IMG/VR virus record: IMGVR_UViG_3300042691_021530
Span: 1-31,771 of that record
Length of the DNA stretch: 31,771 nt
Source: a virus
Direction: 5' to 3' (one strand)
Numbering within the stretch: the stretch's first letter is position 1; every line of letters begins with the position of its first letter. This document shows, piece after piece, positions 1 through 31,771 of this stretch. The notes beneath the pieces were generated by a model. It was not told the DNA's origin and did not search any database. It was given only the letters and a program-made list of their open reading frames with translations. Position numbers and translations under genes: made by a program.

Positions 1-31
1 CTCGGCGCGAGTTTCTGGGGAGTTTTGAAAA

Positions 32-502
32 ATGGGAACGCGAGGTCCGATCCCAAAACCGGACAGCAGTGAAACCAAGCGAGGCAGGAACACGCGGCAC
101 CGCAAGGCCCCGACGCCCAAGCTGACCGGCGAGTTGGAGGTCCCGGCGACCGTCGCGGCCCGGCCCGCAGCCGCTCGGTTCTGGACGATCCACGCCCCCT
201 CCCTGGCTGATGACGGCCGGCTCGGCCCCGTCCAGGTCGAGACGTTCGGGATCCTCTGCCACCTGTTCGCGGACTGCGAGCAGCTCACCGAGCAGCTCGG
301 GTCCGAGGGCTGGATCACGGCGACCGAGAAGGGACAGGCGGCATCCCCCGTGGCAAAGCTCCTGCGGGACGCCCGCCGGGACTACGTCGCGCTCGCGAAG
401 GAGTTCGGCCTGACCGCGGCGGCCGCCGCCCGTATCCCGCAGGAAGCCCCGAGTGAAGAAGAAGCCGACACGCTCCGCGCGTTCATCGACGGCACCGCGT
501 AA
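32..502 (+). CDS. terS: Terminase small subunit, P27 family
   Basis: The protein (156 aa) recognises phage DNA and hands it to the large terminase for packaging. It opens with the GTRGPIPKP motif typical of P27-type small terminases and continues into a basic, low-complexity N-terminus. A helical body follows, with the family-like stretch around SPVAKLLRDARRDY near residues 107-120. The ATG has a Shine-Dalgarno sequence GGGGAG at 17-22. The 3' end overlaps the large-terminase start by about 50 bp, the usual terS-terL coupling. The family call rests on motif and context and is fairly secure. Confidence 0.9.
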   Translation: MGTRGPIPKPDSSETKRGRNTRHRKAPTPKLTGELEVPATVAARPAAARFWTIHAPSLADDGRLGPVQVETFGILCHLFADCEQLTEQLGSEGWITATEKGQAASPVAKLLRDARRDYVALAKEFGLTAAAAARIPQEAPSEEEADTLRAFIDGTA

Positions 503-2105
503 GAAGGCGGCGAAGCCAGCCTGGACCAGGCGGCCCGACTACGTCCCCGGCTACGTCTGGGAACAGCGGCGTGCGGATCGCGTCGTCGATTTCATTCAGA
601 GCCAGGTCGTGATGACCGCCGGCCGCAAGTTTGCCGGGAAGCCGATGCGGCTGATGCCGTGGCAGATCCACGACATCGTCGAGCCGCTGTTCGCCTGGGT
701 CGACGACGACGGCCTCCGCCGCTACCGCCGCGCGGCGATCTACGTCTCGAAGAAGAACGGCAAGTCGTCGCTGATGGCGGCGCTCGTGCTGTACTTCCTG
801 CTCGCGGACCAGGAGCCGGGAGCCGCCGTCTACGGTGCGGCCGTCGACCGGATCCAGGCCGGCATCATCTACCGCTCCGTCGCCGCCGCCGTCCGGGCGA
901 ACCCGCAGCTCGCGAAGGCCCTCGAGGTCGTCGACAGCCGCTCGACGATCGTCCACCAGGAGACGAGCTCGCGCTACGTCTGCCTGGCCGCCGACTCCTG
1001 GCGGGCCGAAGGCATCGACGCCTCGGCCGTCGTGATTGACGAGCTGCACGCCCACCGGAAGCCGGACCTCGTCGAGGCCCTTACCTATGCCGGGGCCGCC
1101 CGGGCGCAGCCGCTCGTCGTGGCGATCTCGACCGCCGGCGAATCGCGGAACGGCATCGGCTATCGGTGGTACCAGGACGCGAAGCTGGTCGAGAAGAATC
1201 CCGAGGCCAACCCGACGTTTTTCGGGAAGGTCTACGAGGCCCCGCAGGACGCGAAGGACTACGCCAGCCCCAAGATCTGGCAGGCCGCGAACCCGTCGCT
1301 CGGCGTGACGATCAGCGAGAAAGACTTCGCCGACGACTACGCCGACAGCCTGACCAACGCCCGCAAGCGGACGGCGTTCCTCCGCTACCGGCTCGGCGTC
1401 TGGGCACAGTCAGACAATCGCTGGTTCCAAGACCCCGACAAGTGGGCGGCCTGCTCGACCGGGCCGCTCGCCCCGACCGACGGCCGCCCCTGCTGGGTCG
1501 GCGTCGACCTGGCGAGCAATCTCGACATGACGGCGGCTTGCTTCCTGTGGAAGGAGAGCGACGGCAGCTACTTCGCACGGTGGAAGGTCTGGGTCCCCGA
1601 GGAAACCGTTCCGGCCCGCGAGCGCGAAGGGATTCCCTACTCGACGTGGATCCGCGACGGATGGGTGACGCCCACGCAAGGGGCGCGGCTCGACCATGAG
1701 CACGTCGCCCGCGACATCCTCGAGGTCGCGGAGCAATCGCGGATTGTGGCCGTCGGCGCTGACCCGTGGCAGGTCGGACCGCTCGCGACGCTACTTCAGC
1801 GGGCGGAGGTGGAAGTTCAGACTGTAGCCCAGCGGACGGGCACGCTGAACGCCCCCTGCAAGCTGCTCGAGGCGCTCGTCGTCGAAGGGAAGCTGCGGAC
1901 GGGCGACCCGCCTAACCCCGTCGCGGCGTGGTCGGCCAACCACGTCTGCGTCTACACCGACCCGACGGGGATGATCAAGCCGGACAAGGCGAAGAGCACG
2001 GAGAAGATCGACCCGATCGTCGCGCTCGTCAACGCCCTGGCGATCGCGAGCACCAGCGACGAGGGCAACACTGACCCGGCCGCCTGGCAGATCATCGAGC
2101 TATGA
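453..2105 (+). CDS. terL: Terminase large subunit (ATPase and nuclease), HK97-like
   Basis: The 550-aa protein is the packaging motor: it translocates DNA into the prohead and cuts the concatemer. The ATPase half has a Walker A-like SKKNGKSS (residues 99-106), Walker B VVIDELHAH (193-201, acidic pair D-E) and coupling motif AISTAGE (224-230). The nuclease half has the expected acidic residues in GVDLAS (D352), GADPWQ (D437) and KIDPIVALVNALA (D520). Length and motif order match Terminase_1-type proteins. The start is GTG with AGGA upstream at 440-443, inside terS. The stop overlaps the portal start as ATGA. Confidence 0.96.
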   Translation: MKKKPTRSARSSTAPRKKAAKPAWTRRPDYVPGYVWEQRRADRVVDFIQSQVVMTAGRKFAGKPMRLMPWQIHDIVEPLFAWVDDDGLRRYRRAAIYVSKKNGKSSLMAALVLYFLLADQEPGAAVYGAAVDRIQAGIIYRSVAAAVRANPQLAKALEVVDSRSTIVHQETSSRYVCLAADSWRAEGIDASAVVIDELHAHRKPDLVEALTYAGAARAQPLVVAISTAGESRNGIGYRWYQDAKLVEKNPEANPTFFGKVYEAPQDAKDYASPKIWQAANPSLGVTISEKDFADDYADSLTNARKRTAFLRYRLGVWAQSDNRWFQDPDKWAACSTGPLAPTDGRPCWVGVDLASNLDMTAACFLWKESDGSYFARWKVWVPEETVPAREREGIPYSTWIRDGWVTPTQGARLDHEHVARDILEVAEQSRIVAVGADPWQVGPLATLLQRAEVEVQTVAQRTGTLNAPCKLLEALVVEGKLRTGDPPNPVAAWSANHVCVYTDPTGMIKPDKAKSTEKIDPIVALVNALAIASTSDEGNTDPAAWQIIEL

Positions 2106-3649
2106 GCAAGACCCGCAAGACGCCCGCCCCTAAGAAGCCGCGGGCGCCCCGCCGGCCGGCCGCCAGCCACGAGCCGCAGACGTTCTCCATGCGGTCGCTG
2201 TCGCTGGTCGATCCGCTCGGCCTGTTCGACTCGTCCCTTGCCGGCAAGCCCGAGACGGCGATCCGCGTCACGGCGATCCTCGCGGTCGTCCGGTTCCTCG
2301 CCCAGGCCGTGGCGTCCATGCCCGGCCACATCGTCCGGACGCTGCCCACCGGCCGGCGTGACGCCGCCGACGACCTGCCCGTCGCCTACGTCCTGGGCAA
2401 ACGGCCCAACCCGTGGCAGAGCTCGTACGAGTTCTGGGAGTGGGTTGTCTACACGACCGCGCTCTACGGGAATTCGTTCGCGAAGATCATCCCCGGCCCG
2501 CGGGGCTTCTGCTCCGAGCTGCGGCCGCTGCACCCGACACGGATCAAGGTCGAGAGGTTGTCGGACTACTCGGTCCAGTACTCCTACTTCGAGGCGGACG
2601 GCCGCTGGAAGCCGCTCCGCCAGGGCGAGGTCCTGCACGTTCGGTGGCTCTCCGAGAACGGCCTGGTGGGCATGGCGCCGCCCGAGCTGTGCGCGACGTC
2701 GATCGCCCTGGCCCGGTCCATCGACAGCGCGGCGACGAGCTACTGGGAGAACAGCGCCCGCCCCGATCTCGTCCTGGAGACGCAGGAGACGATCCCGGCC
2801 GAGGCCGTGGCCGCCCTGCGGCAACAGATGCGGGACCTCTACGGCGGCACGGGCAAGCGCGGGTCCGCCGCCGTGCTCCCCCGCAAGATGCAGCTCAAGA
2901 CGATCGACGGGAACACGGCCGAGCAGTCGCAGCTCATTGAGCTGCGAAACGCAGTCGTCGCCGACGTGGCCCGCTGCTGGGGCGTGCCGAGCACGCTGAT
3001 CGGCGACGCGACGATGAACAAGTGGAGCACCGTCGAGCAGGAGCACCTCTCCGCACAGGTCTGGTGCCTGCTGCCGTGGCAGCGCCGGATCGAGGGCGCC
3101 GTCGACCGGACGATCCTGTCGACCTACCAGGAGCAGGGCGACTCGGTCTACTTCAAGCTCGACAACCGCGGCCTCCTGCGGGGCGACACGGCGAGCCGCG
3201 TGCAGCTCTACTCGTCGCTGTGGCAGCAGGGCGCGATCAGCCCCAATGAGATCCGCGACCTCGAGGACCTGCCCCTCCTCGACACGCCGGCCGCCGACCA
3301 GACCTACGTCCAGCTCGGGTTCTCTACGCTCGACAACGCCGCCGCGGCCGTCGCGATGCCGGGGGCGCCGGCGGAGCCGCAGCCGACGCCAGACGCCGAG
3401 GACGGCTACGGCGAGAGCGTCGACCAGGCCGGCGGGTTCTCCGTCGGCCAATACGTCTACTGGGCCGACGGCGAGGGCACGATCGAGCACCTGATGACCG
3501 CCGGCCTTCTCGGCGTCGAGGGCTCGCCGTTTGCCATTCAAGCGACGCCGGACGACCCGGCCGCCCTGGTCCGGATTCATCGCGACGGCAGCGCTACGGA
3601 GCTGCTCGTCGGCAAGCGGACGGCGGAGCTGTCCGCGGAGCCAGTGTAG
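2102..3649 (+). CDS. Portal protein, HK97 family, with extra C-terminal Tudor-like domain
   Basis: The 515-aa protein forms the dodecameric portal ring through which DNA enters and leaves the capsid. HK97-portal hallmarks are visible: AILAVVRFLAQAVASMP near the start of the core, PNPWQSSYEFWEWVV, TTALYGNSFAKI, and a C-terminal core with WGVPSTLIGD and NEIRDLEDLP. A basic Lys/Pro-rich leader of about 25 residues precedes the core. Residues about 446-511 form a separate small domain (FSVGQYVYW ... ATPDDPAALVRIH ... ELLVGKRTAEL). I recognise it as the Tudor/SH3-like accessory domain usually found on other phage head proteins. The start overlaps the terL stop. Confidence 0.94.
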   Translation: MSKTRKTPAPKKPRAPRRPAASHEPQTFSMRSLSLVDPLGLFDSSLAGKPETAIRVTAILAVVRFLAQAVASMPGHIVRTLPTGRRDAADDLPVAYVLGKRPNPWQSSYEFWEWVVYTTALYGNSFAKIIPGPRGFCSELRPLHPTRIKVERLSDYSVQYSYFEADGRWKPLRQGEVLHVRWLSENGLVGMAPPELCATSIALARSIDSAATSYWENSARPDLVLETQETIPAEAVAALRQQMRDLYGGTGKRGSAAVLPRKMQLKTIDGNTAEQSQLIELRNAVVADVARCWGVPSTLIGDATMNKWSTVEQEHLSAQVWCLLPWQRRIEGAVDRTILSTYQEQGDSVYFKLDNRGLLRGDTASRVQLYSSLWQQGAISPNEIRDLEDLPLLDTPAADQTYVQLGFSTLDNAAAAVAMPGAPAEPQPTPDAEDGYGESVDQAGGFSVGQYVYWADGEGTIEHLMTAGLLGVEGSPFAIQATPDDPAALVRIHRDGSATELLVGKRTAELSAEPV

Positions 3650-3658
3650 GAGGGAACC

Positions 3659-4624
3659 GTGAACACGCCCGAGCGCCGCTATCTGCCGACCAACGACTAC
3701 CCCGACGCGATTCGCGTCGAGAAGCGTGACGGCCAGCCGACGATCCTCACCGGCATCTCCCCGCCGTGGGACTCGCTGTCGGCCGACCTCGGCGGCTTCC
3801 GCGAGAAGTTCTCACCGACCGCGTTCGACGGCATCGTCGACCGGCACCCCAACGACCCCCGCCCTAAGCTCGACGTCCCGTTCCTCCGCGACCACGACCC
3901 GAGCCTGATCACCGGCCGGACGACGAACGGCCGCCTCGAGATTTTCAAGGACGCGAAGGGCCTCGGCTACCGCCACGACCCGATCCAGACCTCGGCGGGC
4001 CGCGACCTGCTGATGCTCGTCGAGGACCGCACGATCACCGGCGCCTCGTTCGCGTTCACGACCGCCCCCGACGGCGAAGTATGGACGGAGGACGACAAGG
4101 GCAATCCGATCCGGACGATCTACCGGGCCTCGGGCCTGTACGACATCTCGGCCGTGACGTACCCGGCTTACCCGAGCTCGAGCATCGCTCCCCGGTCGCT
4201 CGACGCCTGGCGGGCCGCGCGTGGAGTTGTCGGCGAGTCGTCCGGCCTCACGATCTCTCTCGACTACGACCAGACCTACACCGCGGCCCCCGGGCTCTGG
4301 CGGTCGTTCATCCTCGACGCCGGCAACCGCGGCGCGAAGGTCGTCTGCATCACTCGCCGGGCCGACACGCCCGAGAACCGGGCCGCCGTCCAGGCCGGCT
4401 TCGGTGACGCGTATGAGGCCCTCGCCGGCGTGGTGCTCTGCGGACCCGACACGCTCAAGCGGGCGGCCGCCGAGGCCGCCGGGATCGACGTCGATATCTG
4501 GATCGACGATTCGCCCCAGCTCATCGGCGAGCCGGCGAAGCGTTCGGTCGTGGCGACGACGGACATCGGCCGCCGGGCAGCGGCCGCGGCAGCGATCGCG
4601 AGGCTCCGTCATGCAGCCGGCTAA
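3659..4624 (+). CDS. Prohead protease (S78) fused to a HAD-like domain
   Basis: Residues 1 to about 185 are an HK97 gp4-like maturation protease that would cleave the capsid delta domain. It has the catalytic-type His in LRDHDPSLITGRT (H79), the Ser in ITGASFAF (S130) and the closing DISAVTYPAYPSS. After a short linker, residues about 197-290 carry all four HAD-superfamily motifs in order: ISLDYDQTYT (D202, D204), VVCITRR (T232), Lys in DTLKRAAAEAAGI (K267) and DIWIDDSP (D283, D284). The two domains share one continuous reading frame. The start is GTG with GGAGGG at 3649-3654. The HAD substrate is unknown; self-cleavage by the protease could release the domain. Confidence 0.9.
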   Translation: MNTPERRYLPTNDYPDAIRVEKRDGQPTILTGISPPWDSLSADLGGFREKFSPTAFDGIVDRHPNDPRPKLDVPFLRDHDPSLITGRTTNGRLEIFKDAKGLGYRHDPIQTSAGRDLLMLVEDRTITGASFAFTTAPDGEVWTEDDKGNPIRTIYRASGLYDISAVTYPAYPSSSIAPRSLDAWRAARGVVGESSGLTISLDYDQTYTAAPGLWRSFILDAGNRGAKVVCITRRADTPENRAAVQAGFGDAYEALAGVVLCGPDTLKRAAAEAAGIDVDIWIDDSPQLIGEPAKRSVVATTDIGRRAAAAAAIARLRHAAG

Positions 4625-4769
4625 CTGCCAGCGGTGCGGGGCACGGATGCGGACGGTCTCGTCCAAGCGGCACGGGACCGCCCAGGTCCAATACCTCGCC
4701 TGCACGGCCTGCCCGGCGAAGCGGTCCCGGGTCGTCGACGCGGCCCACGTCTGGAGGAGGAAGAAATGA
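4611..4769 (+). CDS. Small zinc-ribbon protein
   Basis: This 52-aa protein has two Cys pairs, NCQRCGA near the N-terminus and ACTACPA near residue 35, spaced as in a treble-clef or zinc-ribbon fold, and ends in a basic tail. It starts 14 bp before the protease stop and its TGA overlaps the next gene's ATG (ATGA), so it is translationally coupled on both sides. A role in nucleic-acid or protein binding is plausible but not shown. I do not recognise a named family. Confidence 0.75.
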   Translation: MQPANCQRCGARMRTVSSKRHGTAQVQYLACTACPAKRSRVVDAAHVWRRKK

Positions 4770-5137
4770 TCTCAAGCGCCCCCGCCCACGCCGCGAGCGA
4801 CGTCGCCGAAGTCACCGAGAAGATCTCGGCGTTTATAGCGGTCGCCCGCGTCAAGGCCCGCGACGGCCTGACGGTCGCCGAGTTCGGCGAGCTGACGGTC
4901 GCCCTGATGCGGATCGTGATCGCAGCGGTCGACGTCCTGGCGATCGACGGCAGCCGCCGGAAGGAGGTCGTCCTCGAGGCGGTGGCCGCCCTGTTCGACG
5001 CCGTGGCCGACAAGGCCGTCCCGACGCTGGCCTGGCCGGTCTGGTTGATCGTCCGCCCGACCGTCCGCCAGCTCGTCCTCCTCGCGGCCGCCGGCGCCGT
5101 CGAGAGCCTCCTGCCCCTCGTGAGGATCGCCTCGTGA
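4766..5137 (+). CDS. Hypothetical protein with C-terminal hydrophobic segment
   Basis: The protein is 123 aa. The ATG at 4766 is preceded by GGAGGAGG at 4753-4760, a very strong ribosome site, so this start is preferred over upstream in-frame ATGs. The first 80 residues look helical and amphipathic (LTVAEFGELTVALMRIVIAAVDVL). Residues about 85-120 form a hydrophobic hairpin-like region starting at LAWPVWLIVRP. It could be a holin-like or membrane-associated phage protein, but I recognise no family. It opens a run of membrane proteins that interrupts the usual protease-capsid order. Confidence 0.75.
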   Translation: MISSAPAHAASDVAEVTEKISAFIAVARVKARDGLTVAEFGELTVALMRIVIAAVDVLAIDGSRRKEVVLEAVAALFDAVADKAVPTLAWPVWLIVRPTVRQLVLLAAAGAVESLLPLVRIAS

Positions 5138-5676
5138 CGTCCGTCGTCCTGCTGATCGCCGCCGCCGCCGTGCTGCTCTGGCCGTCGCTCTCCGAGCGGT
5201 TCGGGAAGCTCACGCTCCCCAAGCTCGACGGGAAGCAGCTCGTCGCCCTCGGCCTGGCGGCTGTCGGCGTGGCGCTCCTGTTCACCGGCCGGTCGGCCGG
5301 CCCGACGCCGGCCCCGCCCGAGCCCGCGGCGTTCACGCTCCGCGGGAAGTTCGTCGGACCCGACGCCAGCCGGGACGCCAGCACAACGGCCGCCCTGCTC
5401 GACGAGCTCGCCAACGAGATCGAGTGGGACGGGATGCAACCGGAACCCTACCTGAAGACGGGCGTCTCGTTTGACGACCTGCGGGTCCGGGCTCGGAACC
5501 TGCTCTGCCGGGGCGTGAGCCTGGGCGACAAGCACCCGCGGGCACGCGAGGCAATCAAGGCTTACCTCGACCAGGCCGCCGGCACGAGCGGCGGGCCGGT
5601 CTCGCCCCAACAGCGGGCCGCCTGGGTTGCGGCCTACCGCGAAGTCGCGAGGGCCGCCGCCGATGCGTCGCGATGA
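5134..5676 (+). CDS. Hypothetical membrane protein, two N-terminal TM segments
   Basis: This 180-aa protein starts with GTG in a GTGA overlap with the previous stop. Residues about 3-17 (SVVLLIAAAAVLLWP) and 36-51 (LVALGLAAVGVALLFT) are transmembrane segments separated by a short charged loop. A Pro-rich linker and a soluble helical domain of about 115 residues follow. The topology would place the soluble domain on one face of the membrane, next to the anchored peptidase encoded immediately downstream. The function is unknown; a lysis-accessory or exclusion role is only an inference from context. Confidence 0.75.
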   Translation: MTSVVLLIAAAAVLLWPSLSERFGKLTLPKLDGKQLVALGLAAVGVALLFTGRSAGPTPAPPEPAAFTLRGKFVGPDASRDASTTAALLDELANEIEWDGMQPEPYLKTGVSFDDLRVRARNLLCRGVSLGDKHPRAREAIKAYLDQAAGTSGGPVSPQQRAAWVAAYREVARAAADASR

Positions 5677-6766
5677 CCGCCTGCCACAACTGATGGCCGC
5701 GGCCCTGCTGGCCGGCATGGCCTTCGTCGTGTCGCTCGAGCTGCTCTGGCGCGAGCGGCCGGCCGCCGTCGGCGGGAACCAGTTCGGCTACACGCCGGAC
5801 CCCGAGGGCGTGGCCGCCTTTATGGCGTCCCTTCCGCAGCCGATGTTCCGGCAGGCCGGGGCGGACGCGATGGCAAAGTCGAAGGGGCTCGACACGTTCC
5901 TCTTCCGCGCCATGCAGAAGGCGCACCGCGCGCGGTACGGTTCCGACTTTGTCGTCGGAAAGCAGCTCAACGGGAGCTGCGTCGCGTGGGGGGCAATGCA
6001 CGCTGTCTTTTGCGCGGAGGCCGTGTCGTGGGAGCTGGGCGAGCTCCAAGATCCGCCGACGCTTCCCGCGACCGAGCCACTGTACGGAGGATCGCGCGTC
6101 GAGGCGAGGCGAGGGAACCCTCAAGGGTATGACGGTTCCTCGCCCGTTGGCGGATGGTCCGACGGCTCGTTCGGGGCAGCGGCCGCCCGCTGGCTCCGCG
6201 ACTGGGGCGTGATCTACCGCAAGCCATACGAGGGCCTGTTTGACTACACGACGTACGACGCGACCCGCGAGAAGCACGAGGGCGCGTACGGAGCCGGCGG
6301 CCAGGGCGACAACTACCGGATCGACACGCTCGCCAAAAAGCACCCGTGTAAGCACGTCGTAAAAGTGTCCACCTGGGAGGAGCTCTCGGCAGCTCTGGAG
6401 TCTGGGTACCCGTGCACGGTCGCCAGCTCGCAGGGCTTCGACTCTGTCGCGATCAAGGGCATCGCCGAGGCCGGCGGGACGTGGCAACACCAGATGATGA
6501 TCTGCGGGATCGTCCACAAGAAAAACGGCAACGCGCCCGACGACCTCGCGTGCATCCTCAACAGTTGGGGACCTCGCTGGCTCCGGTACGAGGGCGGCAA
6601 GTTCCCGGCAGACCTTCCAGACGGCGCCTTCTGGGCCAGGAGGAGCGTCGTCGAGCGGATGATCTCGTCCGACACATGGGCGATCGGTGGCGTCGGAGGG
6701 TTTTCGTACCGCGACCTTCATAACGGCAACTGGCTCACCCCTGCACCGGAGGAAAATGTGAGATGA
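5663..6766 (+). CDS. Membrane-anchored papain-like cysteine peptidase (C1-like)
   Basis: The 367-aa protein starts at an ATG 14 bp inside the previous gene, preceded by GAGGG. An N-terminal hydrophobic anchor spans residues about 11-29. The peptidase core has a C1-like triad: Cys106 in LNGSCVAWGA with a nearby Gln101 (oxyanion-type), His276 in TWQHQMMICGI, and Asn300 in CILNSWGPRW, which matches the papain NSWG signature. About 40 residues after the NSWG motif complete the fold. It could cleave envelope proteins or peptide cross-links during lysis, or process virion or host proteins. A cysteine peptidase inside a head-gene cluster is unusual. The fold is fairly sure; the role is not. Confidence 0.85.
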   Translation: MRRDDRLPQLMAAALLAGMAFVVSLELLWRERPAAVGGNQFGYTPDPEGVAAFMASLPQPMFRQAGADAMAKSKGLDTFLFRAMQKAHRARYGSDFVVGKQLNGSCVAWGAMHAVFCAEAVSWELGELQDPPTLPATEPLYGGSRVEARRGNPQGYDGSSPVGGWSDGSFGAAAARWLRDWGVIYRKPYEGLFDYTTYDATREKHEGAYGAGGQGDNYRIDTLAKKHPCKHVVKVSTWEELSAALESGYPCTVASSQGFDSVAIKGIAEAGGTWQHQMMICGIVHKKNGNAPDDLACILNSWGPRWLRYEGGKFPADLPDGAFWARRSVVERMISSDTWAIGGVGGFSYRDLHNGNWLTPAPEENVR

Positions 6767-7017
6767 CGCTCGACCGGAAGACCTTGATCACCGTCGCCGC
6801 CGCCCTGGCCGTGGGCTACTGGCTCGCGGGCCGCGAAGCTACGCCGGCCCCGCCGGATCGCCCCGTCCTCCGCTGGGTCGTGAAGGCCGCGAAGAATTTG
6901 CTCTGGGTCGCGCTCATCGCCGAGGAGCCGCCGGCCGAGCCCGAGAACAGCTACCGCCACCACGACCACGTCGGGGCCGACGGCTACCGCCTGGTCGACC
7001 ACGGGAGGGGCTGGTGA
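6763..7017 (+). CDS. Small membrane protein
   Basis: This 84-aa protein has a TM helix at residues about 7-22 (TLITVAAALAVGYWLAG) and a second amphipathic or hydrophobic segment at 38-52 (WVVKAAKNLLWVALI), followed by a polar, His-containing tail. GGAGGA lies at 6748-6753, the ATG overlaps the peptidase stop (ATGA), and the 3' end overlaps the next gene. It sits directly after the anchored peptidase. It might assist export or act as a small holin, but no family is recognised. Confidence 0.7.
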   Translation: MTLDRKTLITVAAALAVGYWLAGREATPAPPDRPVLRWVVKAAKNLLWVALIAEEPPAEPENSYRHHDHVGADGYRLVDHGRGW

Positions 7018-7280
7018 TGCGCGACGCCCTGATCTCGTTCCTGGTCTGGTTGTCGGCCGAGCCGGCGGCCCTCGAGCTCGACCCGCCCCGAGCCGCGGCC
7101 GCCGTCGCGGCCGCCAGGTCGTCGCTGGCGGTCGAGGCCCCCGCCCCGCCGGCACCGAGCCCCACGCCCGAGAAGTGCTGCTCCGACTGCGGCGGCACCG
7201 GCGTGATCGTTCACGGCGACGGCCACCGCACGCCCTGCCCCTGCCCGGCTAGCTGCCCCTGCAAGAGGACCAAGAAATGA
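7017..7280 (+). CDS. Small protein with Cys-rich (DnaJ-type) C-terminus
   Basis: The protein is 87 aa from the ATG at 7017 (a GTG at 7014 is equally usable). GGAGG lies at 7004-7008. It has a short hydrophobic N-terminus, an Ala/Pro-rich middle, and a C-terminus with eight cysteines including CSDCGGTGV, which is the CxxCxGxG element of DnaJ zinc fingers, followed by PCPCPASCPCK. It probably binds zinc. It is the last of the compact membrane/zinc cassette; its stop overlaps the next ATG. Confidence 0.7.
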   Translation: MRDALISFLVWLSAEPAALELDPPRAAAAVAAARSSLAVEAPAPPAPSPTPEKCCSDCGGTGVIVHGDGHRTPCPCPASCPCKRTKK

Positions 7281-7969
7281 GCACTGAATTTTCCCTGTCG
7301 TCTCGGATCACCGTGAGCCCCCGCCAGGAAGGCGACGGATTCCTCCAGGCCCCGTCCGTCGTCTCGACGTTCGCCCTGACGGACGGCAGCAGCGACGGCC
7401 AGGCGAACGCCATGTGGCATAAAGAATTGACGATCGCCGCGGACTCGTCGCAGACGCTCGACCTGACGAGCCTAAGCGTGAACGCGTTCGGGCTGTCCGG
7501 AAACCTGTACTTCTGGAAAATCCGCACGCTGTATATCTGCAACACCTCGACCACGACCCCGGTCACGGTGTTCGCCGAAGACGCGGAAAATAATCCTTGG
7601 CAGGCGCTCTACACCGTGCCGATCGACCTCGCCCCGGGCGGAACGCTGCTGGCGATGGACCGGGCCGGCTGGCTCGTCGGCGGGTCGAGCAAGACGATCA
7701 AGATCGCCAACGACTCGACGATTTACTCGATCACCGGCGACACGACGAGCGGCTCGACGGTCGTCTCGGACATCGAGGACACCGACGACCTGGCCGTCGG
7801 CATGACGGTCACCGGGACCGGCATCCCGACCGGCGCGAAGGTGGTCCAGAAGACGGCGTCGACGATCACCCTAAGCGCGGCCGCCACGGCCACGACAGGC
7901 AACGTATCGCTGAATGTGTTCCTGCCCGACCCGGTCGTGGTCTTCAGCCTGGCCGGCGTGCTGGACTGA
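7277..7969 (+). CDS. Probable head decoration or accessory structural protein
   Basis: The 230-aa protein is rich in Thr, Ser and Val with beta-strand character throughout. Residues about 150-215 hold a recognisable small beta module (TTSGSTVVSDIEDT ... LAVGMTVTGTGIPTGAKV ... TITLSAAATAT) that recurs in phage and bacterial surface proteins. Its place immediately before the major capsid gene is typical of decoration proteins, which is the basis for the call. The start is an ATG in an ATGA overlap. A fibre or minor head protein would fit the sequence equally well. Confidence 0.6.
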   Translation: MSTEFSLSSRITVSPRQEGDGFLQAPSVVSTFALTDGSSDGQANAMWHKELTIAADSSQTLDLTSLSVNAFGLSGNLYFWKIRTLYICNTSTTTPVTVFAEDAENNPWQALYTVPIDLAPGGTLLAMDRAGWLVGGSSKTIKIANDSTIYSITGDTTSGSTVVSDIEDTDDLAVGMTVTGTGIPTGAKVVQKTASTITLSAAATATTGNVSLNVFLPDPVVVFSLAGVLD

Positions 7970-7982
7970 AATTCCTACGATA

Positions 7983-8052
7983 GTCCGCTGCAAACTTCAG
8001 CGGGCGAGCTGGCGGCCTGATTCTGGTGGGCGGTACGGAAACCACCCCACCA
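7983..8052 (+). promoter_or_regulatory. Paired hairpins upstream of the capsid gene
   Basis: This is one of only two real gaps in the head operon. It holds a stem CCGCTG/CAGCGG (7985-7990 with 7998-8003, 7-nt loop) and a second stem TGGTGGG/CCCACCA (8024-8030 with 8046-8052, 15-nt loop). The capsid ATG follows with a modest AGGA at 8057-8060. The hairpins may stabilise the capsid message or mark a processing or regulatory point; no clear -10/-35 pair was seen. Confidence 0.45.
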
Positions 8053-8069
8053 GCACAGGACCCCAGACA

Positions 8070-9287
8070 ATGAAGCTCCGCACGCTCCAGGACGAGTCGG
8101 CAAAGGTTATCGCCGAGCTCGAGACGCTCCGCTCGTTCTCCTCGGACAACGCCGAGGAAGTCGCGACCGCCCAGGCTCGGATCGACGAGCTGTCGGCCCG
8201 GTCCGACAAGATCGCCGCCGATGTTCAGCGGGAGCTCGCCCTTGACGCGAAGCTCGCGGCGCTGCGGACCGTGATCTCGAGCGACTCCGACGCCCGTGGC
8301 GTCGTGGCTCCGGAGCCGGAGCAGAAGGACCTGGCGGCCGAGATCCGCTCGGGCGTCAAGGCGTTCTCCTCGGCGAAGGCCGCGGCGGCCGTCGGCGGCT
8401 ACCTCCGCCAGCTCTACACCGGCGAGATCCGGGCGATGGGCGAGACGAGCACGACGTACGACCTTCTCGGTGCCGAGTTCGTCGTGAAGGAGCTCTATAA
8501 CGCGATCGTGAACCGGCTCCAGTACAGCTCGGTCGCGCTCCAGCTCGCGACGGTGGTCCGGCCCAACGGCCAGAAGATCTCCTTCCCGAAGGTGGGCGAC
8601 GCCACCGCGTCGTTCGTGGCCGAAGGCGTGGCGACGTCCGACCAGGACATCGCGACCAGTGCCGCCGACCTGACGCTCTATGAGCTGCGGGCAAGCGTCG
8701 CCGTCTCGCGGAGCCTGATCGAGGACAGCCCGATCGACGTGGCCGGCCTCGTGGCGGAGCGGTTCGCTCTGGCCTACGCGAGCAAGTTCGACGCGACCTG
8801 GCTCGGCGGCAACGCCTCCAGCCCGTCGATCACCGGCCTGGCGGCCTCGGTGGCTGGTGGCAACACCATCACCGTCGGCGTCAGTGCCGCGACGACCGTC
8901 GCCAACCTGGCCGACGTGGTCGGCAAGGTCGACGAGACCCTGATGGGATCGGCCTCGTGGGTCTGCTCGAAGGCAGGCTGGGTCGATCTCATGAAGCTCT
9001 GGGCGGCCCAGCAGACGACCATGACGGTCGGCGGCGGGCGGATCGTTCCGACGATCTTCGGTGCCCCGGTCTACCTCGTGAAGGGTTTGCCCGCGACGAC
9101 GCTCGCCCTGTACGGCGACTTCTCGATGGCATCGGCCGTCGGCCTCAAGGCGTCCGGCCTCGAGATCGAAGCCGGCCGCGAGATCCTGATGCGGAATCGT
9201 CAGGTCCTGTACGTGGCGAACACCCGGTTCGGCGTGGCTAACCACGCCCCCGAGTTCGTCGGTCGCCTGGCGAAGGCCACCTCGTAG
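8070..9287 (+). CDS. Major capsid protein, HK97 fold
   Basis: The 405-aa protein assembles the icosahedral head. Residues 1 to about 100 are charged and coiled-coil-like, as expected of a delta scaffolding domain removed by the S78 protease. The remainder has HK97-type features: VVRPNGQKISFPKV, then FVAEGVATSDQD, LYELRASVAVSRSLIEDSP, AERFALAYASKFDATWLGG and the C-terminal REILMRNRQVLYVANTRFG. The start at 8070 is chosen because upstream in-frame sequence is non-coding in character and crosses the hairpin region. A strong hairpin lies just after the stop. Confidence 0.94.
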   Translation: MKLRTLQDESAKVIAELETLRSFSSDNAEEVATAQARIDELSARSDKIAADVQRELALDAKLAALRTVISSDSDARGVVAPEPEQKDLAAEIRSGVKAFSSAKAAAAVGGYLRQLYTGEIRAMGETSTTYDLLGAEFVVKELYNAIVNRLQYSSVALQLATVVRPNGQKISFPKVGDATASFVAEGVATSDQDIATSAADLTLYELRASVAVSRSLIEDSPIDVAGLVAERFALAYASKFDATWLGGNASSPSITGLAASVAGGNTITVGVSAATTVANLADVVGKVDETLMGSASWVCSKAGWVDLMKLWAAQQTTMTVGGGRIVPTIFGAPVYLVKGLPATTLALYGDFSMASAVGLKASGLEIEAGREILMRNRQVLYVANTRFGVANHAPEFVGRLAKATS

Positions 9288-9303
9288 TAGCGACAAGGGC
9301 TCA

Positions 9304-9337
9304 AGGCCCGGGGCGGCAAGGACGCCGCCCCGGGCTT
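9304..9337 (+). terminator. Strong terminator-like hairpin after the capsid gene
   Basis: A perfect 12-bp G+C stem (9306-9317 with 9324-9335) closes a 6-nt loop AAGGAC, extended by a G-T and an A-T pair. Only TTCTG follows, so there is no long U tract. It may be a weak or partial terminator, or a 3' mRNA stabiliser that raises capsid expression over the downstream connector genes. Confidence 0.65.
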
Positions 9338-9349
9338 CTGCCTGCCCAC

Positions 9350-9535
9350 ATGGAAAACATCCGACTCATCAAGGCGTTCCGCGGCTACCGGGCCGGGCAA
9401 GTGATCCAGGTCACGCCCGACCTCGCGAAGGTCCTCGGGGAGTCGGGAGTCGCGGTTCCGGACCGGCAGACGGTCCTGCCGCAGATCTCGGAGCGGGCGG
9501 TCGCGCCCGGCCCGCAAGCCGCCGAAACGAGATAG
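9350..9535 (+). CDS. Small conserved phage protein between capsid and connector
   Basis: This 61-aa protein begins MENIRLIKAFRGYRAGQVI, a beta-rich pattern I associate with short phage proteins found right after capsid genes. The rest is a short helix (LAKVLGESG) and a disordered tail. No clear strong ribosome site precedes the ATG, which sits 12 nt after the capsid hairpin. The function is unknown; a minor head role is likely from position. Confidence 0.65.
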   Translation: MENIRLIKAFRGYRAGQVIQVTPDLAKVLGESGVAVPDRQTVLPQISERAVAPGPQAAETR

Positions 9536-9544
9536 GAGCCCGCC

Positions 9545-10099
9545 ATGCTGCCCCGGTCCGTGGTCGTCGTGACGCATCCGACGGTCGAGCCGGTGACGCT
9601 GACGGAGGCCCGTCTCCACCTGCGGCTCTCGGCGGACCAGACCGAGGACGACCGGCTGATCGCGTCCCTGATCTCCACGGGCCGCGCCCTGGTCGAGAAG
9701 CGTCTCGGGGTGTCGCTGGTCAAGCGGCAGCTACGGGCGACCTATAGCGGCACAGGGAACGTCCTGGAGCTGCCGTCGCCGCCGATCCTGCTGGACGAGG
9801 ACCACGAGCTCGAGCTGACGGCCGACGGCGACGCGATCGACCCGGCCGTCTACGAGGTCGACTCCGACAGCCGGCCGGCGACCGTGACGCTGTCGACGCC
9901 CCAGGCCTTGCCGATCGTCGCGACGTTCTGGGCCGGCGGGCAGCCGCTCGCCCCGCAGATCCGCTCGGCGATCCTGCTTTATGTCGGCCACCTGTTCCAG
10001 AACCGCGAGCTCGTGGTGACCGACGGCAGCCAGCCGGCCGAGCTGCCGTTCGCGTTCGAGACGCTGCTCGCGAGCGAGTCCGTGACGGGGGTCTACTGA
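9545..10099 (+). CDS. Head-tail connector, gp6-like
   Basis: The protein (184 aa) would form the ring below the portal. The N-terminal region PVTLTEARLHLRLSADQTEDDRLI and the following long helices (LISTGRALVEKRLG) are typical of HK97 gp6-like adaptors. The C-terminal helix pair (SAILLYVGHLFQNREL) also fits. A ribosome site TAGGAG lies at 9533-9538. The gene overlaps the next start by one base. Position right after the capsid module supports the call. Confidence 0.85.
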   Translation: MLPRSVVVVTHPTVEPVTLTEARLHLRLSADQTEDDRLIASLISTGRALVEKRLGVSLVKRQLRATYSGTGNVLELPSPPILLDEDHELELTADGDAIDPAVYEVDSDSRPATVTLSTPQALPIVATFWAGGQPLAPQIRSAILLYVGHLFQNRELVVTDGSQPAELPFAFETLLASESVTGVY

Positions 10100-10431
10100 T
10101 GCCGCTCGCCGCCGGCCTGCTTCGCGAGACCGTGACGGTCCAGGTTCCGGCCGAAGAGCGGAACGAGCTGGGCGAGGCGACGCAGACCTGGTCCACGTTC
10201 GCGGTCCGCCGGGCCTACGTCGAGGCTATCTCGTTCGTCGAGACGGAACGCCGCGGCCAGGTCGGCGGGATGACGAGCTACACCGTCCGCATGCGCTACC
10301 TCGAGGGGATCACGTCTGCGATGCGGCTCCGCTGGGACAGCCGTGACGGGAAGGTCCTGTGGATCTCCAGCGTCGTCGAGAAAGGCCACCGCGAAGAGCA
10401 CGAGCTGACGTGCGAGGAGCAGGCGGCATGA
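10099..10431 (+). CDS. Head closure / head-tail adaptor protein
   Basis: The 110-aa protein is mostly beta strands: AGLLRETVTVQVP, the WSTFAVRRAYVEAI segment, and VGGMTSYTVRMRYLEGI followed by MRLRWDSRDGKVLWI. This layout is that of the SPP1 gp16 / phage head-tail joining family, which plugs the connector after packaging. Its start overlaps the gp6-like stop and its end overlaps the gp10-like start, placing it in the standard connector order. Confidence 0.85.
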   Translation: MPLAAGLLRETVTVQVPAEERNELGEATQTWSTFAVRRAYVEAISFVETERRGQVGGMTSYTVRMRYLEGITSAMRLRWDSRDGKVLWISSVVEKGHREEHELTCEEQAA

Positions 10432-10961
10432 TCTCGCTCAACTGGGAAGGCATGAACGGCGACATCGGCGACCTGATGAATTCCTACGCGAAGCTGCCGC
10501 GGCACATCGCGAAGAAGCACCTCCAGGCGGCGATGAAGCGGGCGCTCAAGGACGCGGTTCCGGTCCTCAAGGCCGAGACGCCGAAGGGCGGGAAGCGCCG
10601 GGTGACGGCAGCCGTCTCCCGTGACGCCGGCGGCCGGTTCCTCCCGGGCAGCGGGAAGAAGAGCATCAAGCGAGGCGGCGCCCTGCGGCGAGCCGCCACG
10701 GCGAAAGCCAAGTACTACGGGAAGAACGACTCCGGGACCGTTGCCGGCACCCTTGGCTACAAGGCCGGCACCGAGTCGAGGAAGGCGATCTGGCTGGAGT
10801 TCGGCACCAGCAGGGGGATCGAGCCGCGGCGGATCGTCGACCGCGTGATGAAGCGAGTGGCAGGACCGATCCGCGGGAAGCTCACGCGCGAGATGGCCGC
10901 CGCCCTGGAAAAGGCCGCGAACGAGGTCGCGTCCGGCAAGAACAAGGGCTACGGGAAGTAA
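10428..10961 (+). CDS. HK97 gp10-like head-tail joining protein
   Basis: The start at 10428 (177 aa) is preferred because it forms an ATGA overlap with the previous stop; upstream codons are a shadow. The protein is very basic, begins with a helix (KKHLQAAMKRALKDAVPVLKAE), and has the family's C-terminal LEFGTSRGIEPRRIVDRV followed by a long helix. This matches the minor tail or joining family between head closure and tail terminator. Context is exact. Confidence 0.88.
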   Translation: MISLNWEGMNGDIGDLMNSYAKLPRHIAKKHLQAAMKRALKDAVPVLKAETPKGGKRRVTAAVSRDAGGRFLPGSGKKSIKRGGALRRAATAKAKYYGKNDSGTVAGTLGYKAGTESRKAIWLEFGTSRGIEPRRIVDRVMKRVAGPIRGKLTREMAAALEKAANEVASGKNKGYGK

Positions 10962-10963
10962 TC

Positions 10964-11356
10964 ATGCCGATCTCCAGCCCCGAGAACTGGATCCGCGAGT
11001 CGATCGAGGAGTCGGCCGAGGTCAACGCGTACCCCGTTCACGTCCCGCCGACGGCCGCCCTGCCCTACGTCCGGTTCATGCGCGAGGGCACCGATCGGCC
11101 GACCACGCTCGGCGGCGCCTCGTCCCCGGTCGGGACGTTCCTGGTGGAGATCTACGCCTCGACCGTCCTCCAGGCGAAGGAGATCGCCGACGCTGTCCGT
11201 GGTGCCCTCGACAACTTCAGCGGGGAGTCGGACGGCGTGACAATCGACGATGTGGACCTGACCGACGAGAAGGACGGGAGCCCGGTCTTCGTCGACGGCG
11301 ACGAGACGCCGACCTTCGTCGTGGAGCAGTCTTACACGATCTTCTGGCAGGAGTAA
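10964..11356 (+). CDS. Tail terminator / tail completion protein (DUF3168-like)
   Basis: The 130-aa protein would cap the tail tube and join it to the head. The N-terminal helix is followed by YPVHVPPTAALPYVRF and a strand-rich middle (TFLVEIYASTVLQAKEIADAV), then the C-terminal VVEQSYTIFWQE. This pattern is that of DUF3168-type proteins, such as SPP1 gp17-like completion proteins. It lies between the gp10-like gene and the tube genes, which is its usual place. Confidence 0.8.
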   Translation: MPISSPENWIRESIEESAEVNAYPVHVPPTAALPYVRFMREGTDRPTTLGGASSPVGTFLVEIYASTVLQAKEIADAVRGALDNFSGESDGVTIDDVDLTDEKDGSPVFVDGDETPTFVVEQSYTIFWQE

Positions 11357-11359
11357 CCG

Positions 11360-11716
11360 ATGCCCCTCTCTGGTATGCCGACGATCGCCGGCCTGACGCT
11401 GCCTGCCGACTGCACGAGCGTAAAGGTCAAGGGCAGCGCCGCGAACCCGACCGACTCCAAAAACAAGATCGACGTTACGACGCTCGACGACACAGAGCGG
11501 GTCTACGAGGACGCACCGCTGGTCGACGCCGGATCGGGCGCCGACGAAGGCGTGACGCAGGAAGTCATGGCCTCGTTTTTCGGCACGCCCCCCGCCGTGA
11601 ATACGGACCCTTCGGCGACCGGCTGGCTGTGCGTCGAGGTCGAGACCGAGTACGCGGTCGGCGACTTCATCAAGGGCACGGCCACCTACAAGTACAAGGC
11701 GACACCCGAGGAGTAA
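11360..11716 (+). CDS. Tail tube-like protein 1 of 3
   Basis: This 118-aa all-beta protein has tube-protein signs: an early VKVKGSAANPTDSKNKIDVTT strand-loop-strand and the C-terminal EYAVGDFIKGTATYKYK hairpin. The V-G-D/E-hydrophobic-hydrophobic-K/R-G-T/S-A motif recurs at the same place in the next two genes, so the three are probably paralogues. It lies after the tail terminator and before the chaperones, the expected slot for major tail proteins. Which copy builds the main tube cannot be told from sequence alone. Confidence 0.75.
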   Translation: MPLSGMPTIAGLTLPADCTSVKVKGSAANPTDSKNKIDVTTLDDTERVYEDAPLVDAGSGADEGVTQEVMASFFGTPPAVNTDPSATGWLCVEVETEYAVGDFIKGTATYKYKATPEE

Positions 11717-11719
11717 CTC

Positions 11720-12079
11720 ATGCCGACACCAGCGCAGGGCATCACGTTTACGGGCCTCCCGGCCGGCTTGACAAACGTCAAGATTAAGGTCGCGGGCGTC
11801 GACACGACCGACTCGAAAAGCCGGCTGGACGCGTCCACGCTCGACCTGACTGTCGGCTCGGACCGCGTCTACGTCGACGGCCTGCCCGACGCCGGCAGCG
11901 GCAACGTCAGCGGGTCTACGACGACGATCACCTGCCAGTTCCTCTCGGAGTCGGCCCCGGAGGCAGGTGAGGTAATCACCTACGACGGCGCCTCGTACAA
12001 GTGCACAGAGGTCGAGGTCGACTACACCGTCGGTGAGCTCGTCAAGGGGTCGGCCACGTTCGTCTCCGTCCCCGCATAA
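11720..12079 (+). CDS. Tail tube-like protein 2 of 3
   Basis: The 119-aa protein starts 3 nt after the previous stop. It parallels its neighbour: VKIKVAGVDTTDSKSRLDAST matches the N-terminal strand-loop-strand of copy 1, and EVDYTVGELVKGSATF matches its C-terminal motif. It may be the second tube subunit or a decorated variant. No signal peptide or TM segment is present. Confidence 0.75.
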   Translation: MPTPAQGITFTGLPAGLTNVKIKVAGVDTTDSKSRLDASTLDLTVGSDRVYVDGLPDAGSGNVSGSTTTITCQFLSESAPEAGEVITYDGASYKCTEVEVDYTVGELVKGSATFVSVPA

Positions 12080-12091
12080 TCGGGGGCCAGG

Positions 12092-12460
12092 ATGACCTCG
12101 CAAGGCTCGACCTTCTCCTGGGGCGGCTCGTACGGCAGCCTCACCGGAATCTCGTTTCAGTCGGCCCAGGCCGAGATGGTCGACATCAGCGGATCAGGCG
12201 CGACGCTGCGCGGCACCGACGGCGGTAAGGCCGTCGTCCGAAAGTTCGCCTGCCTGGCCGTTGACCCAGGCGGCGTCCAGATCAAATTCATTGATGGCGT
12301 AGGCCTGTCGGACGACGACGTCGGGGCCGCCGCTACGCTGAGCGTCTCGATCGGCGGCTTCGGTGGCGGCGGGATGGCCGTCCTCGAGTCGTTCTCGGTC
12401 GAGGCGTCGGTCGGCGACCTGGTCCGCGGGACCGCGAATTTCAAGTTCACCGGCACCTGA
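12092..12460 (+). CDS. Tail tube-like protein 3 of 3
   Basis: This 122-aa protein is the most divergent of the three. It keeps the DIS-type strand near the front (AEMVDISGSGATLRG) and the closing VGDLVRGTANFKFTGT motif. The middle has a glycine-rich loop (SIGGFGGGGMAVLESFSV). It precedes the G chaperone, with a ribosome site GGGGGCCAGG-like stretch before the ATG. It could be a minor tube-end subunit. Confidence 0.7.
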   Translation: MTSQGSTFSWGGSYGSLTGISFQSAQAEMVDISGSGATLRGTDGGKAVVRKFACLAVDPGGVQIKFIDGVGLSDDDVGAAATLSVSIGGFGGGGMAVLESFSVEASVGDLVRGTANFKFTGT

Positions 12461-12470
12461 AAGGAATCAC

Positions 12471-12818
12471 ATGCCACTCGGCCGCGAAGACATTCTGAAG
12501 CTCAAGGATTTGGGCGAGCCCGTCCGGCTCCACGTTCCGGAATGGAACGACGACGTGTTCCTCCGTCGCCCGACCGCGAACGACCGCGACGCCTGGGAGC
12601 TCTACTGCCAGGAGCACGCCAAGCACCCGAAGAAGGTGTGGCGGGCGAAGCTGGCGTCGATGCTACTGTGCGACCAGGCCGGGAAGCTGCTCTTCACCGA
12701 GAAGGACATCGACAGCCTGGGCGAGCGGTCGGCCGCGGCGCTCCATCGCATCTGGGAAGTGGCCCTCGACCTGATGAAGGTCACCGAGAAGGAGGTCGCA
12801 GAGCTCGAAAAAAACTAA
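12471..12818 (+). CDS. Tail assembly chaperone G
   Basis: The 115-aa protein starts MPLGREDILKLKDL and continues PVRLHVPEWNDDVFLRRPTANDRDAWEL, a familiar opening of siphophage tail assembly chaperones. AAAGG lies at 12460-12464 before the ATG. The reading frame ends in a run of A and a TAA directly behind a slippery heptamer, so a fraction of ribosomes should shift into the -1 frame to make GT. The chaperone coats the tape measure during tail assembly and is not expected in the virion. Confidence 0.88.
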   Translation: MPLGREDILKLKDLGEPVRLHVPEWNDDVFLRRPTANDRDAWELYCQEHAKHPKKVWRAKLASMLLCDQAGKLLFTEKDIDSLGERSAAALHRIWEVALDLMKVTEKEVAELEKN

Positions 12819-13144
12819 GGAGCCAGGCGGGGGCGCTCGACCTCTTCGTCTACCGTCTGGCCGCCGAGTTGGGGATCTGGAACGTCGACACCTGGAAGCG
12901 AGAGCTGACGCTCGAGCAGCTCAAGCACTGGCTCGCGTTCTATAGGGTCGAGCCGTTCGGCAACGACTGGCGACGGACGGCCCGGCTCGCGGTGACGATG
13001 GCGCACGCGTTCGGGGCGAAGGTTTCGACCGACGCCGAGGAGATGTTCATCCCGGGCTTCGACCCGGCACGGCCGACGCAGACCGAGGAAGAAATGCTGG
13101 CGGAGCTGGCAAAGCTGAAGACGGTGCAACGGAAGGCGAAGTAA
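12471..13144 (+). CDS. Tail assembly chaperone GT (-1 frameshift product)
   Basis: Reading G through codon 115, slipping back one base at the A-AAA-AAC site (12809-12815) and continuing from 12815 gives about 224 aa. The T part adds LRSQAGALDLFVYRLAAELG, a helical region with WLAFYRVEPFGNDWRRTA, and ends one base into the tape-measure start. The T frame has no convincing own start, while the shift joins the frames exactly. The G:GT ratio controls tail assembly in lambda-like phages. Confidence 0.88.
12789..12815 (+). promoter_or_regulatory. Programmed -1 frameshift signal
   Basis: The heptamer A AAA AAC (12809-12815) is in the zero frame as X XXY YYZ and is followed at once by the TAA stop (12816-12818). 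An internal Shine-Dalgarno AAGGAGG sits at 12789-12795, leaving 13 nt to the heptamer, within the 10-14 nt range known to stimulate bacterial -1 shifts. No definite downstream stem was seen, so the SD may be the main stimulator. Confidence 0.9.
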
Positions 13145-14715
13145 TGGCGACGATCGGCAAGGTCCGGGCAGTGTTCACGGCGAGTACGTCCGGCCTGACG
13201 GCCGGCGTCAGCCAGGCCACCAGCTCCATGAAGCGGATGCAGGCCGAGGTACGCGGCCTCCGCGGCAGCATGGCGTCGCTCGTGGCGATCCAGGGGACGC
13301 AGCTCTTCGCGTCGTTCGTGAGCGGAGCGACGCAGGCCGCTCGGTCCCTCATCAGCATGGGAGCCGCCGAGGCCGAGACGATCGACAACACGAACAAGCT
13401 CGCGACCCGGCTCGGCCTGACCTACGCCGAGCTCGCCGGCATGGCGAACGCCGGCGCCCTGGTCGACGTTTCGATGGACACGATCGCGAAGGCGACCCAG
13501 AAGGCGGAAATCAATTTCGCGAAGGCCGCCGGCGGATCGAAGGCTGCGGCCTCGGCCTTCGCGGCGATCGGGCTTTCGGTCGACCAGCTCAACGGCATGA
13601 CCGCCGCGGAGCGGTTCCAAGCGATCGCCCAGGCGATCTCGCAGCTCCCGACCGAGGCCCAGCGGGCGGCGGCTGCCGTCCAGATCTTCGGCAAGTCGGG
13701 CGTCGAGCTGCTGCCGATGTTTCAGCAGGGGGCCGCGGGGATCCAGGCGGCGACCGCCGAGGCCCAGCGGTTCGGGCTCGCGCTCACGCAGGCCCAGGCA
13801 GACAACGTCGACGCTATGGGCGACTCGTTCGACCGGGCGAAGCAGGCCATCTCGGGCGTGATTCAGCAGGTCGTCGCGTACCTCGCGCCTGCGATCGAAA
13901 GCGTCACGACCCAGTTCTCGGACCTGATCGGCTCCGTCGGCGGCACGACGATCGGGCAGACGATCGGCGAAGGCATCCTCCAGGGGGCGCGGTTCTTTGC
14001 GACAATCGCCGACGCCGTTATCGCGAACCTGTCGACGGTCTGGGAGTACGTCTCGCAGGTCGGCGGCCAATGGTCGAGCGTGTTTGAGATCGGCTCGCGA
14101 GTCGCCAGCTTTTTCTCTGGCGTCGGCAACACGCTCGAAGCGGCGTTCGGCGTCTTGATCCTCGGGATCTCCGGCCCGGTTGAAGGGCTCATGTTCGCCG
14201 CCGAGAAGATCGGAGCCGCGCTCGGGTTCGATATGTCCGGACTGGAGGAAGCCCGCGCCGGGATGACGGCGTTCAACGATGAAATTTCAAGCGGCATAAC
14301 CGCGAACCTGAACCAGGCCGGCGCCGACTTCAACGCCGCGATCTTCGGCAGCGACGAGGCCAGCCAGGCCGGACAGGCGATCGCTGGCCCGCTGACGACG
14401 GCCGTCGATTCTGCGATCGCCGCGGCCCAGGCTGCCGCTGTCGGTGTCGACCAGGCCACGGCGACGGCGATAGACCGGCAGGGAGCCCAAGACCCCGCCG
14501 CCGCCGCCGCCGTGACGCCGGTCAGGGAAGCCCTCCGCGCGTTCGACGCCCGGTCCGCCGAGGGGGTGAAAGAAATGTTCCGGCTTATGCGGCAGCAGGG
14601 GCCGACGGAGGAGCAGAAGCAAACGAACATCCTCCAGCGTATCGCCGACAACACCAGCGACATGGGCGGCGACGAGACCGACGTCGCCGACTTTGCACCA
14701 GCCGCGGGAGTCTGA
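13144..14715 (+). CDS. Tail tape measure protein
   Basis: This 523-aa protein sets tail length and later helps DNA entry. It is helical, rich in Ala and Gln, with a tape-measure-type opening (IGKVRAVFTASTSGLTAGV, then SSMKRMQAEVRGL), a chaperone-like middle (FGKSGVELLPMFQQGA) and hydrophobic stretches (FGVLILGISGPVEGLMFAAE). At about 0.15 nm per residue, the general tape-measure rule, the tail would be near 80 nm, which is short. The start overlaps the GT stop by one base. Confidence 0.9.
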   Translation: MATIGKVRAVFTASTSGLTAGVSQATSSMKRMQAEVRGLRGSMASLVAIQGTQLFASFVSGATQAARSLISMGAAEAETIDNTNKLATRLGLTYAELAGMANAGALVDVSMDTIAKATQKAEINFAKAAGGSKAAASAFAAIGLSVDQLNGMTAAERFQAIAQAISQLPTEAQRAAAAVQIFGKSGVELLPMFQQGAAGIQAATAEAQRFGLALTQAQADNVDAMGDSFDRAKQAISGVIQQVVAYLAPAIESVTTQFSDLIGSVGGTTIGQTIGEGILQGARFFATIADAVIANLSTVWEYVSQVGGQWSSVFEIGSRVASFFSGVGNTLEAAFGVLILGISGPVEGLMFAAEKIGAALGFDMSGLEEARAGMTAFNDEISSGITANLNQAGADFNAAIFGSDEASQAGQAIAGPLTTAVDSAIAAAQAAAVGVDQATATAIDRQGAQDPAAAAAVTPVREALRAFDARSAEGVKEMFRLMRQQGPTEEQKQTNILQRIADNTSDMGGDETDVADFAPAAGV

Positions 14716-14717
14716 TT

Positions 14718-15629
14718 GTGGGAATCATCAGTTGCGAAGAGCTGCCGAAGGGCCGGACGCTGTCCGGCAAGGCCCAGGAGACGGACGCCTATACGCGGTC
14801 GTTCCTGGTCCGCGTCGACACGCTGAGCGAAAGCCTGATCGACATCTCCAACGCGCCGGGAATCTCCGTCAAGGACAACGACGCCCACCCCGAGAACGCG
14901 TCGATCGTGGCTCTCGAGTATGACGTCAAGTGCGTCCACGACTCCGGGCTTCTGTGGCAGGTAGACTTCAAGTACTACGCGAAGCCGGTCGACCTGAACG
15001 AAGGGTTGCCGGTCCCGGGCGTAATTCAAGGGTTTGGAAAAAAGCCCGTCTGGTCGGCAGGCTCAAGCGTCACGACGGGGCCGGTCGCCGAGACCATCGA
15101 CAACCCGGCGAAGAAGATCGCCAACAGCGCCGGCGATCCGCTCGAGGATGCCGTCATGGAGAAGGCGGAGTTTCGCCTTTCGGTGACGAGGTACGCGTTC
15201 TCCGCGTCCAGTTGGACGGGCCTGGCGATGACGTACACAAACGCCGTCAACTCCGATACCTGGCACGGCGGAGCCCCGGGCACATGGAAGTGCCAGGGAT
15301 GCTCGGCCCAGCTCGTGACGGAGTCGCTCAATGGGGCATCGTTTACGCTCTGGGAGATCGCCTGGGAGTTCGCGTACCGCGTTGACGGATGGCAGCTCAA
15401 GCTCCTCGACATTGGCTACAACCAACTCGTGAACGAAGACGGCGAGCCATCGCAGTCCGGCGACAAGAAGAAGGCGATCGTCGGCCCGGACAAAAAGCCG
15501 GTCGCCGGTCCCGTTGGTCTAAACGGACATGGGGTCGCAGTCACGCCGCCAGCCGAGCCAGCCGTCTTGACGTTCGACGTCTACCAGTCGCAGCCGTTTG
15601 GGACCGTCTTCGGTGAAATCAGCCCATGA
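14718..15629 (+). CDS. Distal tail / tip protein, unknown family
   Basis: The 303-aa protein follows the tape measure, where distal tail or hub proteins normally lie. The start is GTG two bases after the previous stop. The body is beta-rich with aromatic strands (LLWQVDFKYYAKPVDL, FRLSVTRYAFSASSW, TLWEIAWEFAYRVDGWQLKLL) and a CxxC pair in WKCQGCSAQ. The C-terminus is a proline-rich tail. I do not recognise a named family; a tail-tip structural role comes from position and composition. Confidence 0.7.
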   Translation: MGIISCEELPKGRTLSGKAQETDAYTRSFLVRVDTLSESLIDISNAPGISVKDNDAHPENASIVALEYDVKCVHDSGLLWQVDFKYYAKPVDLNEGLPVPGVIQGFGKKPVWSAGSSVTTGPVAETIDNPAKKIANSAGDPLEDAVMEKAEFRLSVTRYAFSASSWTGLAMTYTNAVNSDTWHGGAPGTWKCQGCSAQLVTESLNGASFTLWEIAWEFAYRVDGWQLKLLDIGYNQLVNEDGEPSQSGDKKKAIVGPDKKPVAGPVGLNGHGVAVTPPAEPAVLTFDVYQSQPFGTVFGEISP

Positions 15630-16207
15630 GGAAGACCGTCGCCAACAAGGGGCAGCGGCCGAAGACGCTAACCGGGCGGACCGTGAAGCGGATCGCCCGG
15701 GCGGTGAACGCGTTTGAGCGCGGGGACCGTGATATTCCGGGCCGCAGGTTTTCTAAGTCCGTCGGCGACTGGTCCGACCGTCTCCGCGTGGGCAAGGTCG
15801 CCACGGCCTGGGACATCAACACCACGGCGACGGTCACGATCTGGGAAGGCGGGGCGCCGCCGTCGGAAACCGAGTCCGACCCGGCCGAGACGGTCGAGGA
15901 CGTGGTGAACAAAATCGCCTACGTCCCTGCCGATCGGTTCGTCCTGATCATGGCGTCGGAGAACGGCTCCTGGTACCTGGTCGGTGGCGACATCCCGACA
16001 ACCAGGCTCGGGAAGACGACGGCCGACTGGGACAAGGGGACGACCGCGACGGTCACGCTGTGGGACGACGGCGAGCCGGACGCCGAGGCCGCCGGCGGCA
16101 CGCTGGCCGGCTGCGTAAACAAGTACCACGACGTCGGGACCGATAAGTGGGTCCACGTCTCGAGGGCCGCAAACGGGACGTGGTACCTGATCGCTGCGGA
16201 GTGCTGA
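15626..16207 (+). CDS. Structural protein with two tandem beta repeats
   Basis: The 193-aa protein has a basic N-terminus of about 50 residues and two copies of a module of about 65 residues. Copy 1 runs from RVGKVATAWDINTTATVTIW (residue 54) to NGSWYLV (119). Copy 2 runs from RLGKTTADWDKGTTATVTLW (127) to NGTWYLI (189). The modules probably form two small beta domains on the tail tip. It is coupled to the gene before it by an ATGA overlap. No function beyond a tail-structural role can be claimed. Confidence 0.75.
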   Translation: MRKTVANKGQRPKTLTGRTVKRIARAVNAFERGDRDIPGRRFSKSVGDWSDRLRVGKVATAWDINTTATVTIWEGGAPPSETESDPAETVEDVVNKIAYVPADRFVLIMASENGSWYLVGGDIPTTRLGKTTADWDKGTTATVTLWDDGEPDAEAAGGTLAGCVNKYHDVGTDKWVHVSRAANGTWYLIAAEC

Positions 16208-16208
16208 C

Positions 16209-17984
16209 GTGCTTTTCGACGAGTGCGGCTGTTGCAACTGCGGCTATCGCGTGCAGGTCTTGCCCTCGGGGTTCGGCGGCTCCGTAATCAATGACGGCTT
16301 GCACGCGCTGCGCGCAGACCTATTCGTTAGGTCGCTGTCCGTTGAACTGCGAGATGGGAACAACTCGCCGGTTATCGTCAGGCCCGCAGCCTCGGCGACT
16401 GCCATCGACCTGGCGATCGGGCCAGCGGGCAACCTGCGAATTATATCGGACGAAGACTACGTCGAGCTGGAATTCGAGCAGTCGCCAGGCCACGTCCTGC
16501 GCATGACGTTCGAGGGAGAAAACACGCTACTCGACTCCGACGACCCGGTTACTCTTACGGTTGACGAGGACAGCCTCGACGACACGGCCTGGCCGGAAGA
16601 CCTGTTCGGCCGCGACTACCTGACGCGAGATGAGCCGACGTGGCAGGTGCGCGTTATCAAGCCGGTTTCGCCCTGTCGCTGTCGGGTCTGCTACTGCGGC
16701 CAGGAAGCCTCGCCGATTGACCTCGAGGGAGCGCCGGCGGCTTACACGCTGCAGTTCATCGAGGGCTTCGCCGACGAAGAATCGGAGTTCTACGGTCCGG
16801 ACCTGCCGCTCCCGTTTTATCGCTGGGTGCCCGGCGGCCCTTTCTTTACGCCAGCCTGCTACGACGTATGCGCGCCGGGGCAGTGTGTGCCCGACATCTC
16901 TCGATGGGCAAGCTCGTTTTCCCTAAAAAAAATGACGGCGGAAGAGCTTGTAGCGGCCGGCATGGATCCAATCGCGCTTGCCTACGCGTCCGAAAAAATA
17001 CCGGTCAACTCCTGCGAAAGTATTCGTTATCTATTCCTGCCGTGCTCTACGCTCGGGTTTGCATCGCTCGGCCTTTTAGGCGGCGACCAGGTCCTGGCGG
17101 CAACTGGAACGCGGCCCGGCTGGAAGTTTGCCGACTACACCGAGACCCCGGCGAACTACAGGAGCGACCTCTTTGACAACGCTATAGAATTTGGCGTTGC
17201 GACACTGACGGCCTCCGAGTCACACGAGGCCTTCGAGAATGAGGAGTGCCCGGAGCGTGCGCCTGATGTTCCGGAGGAGATGATTGTCGAAATCTACGGC
17301 GAGTCGTGCGAGCCCCTCGACTGCGGCGATCTGGTCGAGGTCACTGGCCTCGGCGACGGCGGGGGGAGCTACACGCTGACGCTCGACGCCGAAAATTCCA
17401 CCGAGTGCGTCGCGATATGGGAATACTCCGAAAGCGACGCGGACCCCAACCTCGGAGATAACGAGCTCTACGTCGAGCAACCAGCCTTGCGGATCCGCCT
17501 GGAGTGCCACAATGAAATCGGCGGCGTGGAGTGCCTCTGCGAAGGCGGGACGTGGTACCTCAGCGTGCAGGGTCTGTCCCCCGAGTACGTCAGCCGGCGA
17601 GACGAGAACGACAACAATGTAACGAGTCGGATGCCGTGGTTTTTCGGCCAGCTCTACAAAGACGGCAACCAGGTCCCGGCCTCCCTCAACGGAATCCTTC
17701 CTTTCTCCGACGACTACGCCGGTGACGAGGCAACCTGTCGCCCTCCGTGCGAGGCGAACCTCGAGCTCGACCAGCCGGAAGAGCACATCGAAAACCTCGG
17801 CGCATTTGCTCGGCCCGGTAGGCTGTACCCTCTAGGGATGCCGGCCGTCGGCAACTGGACAGCCGTCGGAATACCGTTTCCGGGCATCGACCCTGATACC
17901 GGCGAAAACCTACCCGGCGGGCCTCCGGCAAACGGGCCGCGGGCCTACAAGGGGTTCGGCGGCTACAAGATTACGCCGGGATGA
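16209..17984 (+). CDS. Large cysteine-rich tail protein
   Basis: This 591-aa protein starts with GTG. It contains about 22 cysteines, many in pairs or clusters: DECGCCNCGYR at the N-terminus, SPCRCRVCYCGQ near residue 155, ACYDVCAPGQC near 220, and VECLCEGGTWYLSV further on. The last shares the TWYL pattern with the preceding repeat protein. The composition suggests zinc sites or disulphides. Its codon use looks less G+C-biased than its neighbours, which hints at separate acquisition. It could be a receptor-binding or tip protein; no family is recognised. Confidence 0.75.
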   Translation: MLFDECGCCNCGYRVQVLPSGFGGSVINDGLHALRADLFVRSLSVELRDGNNSPVIVRPAASATAIDLAIGPAGNLRIISDEDYVELEFEQSPGHVLRMTFEGENTLLDSDDPVTLTVDEDSLDDTAWPEDLFGRDYLTRDEPTWQVRVIKPVSPCRCRVCYCGQEASPIDLEGAPAAYTLQFIEGFADEESEFYGPDLPLPFYRWVPGGPFFTPACYDVCAPGQCVPDISRWASSFSLKKMTAEELVAAGMDPIALAYASEKIPVNSCESIRYLFLPCSTLGFASLGLLGGDQVLAATGTRPGWKFADYTETPANYRSDLFDNAIEFGVATLTASESHEAFENEECPERAPDVPEEMIVEIYGESCEPLDCGDLVEVTGLGDGGGSYTLTLDAENSTECVAIWEYSESDADPNLGDNELYVEQPALRIRLECHNEIGGVECLCEGGTWYLSVQGLSPEYVSRRDENDNNVTSRMPWFFGQLYKDGNQVPASLNGILPFSDDYAGDEATCRPPCEANLELDQPEEHIENLGAFARPGRLYPLGMPAVGNWTAVGIPFPGIDPDTGENLPGGPPANGPRAYKGFGGYKITPG

Positions 17985-18250
17985 AAACACTCTGCACGTT
18001 CGGCGAAGACCTGCAGTGTCCGGCCTGCGGCTACAAAGCCCGCCGGACGGACCATCGTCGCGTCTGCAGGCCGCCCGTTGCTGTCGGCGACGCCGTCGCG
18101 GCAGGCCTGGCGGCCTTGGGTATCACGCCGCAGCTCGTCGAGCGGGTGACCGGCCGCAAGGGCTGCGGATGCAAGCAGCGCCAGCGACGATTGAACGAGG
18201 CCGGCTTCGCGGTACAACGCGCCATACGGGAGATCGTGGCCGGCGAATAG
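17981..18250 (+). CDS. Small zinc-finger-like phage protein
   Basis: The 89-aa protein has an N-terminal CPACGYKARRTDHRRVC zinc motif and a C-terminal VTGRKGCGCKQRQRRLNEAG. The second, a GCGCxxRQxxLN pattern, is one I recognise from small proteins near tail-fibre or late genes of other phages, where its function is unknown. The ATG overlaps the previous stop (ATGA). It ends the tail cluster. Confidence 0.75.
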   Translation: MKTLCTFGEDLQCPACGYKARRTDHRRVCRPPVAVGDAVAAGLAALGITPQLVERVTGRKGCGCKQRQRRLNEAGFAVQRAIREIVAGE

Positions 18251-18259
18251 GAGGCACGG

Positions 18260-18490
18260 ATGAAACCTCCGAAGTGGATCAACACGGACGCCGGCAGCGA
18301 CGACGACGACGACGGCCACGGGCCGGGCGTGCCGGACGAAGACGGCTGGATCCTCCGCAAGCAGCGAAAGGGCAAGGATGCCACGAGGCCAACACAATCC
18401 GGCGATCGACAGGATCGTCGCCGACGTTCTGCGAAAGTTCCCCGACCACCCGGCAAAAAGCCTCGCCCGAAAACTCGTCGCCGAGACTAA
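18260..18490 (+). CDS. Small acidic/basic protein, 3' half overlaps next gene
   Basis: The ATG follows TAGGAGG (18248-18254), one of the better ribosome sites in the window, so translation is likely. Residues 1-39 are acidic (AGSDDDDDGHGPGVPDEDGW). The remainder is a basic, Arg/Pro-rich stretch that is read out of frame from the metallophosphoesterase gene starting at 18378. The overlap of 113 bp is long, so the second half may have little meaning of its own. Confidence 0.55.
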   Translation: MKPPKWINTDAGSDDDDDGHGPGVPDEDGWILRKQRKGKDATRPTQSGDRQDRRRRSAKVPRPPGKKPRPKTRRRD

Positions 18491-19382
18491 CGGGGCACTG
18501 AACCTCGAGCAGGCCCGTACGAAGATCCGCCGGACGCTCGGGCAGTCCGGATCACGGCAGCGCCCCCACGCGACAATGGCCCGCCCTGCCCGCCTGCCGG
18601 GCCAGGGCGTGGCGATGCCCGCCAGCAAGGCCGAGCCCTGGACGCCTCACGTCGTGGACGTCGTGGGCCGGATCGGCATCCTCTCGGACGTCCACGTCCC
18701 GTATCACGACGAGGTCGCGCTCCGGGCCGCCGTCGACCGGCTGGCCGCCGAGAAGATCGACGCGCTCGTTCTGAACGGCGACATCGCCGACTTCTACGCG
18801 ATCTCGCGATGGGAGAAAGACCCGACCAAACGCGACTTTAAAGGCGAGCTGGCCGCGATCCGCGAGTTCATCGCATGGATCCGCTGGTCGTTCCCCGAGG
18901 TTCCGATCGTCTACAAGGCCGGGAACCACGAGGAGCGGTGGAATCACTGGCTGTGGCAGCACGCCCCCGAGATCGCCGACGAGCCGATGATGAGCCTCGT
19001 CGCCTGGCTACAGCTCGACAAGCACGGCGTCGAGCTCGTCGAGGACCAGCGTCCCATCATGCTCGGGAAGCTCCCGGTCCTGCACGGCCACGAGCTGCCG
19101 AAGGGCCTGGCGGCCCCGGTGAACGTCGCCCGCGGAGCGTTCCTGCGGACGCTGACCTCCGTCCTCGTCGGCCATTCTCACCGCAGCAGCGGGCACGCCG
19201 AGTCCGATATGTGGCACGCGGAGACGTTCTGCTGGTCGACCGGCTGCCTGTGCGACCTCACGCCGGAATACGCCCGGATCAATCGCTGGAACCACGGGGC
19301 CGCGATCGTGACGGTGTTCGACGACGGCGAGTACGAGGTCCACAATTTCCGGATCGCACACGGCAAGGTCCGAAGCTCGTGA
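18378..19382 (+). CDS. Calcineurin-like metallophosphoesterase
   Basis: The 334-aa enzyme has the complete metal-binding set: DVH in GILSDVHVPYH (D104, H106), NGDIADF (D135), AGNHEERW (N183, H184, E185), LHGHE (H236, H238) and VGHSHRS (H266, H268). It would hydrolyse phosphate mono- or diesters, perhaps nucleic acid or nucleotide substrates. Residues 1-60 form a small helical domain (SLARKLV, ARTKIRRTLGQSG) seen on other phage metallophosphoesterases, which supports the 18378 start despite overlap with the gene before. Confidence 0.9.
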   Translation: MPRGQHNPAIDRIVADVLRKFPDHPAKSLARKLVAETNGALNLEQARTKIRRTLGQSGSRQRPHATMARPARLPGQGVAMPASKAEPWTPHVVDVVGRIGILSDVHVPYHDEVALRAAVDRLAAEKIDALVLNGDIADFYAISRWEKDPTKRDFKGELAAIREFIAWIRWSFPEVPIVYKAGNHEERWNHWLWQHAPEIADEPMMSLVAWLQLDKHGVELVEDQRPIMLGKLPVLHGHELPKGLAAPVNVARGAFLRTLTSVLVGHSHRSSGHAESDMWHAETFCWSTGCLCDLTPEYARINRWNHGAAIVTVFDDGEYEVHNFRIAHGKVRSS

Positions 19383-19831
19383 TCCTCTCCGACGAGCAGA
19401 TCGCCGACGCGGTCCACCGGGCGCGGCGGTTTTCCGGGGCTTATACGGGAACGGCTGGGACGTTAGCCTTGTATACCCTGCACCTCGTGGACATGGTGCG
19501 GCAGCTCCAGGAGGGAAACATGACGTACAGGGACGACAACCGCGAGCCAGGGACGAGCGAGGCCGAGCGGCTGCTCGAGGTCGCCCAGGCGACGGTCCGC
19601 CAGCGGCGCGCGACGTACGGCCCGCCGGGCGAACACTTCGCCCGCACCGCCGCGATGGTCAACGGCCTGCTCGGGGACCGGCTGCGGTCGCCGCTGACGG
19701 CGGCCGACTGGGCACAGATCATGATCCTCGACAAGCTCGCCCGCCATCAGGGCGAATCGAAGACCGCCGACACTACCGTCGACCTGGCCGGCTACGCGGC
19801 GTGCCTGGCGGAGTGCGAGTCGCAGTCGTAG
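19379..19831 (+). CDS. DUF6378-like phage protein, two possible starts
   Basis: The GTG at 19379 overlaps the metallophosphoesterase stop and gives 150 aa. An internal ATG at 19520 has a near-perfect GGAGGG (19510-19515) and gives 103 aa. The 103-aa part is the recognisable domain (LLEVAQATVRQRRATYGPPGEHF, WAQIMILDKLARHQGE, DTTVDLAGYAA), as in DUF6378. The first 47 residues (LSDEQIADAVHRARRFSGAY) look like genuine coding sequence. Both forms may be made. The function of the family is unknown. Confidence 0.8.
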   Translation: MILSDEQIADAVHRARRFSGAYTGTAGTLALYTLHLVDMVRQLQEGNMTYRDDNREPGTSEAERLLEVAQATVRQRRATYGPPGEHFARTAAMVNGLLGDRLRSPLTAADWAQIMILDKLARHQGESKTADTTVDLAGYAACLAECESQS

Positions 19832-19905
19832 CGGTCGTGCCGGTCGTCGGTCGCCGGATTCGACGATCCGCCACGTTCGGGGACTGGATTTCCAACCGCG
19901 CCCGT

Positions 19906-20805
19906 TTACGCCGACTGTGCTGGTGGTTCCGGCTCTGGACGGAACACCCGCGGTATCGCCTGCCAGGCCTTCGGACGCGTCTGGTCGACCACGCGCGGGT
20001 CGAGGTAGGAGCGCCTCGTGATCCGGTCCGTTGAGTGCCCGAGGTACGCCGTCGCGTCCAGGCCGGCGGCCGCCAGGTGGGACGCCGTCGACCGCCGCAG
20101 GGCGTGGAACTGGACGTCCCGGCCGTCGCCGAGCCCGGCCCGACGCGTGATCGTCTTCCACCGTTTGCGGAGCGCGGTATCGGACGCGAGCCACCAGAAC
20201 ACCGTCGGCCCCTCGTGGCGGCTCACGGCGTCGACGAGGTCGCAGGCCTCGGGCGACAGCTCGTAGACGCGTTCCTGCCGGCGGCCCTTCCGGATCGAAG
20301 CCGGCACCGTCAGCGTCGGCCGCGTCCAGCAGTGCCGCGGCGTCTTCAAGATCGCATTGATCCGCTCGCCGGTCTCCAGGCCGACAGCGATCAGAGCCCG
20401 GAAAAACACGCCCGCCGGGATCGGCCCGACCCATCCCCAGGAGTAATTCGCGGCGGCCGCCAGGCGGACGAGCTCGTCGGTGGTGAACGCGCGGGGCACG
20501 CCCTGCGGCACGAGCTCGGGCGCTACCGTCGGCCGCAGCTTCACGAGCCCGCGTCCCTGGGCAAGGTTCCACAGGGCGAGCAGGCCCGACCGCTCGCGGG
20601 CGACGGAGTTCGCCGACTTCTTCTCCGCCATCGCGGCCAAGAACTGGGACACGACCAGGTCGTCGAGGTCCTCGAGCACGGCGGGCCGGCCGAGCCACCG
20701 GGAGAATTGCGTGATCGCGTGCCGCAGAAGACGGACGCTTTCAGCGGAGCGGCCCCGCAGGCGGAGCGGGACGTAGATGGTCGTCAAAAACTTTTCGAGC
20801 GTCAT
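19906..20805 (-). CDS. int: Tyrosine recombinase (integrase)
   Basis: This 299-aa protein would integrate the phage by site-specific recombination. Its catalytic set is complete: Arg148 in GLETGERINAIL, Lys173 in IRKGRRQ, HALRR (H234, R237), YLGHST (H257) and the nucleophile Tyr267 in RRSYLDPR. An N-terminal SAM-like DNA-binding domain covers residues about 1-90. The start at 20805 has GAGGAGG upstream on the minus strand; the longer frame to 20952 crosses the intergenic region. It is the only supported minus-strand gene and is convergent with the gene ending at 19831. Confidence 0.95.
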   Translation of the reverse strand: MTLEKFLTTIYVPLRLRGRSAESVRLLRHAITQFSRWLGRPAVLEDLDDLVVSQFLAAMAEKKSANSVARERSGLLALWNLAQGRGLVKLRPTVAPELVPQGVPRAFTTDELVRLAAAANYSWGWVGPIPAGVFFRALIAVGLETGERINAILKTPRHCWTRPTLTVPASIRKGRRQERVYELSPEACDLVDAVSRHEGPTVFWWLASDTALRKRWKTITRRAGLGDGRDVQFHALRRSTASHLAAAGLDATAYLGHSTDRITRRSYLDPRVVDQTRPKAWQAIPRVFRPEPEPPAQSA

Positions 20806-20880
20806 GGCGTGATCCTCCTCGACATAGGGATAGGTCACGCTTCCTTGCGGGGTTGCTCCCTTCCTGGTGGAGTGCCGGTC

Positions 20881-21025
20881 GTGTCGGCTGCAACGGTTAG
20901 CCGAGACACGCCTGGTCAATGGATCGTTCGGTGGCGTCCCCGCCACTGTCAATGGTTGGAATCCTGTCCGAGGATCCCAACCCCCGGCCCGCCGGACACC
21001 GCCCGCCCCTCCGGGGGCCGGGCGG
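20881..21025. promoter_or_regulatory. Inverted-repeat cluster between int and xis-like gene (possible attP/operators)
   Basis: Four structures crowd this divergent gap. GTGTC-GGCT/AGCC-GA-GACAC lies at 20881-20909. GTGGCG-TCCC-CGCCAC (20931-20946) sits between two direct copies of GTCAATGG (20915-20922, 20948-20955). GGTTGGAATCCT/AGGATCCCAACC (20954-20965, 20971-20982) pairs with a single mismatch. A G+C stem CCGCCCG/CGGGCGG lies at 20999-21025. Position fits attP arm sites, Xis sites or operators for the divergent genes. Confidence 0.5.
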
Positions 21026-21062
21026 ATTGCACGAGCCGGCCGGACGGCTAGGCTCGGAGGCC

Positions 21063-21314
21063 ATGAAGGTGACCGTCCAGCTCCCCACGAAGCGCAACCT
21101 GTGCGGCACGATCGAGGCCGCCGCCCTCTACGGTTGCTCGAGGAGACACGTTCGCACGCTCGCTGAACGTGGGGAGATCTGGTCCGAGCAGATCTCCGAC
21201 CGGATCTTCGTCTACGACGCCGACGAGATCCGCAGACTGGCCGCCGAAAAGGCCGCCCTGCGGAAGGCCGGCAAGCTGTGCGGCCGCCGCCCCGCCGGCC
21301 GGCAGTCGGCCTAA
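21063..21314 (+). CDS. Excisionase-like HTH protein
   Basis: The 83-aa protein starts at an ATG with CGGAGG at 21055-21060. Residues about 17-58 (TIEAAALYGCSRRHVRTLAE, then RIFVYDADEIRRLA) form a winged helix-turn-helix of the MerR/excisionase type, followed by a basic tail. It lies next to and divergent from the integrase, the classic place for a recombination directionality factor. It could instead be a small repressor; both roles need binding near 20881-21025. Confidence 0.75.
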   Translation: MKVTVQLPTKRNLCGTIEAAALYGCSRRHVRTLAERGEIWSEQISDRIFVYDADEIRRLAAEKAALRKAGKLCGRRPAGRQSA

Positions 21315-21347
21315 AGTCCCGCTGTTTTCCCGCCGAAGAAGTTGGGG

Positions 21348-21377
21348 TTGACGAATCTCACATCGGGGATTTATTGT
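21348..21377 (+). promoter_or_regulatory. Sigma70-like promoter candidate for the early region
   Basis: TTGACG (21348-21353) and TATTGT (21372-21377) are separated by 18 bp in a locally A+T-richer stretch. It lies between the xis-like gene and the first small early ORFs, so it would drive rightward early transcription. The -10 is not perfect and the host sigma factor is unknown. Confidence 0.5.
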
Positions 21378-21405
21378 CTCCCCCCGTCACGTCATGGAGG
21401 ACGCG

Positions 21406-21477
21406 ATGAACGTCGAGCTCTTGGTCGAGCTGCTGGTTCTGGTTTTGAAGATTGTCGCGGCTGGCTGCTGCGAATAG
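21406..21477 (+). CDS. Very short hydrophobic ORF
   Basis: An ATG at 21406 with GGAGG (21396-21400) opens a 23-codon frame, MNVELLVELLVLVLKIVAAG then CCE. It is nearly all one hydrophobic helix. It could be a small membrane peptide or a leader that couples translation to the next gene. Support is the ribosome site and composition only. Confidence 0.4.
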   Translation: MNVELLVELLVLVLKIVAAGCCE

Positions 21478-21497
21478 CACATCGGAGAACTTCAAGC

Positions 21498-21734
21498 ATG
21501 GACGCCCACGAACGCGAATACGCCGCGGCCGCTGCCGCGATGGTCGAGACCTACGGCAACAGCTACGCCGTCGGCGACCACCTGGCCTTCCGGCTCGATG
21601 GCTGGTCGGAGAGATCGTACGACGACGGCCGCGTGATCGGCCACCACGCCGGCAAGCTCATCGTCGAGTCGGCGACCGACGTCAACGAAGTCGATCCCCG
21701 GCCGTGGCCGATCGGGCACGTCCTCCCCTTCTGA
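21498..21734 (+). CDS. Hypothetical early protein
   Basis: The 78-aa protein starts at an ATG with GGAGA at 21484-21488. It has an Ala-rich helical opening (MDAHEREYAAAAAAMVETYG) and a beta-rich remainder (YAVGDHLAFRLDGW, DDGRVIGHHAGKLIVES). The second half could be a small beta-barrel. I do not recognise it. It is the first substantial gene behind the promoter candidate. Confidence 0.65.
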   Translation: MDAHEREYAAAAAAMVETYGNSYAVGDHLAFRLDGWSERSYDDGRVIGHHAGKLIVESATDVNEVDPRPWPIGHVLPF

Positions 21735-21759
21735 ACCTGATCGGCAAGGAGGCCGACCG

Positions 21760-21996
21760 ATGCTCTCACGACGACCACACCACCGCGAACAGGCGAAGCA
21801 GCTCTCGGCCAGGAGCCGGACATTCCACCTGTCGCGGCTGTTCCGGGCGATCACCGCGCTCGACGTGCTGATGCGGCTCCTCGACTCGATCCGCCCGCGA
21901 TCGGTCGAGGAGGCCGCGGCCCGCCTGCGGTGCCGGGCCGCCCTCGAGGAGGCCATGCCGTACGTCTTGGACGAGGAAGGGACGGTGAGGCTGTGA
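21760..21996 (+). CDS. Hypothetical small helical protein
   Basis: The 78-aa protein is preceded by AAGGAGG (21746-21752), a very good ribosome site. It is basic at the N-terminus and helical after that (LSRLFRAITALDVLMRLLDSI, then VEEAAARLRCRAALEEAMPY). Its stop overlaps the next GTG start. No family is recognised. Confidence 0.65.
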   Translation: MLSRRPHHREQAKQLSARSRTFHLSRLFRAITALDVLMRLLDSIRPRSVEEAAARLRCRAALEEAMPYVLDEEGTVRL

Positions 21997-22181
21997 CGTT
22001 CCTCGTCTTCTGCCTGATGGCCGGGGCGCTCGTGTCGTACCTGGCCGCAACGAATCACGAAGACGCCGCTCCGCCGGAGTGCGGGCGGCGGGGATGCCGG
22101 CGGAGCCCCGGCTGGCAGGGATGCAACCACGCCGCGCGGGTCGATGGACCGGCCCGCCGGCAATTTCACGAGGAGGACTAA
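21993..22181 (+). CDS. Small single-TM protein
   Basis: The GTG overlaps the previous stop (GTGA). The 62-aa product opens with one TM helix (TFLVFCLMAGALVSYLAA) and continues with a polar tail containing three spaced cysteines (ECGRRGC, WQGC). The end of the gene carries the ribosome site of the ATPase gene that follows. The function is unknown. Confidence 0.6.
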   Translation: MTFLVFCLMAGALVSYLAATNHEDAAPPECGRRGCRRSPGWQGCNHAARVDGPARRQFHEED

Positions 22182-22184
22182 GGG

Positions 22185-23165
22185 ATGGGACGTTTCACGG
22201 TACGCGACGCACAGCGGCAGCAGGCGAAGCTCCGCCTGATGGCGACGAGCCCGAGCGGCGGCGGAAAGACGTTCGGCTCGCTGCTCCTGGCGGCGGGGCT
22301 CGGCGGGAAGATCGTGCTGATCGACACGGAGCGGGGCAGCTCCGACAAGTACGACCAGCGGCCCGACCTGCCGAAGTTTCGGGTGATCCCGTTCGACCCG
22401 CCGTTCACGCCAGAGGCCTACATCGAGGCGATCGACGCCGCGGAGGCCGACGGGGCCGACGTGATCATCATCGACTCGACGAGCCACGAGTGGGACGGCC
22501 CCGGCGGCTGCCTAGAGCTCGTGGACGAGATCGCCAGGGCGAAGTTTCGCGGGAACACCTGGTCGGCCTGGTCGGAGCTGACGCCGCGACACCGGAAGTT
22601 CATAGACCGGATGCTCGCGAGCCGTTGCCACATCATCGCGACGGCCAGGTCGAAGACGGAGACGGCCCAGGTCGACGAAGGCGGCCGGAAGAAGGTCGTG
22701 AAGCTCGGGATGAAGTCGATCACCCGGGACGGCACCGAGTTCGAGTTCGACGTGGTGCTCGACATCGTCCACGACGGACATTTCGCGGTGGCGTCGAAGG
22801 ATCGGACCGGCGTCTTCTCCGGCGATCCAAAGCCGATCACGGTCGAGACGGGCCGGAAGCTGGCCGAGTGGCTGAACGGTGGAGCGCCGGCGGCTCCGAC
22901 TCCAAAGCCTGCCGTATCCGTCACGCCCCCGCCGGCCGACAGGCCGCTCGTCAGCCAGATCCCCGACTTTTCCGACAGGCCGCTCGGCGACCAGATCCGC
23001 GACTTTATCGCCGTGGCGACCAACGTCCGCACGCTCGGAAAGATCGGCAACCGGATCGACGAGCTCGCCAGCGACGGGCAGCTCACGGCCGAGGAGGCCG
23101 ACGAGCTGCGGCAGAAGATCGACAAGCGTCACGACCAGATCGACCCCGTGAAGGAGACCGCCTGA
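22185..23165 (+). CDS. Sak4-like RecA-fold ATPase (single-strand annealing recombinase candidate)
   Basis: The 326-aa protein has Walker A SPSGGGKT (22-29), an adjacent KIVLIDTERGSSDKY, and Walker B VIIIDSTSHEW (D97) with the His-Glu pair typical of phage Sak4-type and AAA_24 proteins. HIIATARSKTE follows as a sensor-like strand. After residue about 230 come a Pro-rich linker and a helical C-terminus. It would bind ATP and help strand annealing or recombination-dependent replication. The SSB-like gene directly after it fits that role. Confidence 0.82.
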   Translation: MGRFTVRDAQRQQAKLRLMATSPSGGGKTFGSLLLAAGLGGKIVLIDTERGSSDKYDQRPDLPKFRVIPFDPPFTPEAYIEAIDAAEADGADVIIIDSTSHEWDGPGGCLELVDEIARAKFRGNTWSAWSELTPRHRKFIDRMLASRCHIIATARSKTETAQVDEGGRKKVVKLGMKSITRDGTEFEFDVVLDIVHDGHFAVASKDRTGVFSGDPKPITVETGRKLAEWLNGGAPAAPTPKPAVSVTPPPADRPLVSQIPDFSDRPLGDQIRDFIAVATNVRTLGKIGNRIDELASDGQLTAEEADELRQKIDKRHDQIDPVKETA

Positions 23166-23166
23166 A

Positions 23167-23628
23167 ATGGATTTCGACTTCGGATTCGATGAGTTCACCG
23201 AGACGACGACCCAGACGCCGCGGGAGCGCGAGCCGCTGCCCGAGGGCGTTCACGAGCTGCTGATTAAGGACGTGCGGATCGGCGACGTCCTCGAGCTCCG
23301 CCTGGCCCACGAGGACGCCCGCTACGGGTGGGTGTTCCAGCGGCTCGACCCGACGCAGGGTTGGGCTCGCGAGATCGGACGGACGCTGCTCCCGGCCCTC
23401 GGCATGACGCCGGCGGAGTGGGCCGCGGCGGACCCGTCGCAGATCTCCGGCCGCCTGGTGCGGGCCGAGATCTACCACCGCGCCGGGAACACCGGGAAGA
23501 CCTGGGTGAACGTCCGCCGGTTCCTGCCGGTCGAGAAGCCGGCCCCCGTCCAGAAGTCGCCGCCACGGACGGCCGGCGAGAAGGCGATGAAGACCGCGAT
23601 GGAGCCCAACGATGACATCCCCTTCTGA
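23167..23628 (+). CDS. SSB-like / DUF669-type ssDNA-binding protein
   Basis: The 153-aa protein ends in NDDIPF, the acidic tail by which single-strand-binding proteins recruit partners. The middle (IKDVRIGDVLELRLAHED, then VFQRLDPTQGWAREIGR, LLPALGM) fits small phage OB-type proteins found next to Sak4-like ATPases. It starts one base after the ATPase stop. It probably coats ssDNA for the recombinase. The fold assignment rests on pattern, not on a full alignment. Confidence 0.75.
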   Translation: MDFDFGFDEFTETTTQTPREREPLPEGVHELLIKDVRIGDVLELRLAHEDARYGWVFQRLDPTQGWAREIGRTLLPALGMTPAEWAAADPSQISGRLVRAEIYHRAGNTGKTWVNVRRFLPVEKPAPVQKSPPRTAGEKAMKTAMEPNDDIPF

Positions 23629-23815
23629 AGTCGAGGAGCTGGACGAGCTGCACATGGGCAACGGCGGGACGCAACGGCGGCCCGACCCGAGCGAGGGCGA
23701 GATCGCCCGGATCATCCGCGAGGAGATCTGGCCGACCTGGTCCGAGGAGGACCGGATCCGCCGGCTGGACTGCGACATCGAGCACGGCAAGCCACGAGGA
23801 AAGTCGAGGACGTGA
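23612..23815 (+). CDS. Hypothetical small protein
   Basis: The 67-aa protein starts inside the SSB-like gene, 17 bp before its stop, with GGAG at 23601-23604. It is acidic at the front and has a helical middle (EIARIIREEIWPTWSEEDRIRR) with one Cys. Its stop overlaps the next start. It is unrecognised, but coding character is good. Confidence 0.6.
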   Translation: MTSPSEVEELDELHMGNGGTQRRPDPSEGEIARIIREEIWPTWSEEDRIRRLDCDIEHGKPRGKSRT

Positions 23816-24018
23816 TGCTGACTGACGAGGAGCTGGCCGCCGAGCGGCGTCGCCTGCGGAAGGTCCGCGAGGAGGCCGAGGCGGCCGAGGACCGAGCTAT
23901 CGAAGCGGAGCGGGCGAAGTGGCGGAACCTACCGCCGTCGCGGGCTCCGCGAGGGACGCCGACGCACCACATGACAGAGGAGCAGATCTTTCAGGCCGAC
24001 AGGGACGAGGGCCGCTAA
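23815..24018 (+). CDS. Hypothetical small charged protein
   Basis: The 67-aa protein starts at the ATG at 23815 (a GTG at 23812 is one codon earlier) behind GAGGA at 23806-23810. A highly charged helix (LAAERRRLRKVREEAEAAED) suggests a coiled coil. The C-terminus has HHMTEEQIFQADRDEGR. The function is not recognised. Confidence 0.6.
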   Translation: MLTDEELAAERRRLRKVREEAEAAEDRAIEAERAKWRNLPPSRAPRGTPTHHMTEEQIFQADRDEGR

Positions 24019-24173
24019 CCGCCCCGCCCTGGGCGTAGCTGCCGACGGCAGCACGGGCCGCGTAGCGGGAGTCGCGATCAACCACCGCAGTCGAGGCGAG
24101 CGTAGCCGATCCTCCACCGTTCGAGACTCGACCGGCCGCCCCACGTCACGGGGCACGCACAAGGGACGCACGG
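24019..24173 (+). other. 155-bp intergenic stretch with hairpins
   Basis: GCTGCC-GAC-GGCAGC (24038-24052) is a perfect 6-bp stem with a 3-nt loop. CCCC-ACGTCAC-GGGG lies further on at about 24140-24154. There is no U tract, so terminator function is doubtful; an operator or processing role for the next gene is possible. No ORF is supported. Confidence 0.4.
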
Positions 24174-24488
24174 ATGGCCGCACCAATGACCACGATCGAG
24201 GCGATCGAATCGCTGCCGCTGTTCGCAGCGGCGCGGCGGTCGGACCCGGTCACGTCGCACCAGGCGGCGGCCCGTGCGCCGGTCCGCGGTCACGCCCTGC
24301 TCGTCCTCCAGGCCCTCGAGCTCGGCCCGGCCGGGCAGACGGAGATCGCCAGGCGGGCCGGGCTGACGGTCGCCGCGGTGAGCAAGCGCCTCCCCGAGCT
24401 GCGGCGGATCGGGGCGATCGAGCGGACAGGCCGGGAGGTCGAGGGCGGGGAGAGCGAGTACAGGAACACGCCGCGTCAGTCCCGTTAG
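24174..24488 (+). CDS. Winged-helix DNA-binding protein
   Basis: The 104-aa protein has AAGGGA at 24161-24166 before its ATG. Near the N-terminus is RRSDPVTSHQAAARA, a motif common to small phage winged-helix proteins. The wHTH follows: GQTEIARRAGLTVAAVSKRL (recognition helix) and ELRRIGAIERTGREVEG (wing). It probably binds DNA as a small regulator of early genes or of replication. The target is unknown. Confidence 0.75.
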   Translation: MAAPMTTIEAIESLPLFAAARRSDPVTSHQAAARAPVRGHALLVLQALELGPAGQTEIARRAGLTVAAVSKRLPELRRIGAIERTGREVEGGESEYRNTPRQSR

Positions 24489-24517
24489 GGGCGGCGGCTC
24501 GGTTGGGTTTTCTTTTT
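24470..24517 (+). terminator. Possible rho-independent terminator
   Basis: GCCGC/GCGGC (24470-24474, 24491-24495) enclosing CCC-GTTA-GGG forms a split stem, and a T-rich run (TTTTCTTTTT, 24508-24517) follows 12 nt later. The stem is short and the tract is displaced, so this is weak. The T-rich run may instead belong to the leader element of the next gene. Confidence 0.3.
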
Positions 24518-24523
24518 GAGAGG
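24505..24523 (+). repeat. T-rich leader element, copy 1
   Basis: This 19-nt element of pattern RGGTTTTCTTTYTGARAGG precedes the gene at 24531 and recurs at 26106-26124 before the initiator-like gene with 16 of 19 bases identical. Both copies end in the ribosome site. A pyrimidine-rich enhancer of translation is one reading. Confidence 0.55.
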
Positions 24524-24530
24524 TTTTTTT

Positions 24531-25232
24531 ATGGCTACCAAGTTGACCAAGTCCCAGCTCAACGGACACGCGAACCGCGTCGCCGGAGTTCTGGAGTCGA
24601 TGAGTGCGCCCGAGGCGGTTCGCGTCACGGCGCCAAACTTCAAGACGGCGGAGTTCAAGATCCTCGGCACGGCCCCCTACGTCCAGCTCGCGTTCAGCGA
24701 GAAGGCGAGGAACATCATGCGGGAGAACCAGGCCGCCGGGTCGACCGCCAAGAAGGGCAAGAAGCGCGAGGCCAAGGACTTCGAGGGGCTCTTCCTCGCG
24801 GCGCAGCACATCAGCACCGACGGGTGGAGCGGCATCCCCGCCAGCGCCTTCCGTCACGCGATGGTCGAGGCGTGCACGCTGGTCGACTTCCACAAGACGA
24901 AGGCGAAGAAGGCCGTCTTCATCGAGGCGGACGGCTACGACAAGAACGACGCCCAGCCGCTCGTCAAGCTCCTCGGCCGCAAGCCGAAGCACGTCGAGCA
25001 CACGGTCCCCAACGCGAACGGAAACCCGGACATCCGGGTCCGGGCGATGTTCGACCAGGGCTGGACGGCGATCGTCCGCGTGACGTTCGACGCCGACCTC
25101 TTCACCCTCACCGACATCACGAACCTGCTGATGCGGGCCGGGATGCAGGTGGGCGTGGGCGAGGGTCGGCCGAGCTCGAAGAATTCGATCGGCATGGGCT
25201 GGGGAACGTTCAGCATCGAAAGGAGCATCTGA
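24531..25232 (+). CDS. Conserved phage protein of unknown function with Gly-rich C-terminal loop
   Basis: The ATG at 24531 follows GAGAGG and seven T; the upstream TTG in frame is less likely. The 233-aa protein matches a pattern I know from phage recombination regions: SEKARNIMRENQAAG, GIPASAFRHAMVEACTLVDF, PDIRVRAMFDQGWTAIVRVTF, then LLMRAGMQVGVGEGRP and SIGMGWGTFSI. The closing Gly-rich loop resembles that of RAMP (Cas5/6/7-type) folds, which is only a resemblance. No function is known to me. It is coupled to the next gene, which also belongs to an unknown phage family. Confidence 0.75.
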   Translation: MATKLTKSQLNGHANRVAGVLESMSAPEAVRVTAPNFKTAEFKILGTAPYVQLAFSEKARNIMRENQAAGSTAKKGKKREAKDFEGLFLAAQHISTDGWSGIPASAFRHAMVEACTLVDFHKTKAKKAVFIEADGYDKNDAQPLVKLLGRKPKHVEHTVPNANGNPDIRVRAMFDQGWTAIVRVTFDADLFTLTDITNLLMRAGMQVGVGEGRPSSKNSIGMGWGTFSIERSI

Positions 25233-25693
25233 TGACGGAGCACAGGCAGCAGATTCAATCCGAGCTCGAGGTGATCAGGTCGCATCACGGCGGCGTGCTG
25301 CGACCGGAAGACGTCGTGAAGTTTGCCCGCAACAAGCGGACAGCTCTTCACGCGGAGTTCGAGTGGGACGACAAGAAGGCGTCGGCCGAGTATCGGCTCT
25401 GGCAGGCCAGGACGGTGATTCGTGTCGCGGTTACGGTCCTGCCGTCGCCGCATTCGAGCGACGATCCGGTCCGGGCGTACGTGTCGATCGCGAGTGATCG
25501 CGTTCGGCCAGGCGGCGGCTACCGCGCCTTGGCCGACGTCATGAGCAGCGACGAGCAGCGGGCCGAGCTGCTGCTGGAGGCGATCGGCGAGGTCAAGCGT
25601 TGGCGGCGGAAGTACGACCGGCTCCGCGAGCTGGTGCCGATCTTCCGCGCGATCGACAAGGTAGATCAGAAGCAAGAGGCTGGTGTCGCGTGA
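25232..25693 (+). CDS. Conserved phage protein of unknown function
   Basis: This 153-aa protein has AAGGAG at 25220-25225 and an ATG overlapping the previous stop. The stretch FEWDDKKASAEYRLWQART followed by VIRVAVTVL is a pattern I recall from hypothetical proteins in many phages, often beside the preceding type of gene. The C-terminal third is helical and basic (ELLLEAIGEVKRWRRKYDRL). It ends immediately before the GGCNN repeat array. A DNA-metabolism role is only a guess from location. Confidence 0.72.
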   Translation: MTEHRQQIQSELEVIRSHHGGVLRPEDVVKFARNKRTALHAEFEWDDKKASAEYRLWQARTVIRVAVTVLPSPHSSDDPVRAYVSIASDRVRPGGGYRALADVMSSDEQRAELLLEAIGEVKRWRRKYDRLRELVPIFRAIDKVDQKQEAGVA

Positions 25694-25696
25694 CAA

Positions 25697-26106
25697 GGCA
25701 GGCTTGGCAGGGCACGGCGAGGCAAGGCGTGGCAAGGCGTGGCAAGGCAAGGCAGGCAGGGCAAGTCGCGGCCTGGCTCGGCGCGGCTCGGCGTGGCAGG
25801 CGTGGCCCGGCATGGCTCGGCTCGGCAGGGCTGGGCGCGGTTTGGCAAGGCAGGCGAGGCTAGGCGGGGCGAGGCGGGGCGCGGCACGGCATGGCAGGCA
25901 AGGCGGGGCTTCGCAGGGCGTGGCCAGGCGAGGCATGGCAGGCAGGGCATGGCGTGGCGTGGCAGGCATGGCAAGGCGAGGCGAGGCTCGGCCAGGCGCG
26001 GCCAGGCGCGGCAGGAATGGCACGGCAAGGCGTGGTTAGGCGCGGTGAGGCGAGGCTCGGCAGGCAGGGCGTGGCAAGGCGCGGCAAGGCCCGGCATGGC
26101 AGGCAA
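25697..26106 (+). repeat. 84-unit GGCNN pentamer array with ten GGCA tetramers
   Basis: The entire gap between two genes parses, without remainder, into 84 units: 74 pentamers of form GGCNN and 10 tetramers, every one of them GGCA. The GGC core is intact in 78 units, while the two following bases vary (AA, GT, GA and GC are most common). The GGCA units start at 25697, 25751, 25795, 25849, 25893, 25937, 25961, 26010, 26059 and 26098, mostly 39-54 nt apart. Open frames in several phases are a by-product of the period and do not look like protein. Possible roles are given in the findings. Confidence 0.9.
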
Positions 26107-26124
26107 GGTTTTCTTTCTGAAAGG
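26106..26124 (+). repeat. T-rich leader element, copy 2
   Basis: This is the second copy of the 19-nt RGGTTTTCTTTYTGARAGG element, directly at the end of the GGCNN array and running into the AAGGAG (26121-26126) of the next gene. See copy 1 at 24505-24523. Confidence 0.55.
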
Positions 26125-26135
26125 AGTCGCAACTG

Positions 26136-27035
26136 ATGGCCGGTGAATGGATCCCCTACGACGTCTGCCTGCCGCACAAGCCCGAGGTCCTCGAGCTCGT
26201 GGACATGACGGGCCTCGAGGTCGACCAGGTGGTCGGCCGCCTGGTCCTGCTCTGGGGCTGGGCCTCGCTCAACAGCTCGGACGGGACGGCCCGGCTGTCG
26301 GTCCGGCTGCTCTGCCGGCTGTGCGGCGGGGACGAGGCTTTTTGGGAATCGGTCCAGTCGGTGGGCTGGCTCGTGATCGACGCGGAGGCGGGAACTGTGG
26401 CGATCCCCGGATGGGAGCGTCGGTTCTCCAAGACCGCGAAGAGCCGGGCGATGGAAACGGCCAGAAATCAGGCCGCAAACGCCAAAAAGGACACGTCTAC
26501 GCGCGCGGCGCGTACGTCTACGCGCGCAGCGCGTGCGCACAACGCGCGCGGCGCGTCAGAGAGAAGAGATAGAGGAGATAGAATTTCTTCTTCTTCCCCC
26601 GAGGTCGCTGCGCTCGAGGAGCCCGGCAGCGGGCCTTCCGGCCCGCCTGGCTGGGAGACGCTCCGGGAGGCCTGGAGGGCCGGCAAGGGCCGCCCGTGGG
26701 CTCTCCCGACGGCCCCGGACCGGGCAGCCGACCGGCTGGCCGAGGACGGGTGGTTCGAGAAGGCCCTGGCGGCGATCGACCGGCTCCCGGCCTGCAAGTA
26801 CTTCCGCGACCCGGTGACGCTGCCCCAGTTCGTGGCGCCGGGGTTCGTGGACAAGATCCTGGGCGGGCAGTTCGACAACGCCCGGGACGCAGCTCGAGGT
26901 CCGGCCCGGCTGGACGACCGGCCCCCGCCCCAGGAATGGCGTGGGGAGGACGCGGCCCGGTTCGAGGCGACGAAACGGGCGATGGCAGACAAGCTCCGGG
27001 CGATGGAGTCCGGGGTTGGTTCGGTTGATTCCTGA
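26136..27035 (+). CDS. Replication initiator-like protein (phage winged-helix N-terminus)
   Basis: The 299-aa protein opens EWIPYDVCLPHKPEVLELVD, then VVGRLVLLWGWASLNSSDG, AFWESVQSVGWLVID and IPGWERRFSKTAKSRA. I recognise this as the N-terminal domain of phage replication or DnaD-like proteins. A low-complexity linker (residues about 120-165) holds three iterons in its DNA. The C-terminal part (WETLREAWRAGKGRPW, KYFRDPVTLPQFV) resembles the helicase-loader-contacting end of such proteins. The role is inferred: origin binding and helicase recruitment. AAGGAG lies at 26121-26126. Confidence 0.75.
   Translation: MAGEWIPYDVCLPHKPEVLELVDMTGLEVDQVVGRLVLLWGWASLNSSDGTARLSVRLLCRLCGGDEAFWESVQSVGWLVIDAEAGTVAIPGWERRFSKTAKSRAMETARNQAANAKKDTSTRAARTSTRAARAHNARGASERRDRGDRISSSSPEVAALEEPGSGPSGPPGWETLREAWRAGKGRPWALPTAPDRAADRLAEDGWFEKALAAIDRLPACKYFRDPVTLPQFVAPGFVDKILGGQFDNARDAARGPARLDDRPPPQEWRGEDAARFEATKRAMADKLRAMESGVGSVDS
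26499..26595 (+). other. Probable replication origin: three phased iterons plus A+T-rich stretch
   Basis: Within the initiator-like gene, ACGCGCGC[G/A]GCGCGT occurs at 26499-26513, 26520-26534 and 26542-26556, spaced 21 and 22 bp, that is two helical turns. Copies 1 and 3 are identical. The next 39 bp (26557-26595) are 25/39 A+T in an otherwise G+C-rich gene, with a purine run then a pyrimidine run. This layout copies the lambda origin inside gene O. Function is inferred. Confidence 0.65.
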
Positions 27036-27049
27036 ACGAAAGGACTCGT

Positions 27050-27364
27050 ATGCGATTTCTCAACGGATTGATTCTTGCCCTCCTGCTCTGCGGTGCCGCC
27101 TCGGCCCAGACGACGATCGTCGCGCGCCGCCCGGTGATCGTGACGGCGCAGGATCACGCCCTGGTCCTCGCACGCCGGGGGACGCTCGTGCACTCGAGCT
27201 GCGGACAGACGGAGGGGATCGGCTGCGGTGCGACTGCACAGCAGGCGCGGGAGAATTCGTGTTACTACCGCGACGCGATGGCAGGCCGCCGCGTGATCGT
27301 CGACGAGGGCGTAGCCTACTCGCCGGCGACGCGCCGGTGGTTCGCGGTGATCCGGTACCGATAG
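27050..27364 (+). CDS. Small secreted protein with signal peptide
   Basis: The 104-aa protein starts with a clear Sec signal, MRFLNGLILALLLCGAASAQ, cleavable after ASA (near residue 19). The mature part has three cysteines (SSCGQ, GIGCGA, NSCYY) and ends RWFAVIRYR. The ribosome site AAAGGA is at 27039-27044. I associate this pattern with small exported proteins of planctomycetes, but the role is unknown. In a phage early region it may be a lysogenic-conversion gene. The coupling to the initiator-like gene is loose (14 bp gap). Confidence 0.7.
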   Translation: MRFLNGLILALLLCGAASAQTTIVARRPVIVTAQDHALVLARRGTLVHSSCGQTEGIGCGATAQQARENSCYYRDAMAGRRVIVDEGVAYSPATRRWFAVIRYR

Positions 27365-27392
27365 GCAAGAGCCCGAGCCCGGCCGGCGGGGA

Positions 27393-27417
27393 CGCCCGCC
27401 GCCGGGCGACGGCGCGA
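27393..27417 (+). repeat. 25-bp direct repeat, copy 1 (with hairpin)
   Basis: An exact 25-bp copy recurs at 27787-27811. It contains the stem GCCCG-CCGC-CGGGC. The two copies flank the A+T-richer gene at 27464-27739, as would be left by insertion of a cassette, or they mark a shared intercistronic hairpin. Confidence 0.75.
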
Positions 27418-27463
27418 CGACAACACGCAGGATCAAAAGCCGCGAACAAAGGAGGCGGCAACT

Positions 27464-27739
27464 ATGAGCGACGAGAATGAGCGGTCTGTTCCATTGGCTG
27501 ATTCCATTGCGACGCAGCTTTCCGAGTTAGAGGAAGCAGTTGTCTGGCTTCGGAGCATGCCATCGCCGGAGACGTTGGCGAGCGCAGCGATTCTGTTGTT
27601 TCTGCACCGCCGCGGCGGTGTGAGCGAAGAAACTGCCGTTCCGCACGACGAGTTTGGTGAGTTTGAAATTTATGTTGACGACACGATAAGCCGCATAAGG
27701 TGTCTGTTGGACGGTGCATTCAAGGCCGACGAGCAATAG
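27464..27739 (+). CDS. Hypothetical acidic protein on a cassette between repeats
   Basis: The 91-aa protein has a near-ideal AAAGGAGG at 27448-27455. It is acidic and helical (IATQLSELEEAVVWLRSM, ASAAILLFLHRRGG), and its codon use is clearly less G+C-rich than neighbouring genes (for example TTTGAAATTTATGTTGAC). With identical 25-bp repeats on both sides it looks like a recent acquisition. No family is recognised. Confidence 0.65.
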   Translation: MSDENERSVPLADSIATQLSELEEAVVWLRSMPSPETLASAAILLFLHRRGGVSEETAVPHDEFGEFEIYVDDTISRIRCLLDGAFKADEQ

Positions 27740-27786
27740 AATGGGCGTCTGCCAGACCCGGCGTGCAGGTATCGCCTCTGTACCGC

Positions 27787-27811
27787 CGCCCGCCGCCGGG
27801 CGACGGCGCGA
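27787..27811 (+). repeat. 25-bp direct repeat, copy 2 (with hairpin)
   Basis: Identical to 27393-27417. Here it runs directly into the AGGAGG ribosome site of the next gene, so the hairpin could influence that gene's translation. Confidence 0.75.
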
Positions 27812-27821
27812 GGAGGAACGC

Positions 27822-28043
27822 ATGATCGAGGACATCGTCAACCAGCTACGCGACCGAGCGTACAGCGGCGTAGGCGTGGACCGACTGTGCGAGGCAGCCG
27901 CAGACGAGATTTCCCGCCTGCGGCTCACCGACGCGGAGCGGGAGGCGGTGCGGTTCTTCTCGCTTATCGACGGCCCGGGAAACGTCCCGGTGGCAAACAA
28001 GAAAGCCGCCACCCTGCGCGGCCTGCTGGAGCGGTTGGCCTAA
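27822..28043 (+). CDS. Hypothetical small helical protein
   Basis: The ATG at 27822 follows AGGAGG (27811-27816), so the longer upstream frame is rejected. The 73-aa product has MIEDIVNQLRDRAYSG, then RLCEAAADEISRLR, a layout I recall from small phage proteins of unknown function. The C-terminus is a helix (KKAATLRGLLERL). Confidence 0.65.
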   Translation: MIEDIVNQLRDRAYSGVGVDRLCEAAADEISRLRLTDAEREAVRFFSLIDGPGNVPVANKKAATLRGLLERLA

Positions 28044-28095
28044 GACTTCAGCCCGCCCGCCCGCTCGGCGACGATGACGGCGAAGGGAGTCGCCG

Positions 28096-28392
28096 ATGAA
28101 CACCGTCACGAAGGAGCAGCTCGCCGAGCTGGCCGGCGCCGTCTTCTACGGCTGCGACGAGCCCGACATCCCCGAGAAGCTCTGGATTGACGGCTACGCC
28201 GCCGGCAACCAGCTCTACCTCCGGGCGATCTTCGCGCCCCAGGCGAGCGTCGGGTCGTTCGGCCTGCTAGTAGCGCTGGCGCGGACCGTGGACGAGACCT
28301 ACGGCACGGACCTGGTGGCCGTGATGTACATCGAGGACGCCTCCTGGGACGTCATCGAGGAGCGGAACCGTCGGCTGAACCTGGTCCTGTGA
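28096..28392 (+). CDS. Hypothetical protein with hairpin-masked start
   Basis: The 98-aa protein is a mixed alpha/beta fold (TKEQLAELAGAVFYGCDE, LWIDGYAAGNQLYLRAIF, TDLVAVMYIEDASWDVIEE). CGGCGAC (28066-28072) pairs with GTCGCCG (28089-28095), which puts the GGGAG ribosome site (28085-28089) in or next to a stem just before the ATG. This may limit translation. No family is recognised. Confidence 0.65.
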   Translation: MNTVTKEQLAELAGAVFYGCDEPDIPEKLWIDGYAAGNQLYLRAIFAPQASVGSFGLLVALARTVDETYGTDLVAVMYIEDASWDVIEERNRRLNLVL

Positions 28393-28430
28393 CGGATTGA
28401 TCCAGGCCGGCCGGGCGCCACGCTGGCGGC

Positions 28431-28868
28431 ATGGAATCCGTCACGTTCCACGTTCCCGGCCAGCCCGTCCCGCAGCCCCGCCACAAGATCAGCACGCGCG
28501 GCGGCTTCGGACGGGCGTATATCCCGGCGCGGCACCCTATCCACGCGTATCGCGAAGCTATCGCCCTGGCCGCGAAGCTGGCGGCGAAAGAGCGGAGGGA
28601 GGGGGGGGGTGTCCGTCTGGAAATTTCTTTCGCGTTCCAGCGGCCGCCGTCGCATTGGACGAAGGCGGGCCTCGCGAAGGGAGCCCCGACGATCCCGCCG
28701 AAGTGCGACTGGGACAACCTGGGGAAGGCCGTCAGCGACGCGATCACCGACTCGAAGTCGCTCTGGTACGACGACGACCAGGTCGTAGAGGCGATCGTCC
28801 GGAAGCGCTACTGCCGGCGGGGCGAGCCGCCGGGCACGACGGTCACCGTCCAGGGCGTGCCACCGTGA
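28431..28868 (+). CDS. rusA: RusA-type Holliday junction resolvase
   Basis: The 145-aa enzyme resolves four-way junctions formed during recombination. It has the RusA signature: FHVPGQPVPQPRHK near the start, KCDWDNLGKAVSDAITD (D93, D95, K99) and LWYDDDQVVEAIVRKRY (D114-116). Length is slightly above E. coli RusA. A run of nine G at 28601-28609 interrupts the middle and encodes Gly residues in a loop. It works with the Sak4-like and SSB-like proteins. Confidence 0.93.
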   Translation: MESVTFHVPGQPVPQPRHKISTRGGFGRAYIPARHPIHAYREAIALAAKLAAKERREGGGVRLEISFAFQRPPSHWTKAGLAKGAPTIPPKCDWDNLGKAVSDAITDSKSLWYDDDQVVEAIVRKRYCRRGEPPGTTVTVQGVPP

Positions 28869-29185
28869 GGCGACGCCCGAAGCCGCCCCCGGCTGCGGAG
28901 CTCCTGACGGCCGACCAAGAGCTCCTGATCCGTGCGGCCCTCGAGGCGGGCATGACCAGGGACGAGGCGGCGGCCGCCGCGGGGATCAGCAGGAGCCGGC
29001 TGGACACCAGGCTCCGCGACCAGCTCGCCGACGTGCGGGTCGGACAGGGCCGACGGGAACGGCGACGGGCGATGGTCGATCCGACGCCCGAGGAGATCGA
29101 GCAGCGGGCCGCCGAGGTCCGCGCGCGGTGGACCGACGAGGAGCGGCACGAGCGGCGGCTGAACTTCAGCGGGCCTCTCGATTGA
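28865..29185 (+). CDS. Helix-turn-helix protein
   Basis: GTG at 28865 overlaps the rusA stop. The 106-aa product has a basic start, then an HTH-like EAGMTRDEAAAAAGISRSRL followed by DTRLRDQLADVRVGQGRRER, and a C-terminal acidic helix (DPTPEEIEQRAAEVRARW). I recognise this as a phage DNA-binding type found next to rusA and terminase genes, so a late-gene regulator or packaging-related role is possible. Confidence 0.75.
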   Translation: MRRRPKPPPAAELLTADQELLIRAALEAGMTRDEAAAAAGISRSRLDTRLRDQLADVRVGQGRRERRRAMVDPTPEEIEQRAAEVRARWTDEERHERRLNFSGPLD

Positions 29186-29199
29186 GGGACGATTCCGAC

Positions 29200-29523
29200 A
29201 TGGGAGCCACCGCTGAAAACCTGCCGGGCACGCTCAACCTCGCCATGAGGGTCGGCGACGAGTTCTCGACGGCGGTCGACTTCTCGATCTCGACTGCCTC
29301 GTACTCGTGGGCCGCGCAGGTCTACTCGCTGCTGACCGGCGCCACGCTCGCGACGCCGACCGTCACGGTCACCAACGCCAACGCCGGGCAGCTCTCGGTC
29401 TCGCTGACCGAGACCCAGACGACCGACCTTGGCCGCGGCTCGTACGGCTGGAGGCTTGAAGCCACGGCACCGGGCAGCGTCCGGCGGACCTGGCTGGACG
29501 GCATCTGCGAGGTCGTCGCGTGA
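29200..29523 (+). CDS. Fibre/baseplate-associated small protein
   Basis: The ATG at 29200 is chosen over an upstream frame that lies in the previous gene. The 107-aa product is beta-rich (VGDEFSTAVDFSISTASYSW, AAQVYSLLTGATL, GSYGWRLEATAPGSVRRTW, DGICEVVA), like the N-terminal domain of BppU-type or upper-fibre proteins. It is first in a fibre cluster and overlaps the fibre gene by four bases. Confidence 0.7.
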   Translation: MGATAENLPGTLNLAMRVGDEFSTAVDFSISTASYSWAAQVYSLLTGATLATPTVTVTNANAGQLSVSLTETQTTDLGRGSYGWRLEATAPGSVRRTWLDGICEVVA

Positions 29524-30581
29524 GCGTGAACGTCACGGCCAGCTCGTCCACGATCACGGCCACGGCCACCGGGACGGCGGTGGAGGCCGGCGTCAGCTCG
29601 TCGACCGTCTCGGCCTCGAGCTCGGGCGGCGTCGGGCCGCAAGGCCCCGCCGGACCGACCGGACCAGGTGGCAGCGACGGCGACGACGGGTCGTCCGGTG
29701 TGGTTAGCGTCGTCGCGCCTATAACGAACACCGGCACCAGCTCGGAAGCGACTATCGGGCTGTCGTACGGGGGCGGCCTGGGCGTCTTCGAGGGGAACCT
29801 GATCGTCTTCGGCGTGCCCCAGTCGTCGGTCACCGGGCTCGTAGACGCCCTGATCGGCAAGGCGAACGCTTCCCACGCCCACGGGGCGATCACGGCCAGC
29901 GGCGCTATCGGAACGACGTCCGGACGGATCGTCGTCACCGGGGCGAGCGGCGTCCTCACGACGGCCGCCACGATCTCGCTGTCGCAGATCTCGCAGTCGT
30001 CGGCGACTACAGGCCAGGTCGTGGCGTGGAACGGGACCGCCTGGGCTCCCGCTGCGGCTTCCGGCTACACGCTGCCCAACGCCACGACGTCCACGCTCGG
30101 AGGCGTGATCGTCGGCACCGGCCTGGGCGTCGCGAGCGGGACCATATCGGTCTCGTTCGGGACCTCGAGCTCGACGGCCTGCGTGGGGAACGACGCCAGG
30201 CTCTCCGACAGCCGGACGCCGCTGGCACACACCCACGCGATCGCCGACGTTACGAGCCTCCAGACGACTCTCGACGGCAAGGCGGCGTCCAGCCACGGGC
30301 ACGCCATTGCGGACGTTACGGGACTCCAGACGGCCCTCGACGGCAAGCAGGCGTCCGGCAGCTATGCGGCGGCATCGCACACGCACGCAGTCGGGGACCT
30401 GACGCAGAGCGGAGCCACGACCAACCAGGTGATCCAGTGGAACGGGTCCGCGTGGGCACCGGCGACCGTTTCGGGAGGAGGGGGGGGGAGTACCTCGGCC
30501 TCCGATTTGACGAGCGGCACGCTTAACGACGCCCGGCTCTCCTTCGTGCCCTTCCACCCGTTTCTCCTGATGGGAGGCTGA
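29520..30581 (+). CDS. Tail fibre with collagen-like segment and HxH motifs
   Basis: The 353-aa protein starts with GTG. Residues 1-35 are Ser/Thr/Val strands, then a short collagen-like GVGPQGPAGPTGPGG. Three HxH-type repeats follow (ASHAHGAI, AHTHAIADVTSLQTTLDGK, SSHGHAIADVTGLQTALDGK, with a further SHTHAVGDL). Such histidine pairs bind metal in trimeric fibres such as T4 gp37. NGTAWAPAAAS and NGSAWAPATVS are sister repeats. A nine-G run lies at 30480-30488. Confidence 0.85.
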   Translation: MSVNVTASSSTITATATGTAVEAGVSSSTVSASSSGGVGPQGPAGPTGPGGSDGDDGSSGVVSVVAPITNTGTSSEATIGLSYGGGLGVFEGNLIVFGVPQSSVTGLVDALIGKANASHAHGAITASGAIGTTSGRIVVTGASGVLTTAATISLSQISQSSATTGQVVAWNGTAWAPAAASGYTLPNATTSTLGGVIVGTGLGVASGTISVSFGTSSSTACVGNDARLSDSRTPLAHTHAIADVTSLQTTLDGKAASSHGHAIADVTGLQTALDGKQASGSYAAASHTHAVGDLTQSGATTNQVIQWNGSAWAPATVSGGGGGSTSASDLTSGTLNDARLSFVPFHPFLLMGG

Positions 30582-30584
30582 ACC

Positions 30585-30914
30585 ATGCCCCAGACGCACA
30601 AGGTCCTCGGACAGTCGAACCCGGCGGCCACGACCGCGACCACGCTCTACACCGTGCCCAGCTCAACGTCGACGATCGTCTCGAGCCTGACGATCGCCAA
30701 CCTGGCAAACACGAGCACGACCTACCGGATCGCGATCCGGCCGGCCGGCGCGACGCTGGCCAACTCGCACTGGGTCGCCTACGACGCCTCGCTGCCAGCA
30801 AATGACACGACCATCCTGACCTTCGGCGCAACCTTGGGCCAGACGGACGTCGTCACCGTCTACGCCGGATCGGCTAACGTCACGTTCTCGGCCTTCGGAG
30901 TCGAGATAACGTGA
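30585..30914 (+). CDS. Small fibre-associated structural protein
   Basis: The 109-aa protein begins HKVLGQSNPAATTATTLYTV and ends VVTVYAGSANVTFSAFGVEI, with TTYRIAIRPAGATLANSHW in between. I recognise this family as small beta proteins beside fibre genes in many phages, of structural but undefined function. It is followed by the adhesin in a GTGA-type overlap. Confidence 0.78.
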   Translation: MPQTHKVLGQSNPAATTATTLYTVPSSTSTIVSSLTIANLANTSTTYRIAIRPAGATLANSHWVAYDASLPANDTTILTFGATLGQTDVVTVYAGSANVTFSAFGVEIT

Positions 30915-31747
30915 CGATCAGCGCCGCCTCGACCAGCCTCGCGAGCGCCCGCGACCTGCGGCAGCCGATCAACAGGACGGTCCGCGTCCTGGTCGTCGGC
31001 GGCGGCGGCCCTGGCGGGCAGTCCGGCATCCGCCCGGCCGGCGGTGGCGGCGCCGGAGGCGTGATTGATACGACGCTCGTCGTCCAGATCGGCACGGCCT
31101 ACACCGTCAGCGTCGGCGGCGGCGGAGCCGTAAGCAATACGCCTCCAGCGACCGGCACGTTCTCGCGGTTCGGACCGCTCGCGGCGATCGGCGGCGGGGG
31201 CGGCATCAACGGGAACATTCTGTCGAGCGGCGCCAGCAGCGGCGGCACGCACGCAGGCACGGCCTACGCCTCGCTCGTCACGACACAAGGAAACATCGGC
31301 GGCACCGGGGCGTCCGGCAGCCGCGGCGGCGGTGGCGGTGGCGCTTCGGCCGCAGGCGCGAACGGGGCCACAACGACAGGCGGCAACGGCGGCAACGGGG
31401 CGAGCTCGACCACGCCGGCGGCGACTACGACCTACGGCGGCGGCGGTGGCGGCGGCGGAACCGTTGGCGGCTCGGGCGGCACGGGCGGCGGCGGAACGGG
31501 CAGCTCGAGCACCGGCCCGGTCAACGCGACAGCCGGCAGCCCAAACACGGGCGGCGGCGGTGGCGGCGGTGCCACGAGCGCCGGCACGACGGCAGGAGCA
31601 GGCGGCAGCGGGATCGTCGTCCTCCGGTTCAATTCCGCCTTGAAGATCACGATCGGCGCCGGCCTCGTGTCAACGACGACCGCCAGCGGCTCCGACACGA
31701 TCGTCGAGATCACCGGCGGCACGGCCGATACCGTCACCTGGAGCTGA
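30911..31747 (+). CDS. Glycine-rich adhesin / tail fibre tip
   Basis: The 278-aa protein starts with GTG. VRVLVVGGGGPGG, GGGGAGGVIDTT and YTVSVGGGGA are followed by long Gly-rich blocks (GSRGGGGGGAS, YGGGGGGGGTVGGSGG, NTGGGGGGGAT), ending in IVVLRFNSALKITIGAGL. Polyglycine sandwiches of this kind form receptor-binding tips, for example in Salmonella phage S16 gp38. It is probably the host-range determinant of this phage. It lies last before a gene cut by the window. Confidence 0.83.
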   Translation: MTISAASTSLASARDLRQPINRTVRVLVVGGGGPGGQSGIRPAGGGGAGGVIDTTLVVQIGTAYTVSVGGGGAVSNTPPATGTFSRFGPLAAIGGGGGINGNILSSGASSGGTHAGTAYASLVTTQGNIGGTGASGSRGGGGGGASAAGANGATTTGGNGGNGASSTTPAATTTYGGGGGGGGTVGGSGGTGGGGTGSSSTGPVNATAGSPNTGGGGGGGATSAGTTAGAGGSGIVVLRFNSALKITIGAGLVSTTTASGSDTIVEITGGTADTVTWS

Positions 31748-31750
31748 CCA

Positions 31751-31771
31751 ATGGCCCACTACGCCTTCCTG
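31751..31771 (+). CDS. 5' end of a tail protein (cut by window edge)
   Basis: Only MAHYAFL is present. The opening recalls phage proteins that begin MAHFAxLDENN, found near tail fibres. The call rests on this short match and position. Confidence 0.45.

Follow-up and report, generated by a model that had tools for sequence, protein, structure and literature searches.

A HAD-like domain joined in frame to an S78 prohead protease, and to portals in related phages

The gene at positions 3659-4624 (plus strand) of the window, that is, of the whole 31.8 kb stretch of viral DNA analysed, encodes an S78 prohead protease whose C-terminal half is confirmed, as judged from sequence and models, as a complete HAD-like domain. 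In sister phages with a HAD-less protease, the HAD is borne near the C-terminus of the HK97-type portal (loci L356 and L330). We think it probable that this HAD is an enzymatic cargo of head-morphogenesis proteins, probably injected and acting on the phosphates of nucleic acids or nucleotides.

Organization of the fusion protein and its locus

The head module of the window follows the order terminase small subunit, terminase large subunit (453-2105, plus strand; phrog_9, E 4.5e-142), portal, protease, several small genes and capsid protein. The protease gene lies between that of an HK97-type portal, here without HAD (2102-3649, plus strand; Pfam Phage_portal, E 1.3e-77), and that of an HK97-fold major capsid protein (8070-9287, plus strand; phrog_10, E 1.5e-38 for the ORF 7914-9287), whose start at 8070 and helical, delta-like N-terminal region were picked by eye. 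Cleavage of the capsid protein and of itself in the prohead is a trait of the S78 family, and this capsid protein is the expected substrate. Small genes of an unusual kind fill the interval between protease and capsid genes (4634-7969), and several of them, judged by eye, probably encode membrane segments; one ORF (5627-6766) appears cysteine-protease-like by eye (NGSCVAWG) and matched nothing in Pfam, PHROGs or the PDB.

The fusion protein starts at a GTG codon and its 321 residues are read in a single frame. Its protease domain (residues 20-179; 3716-4195, plus strand) matches the Pfam family PF04586 (E 3.2e-28, 99.4 bits for a cut-off of 21) and phrog_80 in PHROGs (E 1.4e-31), with a TIGR01543 score of 56.8, just below the family cut-off of 59. 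Residues 1-168 of the full-length model resemble the T4 gp21 protease (5jbl, Z 11.0). H79 and S130, which by S78/S21 protease background we take to be the catalytic pair, are unchanged in all 95 distinct fused sequences compared. The protein is thus like members of the HK97 prohead protease family (PF04586/TIGR01543) in profile, in its T4 gp21 fold and in the terminase-portal-protease-capsid gene order, but differs from them by the HAD placed ahead of its C-terminal tail.

A helical linker (residues 180-193; 4196-4237, plus strand), part of an AlphaFold2 (AF2) helix spanning residues 176-193, begins inside the motif RSLDAWRAAR and leads to a capless HAD-like domain (residues 197-292, approximately 196-292; 4247-4534, plus strand). 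The HAD motifs DxDx[TV], [ST], K and DD are present in the expected order, as D202, D204 and T206, then T232 followed by R233 and R234, then K267, and finally D283 and D284. The positions of the four motifs given by the first-pass annotation proved exact, with fold and phage profiles in agreement, and its description of a linker in one frame with no lost stop also holds, the same in-frame fusion being found in independent contigs.

Two PHROGs profiles of unknown function cover residues 197-315, namely phrog_4256 (E 3.7e-15) and phrog_4919 (E 6.7e-14). No curated HAD profile in Pfam or NCBIfam recognised the HAD half of the window, and Pfam returned one weak match to Hydrolase_3 (E 0.017) among 34 relatives. 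Because no Pfam HAD family matches this half, the assignment leans on motifs and fold. The AF2 model of the HAD alone, built from 37 sequences, has a pLDDT of 92.8, a pTM of 0.74 and the strand order of a HAD. When Foldseek's candidates were re-aligned with VIA-align, from which the Z-scores given here come, the T4 PNK phosphatase was the top structural match (1rrc, Z 10.4 over 98 residues at 2.9 Å; 5uj0, Z 10.0), with Pnkp1 (Z 9.2), MDP-1 (Z 8.5) and a baculovirus nucleocapsid chain (8i8b, Z 7.2) also among the matches. By Foldseek's own scoring, neither the HAD-only nor the full-length model had a PDB match at E <= 0.001. A PDB sequence search with the HAD of the window returned nothing useful; with the A3 profile, AphA came up at E 0.003, behind a designed protein. 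In the viral model library, the best matches were small phage proteins, mostly unnamed, one of them named HAD-like. Three BFVD entries named prohead protease or XkdF (A0A6J5MQJ8, A0A6J7WPK9, A0A6J5N6Z6) displayed a weak structural match to the HAD model and may be additional fusions of a HAD, to proteases of a different family.

The spacing between DxD and motif II is too short for a cap domain, and capless HADs frequently act on large substrates. The fold would fit a PNKP-type 3'-phosphatase; we make no claim of membership in that group, and likeness of fold has no power to give the substrate. The window's HAD resembles the T4 PNK 3'-phosphatase domain as its best structural match and in the second motif, [ST]-x-R in the T4 PNK phosphatase. 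It differs in being only about 15% identical, in having no kinase domain and in being fused to a protease (a portal in relatives), and its activity is a predicted one.

Downstream of the HAD, the protein ends in a helical tail (residues 300-321; 4556-4621, plus strand; AF2 helix 302-320) that resembles the tail of HAD-less sister proteases, some of which score as high as the fused ones. The RSLDAWRAAR motif also occurs in S78 proteases without HAD. In HAD-less sisters, RSLEAWR is followed by a short stretch and an Ala/Arg-rich C-terminal helix; in the fused proteins, RSLDAWRAAR is followed by the HAD and then by a helix similar to that one. Compared with the fused tail, 20 of 39 HAD-less tails were more alike than their own shuffles (p <= 0.05), a moderate test in which the fused-tail profile was anchored automatically and may include some misplaced tails. 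In the simplest reading of these sequences, the HAD appears to have been inserted behind the protease core and ahead of the terminal helix that belongs to the protease. The linker has no conserved start codon, which speaks against a free HAD made from an internal start.

Conservation of the HAD and its different carriers

The counts below are lower bounds, and because loci were gathered by HAD or protease queries they are not frequencies; the contigs are mostly fragments. A search with the protease domain recovered more than 60 loci, with the HAD in frame wherever identity exceeded 50% and the ORF was uncut. At least 95 distinct near-complete protease-HAD sequences, that of the window included, are present in viral contigs, with proteases 47-100% identical to that of the window, so the fusion, which had been proposed for checking in relatives, is not a sequencing artefact. 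D202, D204, T206, R233, R234, K267, D283 and D284 are invariant in 95 fused sequences and position 232 is T or S. The HAD motifs, with the same T/S alternative, are also unchanged across 97 S78 and 51 portal versions, in domains down to about 50% identity. The HAD part is under purifying selection: over 31 independent close pairs, to which the estimate was limited because saturated pairs give inflated values, the HAD has a pooled dN/dS of 0.20 and the S78 domain one of 0.12.

The HAD has also been swapped between proteases. HADs that are 97-100% identical are found on proteases merely 51-56% identical, and proteases 99% identical bear HADs just 56% identical; this exchange of modules agrees better with a cargo than with a domain that co-evolved with its protease. 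A fusion 70% identical to ours lies on a 40 kb phage-like contig of a Planctomycetaceae MAG, a hint at the hosts; the 392 Planctomycetota genomes searched yielded one full fusion and eight S78-only matches. In cultured phages, searched by tblastn with three HAD queries, the matches listed included none annotated as portal or protease and were mostly free-standing genes.

In total, at least 110 distinct ORFs join the HAD to S78 proteases, 54 to HK97-type portals and two to lambda-type portals; at least 74 other distinct HAD-containing ORFs are mostly single genes. Portal identities were checked with PHROGs and Pfam: the L356 portal belongs to phrog_12 (E 1e-110), and the lambda-type portals (phrog_21) end in a HAD on two contigs. 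A complete portal and a complete protease were both present in 206 loci. Of these, 97 have the HAD on the protease, 41 on the portal and one in a separate neighbouring gene; none has it on both, and 67 lack it. Fisher's test gives p 7e-14 for this exclusivity if loci are independent, which they are not, being related, HAD-enriched and no series of independent events. In eight of eight records of the portal or separate type, a single HAD copy is present.

In a tree of the HAD, based on few columns and with weak deeper forks, HADs encoded on proteases, on HK97-type portals or as separate genes group in a single clade (99/98) that excludes the lambda-portal pair. The tree suggests at least two captures of the HAD by head genes and one or more transfers from portal to protease or the reverse. 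L321 encodes the HAD as a gene of its own (3332-3706) directly after a HAD-less protease; its last motif Asp is changed to Asn (IDN), and this HAD is perhaps altered or inactive.

Some phage homologues in phrog_4256 and phrog_4919 are annotated as HAD-like or polynucleotide kinase. The cultured-phage homologues listed are free-standing, whereas the head-fused forms have an extra Arg in motif II (R233 R234 in the window). This Arg-Arg is found in all protease- and HK97-portal-borne HADs, and most single-gene relatives have A, G or M ahead of the motif II Arg; it is possibly the mark of a changed substrate.

Some of these HADs are accompanied by further domains. In L442 (2-1714; IMGVR_UViG_3300034062_001881), portal, HAD and ADP-ribosyltransferase (PF03496, E 2.8e-11) form one open frame. 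L441 (3185-4309) has an Ntox46 domain (PF15538, E 1.1e-9) attached to a HAD that groups with the portal-type ones. L398 combines portal, HAD and TUDOR, and L417 portal and HAD plus a weak LPD1 match; long C-terminal extensions beyond the HAD are also observed in L443, L445, L451 and L452. Separately, a 903-codon frame in L249 (1580-4288) ends in a HAD of the window's family (phrog_4256, E 1.4e-22) after a long N-terminal part.

Possible role of the HAD and competing explanations

Enzymes on head proteins have been described in other phages: Nudix domains on MuF, portal and a capsid-processing serine peptidase, and 2H, PBECR and ART domains on MuF or portal, all predicted to be head-packaged effectors (PMC9503650, PMC5512222). 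HAD phosphatases are known, too, from phage RNA-repair systems (PMC7824862). Our case has in common with them an enzyme attached to a head protein, the use of both portal and protease as carriers, and a predicted injection. It differs in that the enzyme is a HAD, of one family that sits either on the protease or on the portal of a locus and has been exchanged among proteases. The first-pass annotation had presented the fusion as a new combination. This stands for the HAD, as we found no published report, in the open-access literature, of a HAD on a prohead protease or portal; it does not stand more broadly, Nudix on portal and capsid protease being already published. Likewise, its view of S78 proteases as normally single-domain was too strong, since protease-capsid and S78-ClpP fusions occur among the fetched loci. 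Profile search and structure prediction, which it had suggested for the C-terminal region, gave phrog_4256/4919 and the HAD fold, Pfam being without match for this half. Its interpretation is thus partly supported, entry into the capsid, cleavage and phosphatase-type activity staying predicted.

How might such a cargo work? Protease or portal, both acting at the prohead, would enclose an attached HAD in the procapsid. A HAD borne by the protease may be released inside the head during maturation, by auto-processing or by a cut in the linker, and could then leave the head along with the DNA. Once ejected, it could act early in infection by stripping phosphates; nucleic-acid ends or nucleotides are the likeliest substrates because the fold is nearest to the T4 PNK 3'-phosphatase and the active site is uncapped. 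Enclosure in the capsid, release, injection, catalysis and substrate are steps that we infer. The exclusive placement on protease or portal makes delivery by the capsid more likely, and the co-occurrence of portal, HAD and ADP-ribosyltransferase points to effectors. On the other hand, digestion of the protease is common in HK97-like phages, with the pieces exiting the prohead, so that the HAD might be lost, which counts against a cargo. Moreover, numerous relatives stand alone as genes away from head modules, and delivery by the capsid would then be unneeded for the basic function of the domain.

A more specific proposal, which we advance only tentatively, is that protease and portal, never both, repeatedly serve as interchangeable carriers loading a nucleic-acid phosphatase into the capsid, that in the protease version the carrier's cleavage during maturation frees the enzyme to be injected, that the enzyme counters host damage to nucleic acids or signalling on them, and that it passes from carrier to carrier as a swappable effector.

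The main rival to a cargo is a HAD acting in head assembly, which would dephosphorylate a structural or DNA-binding protein in the prohead or help packaging. Both carriers act at the right place, proteins are possible substrates of a capless HAD, and the baculovirus chain 8i8b is among the structural matches. A real precedent is the baculovirus 38K/AC98, likewise a virion-associated HAD needed for nucleocapsid assembly, whose active site is required for P6.9 dephosphorylation and genome packaging (PMC10657434); that protein belongs to a eukaryotic virus, however, and the similarity is a remote one of fold only. We judge an assembly role unlikely, given that the relatives in cultured phages are mostly free-standing, that 67 of the sampled loci, in which portal and protease both lack the HAD and none lies nearby, indicate no general need for it, and that the ADP-ribosyltransferase company speaks for effectors.

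Somewhat less probable again is that fusion serves expression coupling only, the HAD working in the producing cell's cytoplasm, whether still attached or cleaved from its carrier, with its location in the head incidental. The common free-standing relatives and the separate L321 gene right behind its protease agree with this, but repeated covalent joining to two unrelated head proteins and to two lambda-type portals, with no conserved internal start to yield a free HAD, exceeds the needs of operon linkage. Alternatively, the HAD could be a non-catalytic structural module, such as a spacer, a dimeriser or a regulator of the protease. Its position between protease core and tail would suit a spacer, and the free-standing L321 gene has lost the last motif Asp; we nevertheless hold this improbable, as the motif residues are invariant, T or S at position 232 apart, in the protease and portal versions compared despite the divergence of the domains, and sister proteases manage without the HAD. 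An artefact, whether motifs arisen by chance, loss of a stop codon or an error of contig assembly, has as its only pointer that Pfam is blind to the HAD half, and its chance is practically nil: it is ruled out by the identical in-frame fusion in many independent metagenome contigs, purifying selection and a confident fold.

If the HAD is indeed a cargo of the head, its vehicle would be uncommon, few phage-delivered enzymes being known to use a maturation protease. With a small enzyme moving between protease and portal, and one copy per locus seen, its loading into the capsid is directly testable. The two protein families of unknown function phrog_4256 and phrog_4919 gain a predicted fold, active site and activity class. 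More generally, a HAD borne by portal or protease suggests a natural route for loading proteins into HK97-type heads.

Follow-up and report, generated by a model that had tools for sequence, protein, structure and literature searches.

Among the described systems closest to the locus analyzed here are the holin–endolysin–spanin cassettes of phages, in particular those of the SAR-endolysin type exemplified by P1 Lyz, in which an exported, anchored enzyme is encoded beside small membrane proteins in a late operon. Lyz is subject to disulfide control, and elsewhere the task of cutting peptidoglycan falls to NlpC/P60, CHAP or lysozyme-type enzymes. A functional analogue only is provided by PeiW and PeiP of methanogen phages, which are wall peptidases that lyse hosts with a non-standard wall (PMC4592898, PMC2989375), the target bond there being an Ala-epsilon-Lys isopeptide. 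Planctomycete walls have been characterized as a 'protein sacculus with disulfide bonds' (PMC2754498), and peptidoglycan was later detected in these bacteria (reviewed in PMC10632474). In Planctopirus limnophila, murABCDEFGJ are dispensable, several wall-gene deletion mutants grow and look normal, and the essential genes include one for a Cys-rich YTV-domain protein (PMC10632474). Our literature search for accounts of host lysis by planctomycete phages found no description.

The locus lies in an IMG/VR record of 31.8 kb and ~68% GC, which was analyzed whole and is referred to here as the window. The phage is a temperate siphovirus-type phage with terminase, portal (E 1e-77), prohead protease (3659–4624, plus strand; Peptidase_S78, E 3e-28), major capsid protein (8070–9287, plus strand; Phage_capsid, E 5e-27), tail genes and a tyrosine integrase (19909–20838, minus strand). 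An earlier, sequence-only reading of the window had placed a five-gene block at 4766–7280 between the HK97-type prohead protease and the capsid gene, and both the genes and their position are confirmed. On the plus strand, these are TM1 (4766–5137; 123 aa), a candidate holin with two hydrophobic segments; TM2 (5134–5676), with two N-terminal membrane segments and a C-terminal helical domain; PEPT (5663–6766), a putative N-terminally anchored papain-type cysteine peptidase; TM3 (6763–7017; 84 aa), with a weakly hydrophobic N terminus; and CYS2 (7017–7280), with 7 Cys in 87 aa. Three small membrane proteins had been counted, which holds for TM1 and TM2, both clear by hydropathy, whereas TM3 is a borderline case. 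The Cys-rich proteins reported at both ends are present, namely CYS2 and, on the upstream flank, a 52-aa ORF with four Cys and weak zinc-ribbon matches that stay below the cut-off (4611–4769, plus strand). Downstream follows a 230-aa protein of unknown function (7277–7969, plus strand; phrog_22694) that travels with the cassette. Neighboring genes overlap by 4 nt at 4766, 5134, 6763 and 7277, by 14 nt at 5663 and by 1 nt at 7017; because starts and stops overlap, translational coupling of the cassette genes is likely. The earlier reading had taken coupling to mean expression together with the head genes; coupling stops short of the capsid gene, which begins after a gap of 100 nt from the 7277–7969 gene. 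In a scan of 3400–9500 no promoter- or terminator-like sites were found; by gene position, with overlapping genes inside the head operon here and a place at the end of the tail operon or before terminase in relatives, the cassette would be late and co-transcribed with the structural genes.

On its own, PEPT had no match in Pfam, PHROGs, NCBIfam, PDB or 50,697 phage records; its relatives had no matching entry in Pfam, PHROG, NCBIfam or INPHARED, and the lowest E value that Pfam Peptidase_C1 reached among 35 PEPT members was 0.16. The PEPT-family profile aligned with papain C1 (hhalign probability 92, E 5e-7), and in an hmmsearch against PDB the matches listed were C1-type, with cathepsin V, ficin and silicatein at the top (E 2e-4), and the catalytic His and NSWG motif aligned with their counterparts. 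Alignments showed C106, H276 and N300 to be kept in all of 35 close relatives; across 20 diverse relatives C106, H276 and Q101, a candidate oxyanion residue, are kept and N300 becomes Gln in three (QSWG), the N300-S-W-G context being present in nearly all members. Judged by its catalytic residues and the statistical profile match, PEPT would be a member of papain family C1, in agreement with the earlier description of a C1-like peptidase with a complete Cys-His-Asn set and an N-terminal anchor; the latter is predicted by hydropathy as an A/G-rich hydrophobic segment at residues 6–30. PEPT shares with the MEROPS C1 papains the Cys-His-Asn set, the NSWG motif and a Gln preceding the catalytic Cys. 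It differs from them in being phage-borne and membrane-anchored, in carrying extra sequence around the core and in having Gln for Asn in three distant members; moreover, its Gln stands at −5 from the Cys, versus −6 in papain. Neither NlpC/P60 nor CHAP matched PEPT, no known peptidoglycan hydrolase domain was found in it with Pfam, PHROG or NCBIfam, and no peptidoglycan-binding domain was seen. The gene is under purifying selection (dN/dS 0.06–0.43; 0.05–0.27 for the Cys-rich ORF at 4611–4769) and in many cases its conservation exceeds that of the capsid gene (77% versus 39% in L019).

A first scan of IMG/VR recovered 181 relatives of PEPT and a broader profile found them in at least 578 loci, while queries headed by distant members gave 573, 208, 70 and 453 matches in overlapping sets. 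Genes were called in 460 peptidase-bearing loci, a sample weighted towards each query's best matches; the loci fall into 95 clusters at 70% identity. The hosts of the cassette phages are Planctomycetota. PEPT members occur in 13 of 392 Planctomycetota genomes, and two order-level searches each found them in 17 of 150, compared with 1 of 289 genomes of an alphaproteobacterial group, a phylum contrast to be read in light of the broad profile having been applied, among cellular phyla, to Planctomycetota. That single genome is the seed MAG (L083) that had pointed to Alphaproteobacteria; since it alone matched, an alphaproteobacterial host is unlikely and the assignment is probably a binning error. 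Several PEPT members are integrated prophages within long contigs, and others are carried by phages of 100–220 kb.

The partner genes are closely tied to PEPT. Matches to a TM1 HMM occurred in 242 loci, nearly all at position −2 or −3 relative to PEPT; 266 of the 281 TM2 matches lie directly upstream of it, and TM3 gave 192 matches at +1 or +2. The TM1-TM2-PEPT-TM3 order is kept in ~77 of 81 loci, and this constancy, together with purifying selection on PEPT, argues that the cassette is not a chance assembly. In several relatives the protein in the TM2 position is a lipoprotein. A secreted TM2-like variant carries a PKD-like segment, and its C-terminal domain resembles that of TM2; all 120 of its matches are directly upstream of PEPT, with none elsewhere in ~7,400 genes, and it is probably homologous to TM2, as suggested by an hhalign probability of 81 (E 1e-5). 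The window copy of CYS2 bears the motif CSDCGGTG..HGDGHRTPCPCP..CPCK, and CYS2-like proteins have C..C.GTG....GDGH..PC in common. In many relatives an exported thioredoxin domain, with WCGPC or a similar sequence, comes after this motif and exceeds the Pfam cut-off in L344, L446 and L131; a thioredoxin domain with CxxC is absent from CYS2 of the window. Of 112 thioredoxin/CYS2 matches, 105 stand at +1 to +3 of PEPT. Overall, an upstream partner is found in 66 of 90 clusters and a downstream partner in 35 of 90. PHROG and Pfam searches of the small cassette proteins returned nothing usable.

Synteny in related phages was as an independent module would have it, the cassette being kept in hundreds of phages at no fewer than three operon positions. 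In lineage 1 (the window, L019–L022, L031, L077 and others), which has an HK97 capsid, the order is protease-cassette-capsid. Lineage 2 has a GpA-type terminase, a lambda-type portal and a protease–capsid fusion, and here the cassette closes the tail operon, opposite the integrase and the early region. In the prophages L131 and L548 the cassette lies directly upstream of the terminase gene, and in L138 and L139 among neck and tail genes. Wherever phage context is readable, it stands in late structural operons and not in the lysogeny region. That its order remains constant while the surrounding capsid and tail genes change points to a functional module and not to a part of morphogenesis; head or tail parts are unlikely to move so freely, whereas lysis cassettes do, and mobility therefore favors a lysis module. 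Genes within the cassette are also exchanged. In L003 the capsid dS is 0.17 and that of PEPT 0.90, and at L055:1955–4617 PEPT and TM3 are replaced (58% and 49% identity) amid close neighbors (capsid 84%, TM1 and TM2 78%). The Cys-rich ORF at 4611–4769 is found in 15 of 81 loci, only beside lineage-1 cassettes. The phrog_22694 protein, which follows the cassette in the window, precedes TM1 in lineage 2 and may belong to the module.

Copies of the cassette are also found in cellular surroundings. At L137:10119–11856 (minus strand) and L544:4639–7107 (plus strand) it occupies the same cellular locus of two planctomycete genomes (89% identity, with a flanking gene in common and no phage genes nearby), and consists of a small hydrophobic protein, a lipoprotein and the peptidase, L544 having in addition a Cys-rich thioredoxin lipoprotein; these copies are possibly domesticated. 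A pair comprising a secreted helical protein and a peptidase is present at L546:9826–11344 (plus strand) and L547:10480–12339 (minus strand), in cellular neighborhoods that are syntenic between two genomes and have no phage genes nearby. The four cellular copies indicate that the PEPT family can act outside phages.

An N-terminal anchor or signal is predicted on PEPT in 46 of 92 clusters, some of the signals being Tat-like (for example MDRRDFIKIGLGG in L372), and the gene at −1 is predicted to be exported in 65 of 84 clusters, versus 4.6% of distant genes. Because of these anchors and signals and the exported neighbor, the cassette most likely acts outside the cytoplasmic membrane. In 46 of 84 clusters at least one of the four genes before PEPT encodes a small protein with two hydrophobic segments, versus 1.0% per gene; these proteins include GxKTY types, and one, in a relative, weakly matches a holin PHROG (E 0.0012). 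Most of the two-segment neighbors matched no holin family, and TM1 matched no holin family and no PHROG or Pfam family. We rejected the notion that an unanchored PEPT is always accompanied by a separate holin and an anchored one never, as holin-like neighbors occur with both, and less often with unanchored (14 of 40 clusters) than with anchored enzymes (32 of 44).

The absence of a classical endolysin from the window, already asserted in the sequence-only reading, was borne out by a Pfam search (E 1e-3) of its 49 proteins, which found no endolysin, holin or spanin. A conventional holin/endolysin set elsewhere in the genome would speak against the cassette as a lysis module. Terminal overlaps indicate complete genomes in lineage 1 (G004, 127 bp) and lineage 2 (G008, G012 and G015), and in three of these such a set was sought and not found: at E 1e-3 against Pfam, the whole proteomes of G004 and G015 contained no endolysin, holin or spanin family, and for G012 none was among the 25 of 28 matching families listed. 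In addition, Amidase_2, Phage_lysozyme and Peptidase_M15_4, the three endolysin families scanned, were found in none of 40 peptidase-bearing contigs, of which ten are 100–221 kb long and most are perhaps incomplete; control searches gave matches.

Taken together, these observations suggest that the cassette probably has a late lysis role of some kind. That it is specifically a late lysis module with a protein wall as its target is the reading we favor, by a little over even chances. The earlier proposal of a protease-based lysis module is partly supported, as the reading best backed by the mobility of the set, the export signals and anchors, the holin-like neighbors and the want of a classical endolysin in the window and in three related genomes with overlapping ends. 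Lysis, its substrate and timing, and the roles of TM1, TM2 and CYS2 are what we infer from these features. In the proposed mechanism the lysis module would be expressed late from within the head operon, and TM1, or the separate two-segment proteins of relatives, would serve as the holin. PEPT would reach the periplasm by its N-terminal signal anchor in the window phage; some relatives would use Tat-like or Sec-like signals, and in those with no signal the enzyme would be released through the holin. There its Cys-His-Asn site would cleave an envelope protein, most likely of the Cys-rich, disulfide-bonded planctomycete wall. As a helical domain beside PEPT that is anchored in the membrane or by lipid, TM2 might position or restrain the enzyme, and CYS2, in many relatives an exported thioredoxin, might open wall disulfides or keep the enzyme active. 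Given a protein wall and dispensable mur genes, a protein-cutting enzyme with a disulfide reductase would fit better than a muralytic one. Against lysis of a protein wall stand TM1 and most two-segment neighbors, which match no holin family, the half of the clusters that have no anchor or signal, with a holin-like gene in only 14 of 40 of them, and the copies in cellular neighborhoods; a position between protease and capsid is, moreover, unusual for lysis genes.

Every argument for lysis applies equally if PEPT is an endolysin that cuts the cross-bridge or stem peptides of peptidoglycan, a papain-type recruit with a SAR-like anchor. NlpC/P60 and CHAP enzymes have the papain fold in common, and planctomycetes do contain peptidoglycan (PMC10632474), which also counts against a protein-wall target. 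We nevertheless consider a peptidoglycan target unlikely: the C-terminal H..NSWG is the motif of protein-cutting C1 papains and not of NlpC/P60 or CHAP, no peptidoglycan-binding domain was seen, the peptidoglycan genes of P. limnophila are dispensable, and the thioredoxin partner is better explained by a disulfide-bonded protein target.

The position between prohead protease and capsid in lineage 1, and between neck and tail genes in some prophages, could instead reflect a virion or maturation factor that processes a structural protein while particles assemble at the membrane, or one that travels inside the virion and opens the envelope at entry. Membrane anchors and Tat- or Sec-like signals on PEPT are at odds with such a role, as is the recurrence of the same set, with exported and not structural partners, beside unrelated capsids and tails, and we see little likelihood in it. 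We would give equally little credence to a prophage-expressed, envelope-modifying module for exclusion or host fitness, which would remove a surface receptor or the proteins of rival phages. A predicted anchored extracytoplasmic protease in integrase-bearing temperate phages, and the cassette copies in cellular neighborhoods where no phage genes are nearby, would suit such a module. However, where context is readable the cassette occurs within late structural operons and outside the lysogeny region, which tells against the exclusion system raised in the sequence-only reading; in the window it lacks a promoter-like site of its own, it occurs also in phages of 100–220 kb, and an exclusion role would leave these genomes with no recognized lysis enzyme.

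Read as a lysis module with a protein-wall target, the cassette belongs to a known type of system, and its novelty would lie in enzyme class, partners and host phylum. The putative redox partner is reminiscent of Lyz and its disulfide control; unlike in SAR-endolysin cassettes, PEPT is a homologue of protease-type papains and not a known muralytic domain, the exported thioredoxin and TM2 have no counterpart there, and no Rz-like spanin was identified. PeiW and PeiP would belong to a different family from PEPT, and we know of no anchor, TM2 or thioredoxin partner for them. A bolder proposal, which we put forward tentatively and with considerable doubt, is that a whole group of Planctomycetota phages swapped peptidoglycan endolysins for lysis of a disulfide-bonded protein wall by protease plus thioredoxin, and that host chromosomes hold domesticated copies. 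If the lysis reading is correct, the cassette would give a bacterial phage a means of lysis based on proteolysis and not on peptidoglycan cleavage, and a phage enzyme would make the old dispute over whether protein or peptidoglycan bears the load in the planctomycete wall testable. Hundreds of so far nameless phage genes would also gain an annotation, and metagenomics a marker gene for viruses of planctomycetes.

Three further features of the window deserve mention. The prohead protease (3659–4624) has a C-terminal extension at about residues 197–315 (phrog_4256/4919), whose SLDYDQTY motif looks HAD-like and which forms a second domain fused to the protease. Overlapping frames with Arg/Gly/Ala/Trp-rich repeats at 25669–26146 probably represent a tandem DNA repeat and not a gene. 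Lastly, a 104-aa signal-peptide protein encoded at 27050–27361 has relatives in both phage lineages despite their unrelated structural genes.

Follow-up and report, generated by a model that had tools for sequence, protein, structure and literature searches.

VIPR (Viral Interference Programmable Repeat) is a phage-borne system that pairs the protein Vipr with guide RNAs, the vrRNAs, which consist of GGY/NN repeats (PMC13142463). The vrRNAs read DNA through their NN pairs, skipping one base from each pair to the next, and the characterised vrRNAs contain 9-16 repeats each (PMC13142463). In Escherichia phage SUSP1, which carries a type II system, the vrRNAs carry a conserved, structured 3' tail (PMC13142463), and the tail sequence repeats in the SUSP1 record (KT454805). 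"Staggered arrays" are also mentioned for VIPR, with reference to fig. S18 (PMC13142463, main text). The system, first described in 2026, is proposed as a possible evolutionary precursor of CRISPR effector complexes (PMC13142463).

The window, the whole stretch of DNA analysed here, is a viral record of 31,771 bases. It carries an intergenic array of tandem GGY units with a hypervariable NN pair, located near a vipr gene, as in VIPR. We hold with high confidence that this array is the predicted precursor of several vrRNAs in a phage-carried VIPR system. The NN pair of each unit would then recognise the DNA of rival phages.

The locus resembles VIPR in its RAMP-like Vipr with a G-loop, its accessory gene, and its GGY/NN repeats. 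It is likewise phage-borne, the array is on the vipr strand, and matching with a 1-nt skip is seen for one member of the window's clade. In contrast to the separate vrRNAs of ~100 nt in VIPR, the window has one contiguous array, its putative guides are set off by GGCA tetramers, and its core is GGC where SUSP1 has mostly GGT. Several guides in one uninterrupted array is an architecture that the window may share with the staggered arrays, as far as these are mentioned in the main text of PMC13142463.

The SUSP1 system shares with the window a homologous Vipr (profile E=5.9e-52), an adjacent accessory gene, and intergenic GGY/NN repeats. However, the window array has no structured 3' tail, and SUSP1 vap1 and the window vap have no significant similarity. 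For these two reasons, the locus was not placed in the SUSP1-like type II.

Class 1 CRISPR-Cas systems (Cas7, Csm3, and Cmr RAMPs with crRNA arrays) are a more general point of comparison. The RAMP fold, predicted for the window Vipr, is common to both, as are guide modules that lie between constant elements and are gained or lost as wholes. The window differs in its five-base code with spaced base pairing and in a boundary made of one short unit, and no cas operon or CRISPR repeats were seen there. A CRISPR array, with repeats of about 20-40 nt, spacers, and cas genes, was rejected, as the units are all of five-base type and none of the scanned neighbours is a cas gene.

The array and its neighbouring genes

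The earlier note had divided the 410 nt between two genes into 74 pentamers and 10 tetramers, with 78 of the 84 units keeping GGC, and a re-parse gave the same result. By column, the core is G in 83, G in 82, and C in 80 of the 84 units. Variation falls nearly all in the last two bases, in keeping with the selection on the GGC core that had been proposed. The chain (periodicity) score of the array is 202, compared with a best of 16 when the array was dinucleotide-shuffled 300 times and a best of 12 in 20 shuffles of the whole window. The intervals between tetramers (54, 44, 54, 44, 44, 24, 49, 49, and 39 nt) are also as first given; an equivalent parse has 54, 44 in place of 49, 49, since GGCA-GGAAT also cuts as GGCAG-GAAT.

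The array begins directly 3' of the stop codon at 25693, fills the gap up to the ribosome-binding site of the next gene, and ends ~30 nt upstream of the ATG at 26136 (Table 1). A coding reading is ruled out: there is no ORF across its length because two of the three plus frames contain stops and the tetramers shift the frame. In the composition of the NN pairs, codon positions 1-2 fit better than the other frames, yet hardly better than a uniform composition. The array has no BLASTN match against phages, and no promoter or terminator consensus was matched at the array.

A similar array edge, GGCAAGGTTTTC or close to it, is present at window 26102-26120 and upstream of the initiator gene in three other loci (L022, L043, and L048). 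These loci and the window share the edge though their Vipr proteins fall in different clades. The edge may be an end signal or a piece of the leader of the initiator gene.

Table 1. Positions of the array, its tetramers and blocks, and the genes upstream of it in the window
Feature	Position	Strand	Basis
Winged-helix (HTH) gene, just upstream of vipr	24174..24488	+	weak Pfam HTH/MarR-like matches
vipr, 233 aa, RAMP/Cas7-like predicted RNA-binding protein	24531..25232	+	profile, fold, phrog_4652
C-terminal glycine-rich loop of Vipr, AGMQVGVGEGRPSSKNSIGMGWGTF	about 25137-25211	+	
Candidate vap (Vipr accessory protein), 153 aa	25232..25693	+	phrog_15946, clade conservation
Predicted vrRNA array, 84 GGC(NN) units with GGCA tetramers	25697..26106	+	parse and clade pattern
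GGCA tetramers	25697, 25751, 25795, 25849, 25893, 25937, 25961, 26010, 26059, 26098	+	
Putative guide block 1: TT AG AC GA AA GT AA GT AA AA	25701..25750	+	stretch between tetramers
Putative guide block 2: AG AA GC CT TC GC TC GT; one core GTC	25755..25794	+	stretch between tetramers
Putative guide block 3: GT CC AT TC TC AG TG GC TT AA; one core GGT	25799..25848	+	stretch between tetramers
Putative guide block 4: GA TA GG GA GG GC AC AT	25853..25892	+	stretch between tetramers
Putative guide block 5: AA GG TT AG GT CA GA AT; one core CGC	25897..25936	+	stretch between tetramers
Short block 6: AG AT GT GT; 4 units, perhaps a remnant	25941..25960	+	stretch between tetramers
Putative guide block 7: AT AA GA GA TC CA GC CA GC	25965..26009	+	stretch between tetramers
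Putative guide block 8: AT AC AA GT TA GC GA GA TC; cores GGA, GGT, GGT once each	26014..26058	+	stretch between tetramers
Putative guide block 9: AG GT AA GC AA CC AT	26063..26097	+	stretch between tetramers
Array end GGCAA-GGTTTTC and ribosome-binding site of the next gene	26102..26135	+	

The two conserved phage genes upstream of the array, recognised earlier as such, are present and can now be identified as vipr and a candidate accessory gene. vipr is the second gene upstream. Its ORF, 24516-25232, was found with a profile from GGCNN-array contigs, and the source proteins, encoded by many contigs picked only for such arrays, have the C-terminal motif GxGxxRPxxG(R/T)F. The ATG at 24531 is more likely to be the start codon than the start of the ORF. 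The profile of the window Vipr (A1) matches PDB entry 36pp, "SUSP1 Vipr protein" (E=6.6e-42). An AlphaFold2 model has a pLDDT of 88.7, and its top Foldseek matches are Cmr, Csm3, and type VII Cas7 chains, with E-values to 5e-7. The invariant G-loop residues are present. Judged by sequence profile and predicted fold, the gene encodes a Vipr protein, a RAMP with an RRM core and a G-loop.

The candidate vap abuts vipr, and its start codon overlaps the vipr stop (TGATG). A homologue is found in 73 of 79 clade loci, usually directly downstream of vipr, so that a conserved gene lies adjacent, as VIPR accessory genes do; a DNA-related role is presumed for it. Homologues also lie near vipr in Cyanophage Cy-LDV1, Mycobacterium phage Saal, and Gordonia phage Pipp. 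The AlphaFold2 model of vap (pLDDT 87) gave no confident match in a fold search. The winged-helix gene is possibly a further member of the cassette; an HTH-like reading frame precedes vipr in a close relative (L337) too.

Elsewhere in the window, a phage integrase-like gene is encoded on the minus strand at 20035-20952 (Pfam), and the phage may therefore be temperate. Two 36-bp direct repeats lie in an AAA_24 gene at 22936-23006.

Putative guide blocks in the Vipr clade

The Vipr clade of the window, made up of L336-L414 and earlier loci, has 392 related stretches in IMG/VR. Its arrays contain 404 tetramers in 4404 units; most are GGCA, some lineages have CGCA, and about 95% end in A. The tetramers set off blocks of about 7-11 units with a mode of 8-9. 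The blocks of the window, with 4-10 units, lie at or under the range given above for characterised vrRNAs, which counts against the VIPR reading. The second level of order that the earlier note saw in the tetramers is real, and the same punctuation is found across the clade. In the unit preceding a tetramer, AC, AT, and AA are favoured; this unit holds 1.2 bits of information versus 0.15-0.57 for neighbouring units, and the separator may therefore be about nine bases in length.

Sixty-one of the 345 distinct blocks are common to several arrays. Block-by-block comparison of arrays, with vipr identities of 81-100%, indicates that relatives gain, lose, and duplicate whole blocks. For example, block 146 occurs twice in L377 and once in L396, and vipr is identical in both. 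Blocks 107, 119, and 176 reappear beside other blocks, the pairs L369/L373, L367/L388, and L382/L394 share blocks that are flanked differently, and internal changes are seen among the arrays of L403, L408, and L412.

The closest Vipr relatives of the window are L336 and L337, with 74% nucleotide identity over the 3' 600 nt. Their gene order is that of the window, i.e., vipr, vap, GGCA-punctuated array, and initiator. The array is longer and more degenerate than that of the window, and no guide is shared between them.

The tetramers probably mark guide boundaries, because blocks turn over as wholes and because a pair of adjacent blocks in one array matches a single other locus (L347 and L192, below). 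We also lean, with moderate confidence, towards GGCA itself as the guide separator in this clade: by interrupting the five-base register of the Vipr filament, it would take the place of the structured tail found on other vrRNAs. This member of VIPR, the punctuation across a clade, and the exchange of modules were not found in the main text of PMC13142463, and VIPR itself is known from one preprint.

Candidate target matches under the skip rule

Clade blocks were scanned against all loci with skip lengths of 0-4. Across these lengths, the top score came from skip 1, for block 48 of L347 on L192, where nine consecutive units match exactly and 20 of 22 positions match in all. The neighbouring block 49 matches L192 at 18 of 20 positions, 66 nt away. 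Both blocks match one L192 gene under the 1-nt skip rule alone; both matches follow the reading frame and place the skipped base at the wobble (third codon) position. The gene lies on the minus strand at about 306-1628 and encodes 440 aa with DAM-like and GNAT-like phage domains. The chance of two guides of the same array matching so close together is of the order of 1e-6, as we estimate from the density of matches. As a sequence match, this single guide pair supports for this clade both the reading of a block as a guide and the 1-nt skip rule. L192 carries its own vipr and weak arrays, and the L347 guides may represent VIPR directed against a VIPR phage. A first pooled test of the skip rule over many arrays was swamped by low-complexity windows and unmasked arrays.

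For the guides of the window, no target was found in 7 Mb of two-strand loci. Mismatch-tolerant scans, both of all loci and of the whole contigs of initiator relatives, gave nothing above control skip lengths, and the exact 1-nt-skip patterns of blocks 1, 3, 7, and 8 had no match in IMG/VR. The first 8 units of block 3 have 14 matches, about as many as chance would give; most fall in a single family of portal-like genes, outside the wobble frame. Near-matches of block 3 at 19 of 20 positions are found in this family in L477-L480, L482, and L485, again outside the wobble frame; their number is about that expected by chance, and they are probably chance matches.

Association with vipr and other readings of the array

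It is very improbable that the array acts as a G-quadruplex or structured leader RNA, whether by pausing transcription or by regulating the initiator gene. GG recurs every five bases, and the RNA of the array folds better than shuffles, if weakly so (z -2.0), but an Rfam search with the array gave no family match and most initiator relatives have no array. Such an RNA also leaves unexplained the link to vipr, the exchange of guide blocks, the gapped L347-L192 matches, and a core that is spared beside free NN pairs. The long structured RNA suggested in the earlier note is not needed, since the conserved element is the GGY/NN code; its broader option of a functional RNA lives on in the reading of the array as VIPR guide RNAs.

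The distribution of arrays bears on an iteron-like replication origin, in which the array would be bound by the initiator encoded just downstream. The array does lie directly upstream of a replication-initiation-like gene (phrog_2509), and cassettes from other Vipr clades occupy the same place beside this gene in L043, L045, L048, and L033. The site looks like a spot for the exchange of VIPR cassettes.

The comparison set was made up of 80 relatives found by this initiator gene. Three have a scored array, each together with vipr. Among the other 77, which have no scored array, vipr is present in L033 alone, and L033 holds a weak array (Fisher p=5e-5 for co-occurrence); 76 of the 80 have neither. 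In L022 and L042, the end of an array is seen at the edge of the contig or locus.

Conversely, Vipr is encoded within the stretch fetched in 85 of 120 viral contig stretches picked solely by their GGCNN pattern. Arrays accompany vipr into unrelated phages with other neighbour genes, and within vipr loci, 163 of 164 arrays share the strand of vipr. Because arrays track vipr, nearly always on its strand, the initiator gene is a mere neighbour of the array. A better candidate for an origin is a 21-bp repeat, ACGTCTACGCGCGCGGCGCGT, present in three copies within the initiator gene at window 26493-26556. Iterons, as conserved repeats tied to an initiator gene, were therefore rejected on the 76 relatives that have neither array nor vipr; an origin is extremely unlikely, and the replication link raised earlier is not supported.

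A pentamer array made by slippage and now decaying without function can be set aside almost entirely: slippage could yield tandem pentamers, tetramers, and a variable unit number, but decay would strike all five positions rather than almost only the NN pair, and would not account for one grammar in dozens of phages tied to one protein family or for the near-constant final A of the clade tetramers.

One locus on a cellular-genome contig, L225 from a Fibrobacteres MAG, combines vipr with matches to the GGCNN pattern and a gene distantly related to the window initiator gene, and is probably a provirus. Among 199 genomes from the phylum of a Planctomycetes bacterium, searched for a host, the only matches were distant ones to the initiator.

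As a VIPR guide array, the locus would work as follows. The array would be co-transcribed with vipr and vap. Each Vipr subunit would hold one GGC and present the two bases that follow. A tetramer would break the five-base register, ending one guide and starting the next. The complex would then bind matching DNA (NN, one skipped base, NN, and so on) in competing phages and block transcription there, and Vap would probably aid binding or silencing.

The window would add to VIPR an independent locus, from an uncultivated phage, that was recognised by sequence grammar alone. If GGCA is indeed the separator, a short unit lets about nine guides fit within 410 nt, and guides are exchanged as modules, much like CRISPR spacers but without known adaptation machinery. 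The guides of this clade would be readable directly between tetramers, and the clade would provide testable rules for guide boundaries, for guide turnover, and for which phages fight which.

Follow-up and report, generated by a model that had tools for sequence, protein, structure and literature searches.

Does a cluster of short repeats inside a phage replication initiator gene serve as the origin for that initiator? An origin placed inside the initiator gene is the textbook arrangement of lambda, and the residue-level basis on which phage initiators of this kind select their iterons is, to our knowledge, poorly resolved. The question is raised here by a 31,771 bp stretch of DNA with a G+C content of 68%, comprising one IMG/VR virus record and referred to below as the window, in which the first-pass annotation proposed a lambda-like origin.

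The initiator gene and its internal dyads

The initiator gene, with the putative origin inside its coding sequence, occupies positions 26136–27035 (+ strand) and encodes 299 residues; the sequence AAAGGAG lies just 5' of its start, at about 26119. The protein matches phrog_2509 (`replication initiation protein'; E value of 1.2e-23 over residues 1–152) and phrog_9474 (E value of 6e-18), and has 80 close relatives in IMG/VR. A Pfam search gave no match to the protein at E ≤ 1, the C-terminal domain included, and the DnaT DNA-binding domain (PF17948) was likewise not found in it. The AlphaFold model of the N-terminal domain, for which aligned rows from annotated phage records were left out, has a winged-helix core at residues 16–89 (26181–26402, + strand; mean pLDDT of 85.8). 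The structural matches to this core are the phage proteins `Replisome organizer' and `Primosomal protein 1', and a fold search of the PDB with the initiator returned weak winged-helix matches only (MarR/CRP). The core is followed by a long basic helix that is predicted at residues 93–117 (26412–26486, + strand; pLDDT of around 70), within which A101, K102, R104 and R110 are invariant and which is the proposed reader of the iteron arms. The C-terminal domain (approximately residues 170–245; 26643–26870, + strand) is a block that is conserved among the relatives and is a candidate helicase-recruitment domain. The protein sequence of the linker is poorly kept among the relatives.

The three copies of a 15-mer reported in the first-pass annotation are indeed present in the linker of this initiator-like protein, 360–420 bp into the coding sequence, at 26499–26513, 26520–26534 and 26542–26556, and their start-to-start distances are exactly 21 and 22 bp. 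Two properties had been overlooked. Each copy is a perfect dyad, to which no strand is assigned, with 6 bp arms and a 3 bp spacer (ACGCGC-N3-GCGCGT, the spacers being GCG, GCA and GCG, respectively), and the third copy (frame 1) is in a different reading frame to the first two (frame 0). Iterons 1 and 2 both encode TRAAR and iteron 3 encodes NARGAS. No further perfect ACGCGCN3GCGCGT was found within the 31,771 bp window. Markov shuffles contained 0.03 perfect dyads per genome (maximum of one) and none of 100 contained three same-arm dyads within 60 bp, which rules out a chance origin of the repeat.

The adjoining 39 bp stretch (26558–26596) has an A+T content of 64.1%, in agreement with the earlier description, compared with 32% genome-wide. 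This value is extreme but not unique, because two other sites, around 24,508 and 27,651, exceed it slightly (six of 31,732 windows of equal size). The proposed unwinding element has two halves: a purine-rich, A+T-rich tract (26558–26583, + strand) that starts 1 nt after iteron 3, and then the pyrimidine run TTTCTTCTTCTTCCCCC (26584–26600, + strand). This run is the second-longest homopurine/homopyrimidine run in the window and can form a hairpin with the purine tract (DNA fold z of −2.8 against shuffles). Two long G-rich homopurine runs, GGAGGGAGGGGGGGGG (28594–28609) and GGGAGGAGGGGGGGGGAG (30473–30490), are located near or in tail-type genes.

Conservation of the design among relatives

IMG/VR scans recovered several hundred loci, and these were reduced to 125 distinct window-type genes (MAGEW start) and 84 cultured-type genes (mostly MAGDW). 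The expectation that the iterons would be kept where the protein sequence is not was examined in approximately 120 distinct related contigs. It was borne out for the dyad layout, the spacing of 21–24 bp and the A+T-rich tract junction, the encoded peptides being different, but not for the literal 15-mer, whose lack of conservation reflects arm switching from one genome to another. Arms of the form ACGCGC-N3 were found only in the window and in one relative (L049). Nearly all of the relatives share a common plan of two to four dyads, 21–24 bp apart, ending beside the same purine tract, with an arm sequence that varies between genomes and is nearly identical among the copies within one genome. 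The other arms of the window type are GGGCGC-N3-GCGCCC, GTGCGC with N4 or N5, and CTGCGC, CGGCGC, CGACGC, CGACGG, CGATGC and CCGCGC with N4; at least 11 arm classes, defined by arm and spacer length, are present.

Iteron calling was anchored on the purine tract. Automated calling gave a clear result for 107 of the 122 sequences with a recognisable tract; the remaining 15 have irregular or weak arrays only, six being GTGCGC arrays with a degenerate last copy that were assigned by hand and the rest irregular. The 82 distinct origins have mostly two or three copies each, and their 124 iteron spacings are 22 bp in 74 cases, 23 bp in 44, 24 bp in four and 21 bp in two. In 69 of these origins the junction is that of the window, with the last dyad ending 1 nt short of the purine tract; the copies occupy more than one reading frame in 78, and the spacers take 77 forms, varying freely while the arms are kept. 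Perfect dyads of a genome's own arm number 174 inside the initiator genes, compared with one in 562 kb outside them. The reading frames, the variable spacers and the confinement of the dyads to the initiator gene therefore do not result from selection on the peptide. The frames and the restriction to initiator genes indicate a function of the DNA.

The N-terminal domain is homologous to those of the cultured phages PAN70, VW-6S, CP2, Olaya and TL-2011b (hhalign 99.2% over residues 1–117, group alignment). The phrog_2509/phrog_9474 initiators of phages of Pseudomonas (PAN70), Xanthomonas (CP2 and Olaya) and Escherichia (TL-2011b) resemble that of the window in having the winged-helix and basic-helix domain and, in the same place in the gene, palindromic half-sites followed by a purine tract. 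Unlike those in the window, the half-sites are TAACG and CGTTA, separated by a gap that is always 7 bp in the cultured-type sequences (a range of 5–9 bp was scanned), and mostly form one central dyad with flanking half-sites; two of each half-site are present in 63 of the 84 cultured-type sequences. The C-terminal domains also differ from that of the window, with a DnaT domain (PF17948; E value of 1.1e-18) in the TL-2011b relative. PAN70, VW-6S and Carin1 have DnaC-like or P-like genes immediately 3' of the initiator, and PAN70 has a DnaB gene as well. Since initiator genes of this family from cultured phages of Pseudomonas, Xanthomonas and Escherichia carry TAACG-N7-CGTTA dyads and a purine tract (L166–L174 and MAGDW-type IMG/VR loci), the origins of these phages are probably located inside the initiator gene as well.

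The dyads could have a role other than that of an origin. Their palindromic form and size are typical of operators, and a winged-helix protein that might repress or time its own gene is encoded around them. However, the sites lie deep inside the coding sequence, no sigma-70-like promoter was found nearby (GC-rich hosts may use others), and both the fixed junction with the A+T-rich tract and the parallel with lambda favour an origin. Operators with no origin are therefore considered to be improbable, although the two roles could coexist. The repeats might instead serve the protein as a disordered linker that is both repetitive and basic, such as TRAARTSTRAARA, as the identical peptide encoded by copies 1 and 2 of the window would suggest. 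This idea is barely tenable given that the same dyad is read in different frames, and as different peptides, in 78 of the 82 origins, that the arms are palindromic with variable spacers and that the linker protein is poorly kept; a repeat at the amino-acid level was rejected on the basis of the reading frames. The fold of the region, which as DNA is better than that of its shuffles, raises the further prospect of hairpins that act as RNA (an attenuator or another structured part of the mRNA) or as a site for packaging or partition. An RNA element was rejected as there was no Rfam match, while the tract and spacing fit an origin and the arms are coupled to a helix of the initiator itself (see below), so that this whole class of explanations is very improbable.

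Covariation of one helix face with the iteron arms

Besides the dyads, their placement, their conservation at the DNA level and their restriction to the initiator gene, the computation shows covariation of the arms with one face of a helix. A tree was built from codons 1–97 only, leaving out the helix and the linker. Changes were assigned by parsimony on this one tree, which has 27 weak forks, and the P values treat branches as independent, with recombination possible; on this basis the arm class changes 28 times. The changes at codons E107, N111 and A114 (26454–26477, + strand) follow those of the arms: 19 of 30 changes at residue 107, 16 of 20 at residue 111 and 13 of 22 at residue 114 fall on arm-changing branches, against a baseline share of 29% for residues 1–94 and 23% for third codon positions. 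These three residues are related as i, i + 4 and i + 7 and form one face of the predicted helix that follows the winged-helix core. Residues 105, 106, 109, 112, 113, 116 and 117 have 0–34% of their changes on arm-changing branches, so that plain proximity to the iterons fails to account for the pattern. Intermediate shares (0.41–0.47) are seen at residues 108, 115 and 118, and residue 100 has seven of 13.

In the N4 clade, residue 107 tops all 118 columns for arm base 3. The pairing of residue 107 with this base is His with G in 39 origins, Gln with A in 11, an acidic residue with A in two, Asn or Ala with G in three, Gln with G in two and His with C in one; both of the Gln-with-G cases (L211 and L212) carry mixed arms, CAACGC included. 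One near-minimal pair (L128/L122) has Q107H as the sole helix difference and arms of CGACGC versus CGGCGC, with the A/G difference at arm base 3 in all four half-sites. The independent pairs on the tree, at most five per test, are too few on their own, and every one is in the expected direction or neutral. The window and L049 share the arm class ACGCGC and E107/N111/A114, yet are not sisters on the codon 1–97 tree, which suggests the exchange of a helix-plus-iteron cassette.

We give an even chance to the proposal that residues 107, 111 and 114 each read arm bases (Gln107 with A3, His107 with G3 and Gln114 with T2), as a specificity code that has been revised repeatedly; competing phages, satellites or defences that target origins may have driven the revision. 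The covariation could also be mere linkage within a recombining cassette of helix and iterons, with no direct reading of the arms by these residues: the helix codons end approximately 15–45 bp before the iterons, and the arms and helix shared by the window and L049 are as cassette exchange would give. Linkage is a possible but rather unlikely account, as the co-change is concentrated at the three residues and not at the seven near-baseline neighbours or at synonymous sites, the rest of the helix is identical in L128 and L122, and the lead of residue 107 in the N4 clade (Gln or an acidic residue with A and His with G) has few exceptions.

Comparison with known origins and a proposed mechanism

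The origin of lambda and Stx phages lies in the middle of gene O, with inverted-repeat iterons beside an A+T-rich region, and each lambda iteron is a 19 bp imperfect inverted repeat (PMC7466680). The lambda iteron starts are 20, 24 and 23 bp apart. The window dyads (26499–26556) are similarly located inside the initiator coding sequence, where they would act as the origin; as in lambda, several inverted-repeat iterons are in phase, about two helical turns apart, with an A+T-rich, purine-biased tract directly downstream. Unlike lambda and Stx phages, which have four to six iterons of 18–19 bp, the window has three GC-rich dyads of 15 bp, and unlike lambda there is no P gene next to the initiator. 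The term `lambda-like' used in the first-pass annotation is thus apt for the architecture and not for the proteins: direct homology of the initiator to lambda O (Phage_rep_O) was rejected (hhalign probability of 0.4%; no Pfam match), and no match to lambda P-type or DnaC/DnaB genes was found among the window genes. The IstB/DnaC and DnaB_C domains (PF01695 and PF03796) were found neither in the window nor in nine related records, where a diverged loader is possible; helicase loading would therefore proceed via the host or an unrecognised protein.

We consider it very probable that the initiator gene contains a lambda-like iteron origin, at which initiator dimers bind the dyads through helix 93–117 and open the adjacent A+T-rich tract, and to which the host helicase is brought. 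One initiator dimer would sit on each palindromic iteron via the helix that follows the winged helix, with residues 107, 111 and 114 setting the arm specificity. Three such dimers, two helical turns apart on one face of the DNA, would form a complex resembling the lambda O-some, which would open the adjoining purine/pyrimidine tract. The host replicative helicase would then be brought in by the C-terminal domain, acting by itself or with the help of an unrecognised factor, leading to theta replication. Binding, contacts, melting, helicase loading and the start of replication are the steps that we infer.

A comparable coupling has been described in PLE satellites, in which the DNA-binding domain of the initiator covaries with the origin, allowing escape from the origin-cutting nuclease Odn (PMC8263062). 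The window family resembles these RepA/ori modules in that the iterons covary with the DNA-binding domain and the two are exchanged together as one module (PMC8263062). It differs in that RepA_N is another family, the PLE origin is intergenic and only two types have been described there (PMC8263062), whereas in the window family the arm/spacer types number at least 11 and single-residue steps are seen. Lambda is itself blocked by ectopic lambda origins (PMC4488673), and origin-targeting or rival-origin pressures could lie behind the arm switching.

This kind of origin is already known; it is the number of natural specificity switches, together with the single-residue pairs, that makes this a useful variant. 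The sites and the three residues have switched together many times in approximately 90 distinct relatives, which offers a natural origin-recognition code. These natural initiator–origin pairs span 11 or more arm/spacer types, with near-minimal pairs among them, and thus permit direct tests of both the recognition code and replicon incompatibility. A phrog_2509-like gene with internal dyads 21–24 bp apart, ending at a purine tract, also provides a simple sequence signature for origins in uncultured phages. A host assignment from MAG contigs was rejected, as the two short contigs carry conflicting names (Planctomycetota and Burkholderiales) and are probably binned phage DNA.

Directly 3' of the initiator, the gene at 27050–27364 encodes a small secreted-like protein with a signal-peptide-like start, not a helicase loader, and its product has no Pfam or phrog match. 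A GGCNN pentamer-like array of approximately 415 bp (25694–26108), whose coding strand is rich in G, stops 28 bp short of the initiator start; among 210 distinct loci, similar arrays are present 5' of the initiator in L015, L036, L041, L129 and L208 only. The GC skew of the window is dominated by this GGC-rich array at 25.7–26.1 kb and is not informative on the origin. Upstream of the origin, the gene at 22185–23165 encodes a phrog_1366/AAA_24 protein that is probably a Sak4-like recombinase, since its relatives also match Sak4-like ssDNA annealing proteins. A 36 bp tandem repeat is located inside this gene at 22936–23006.
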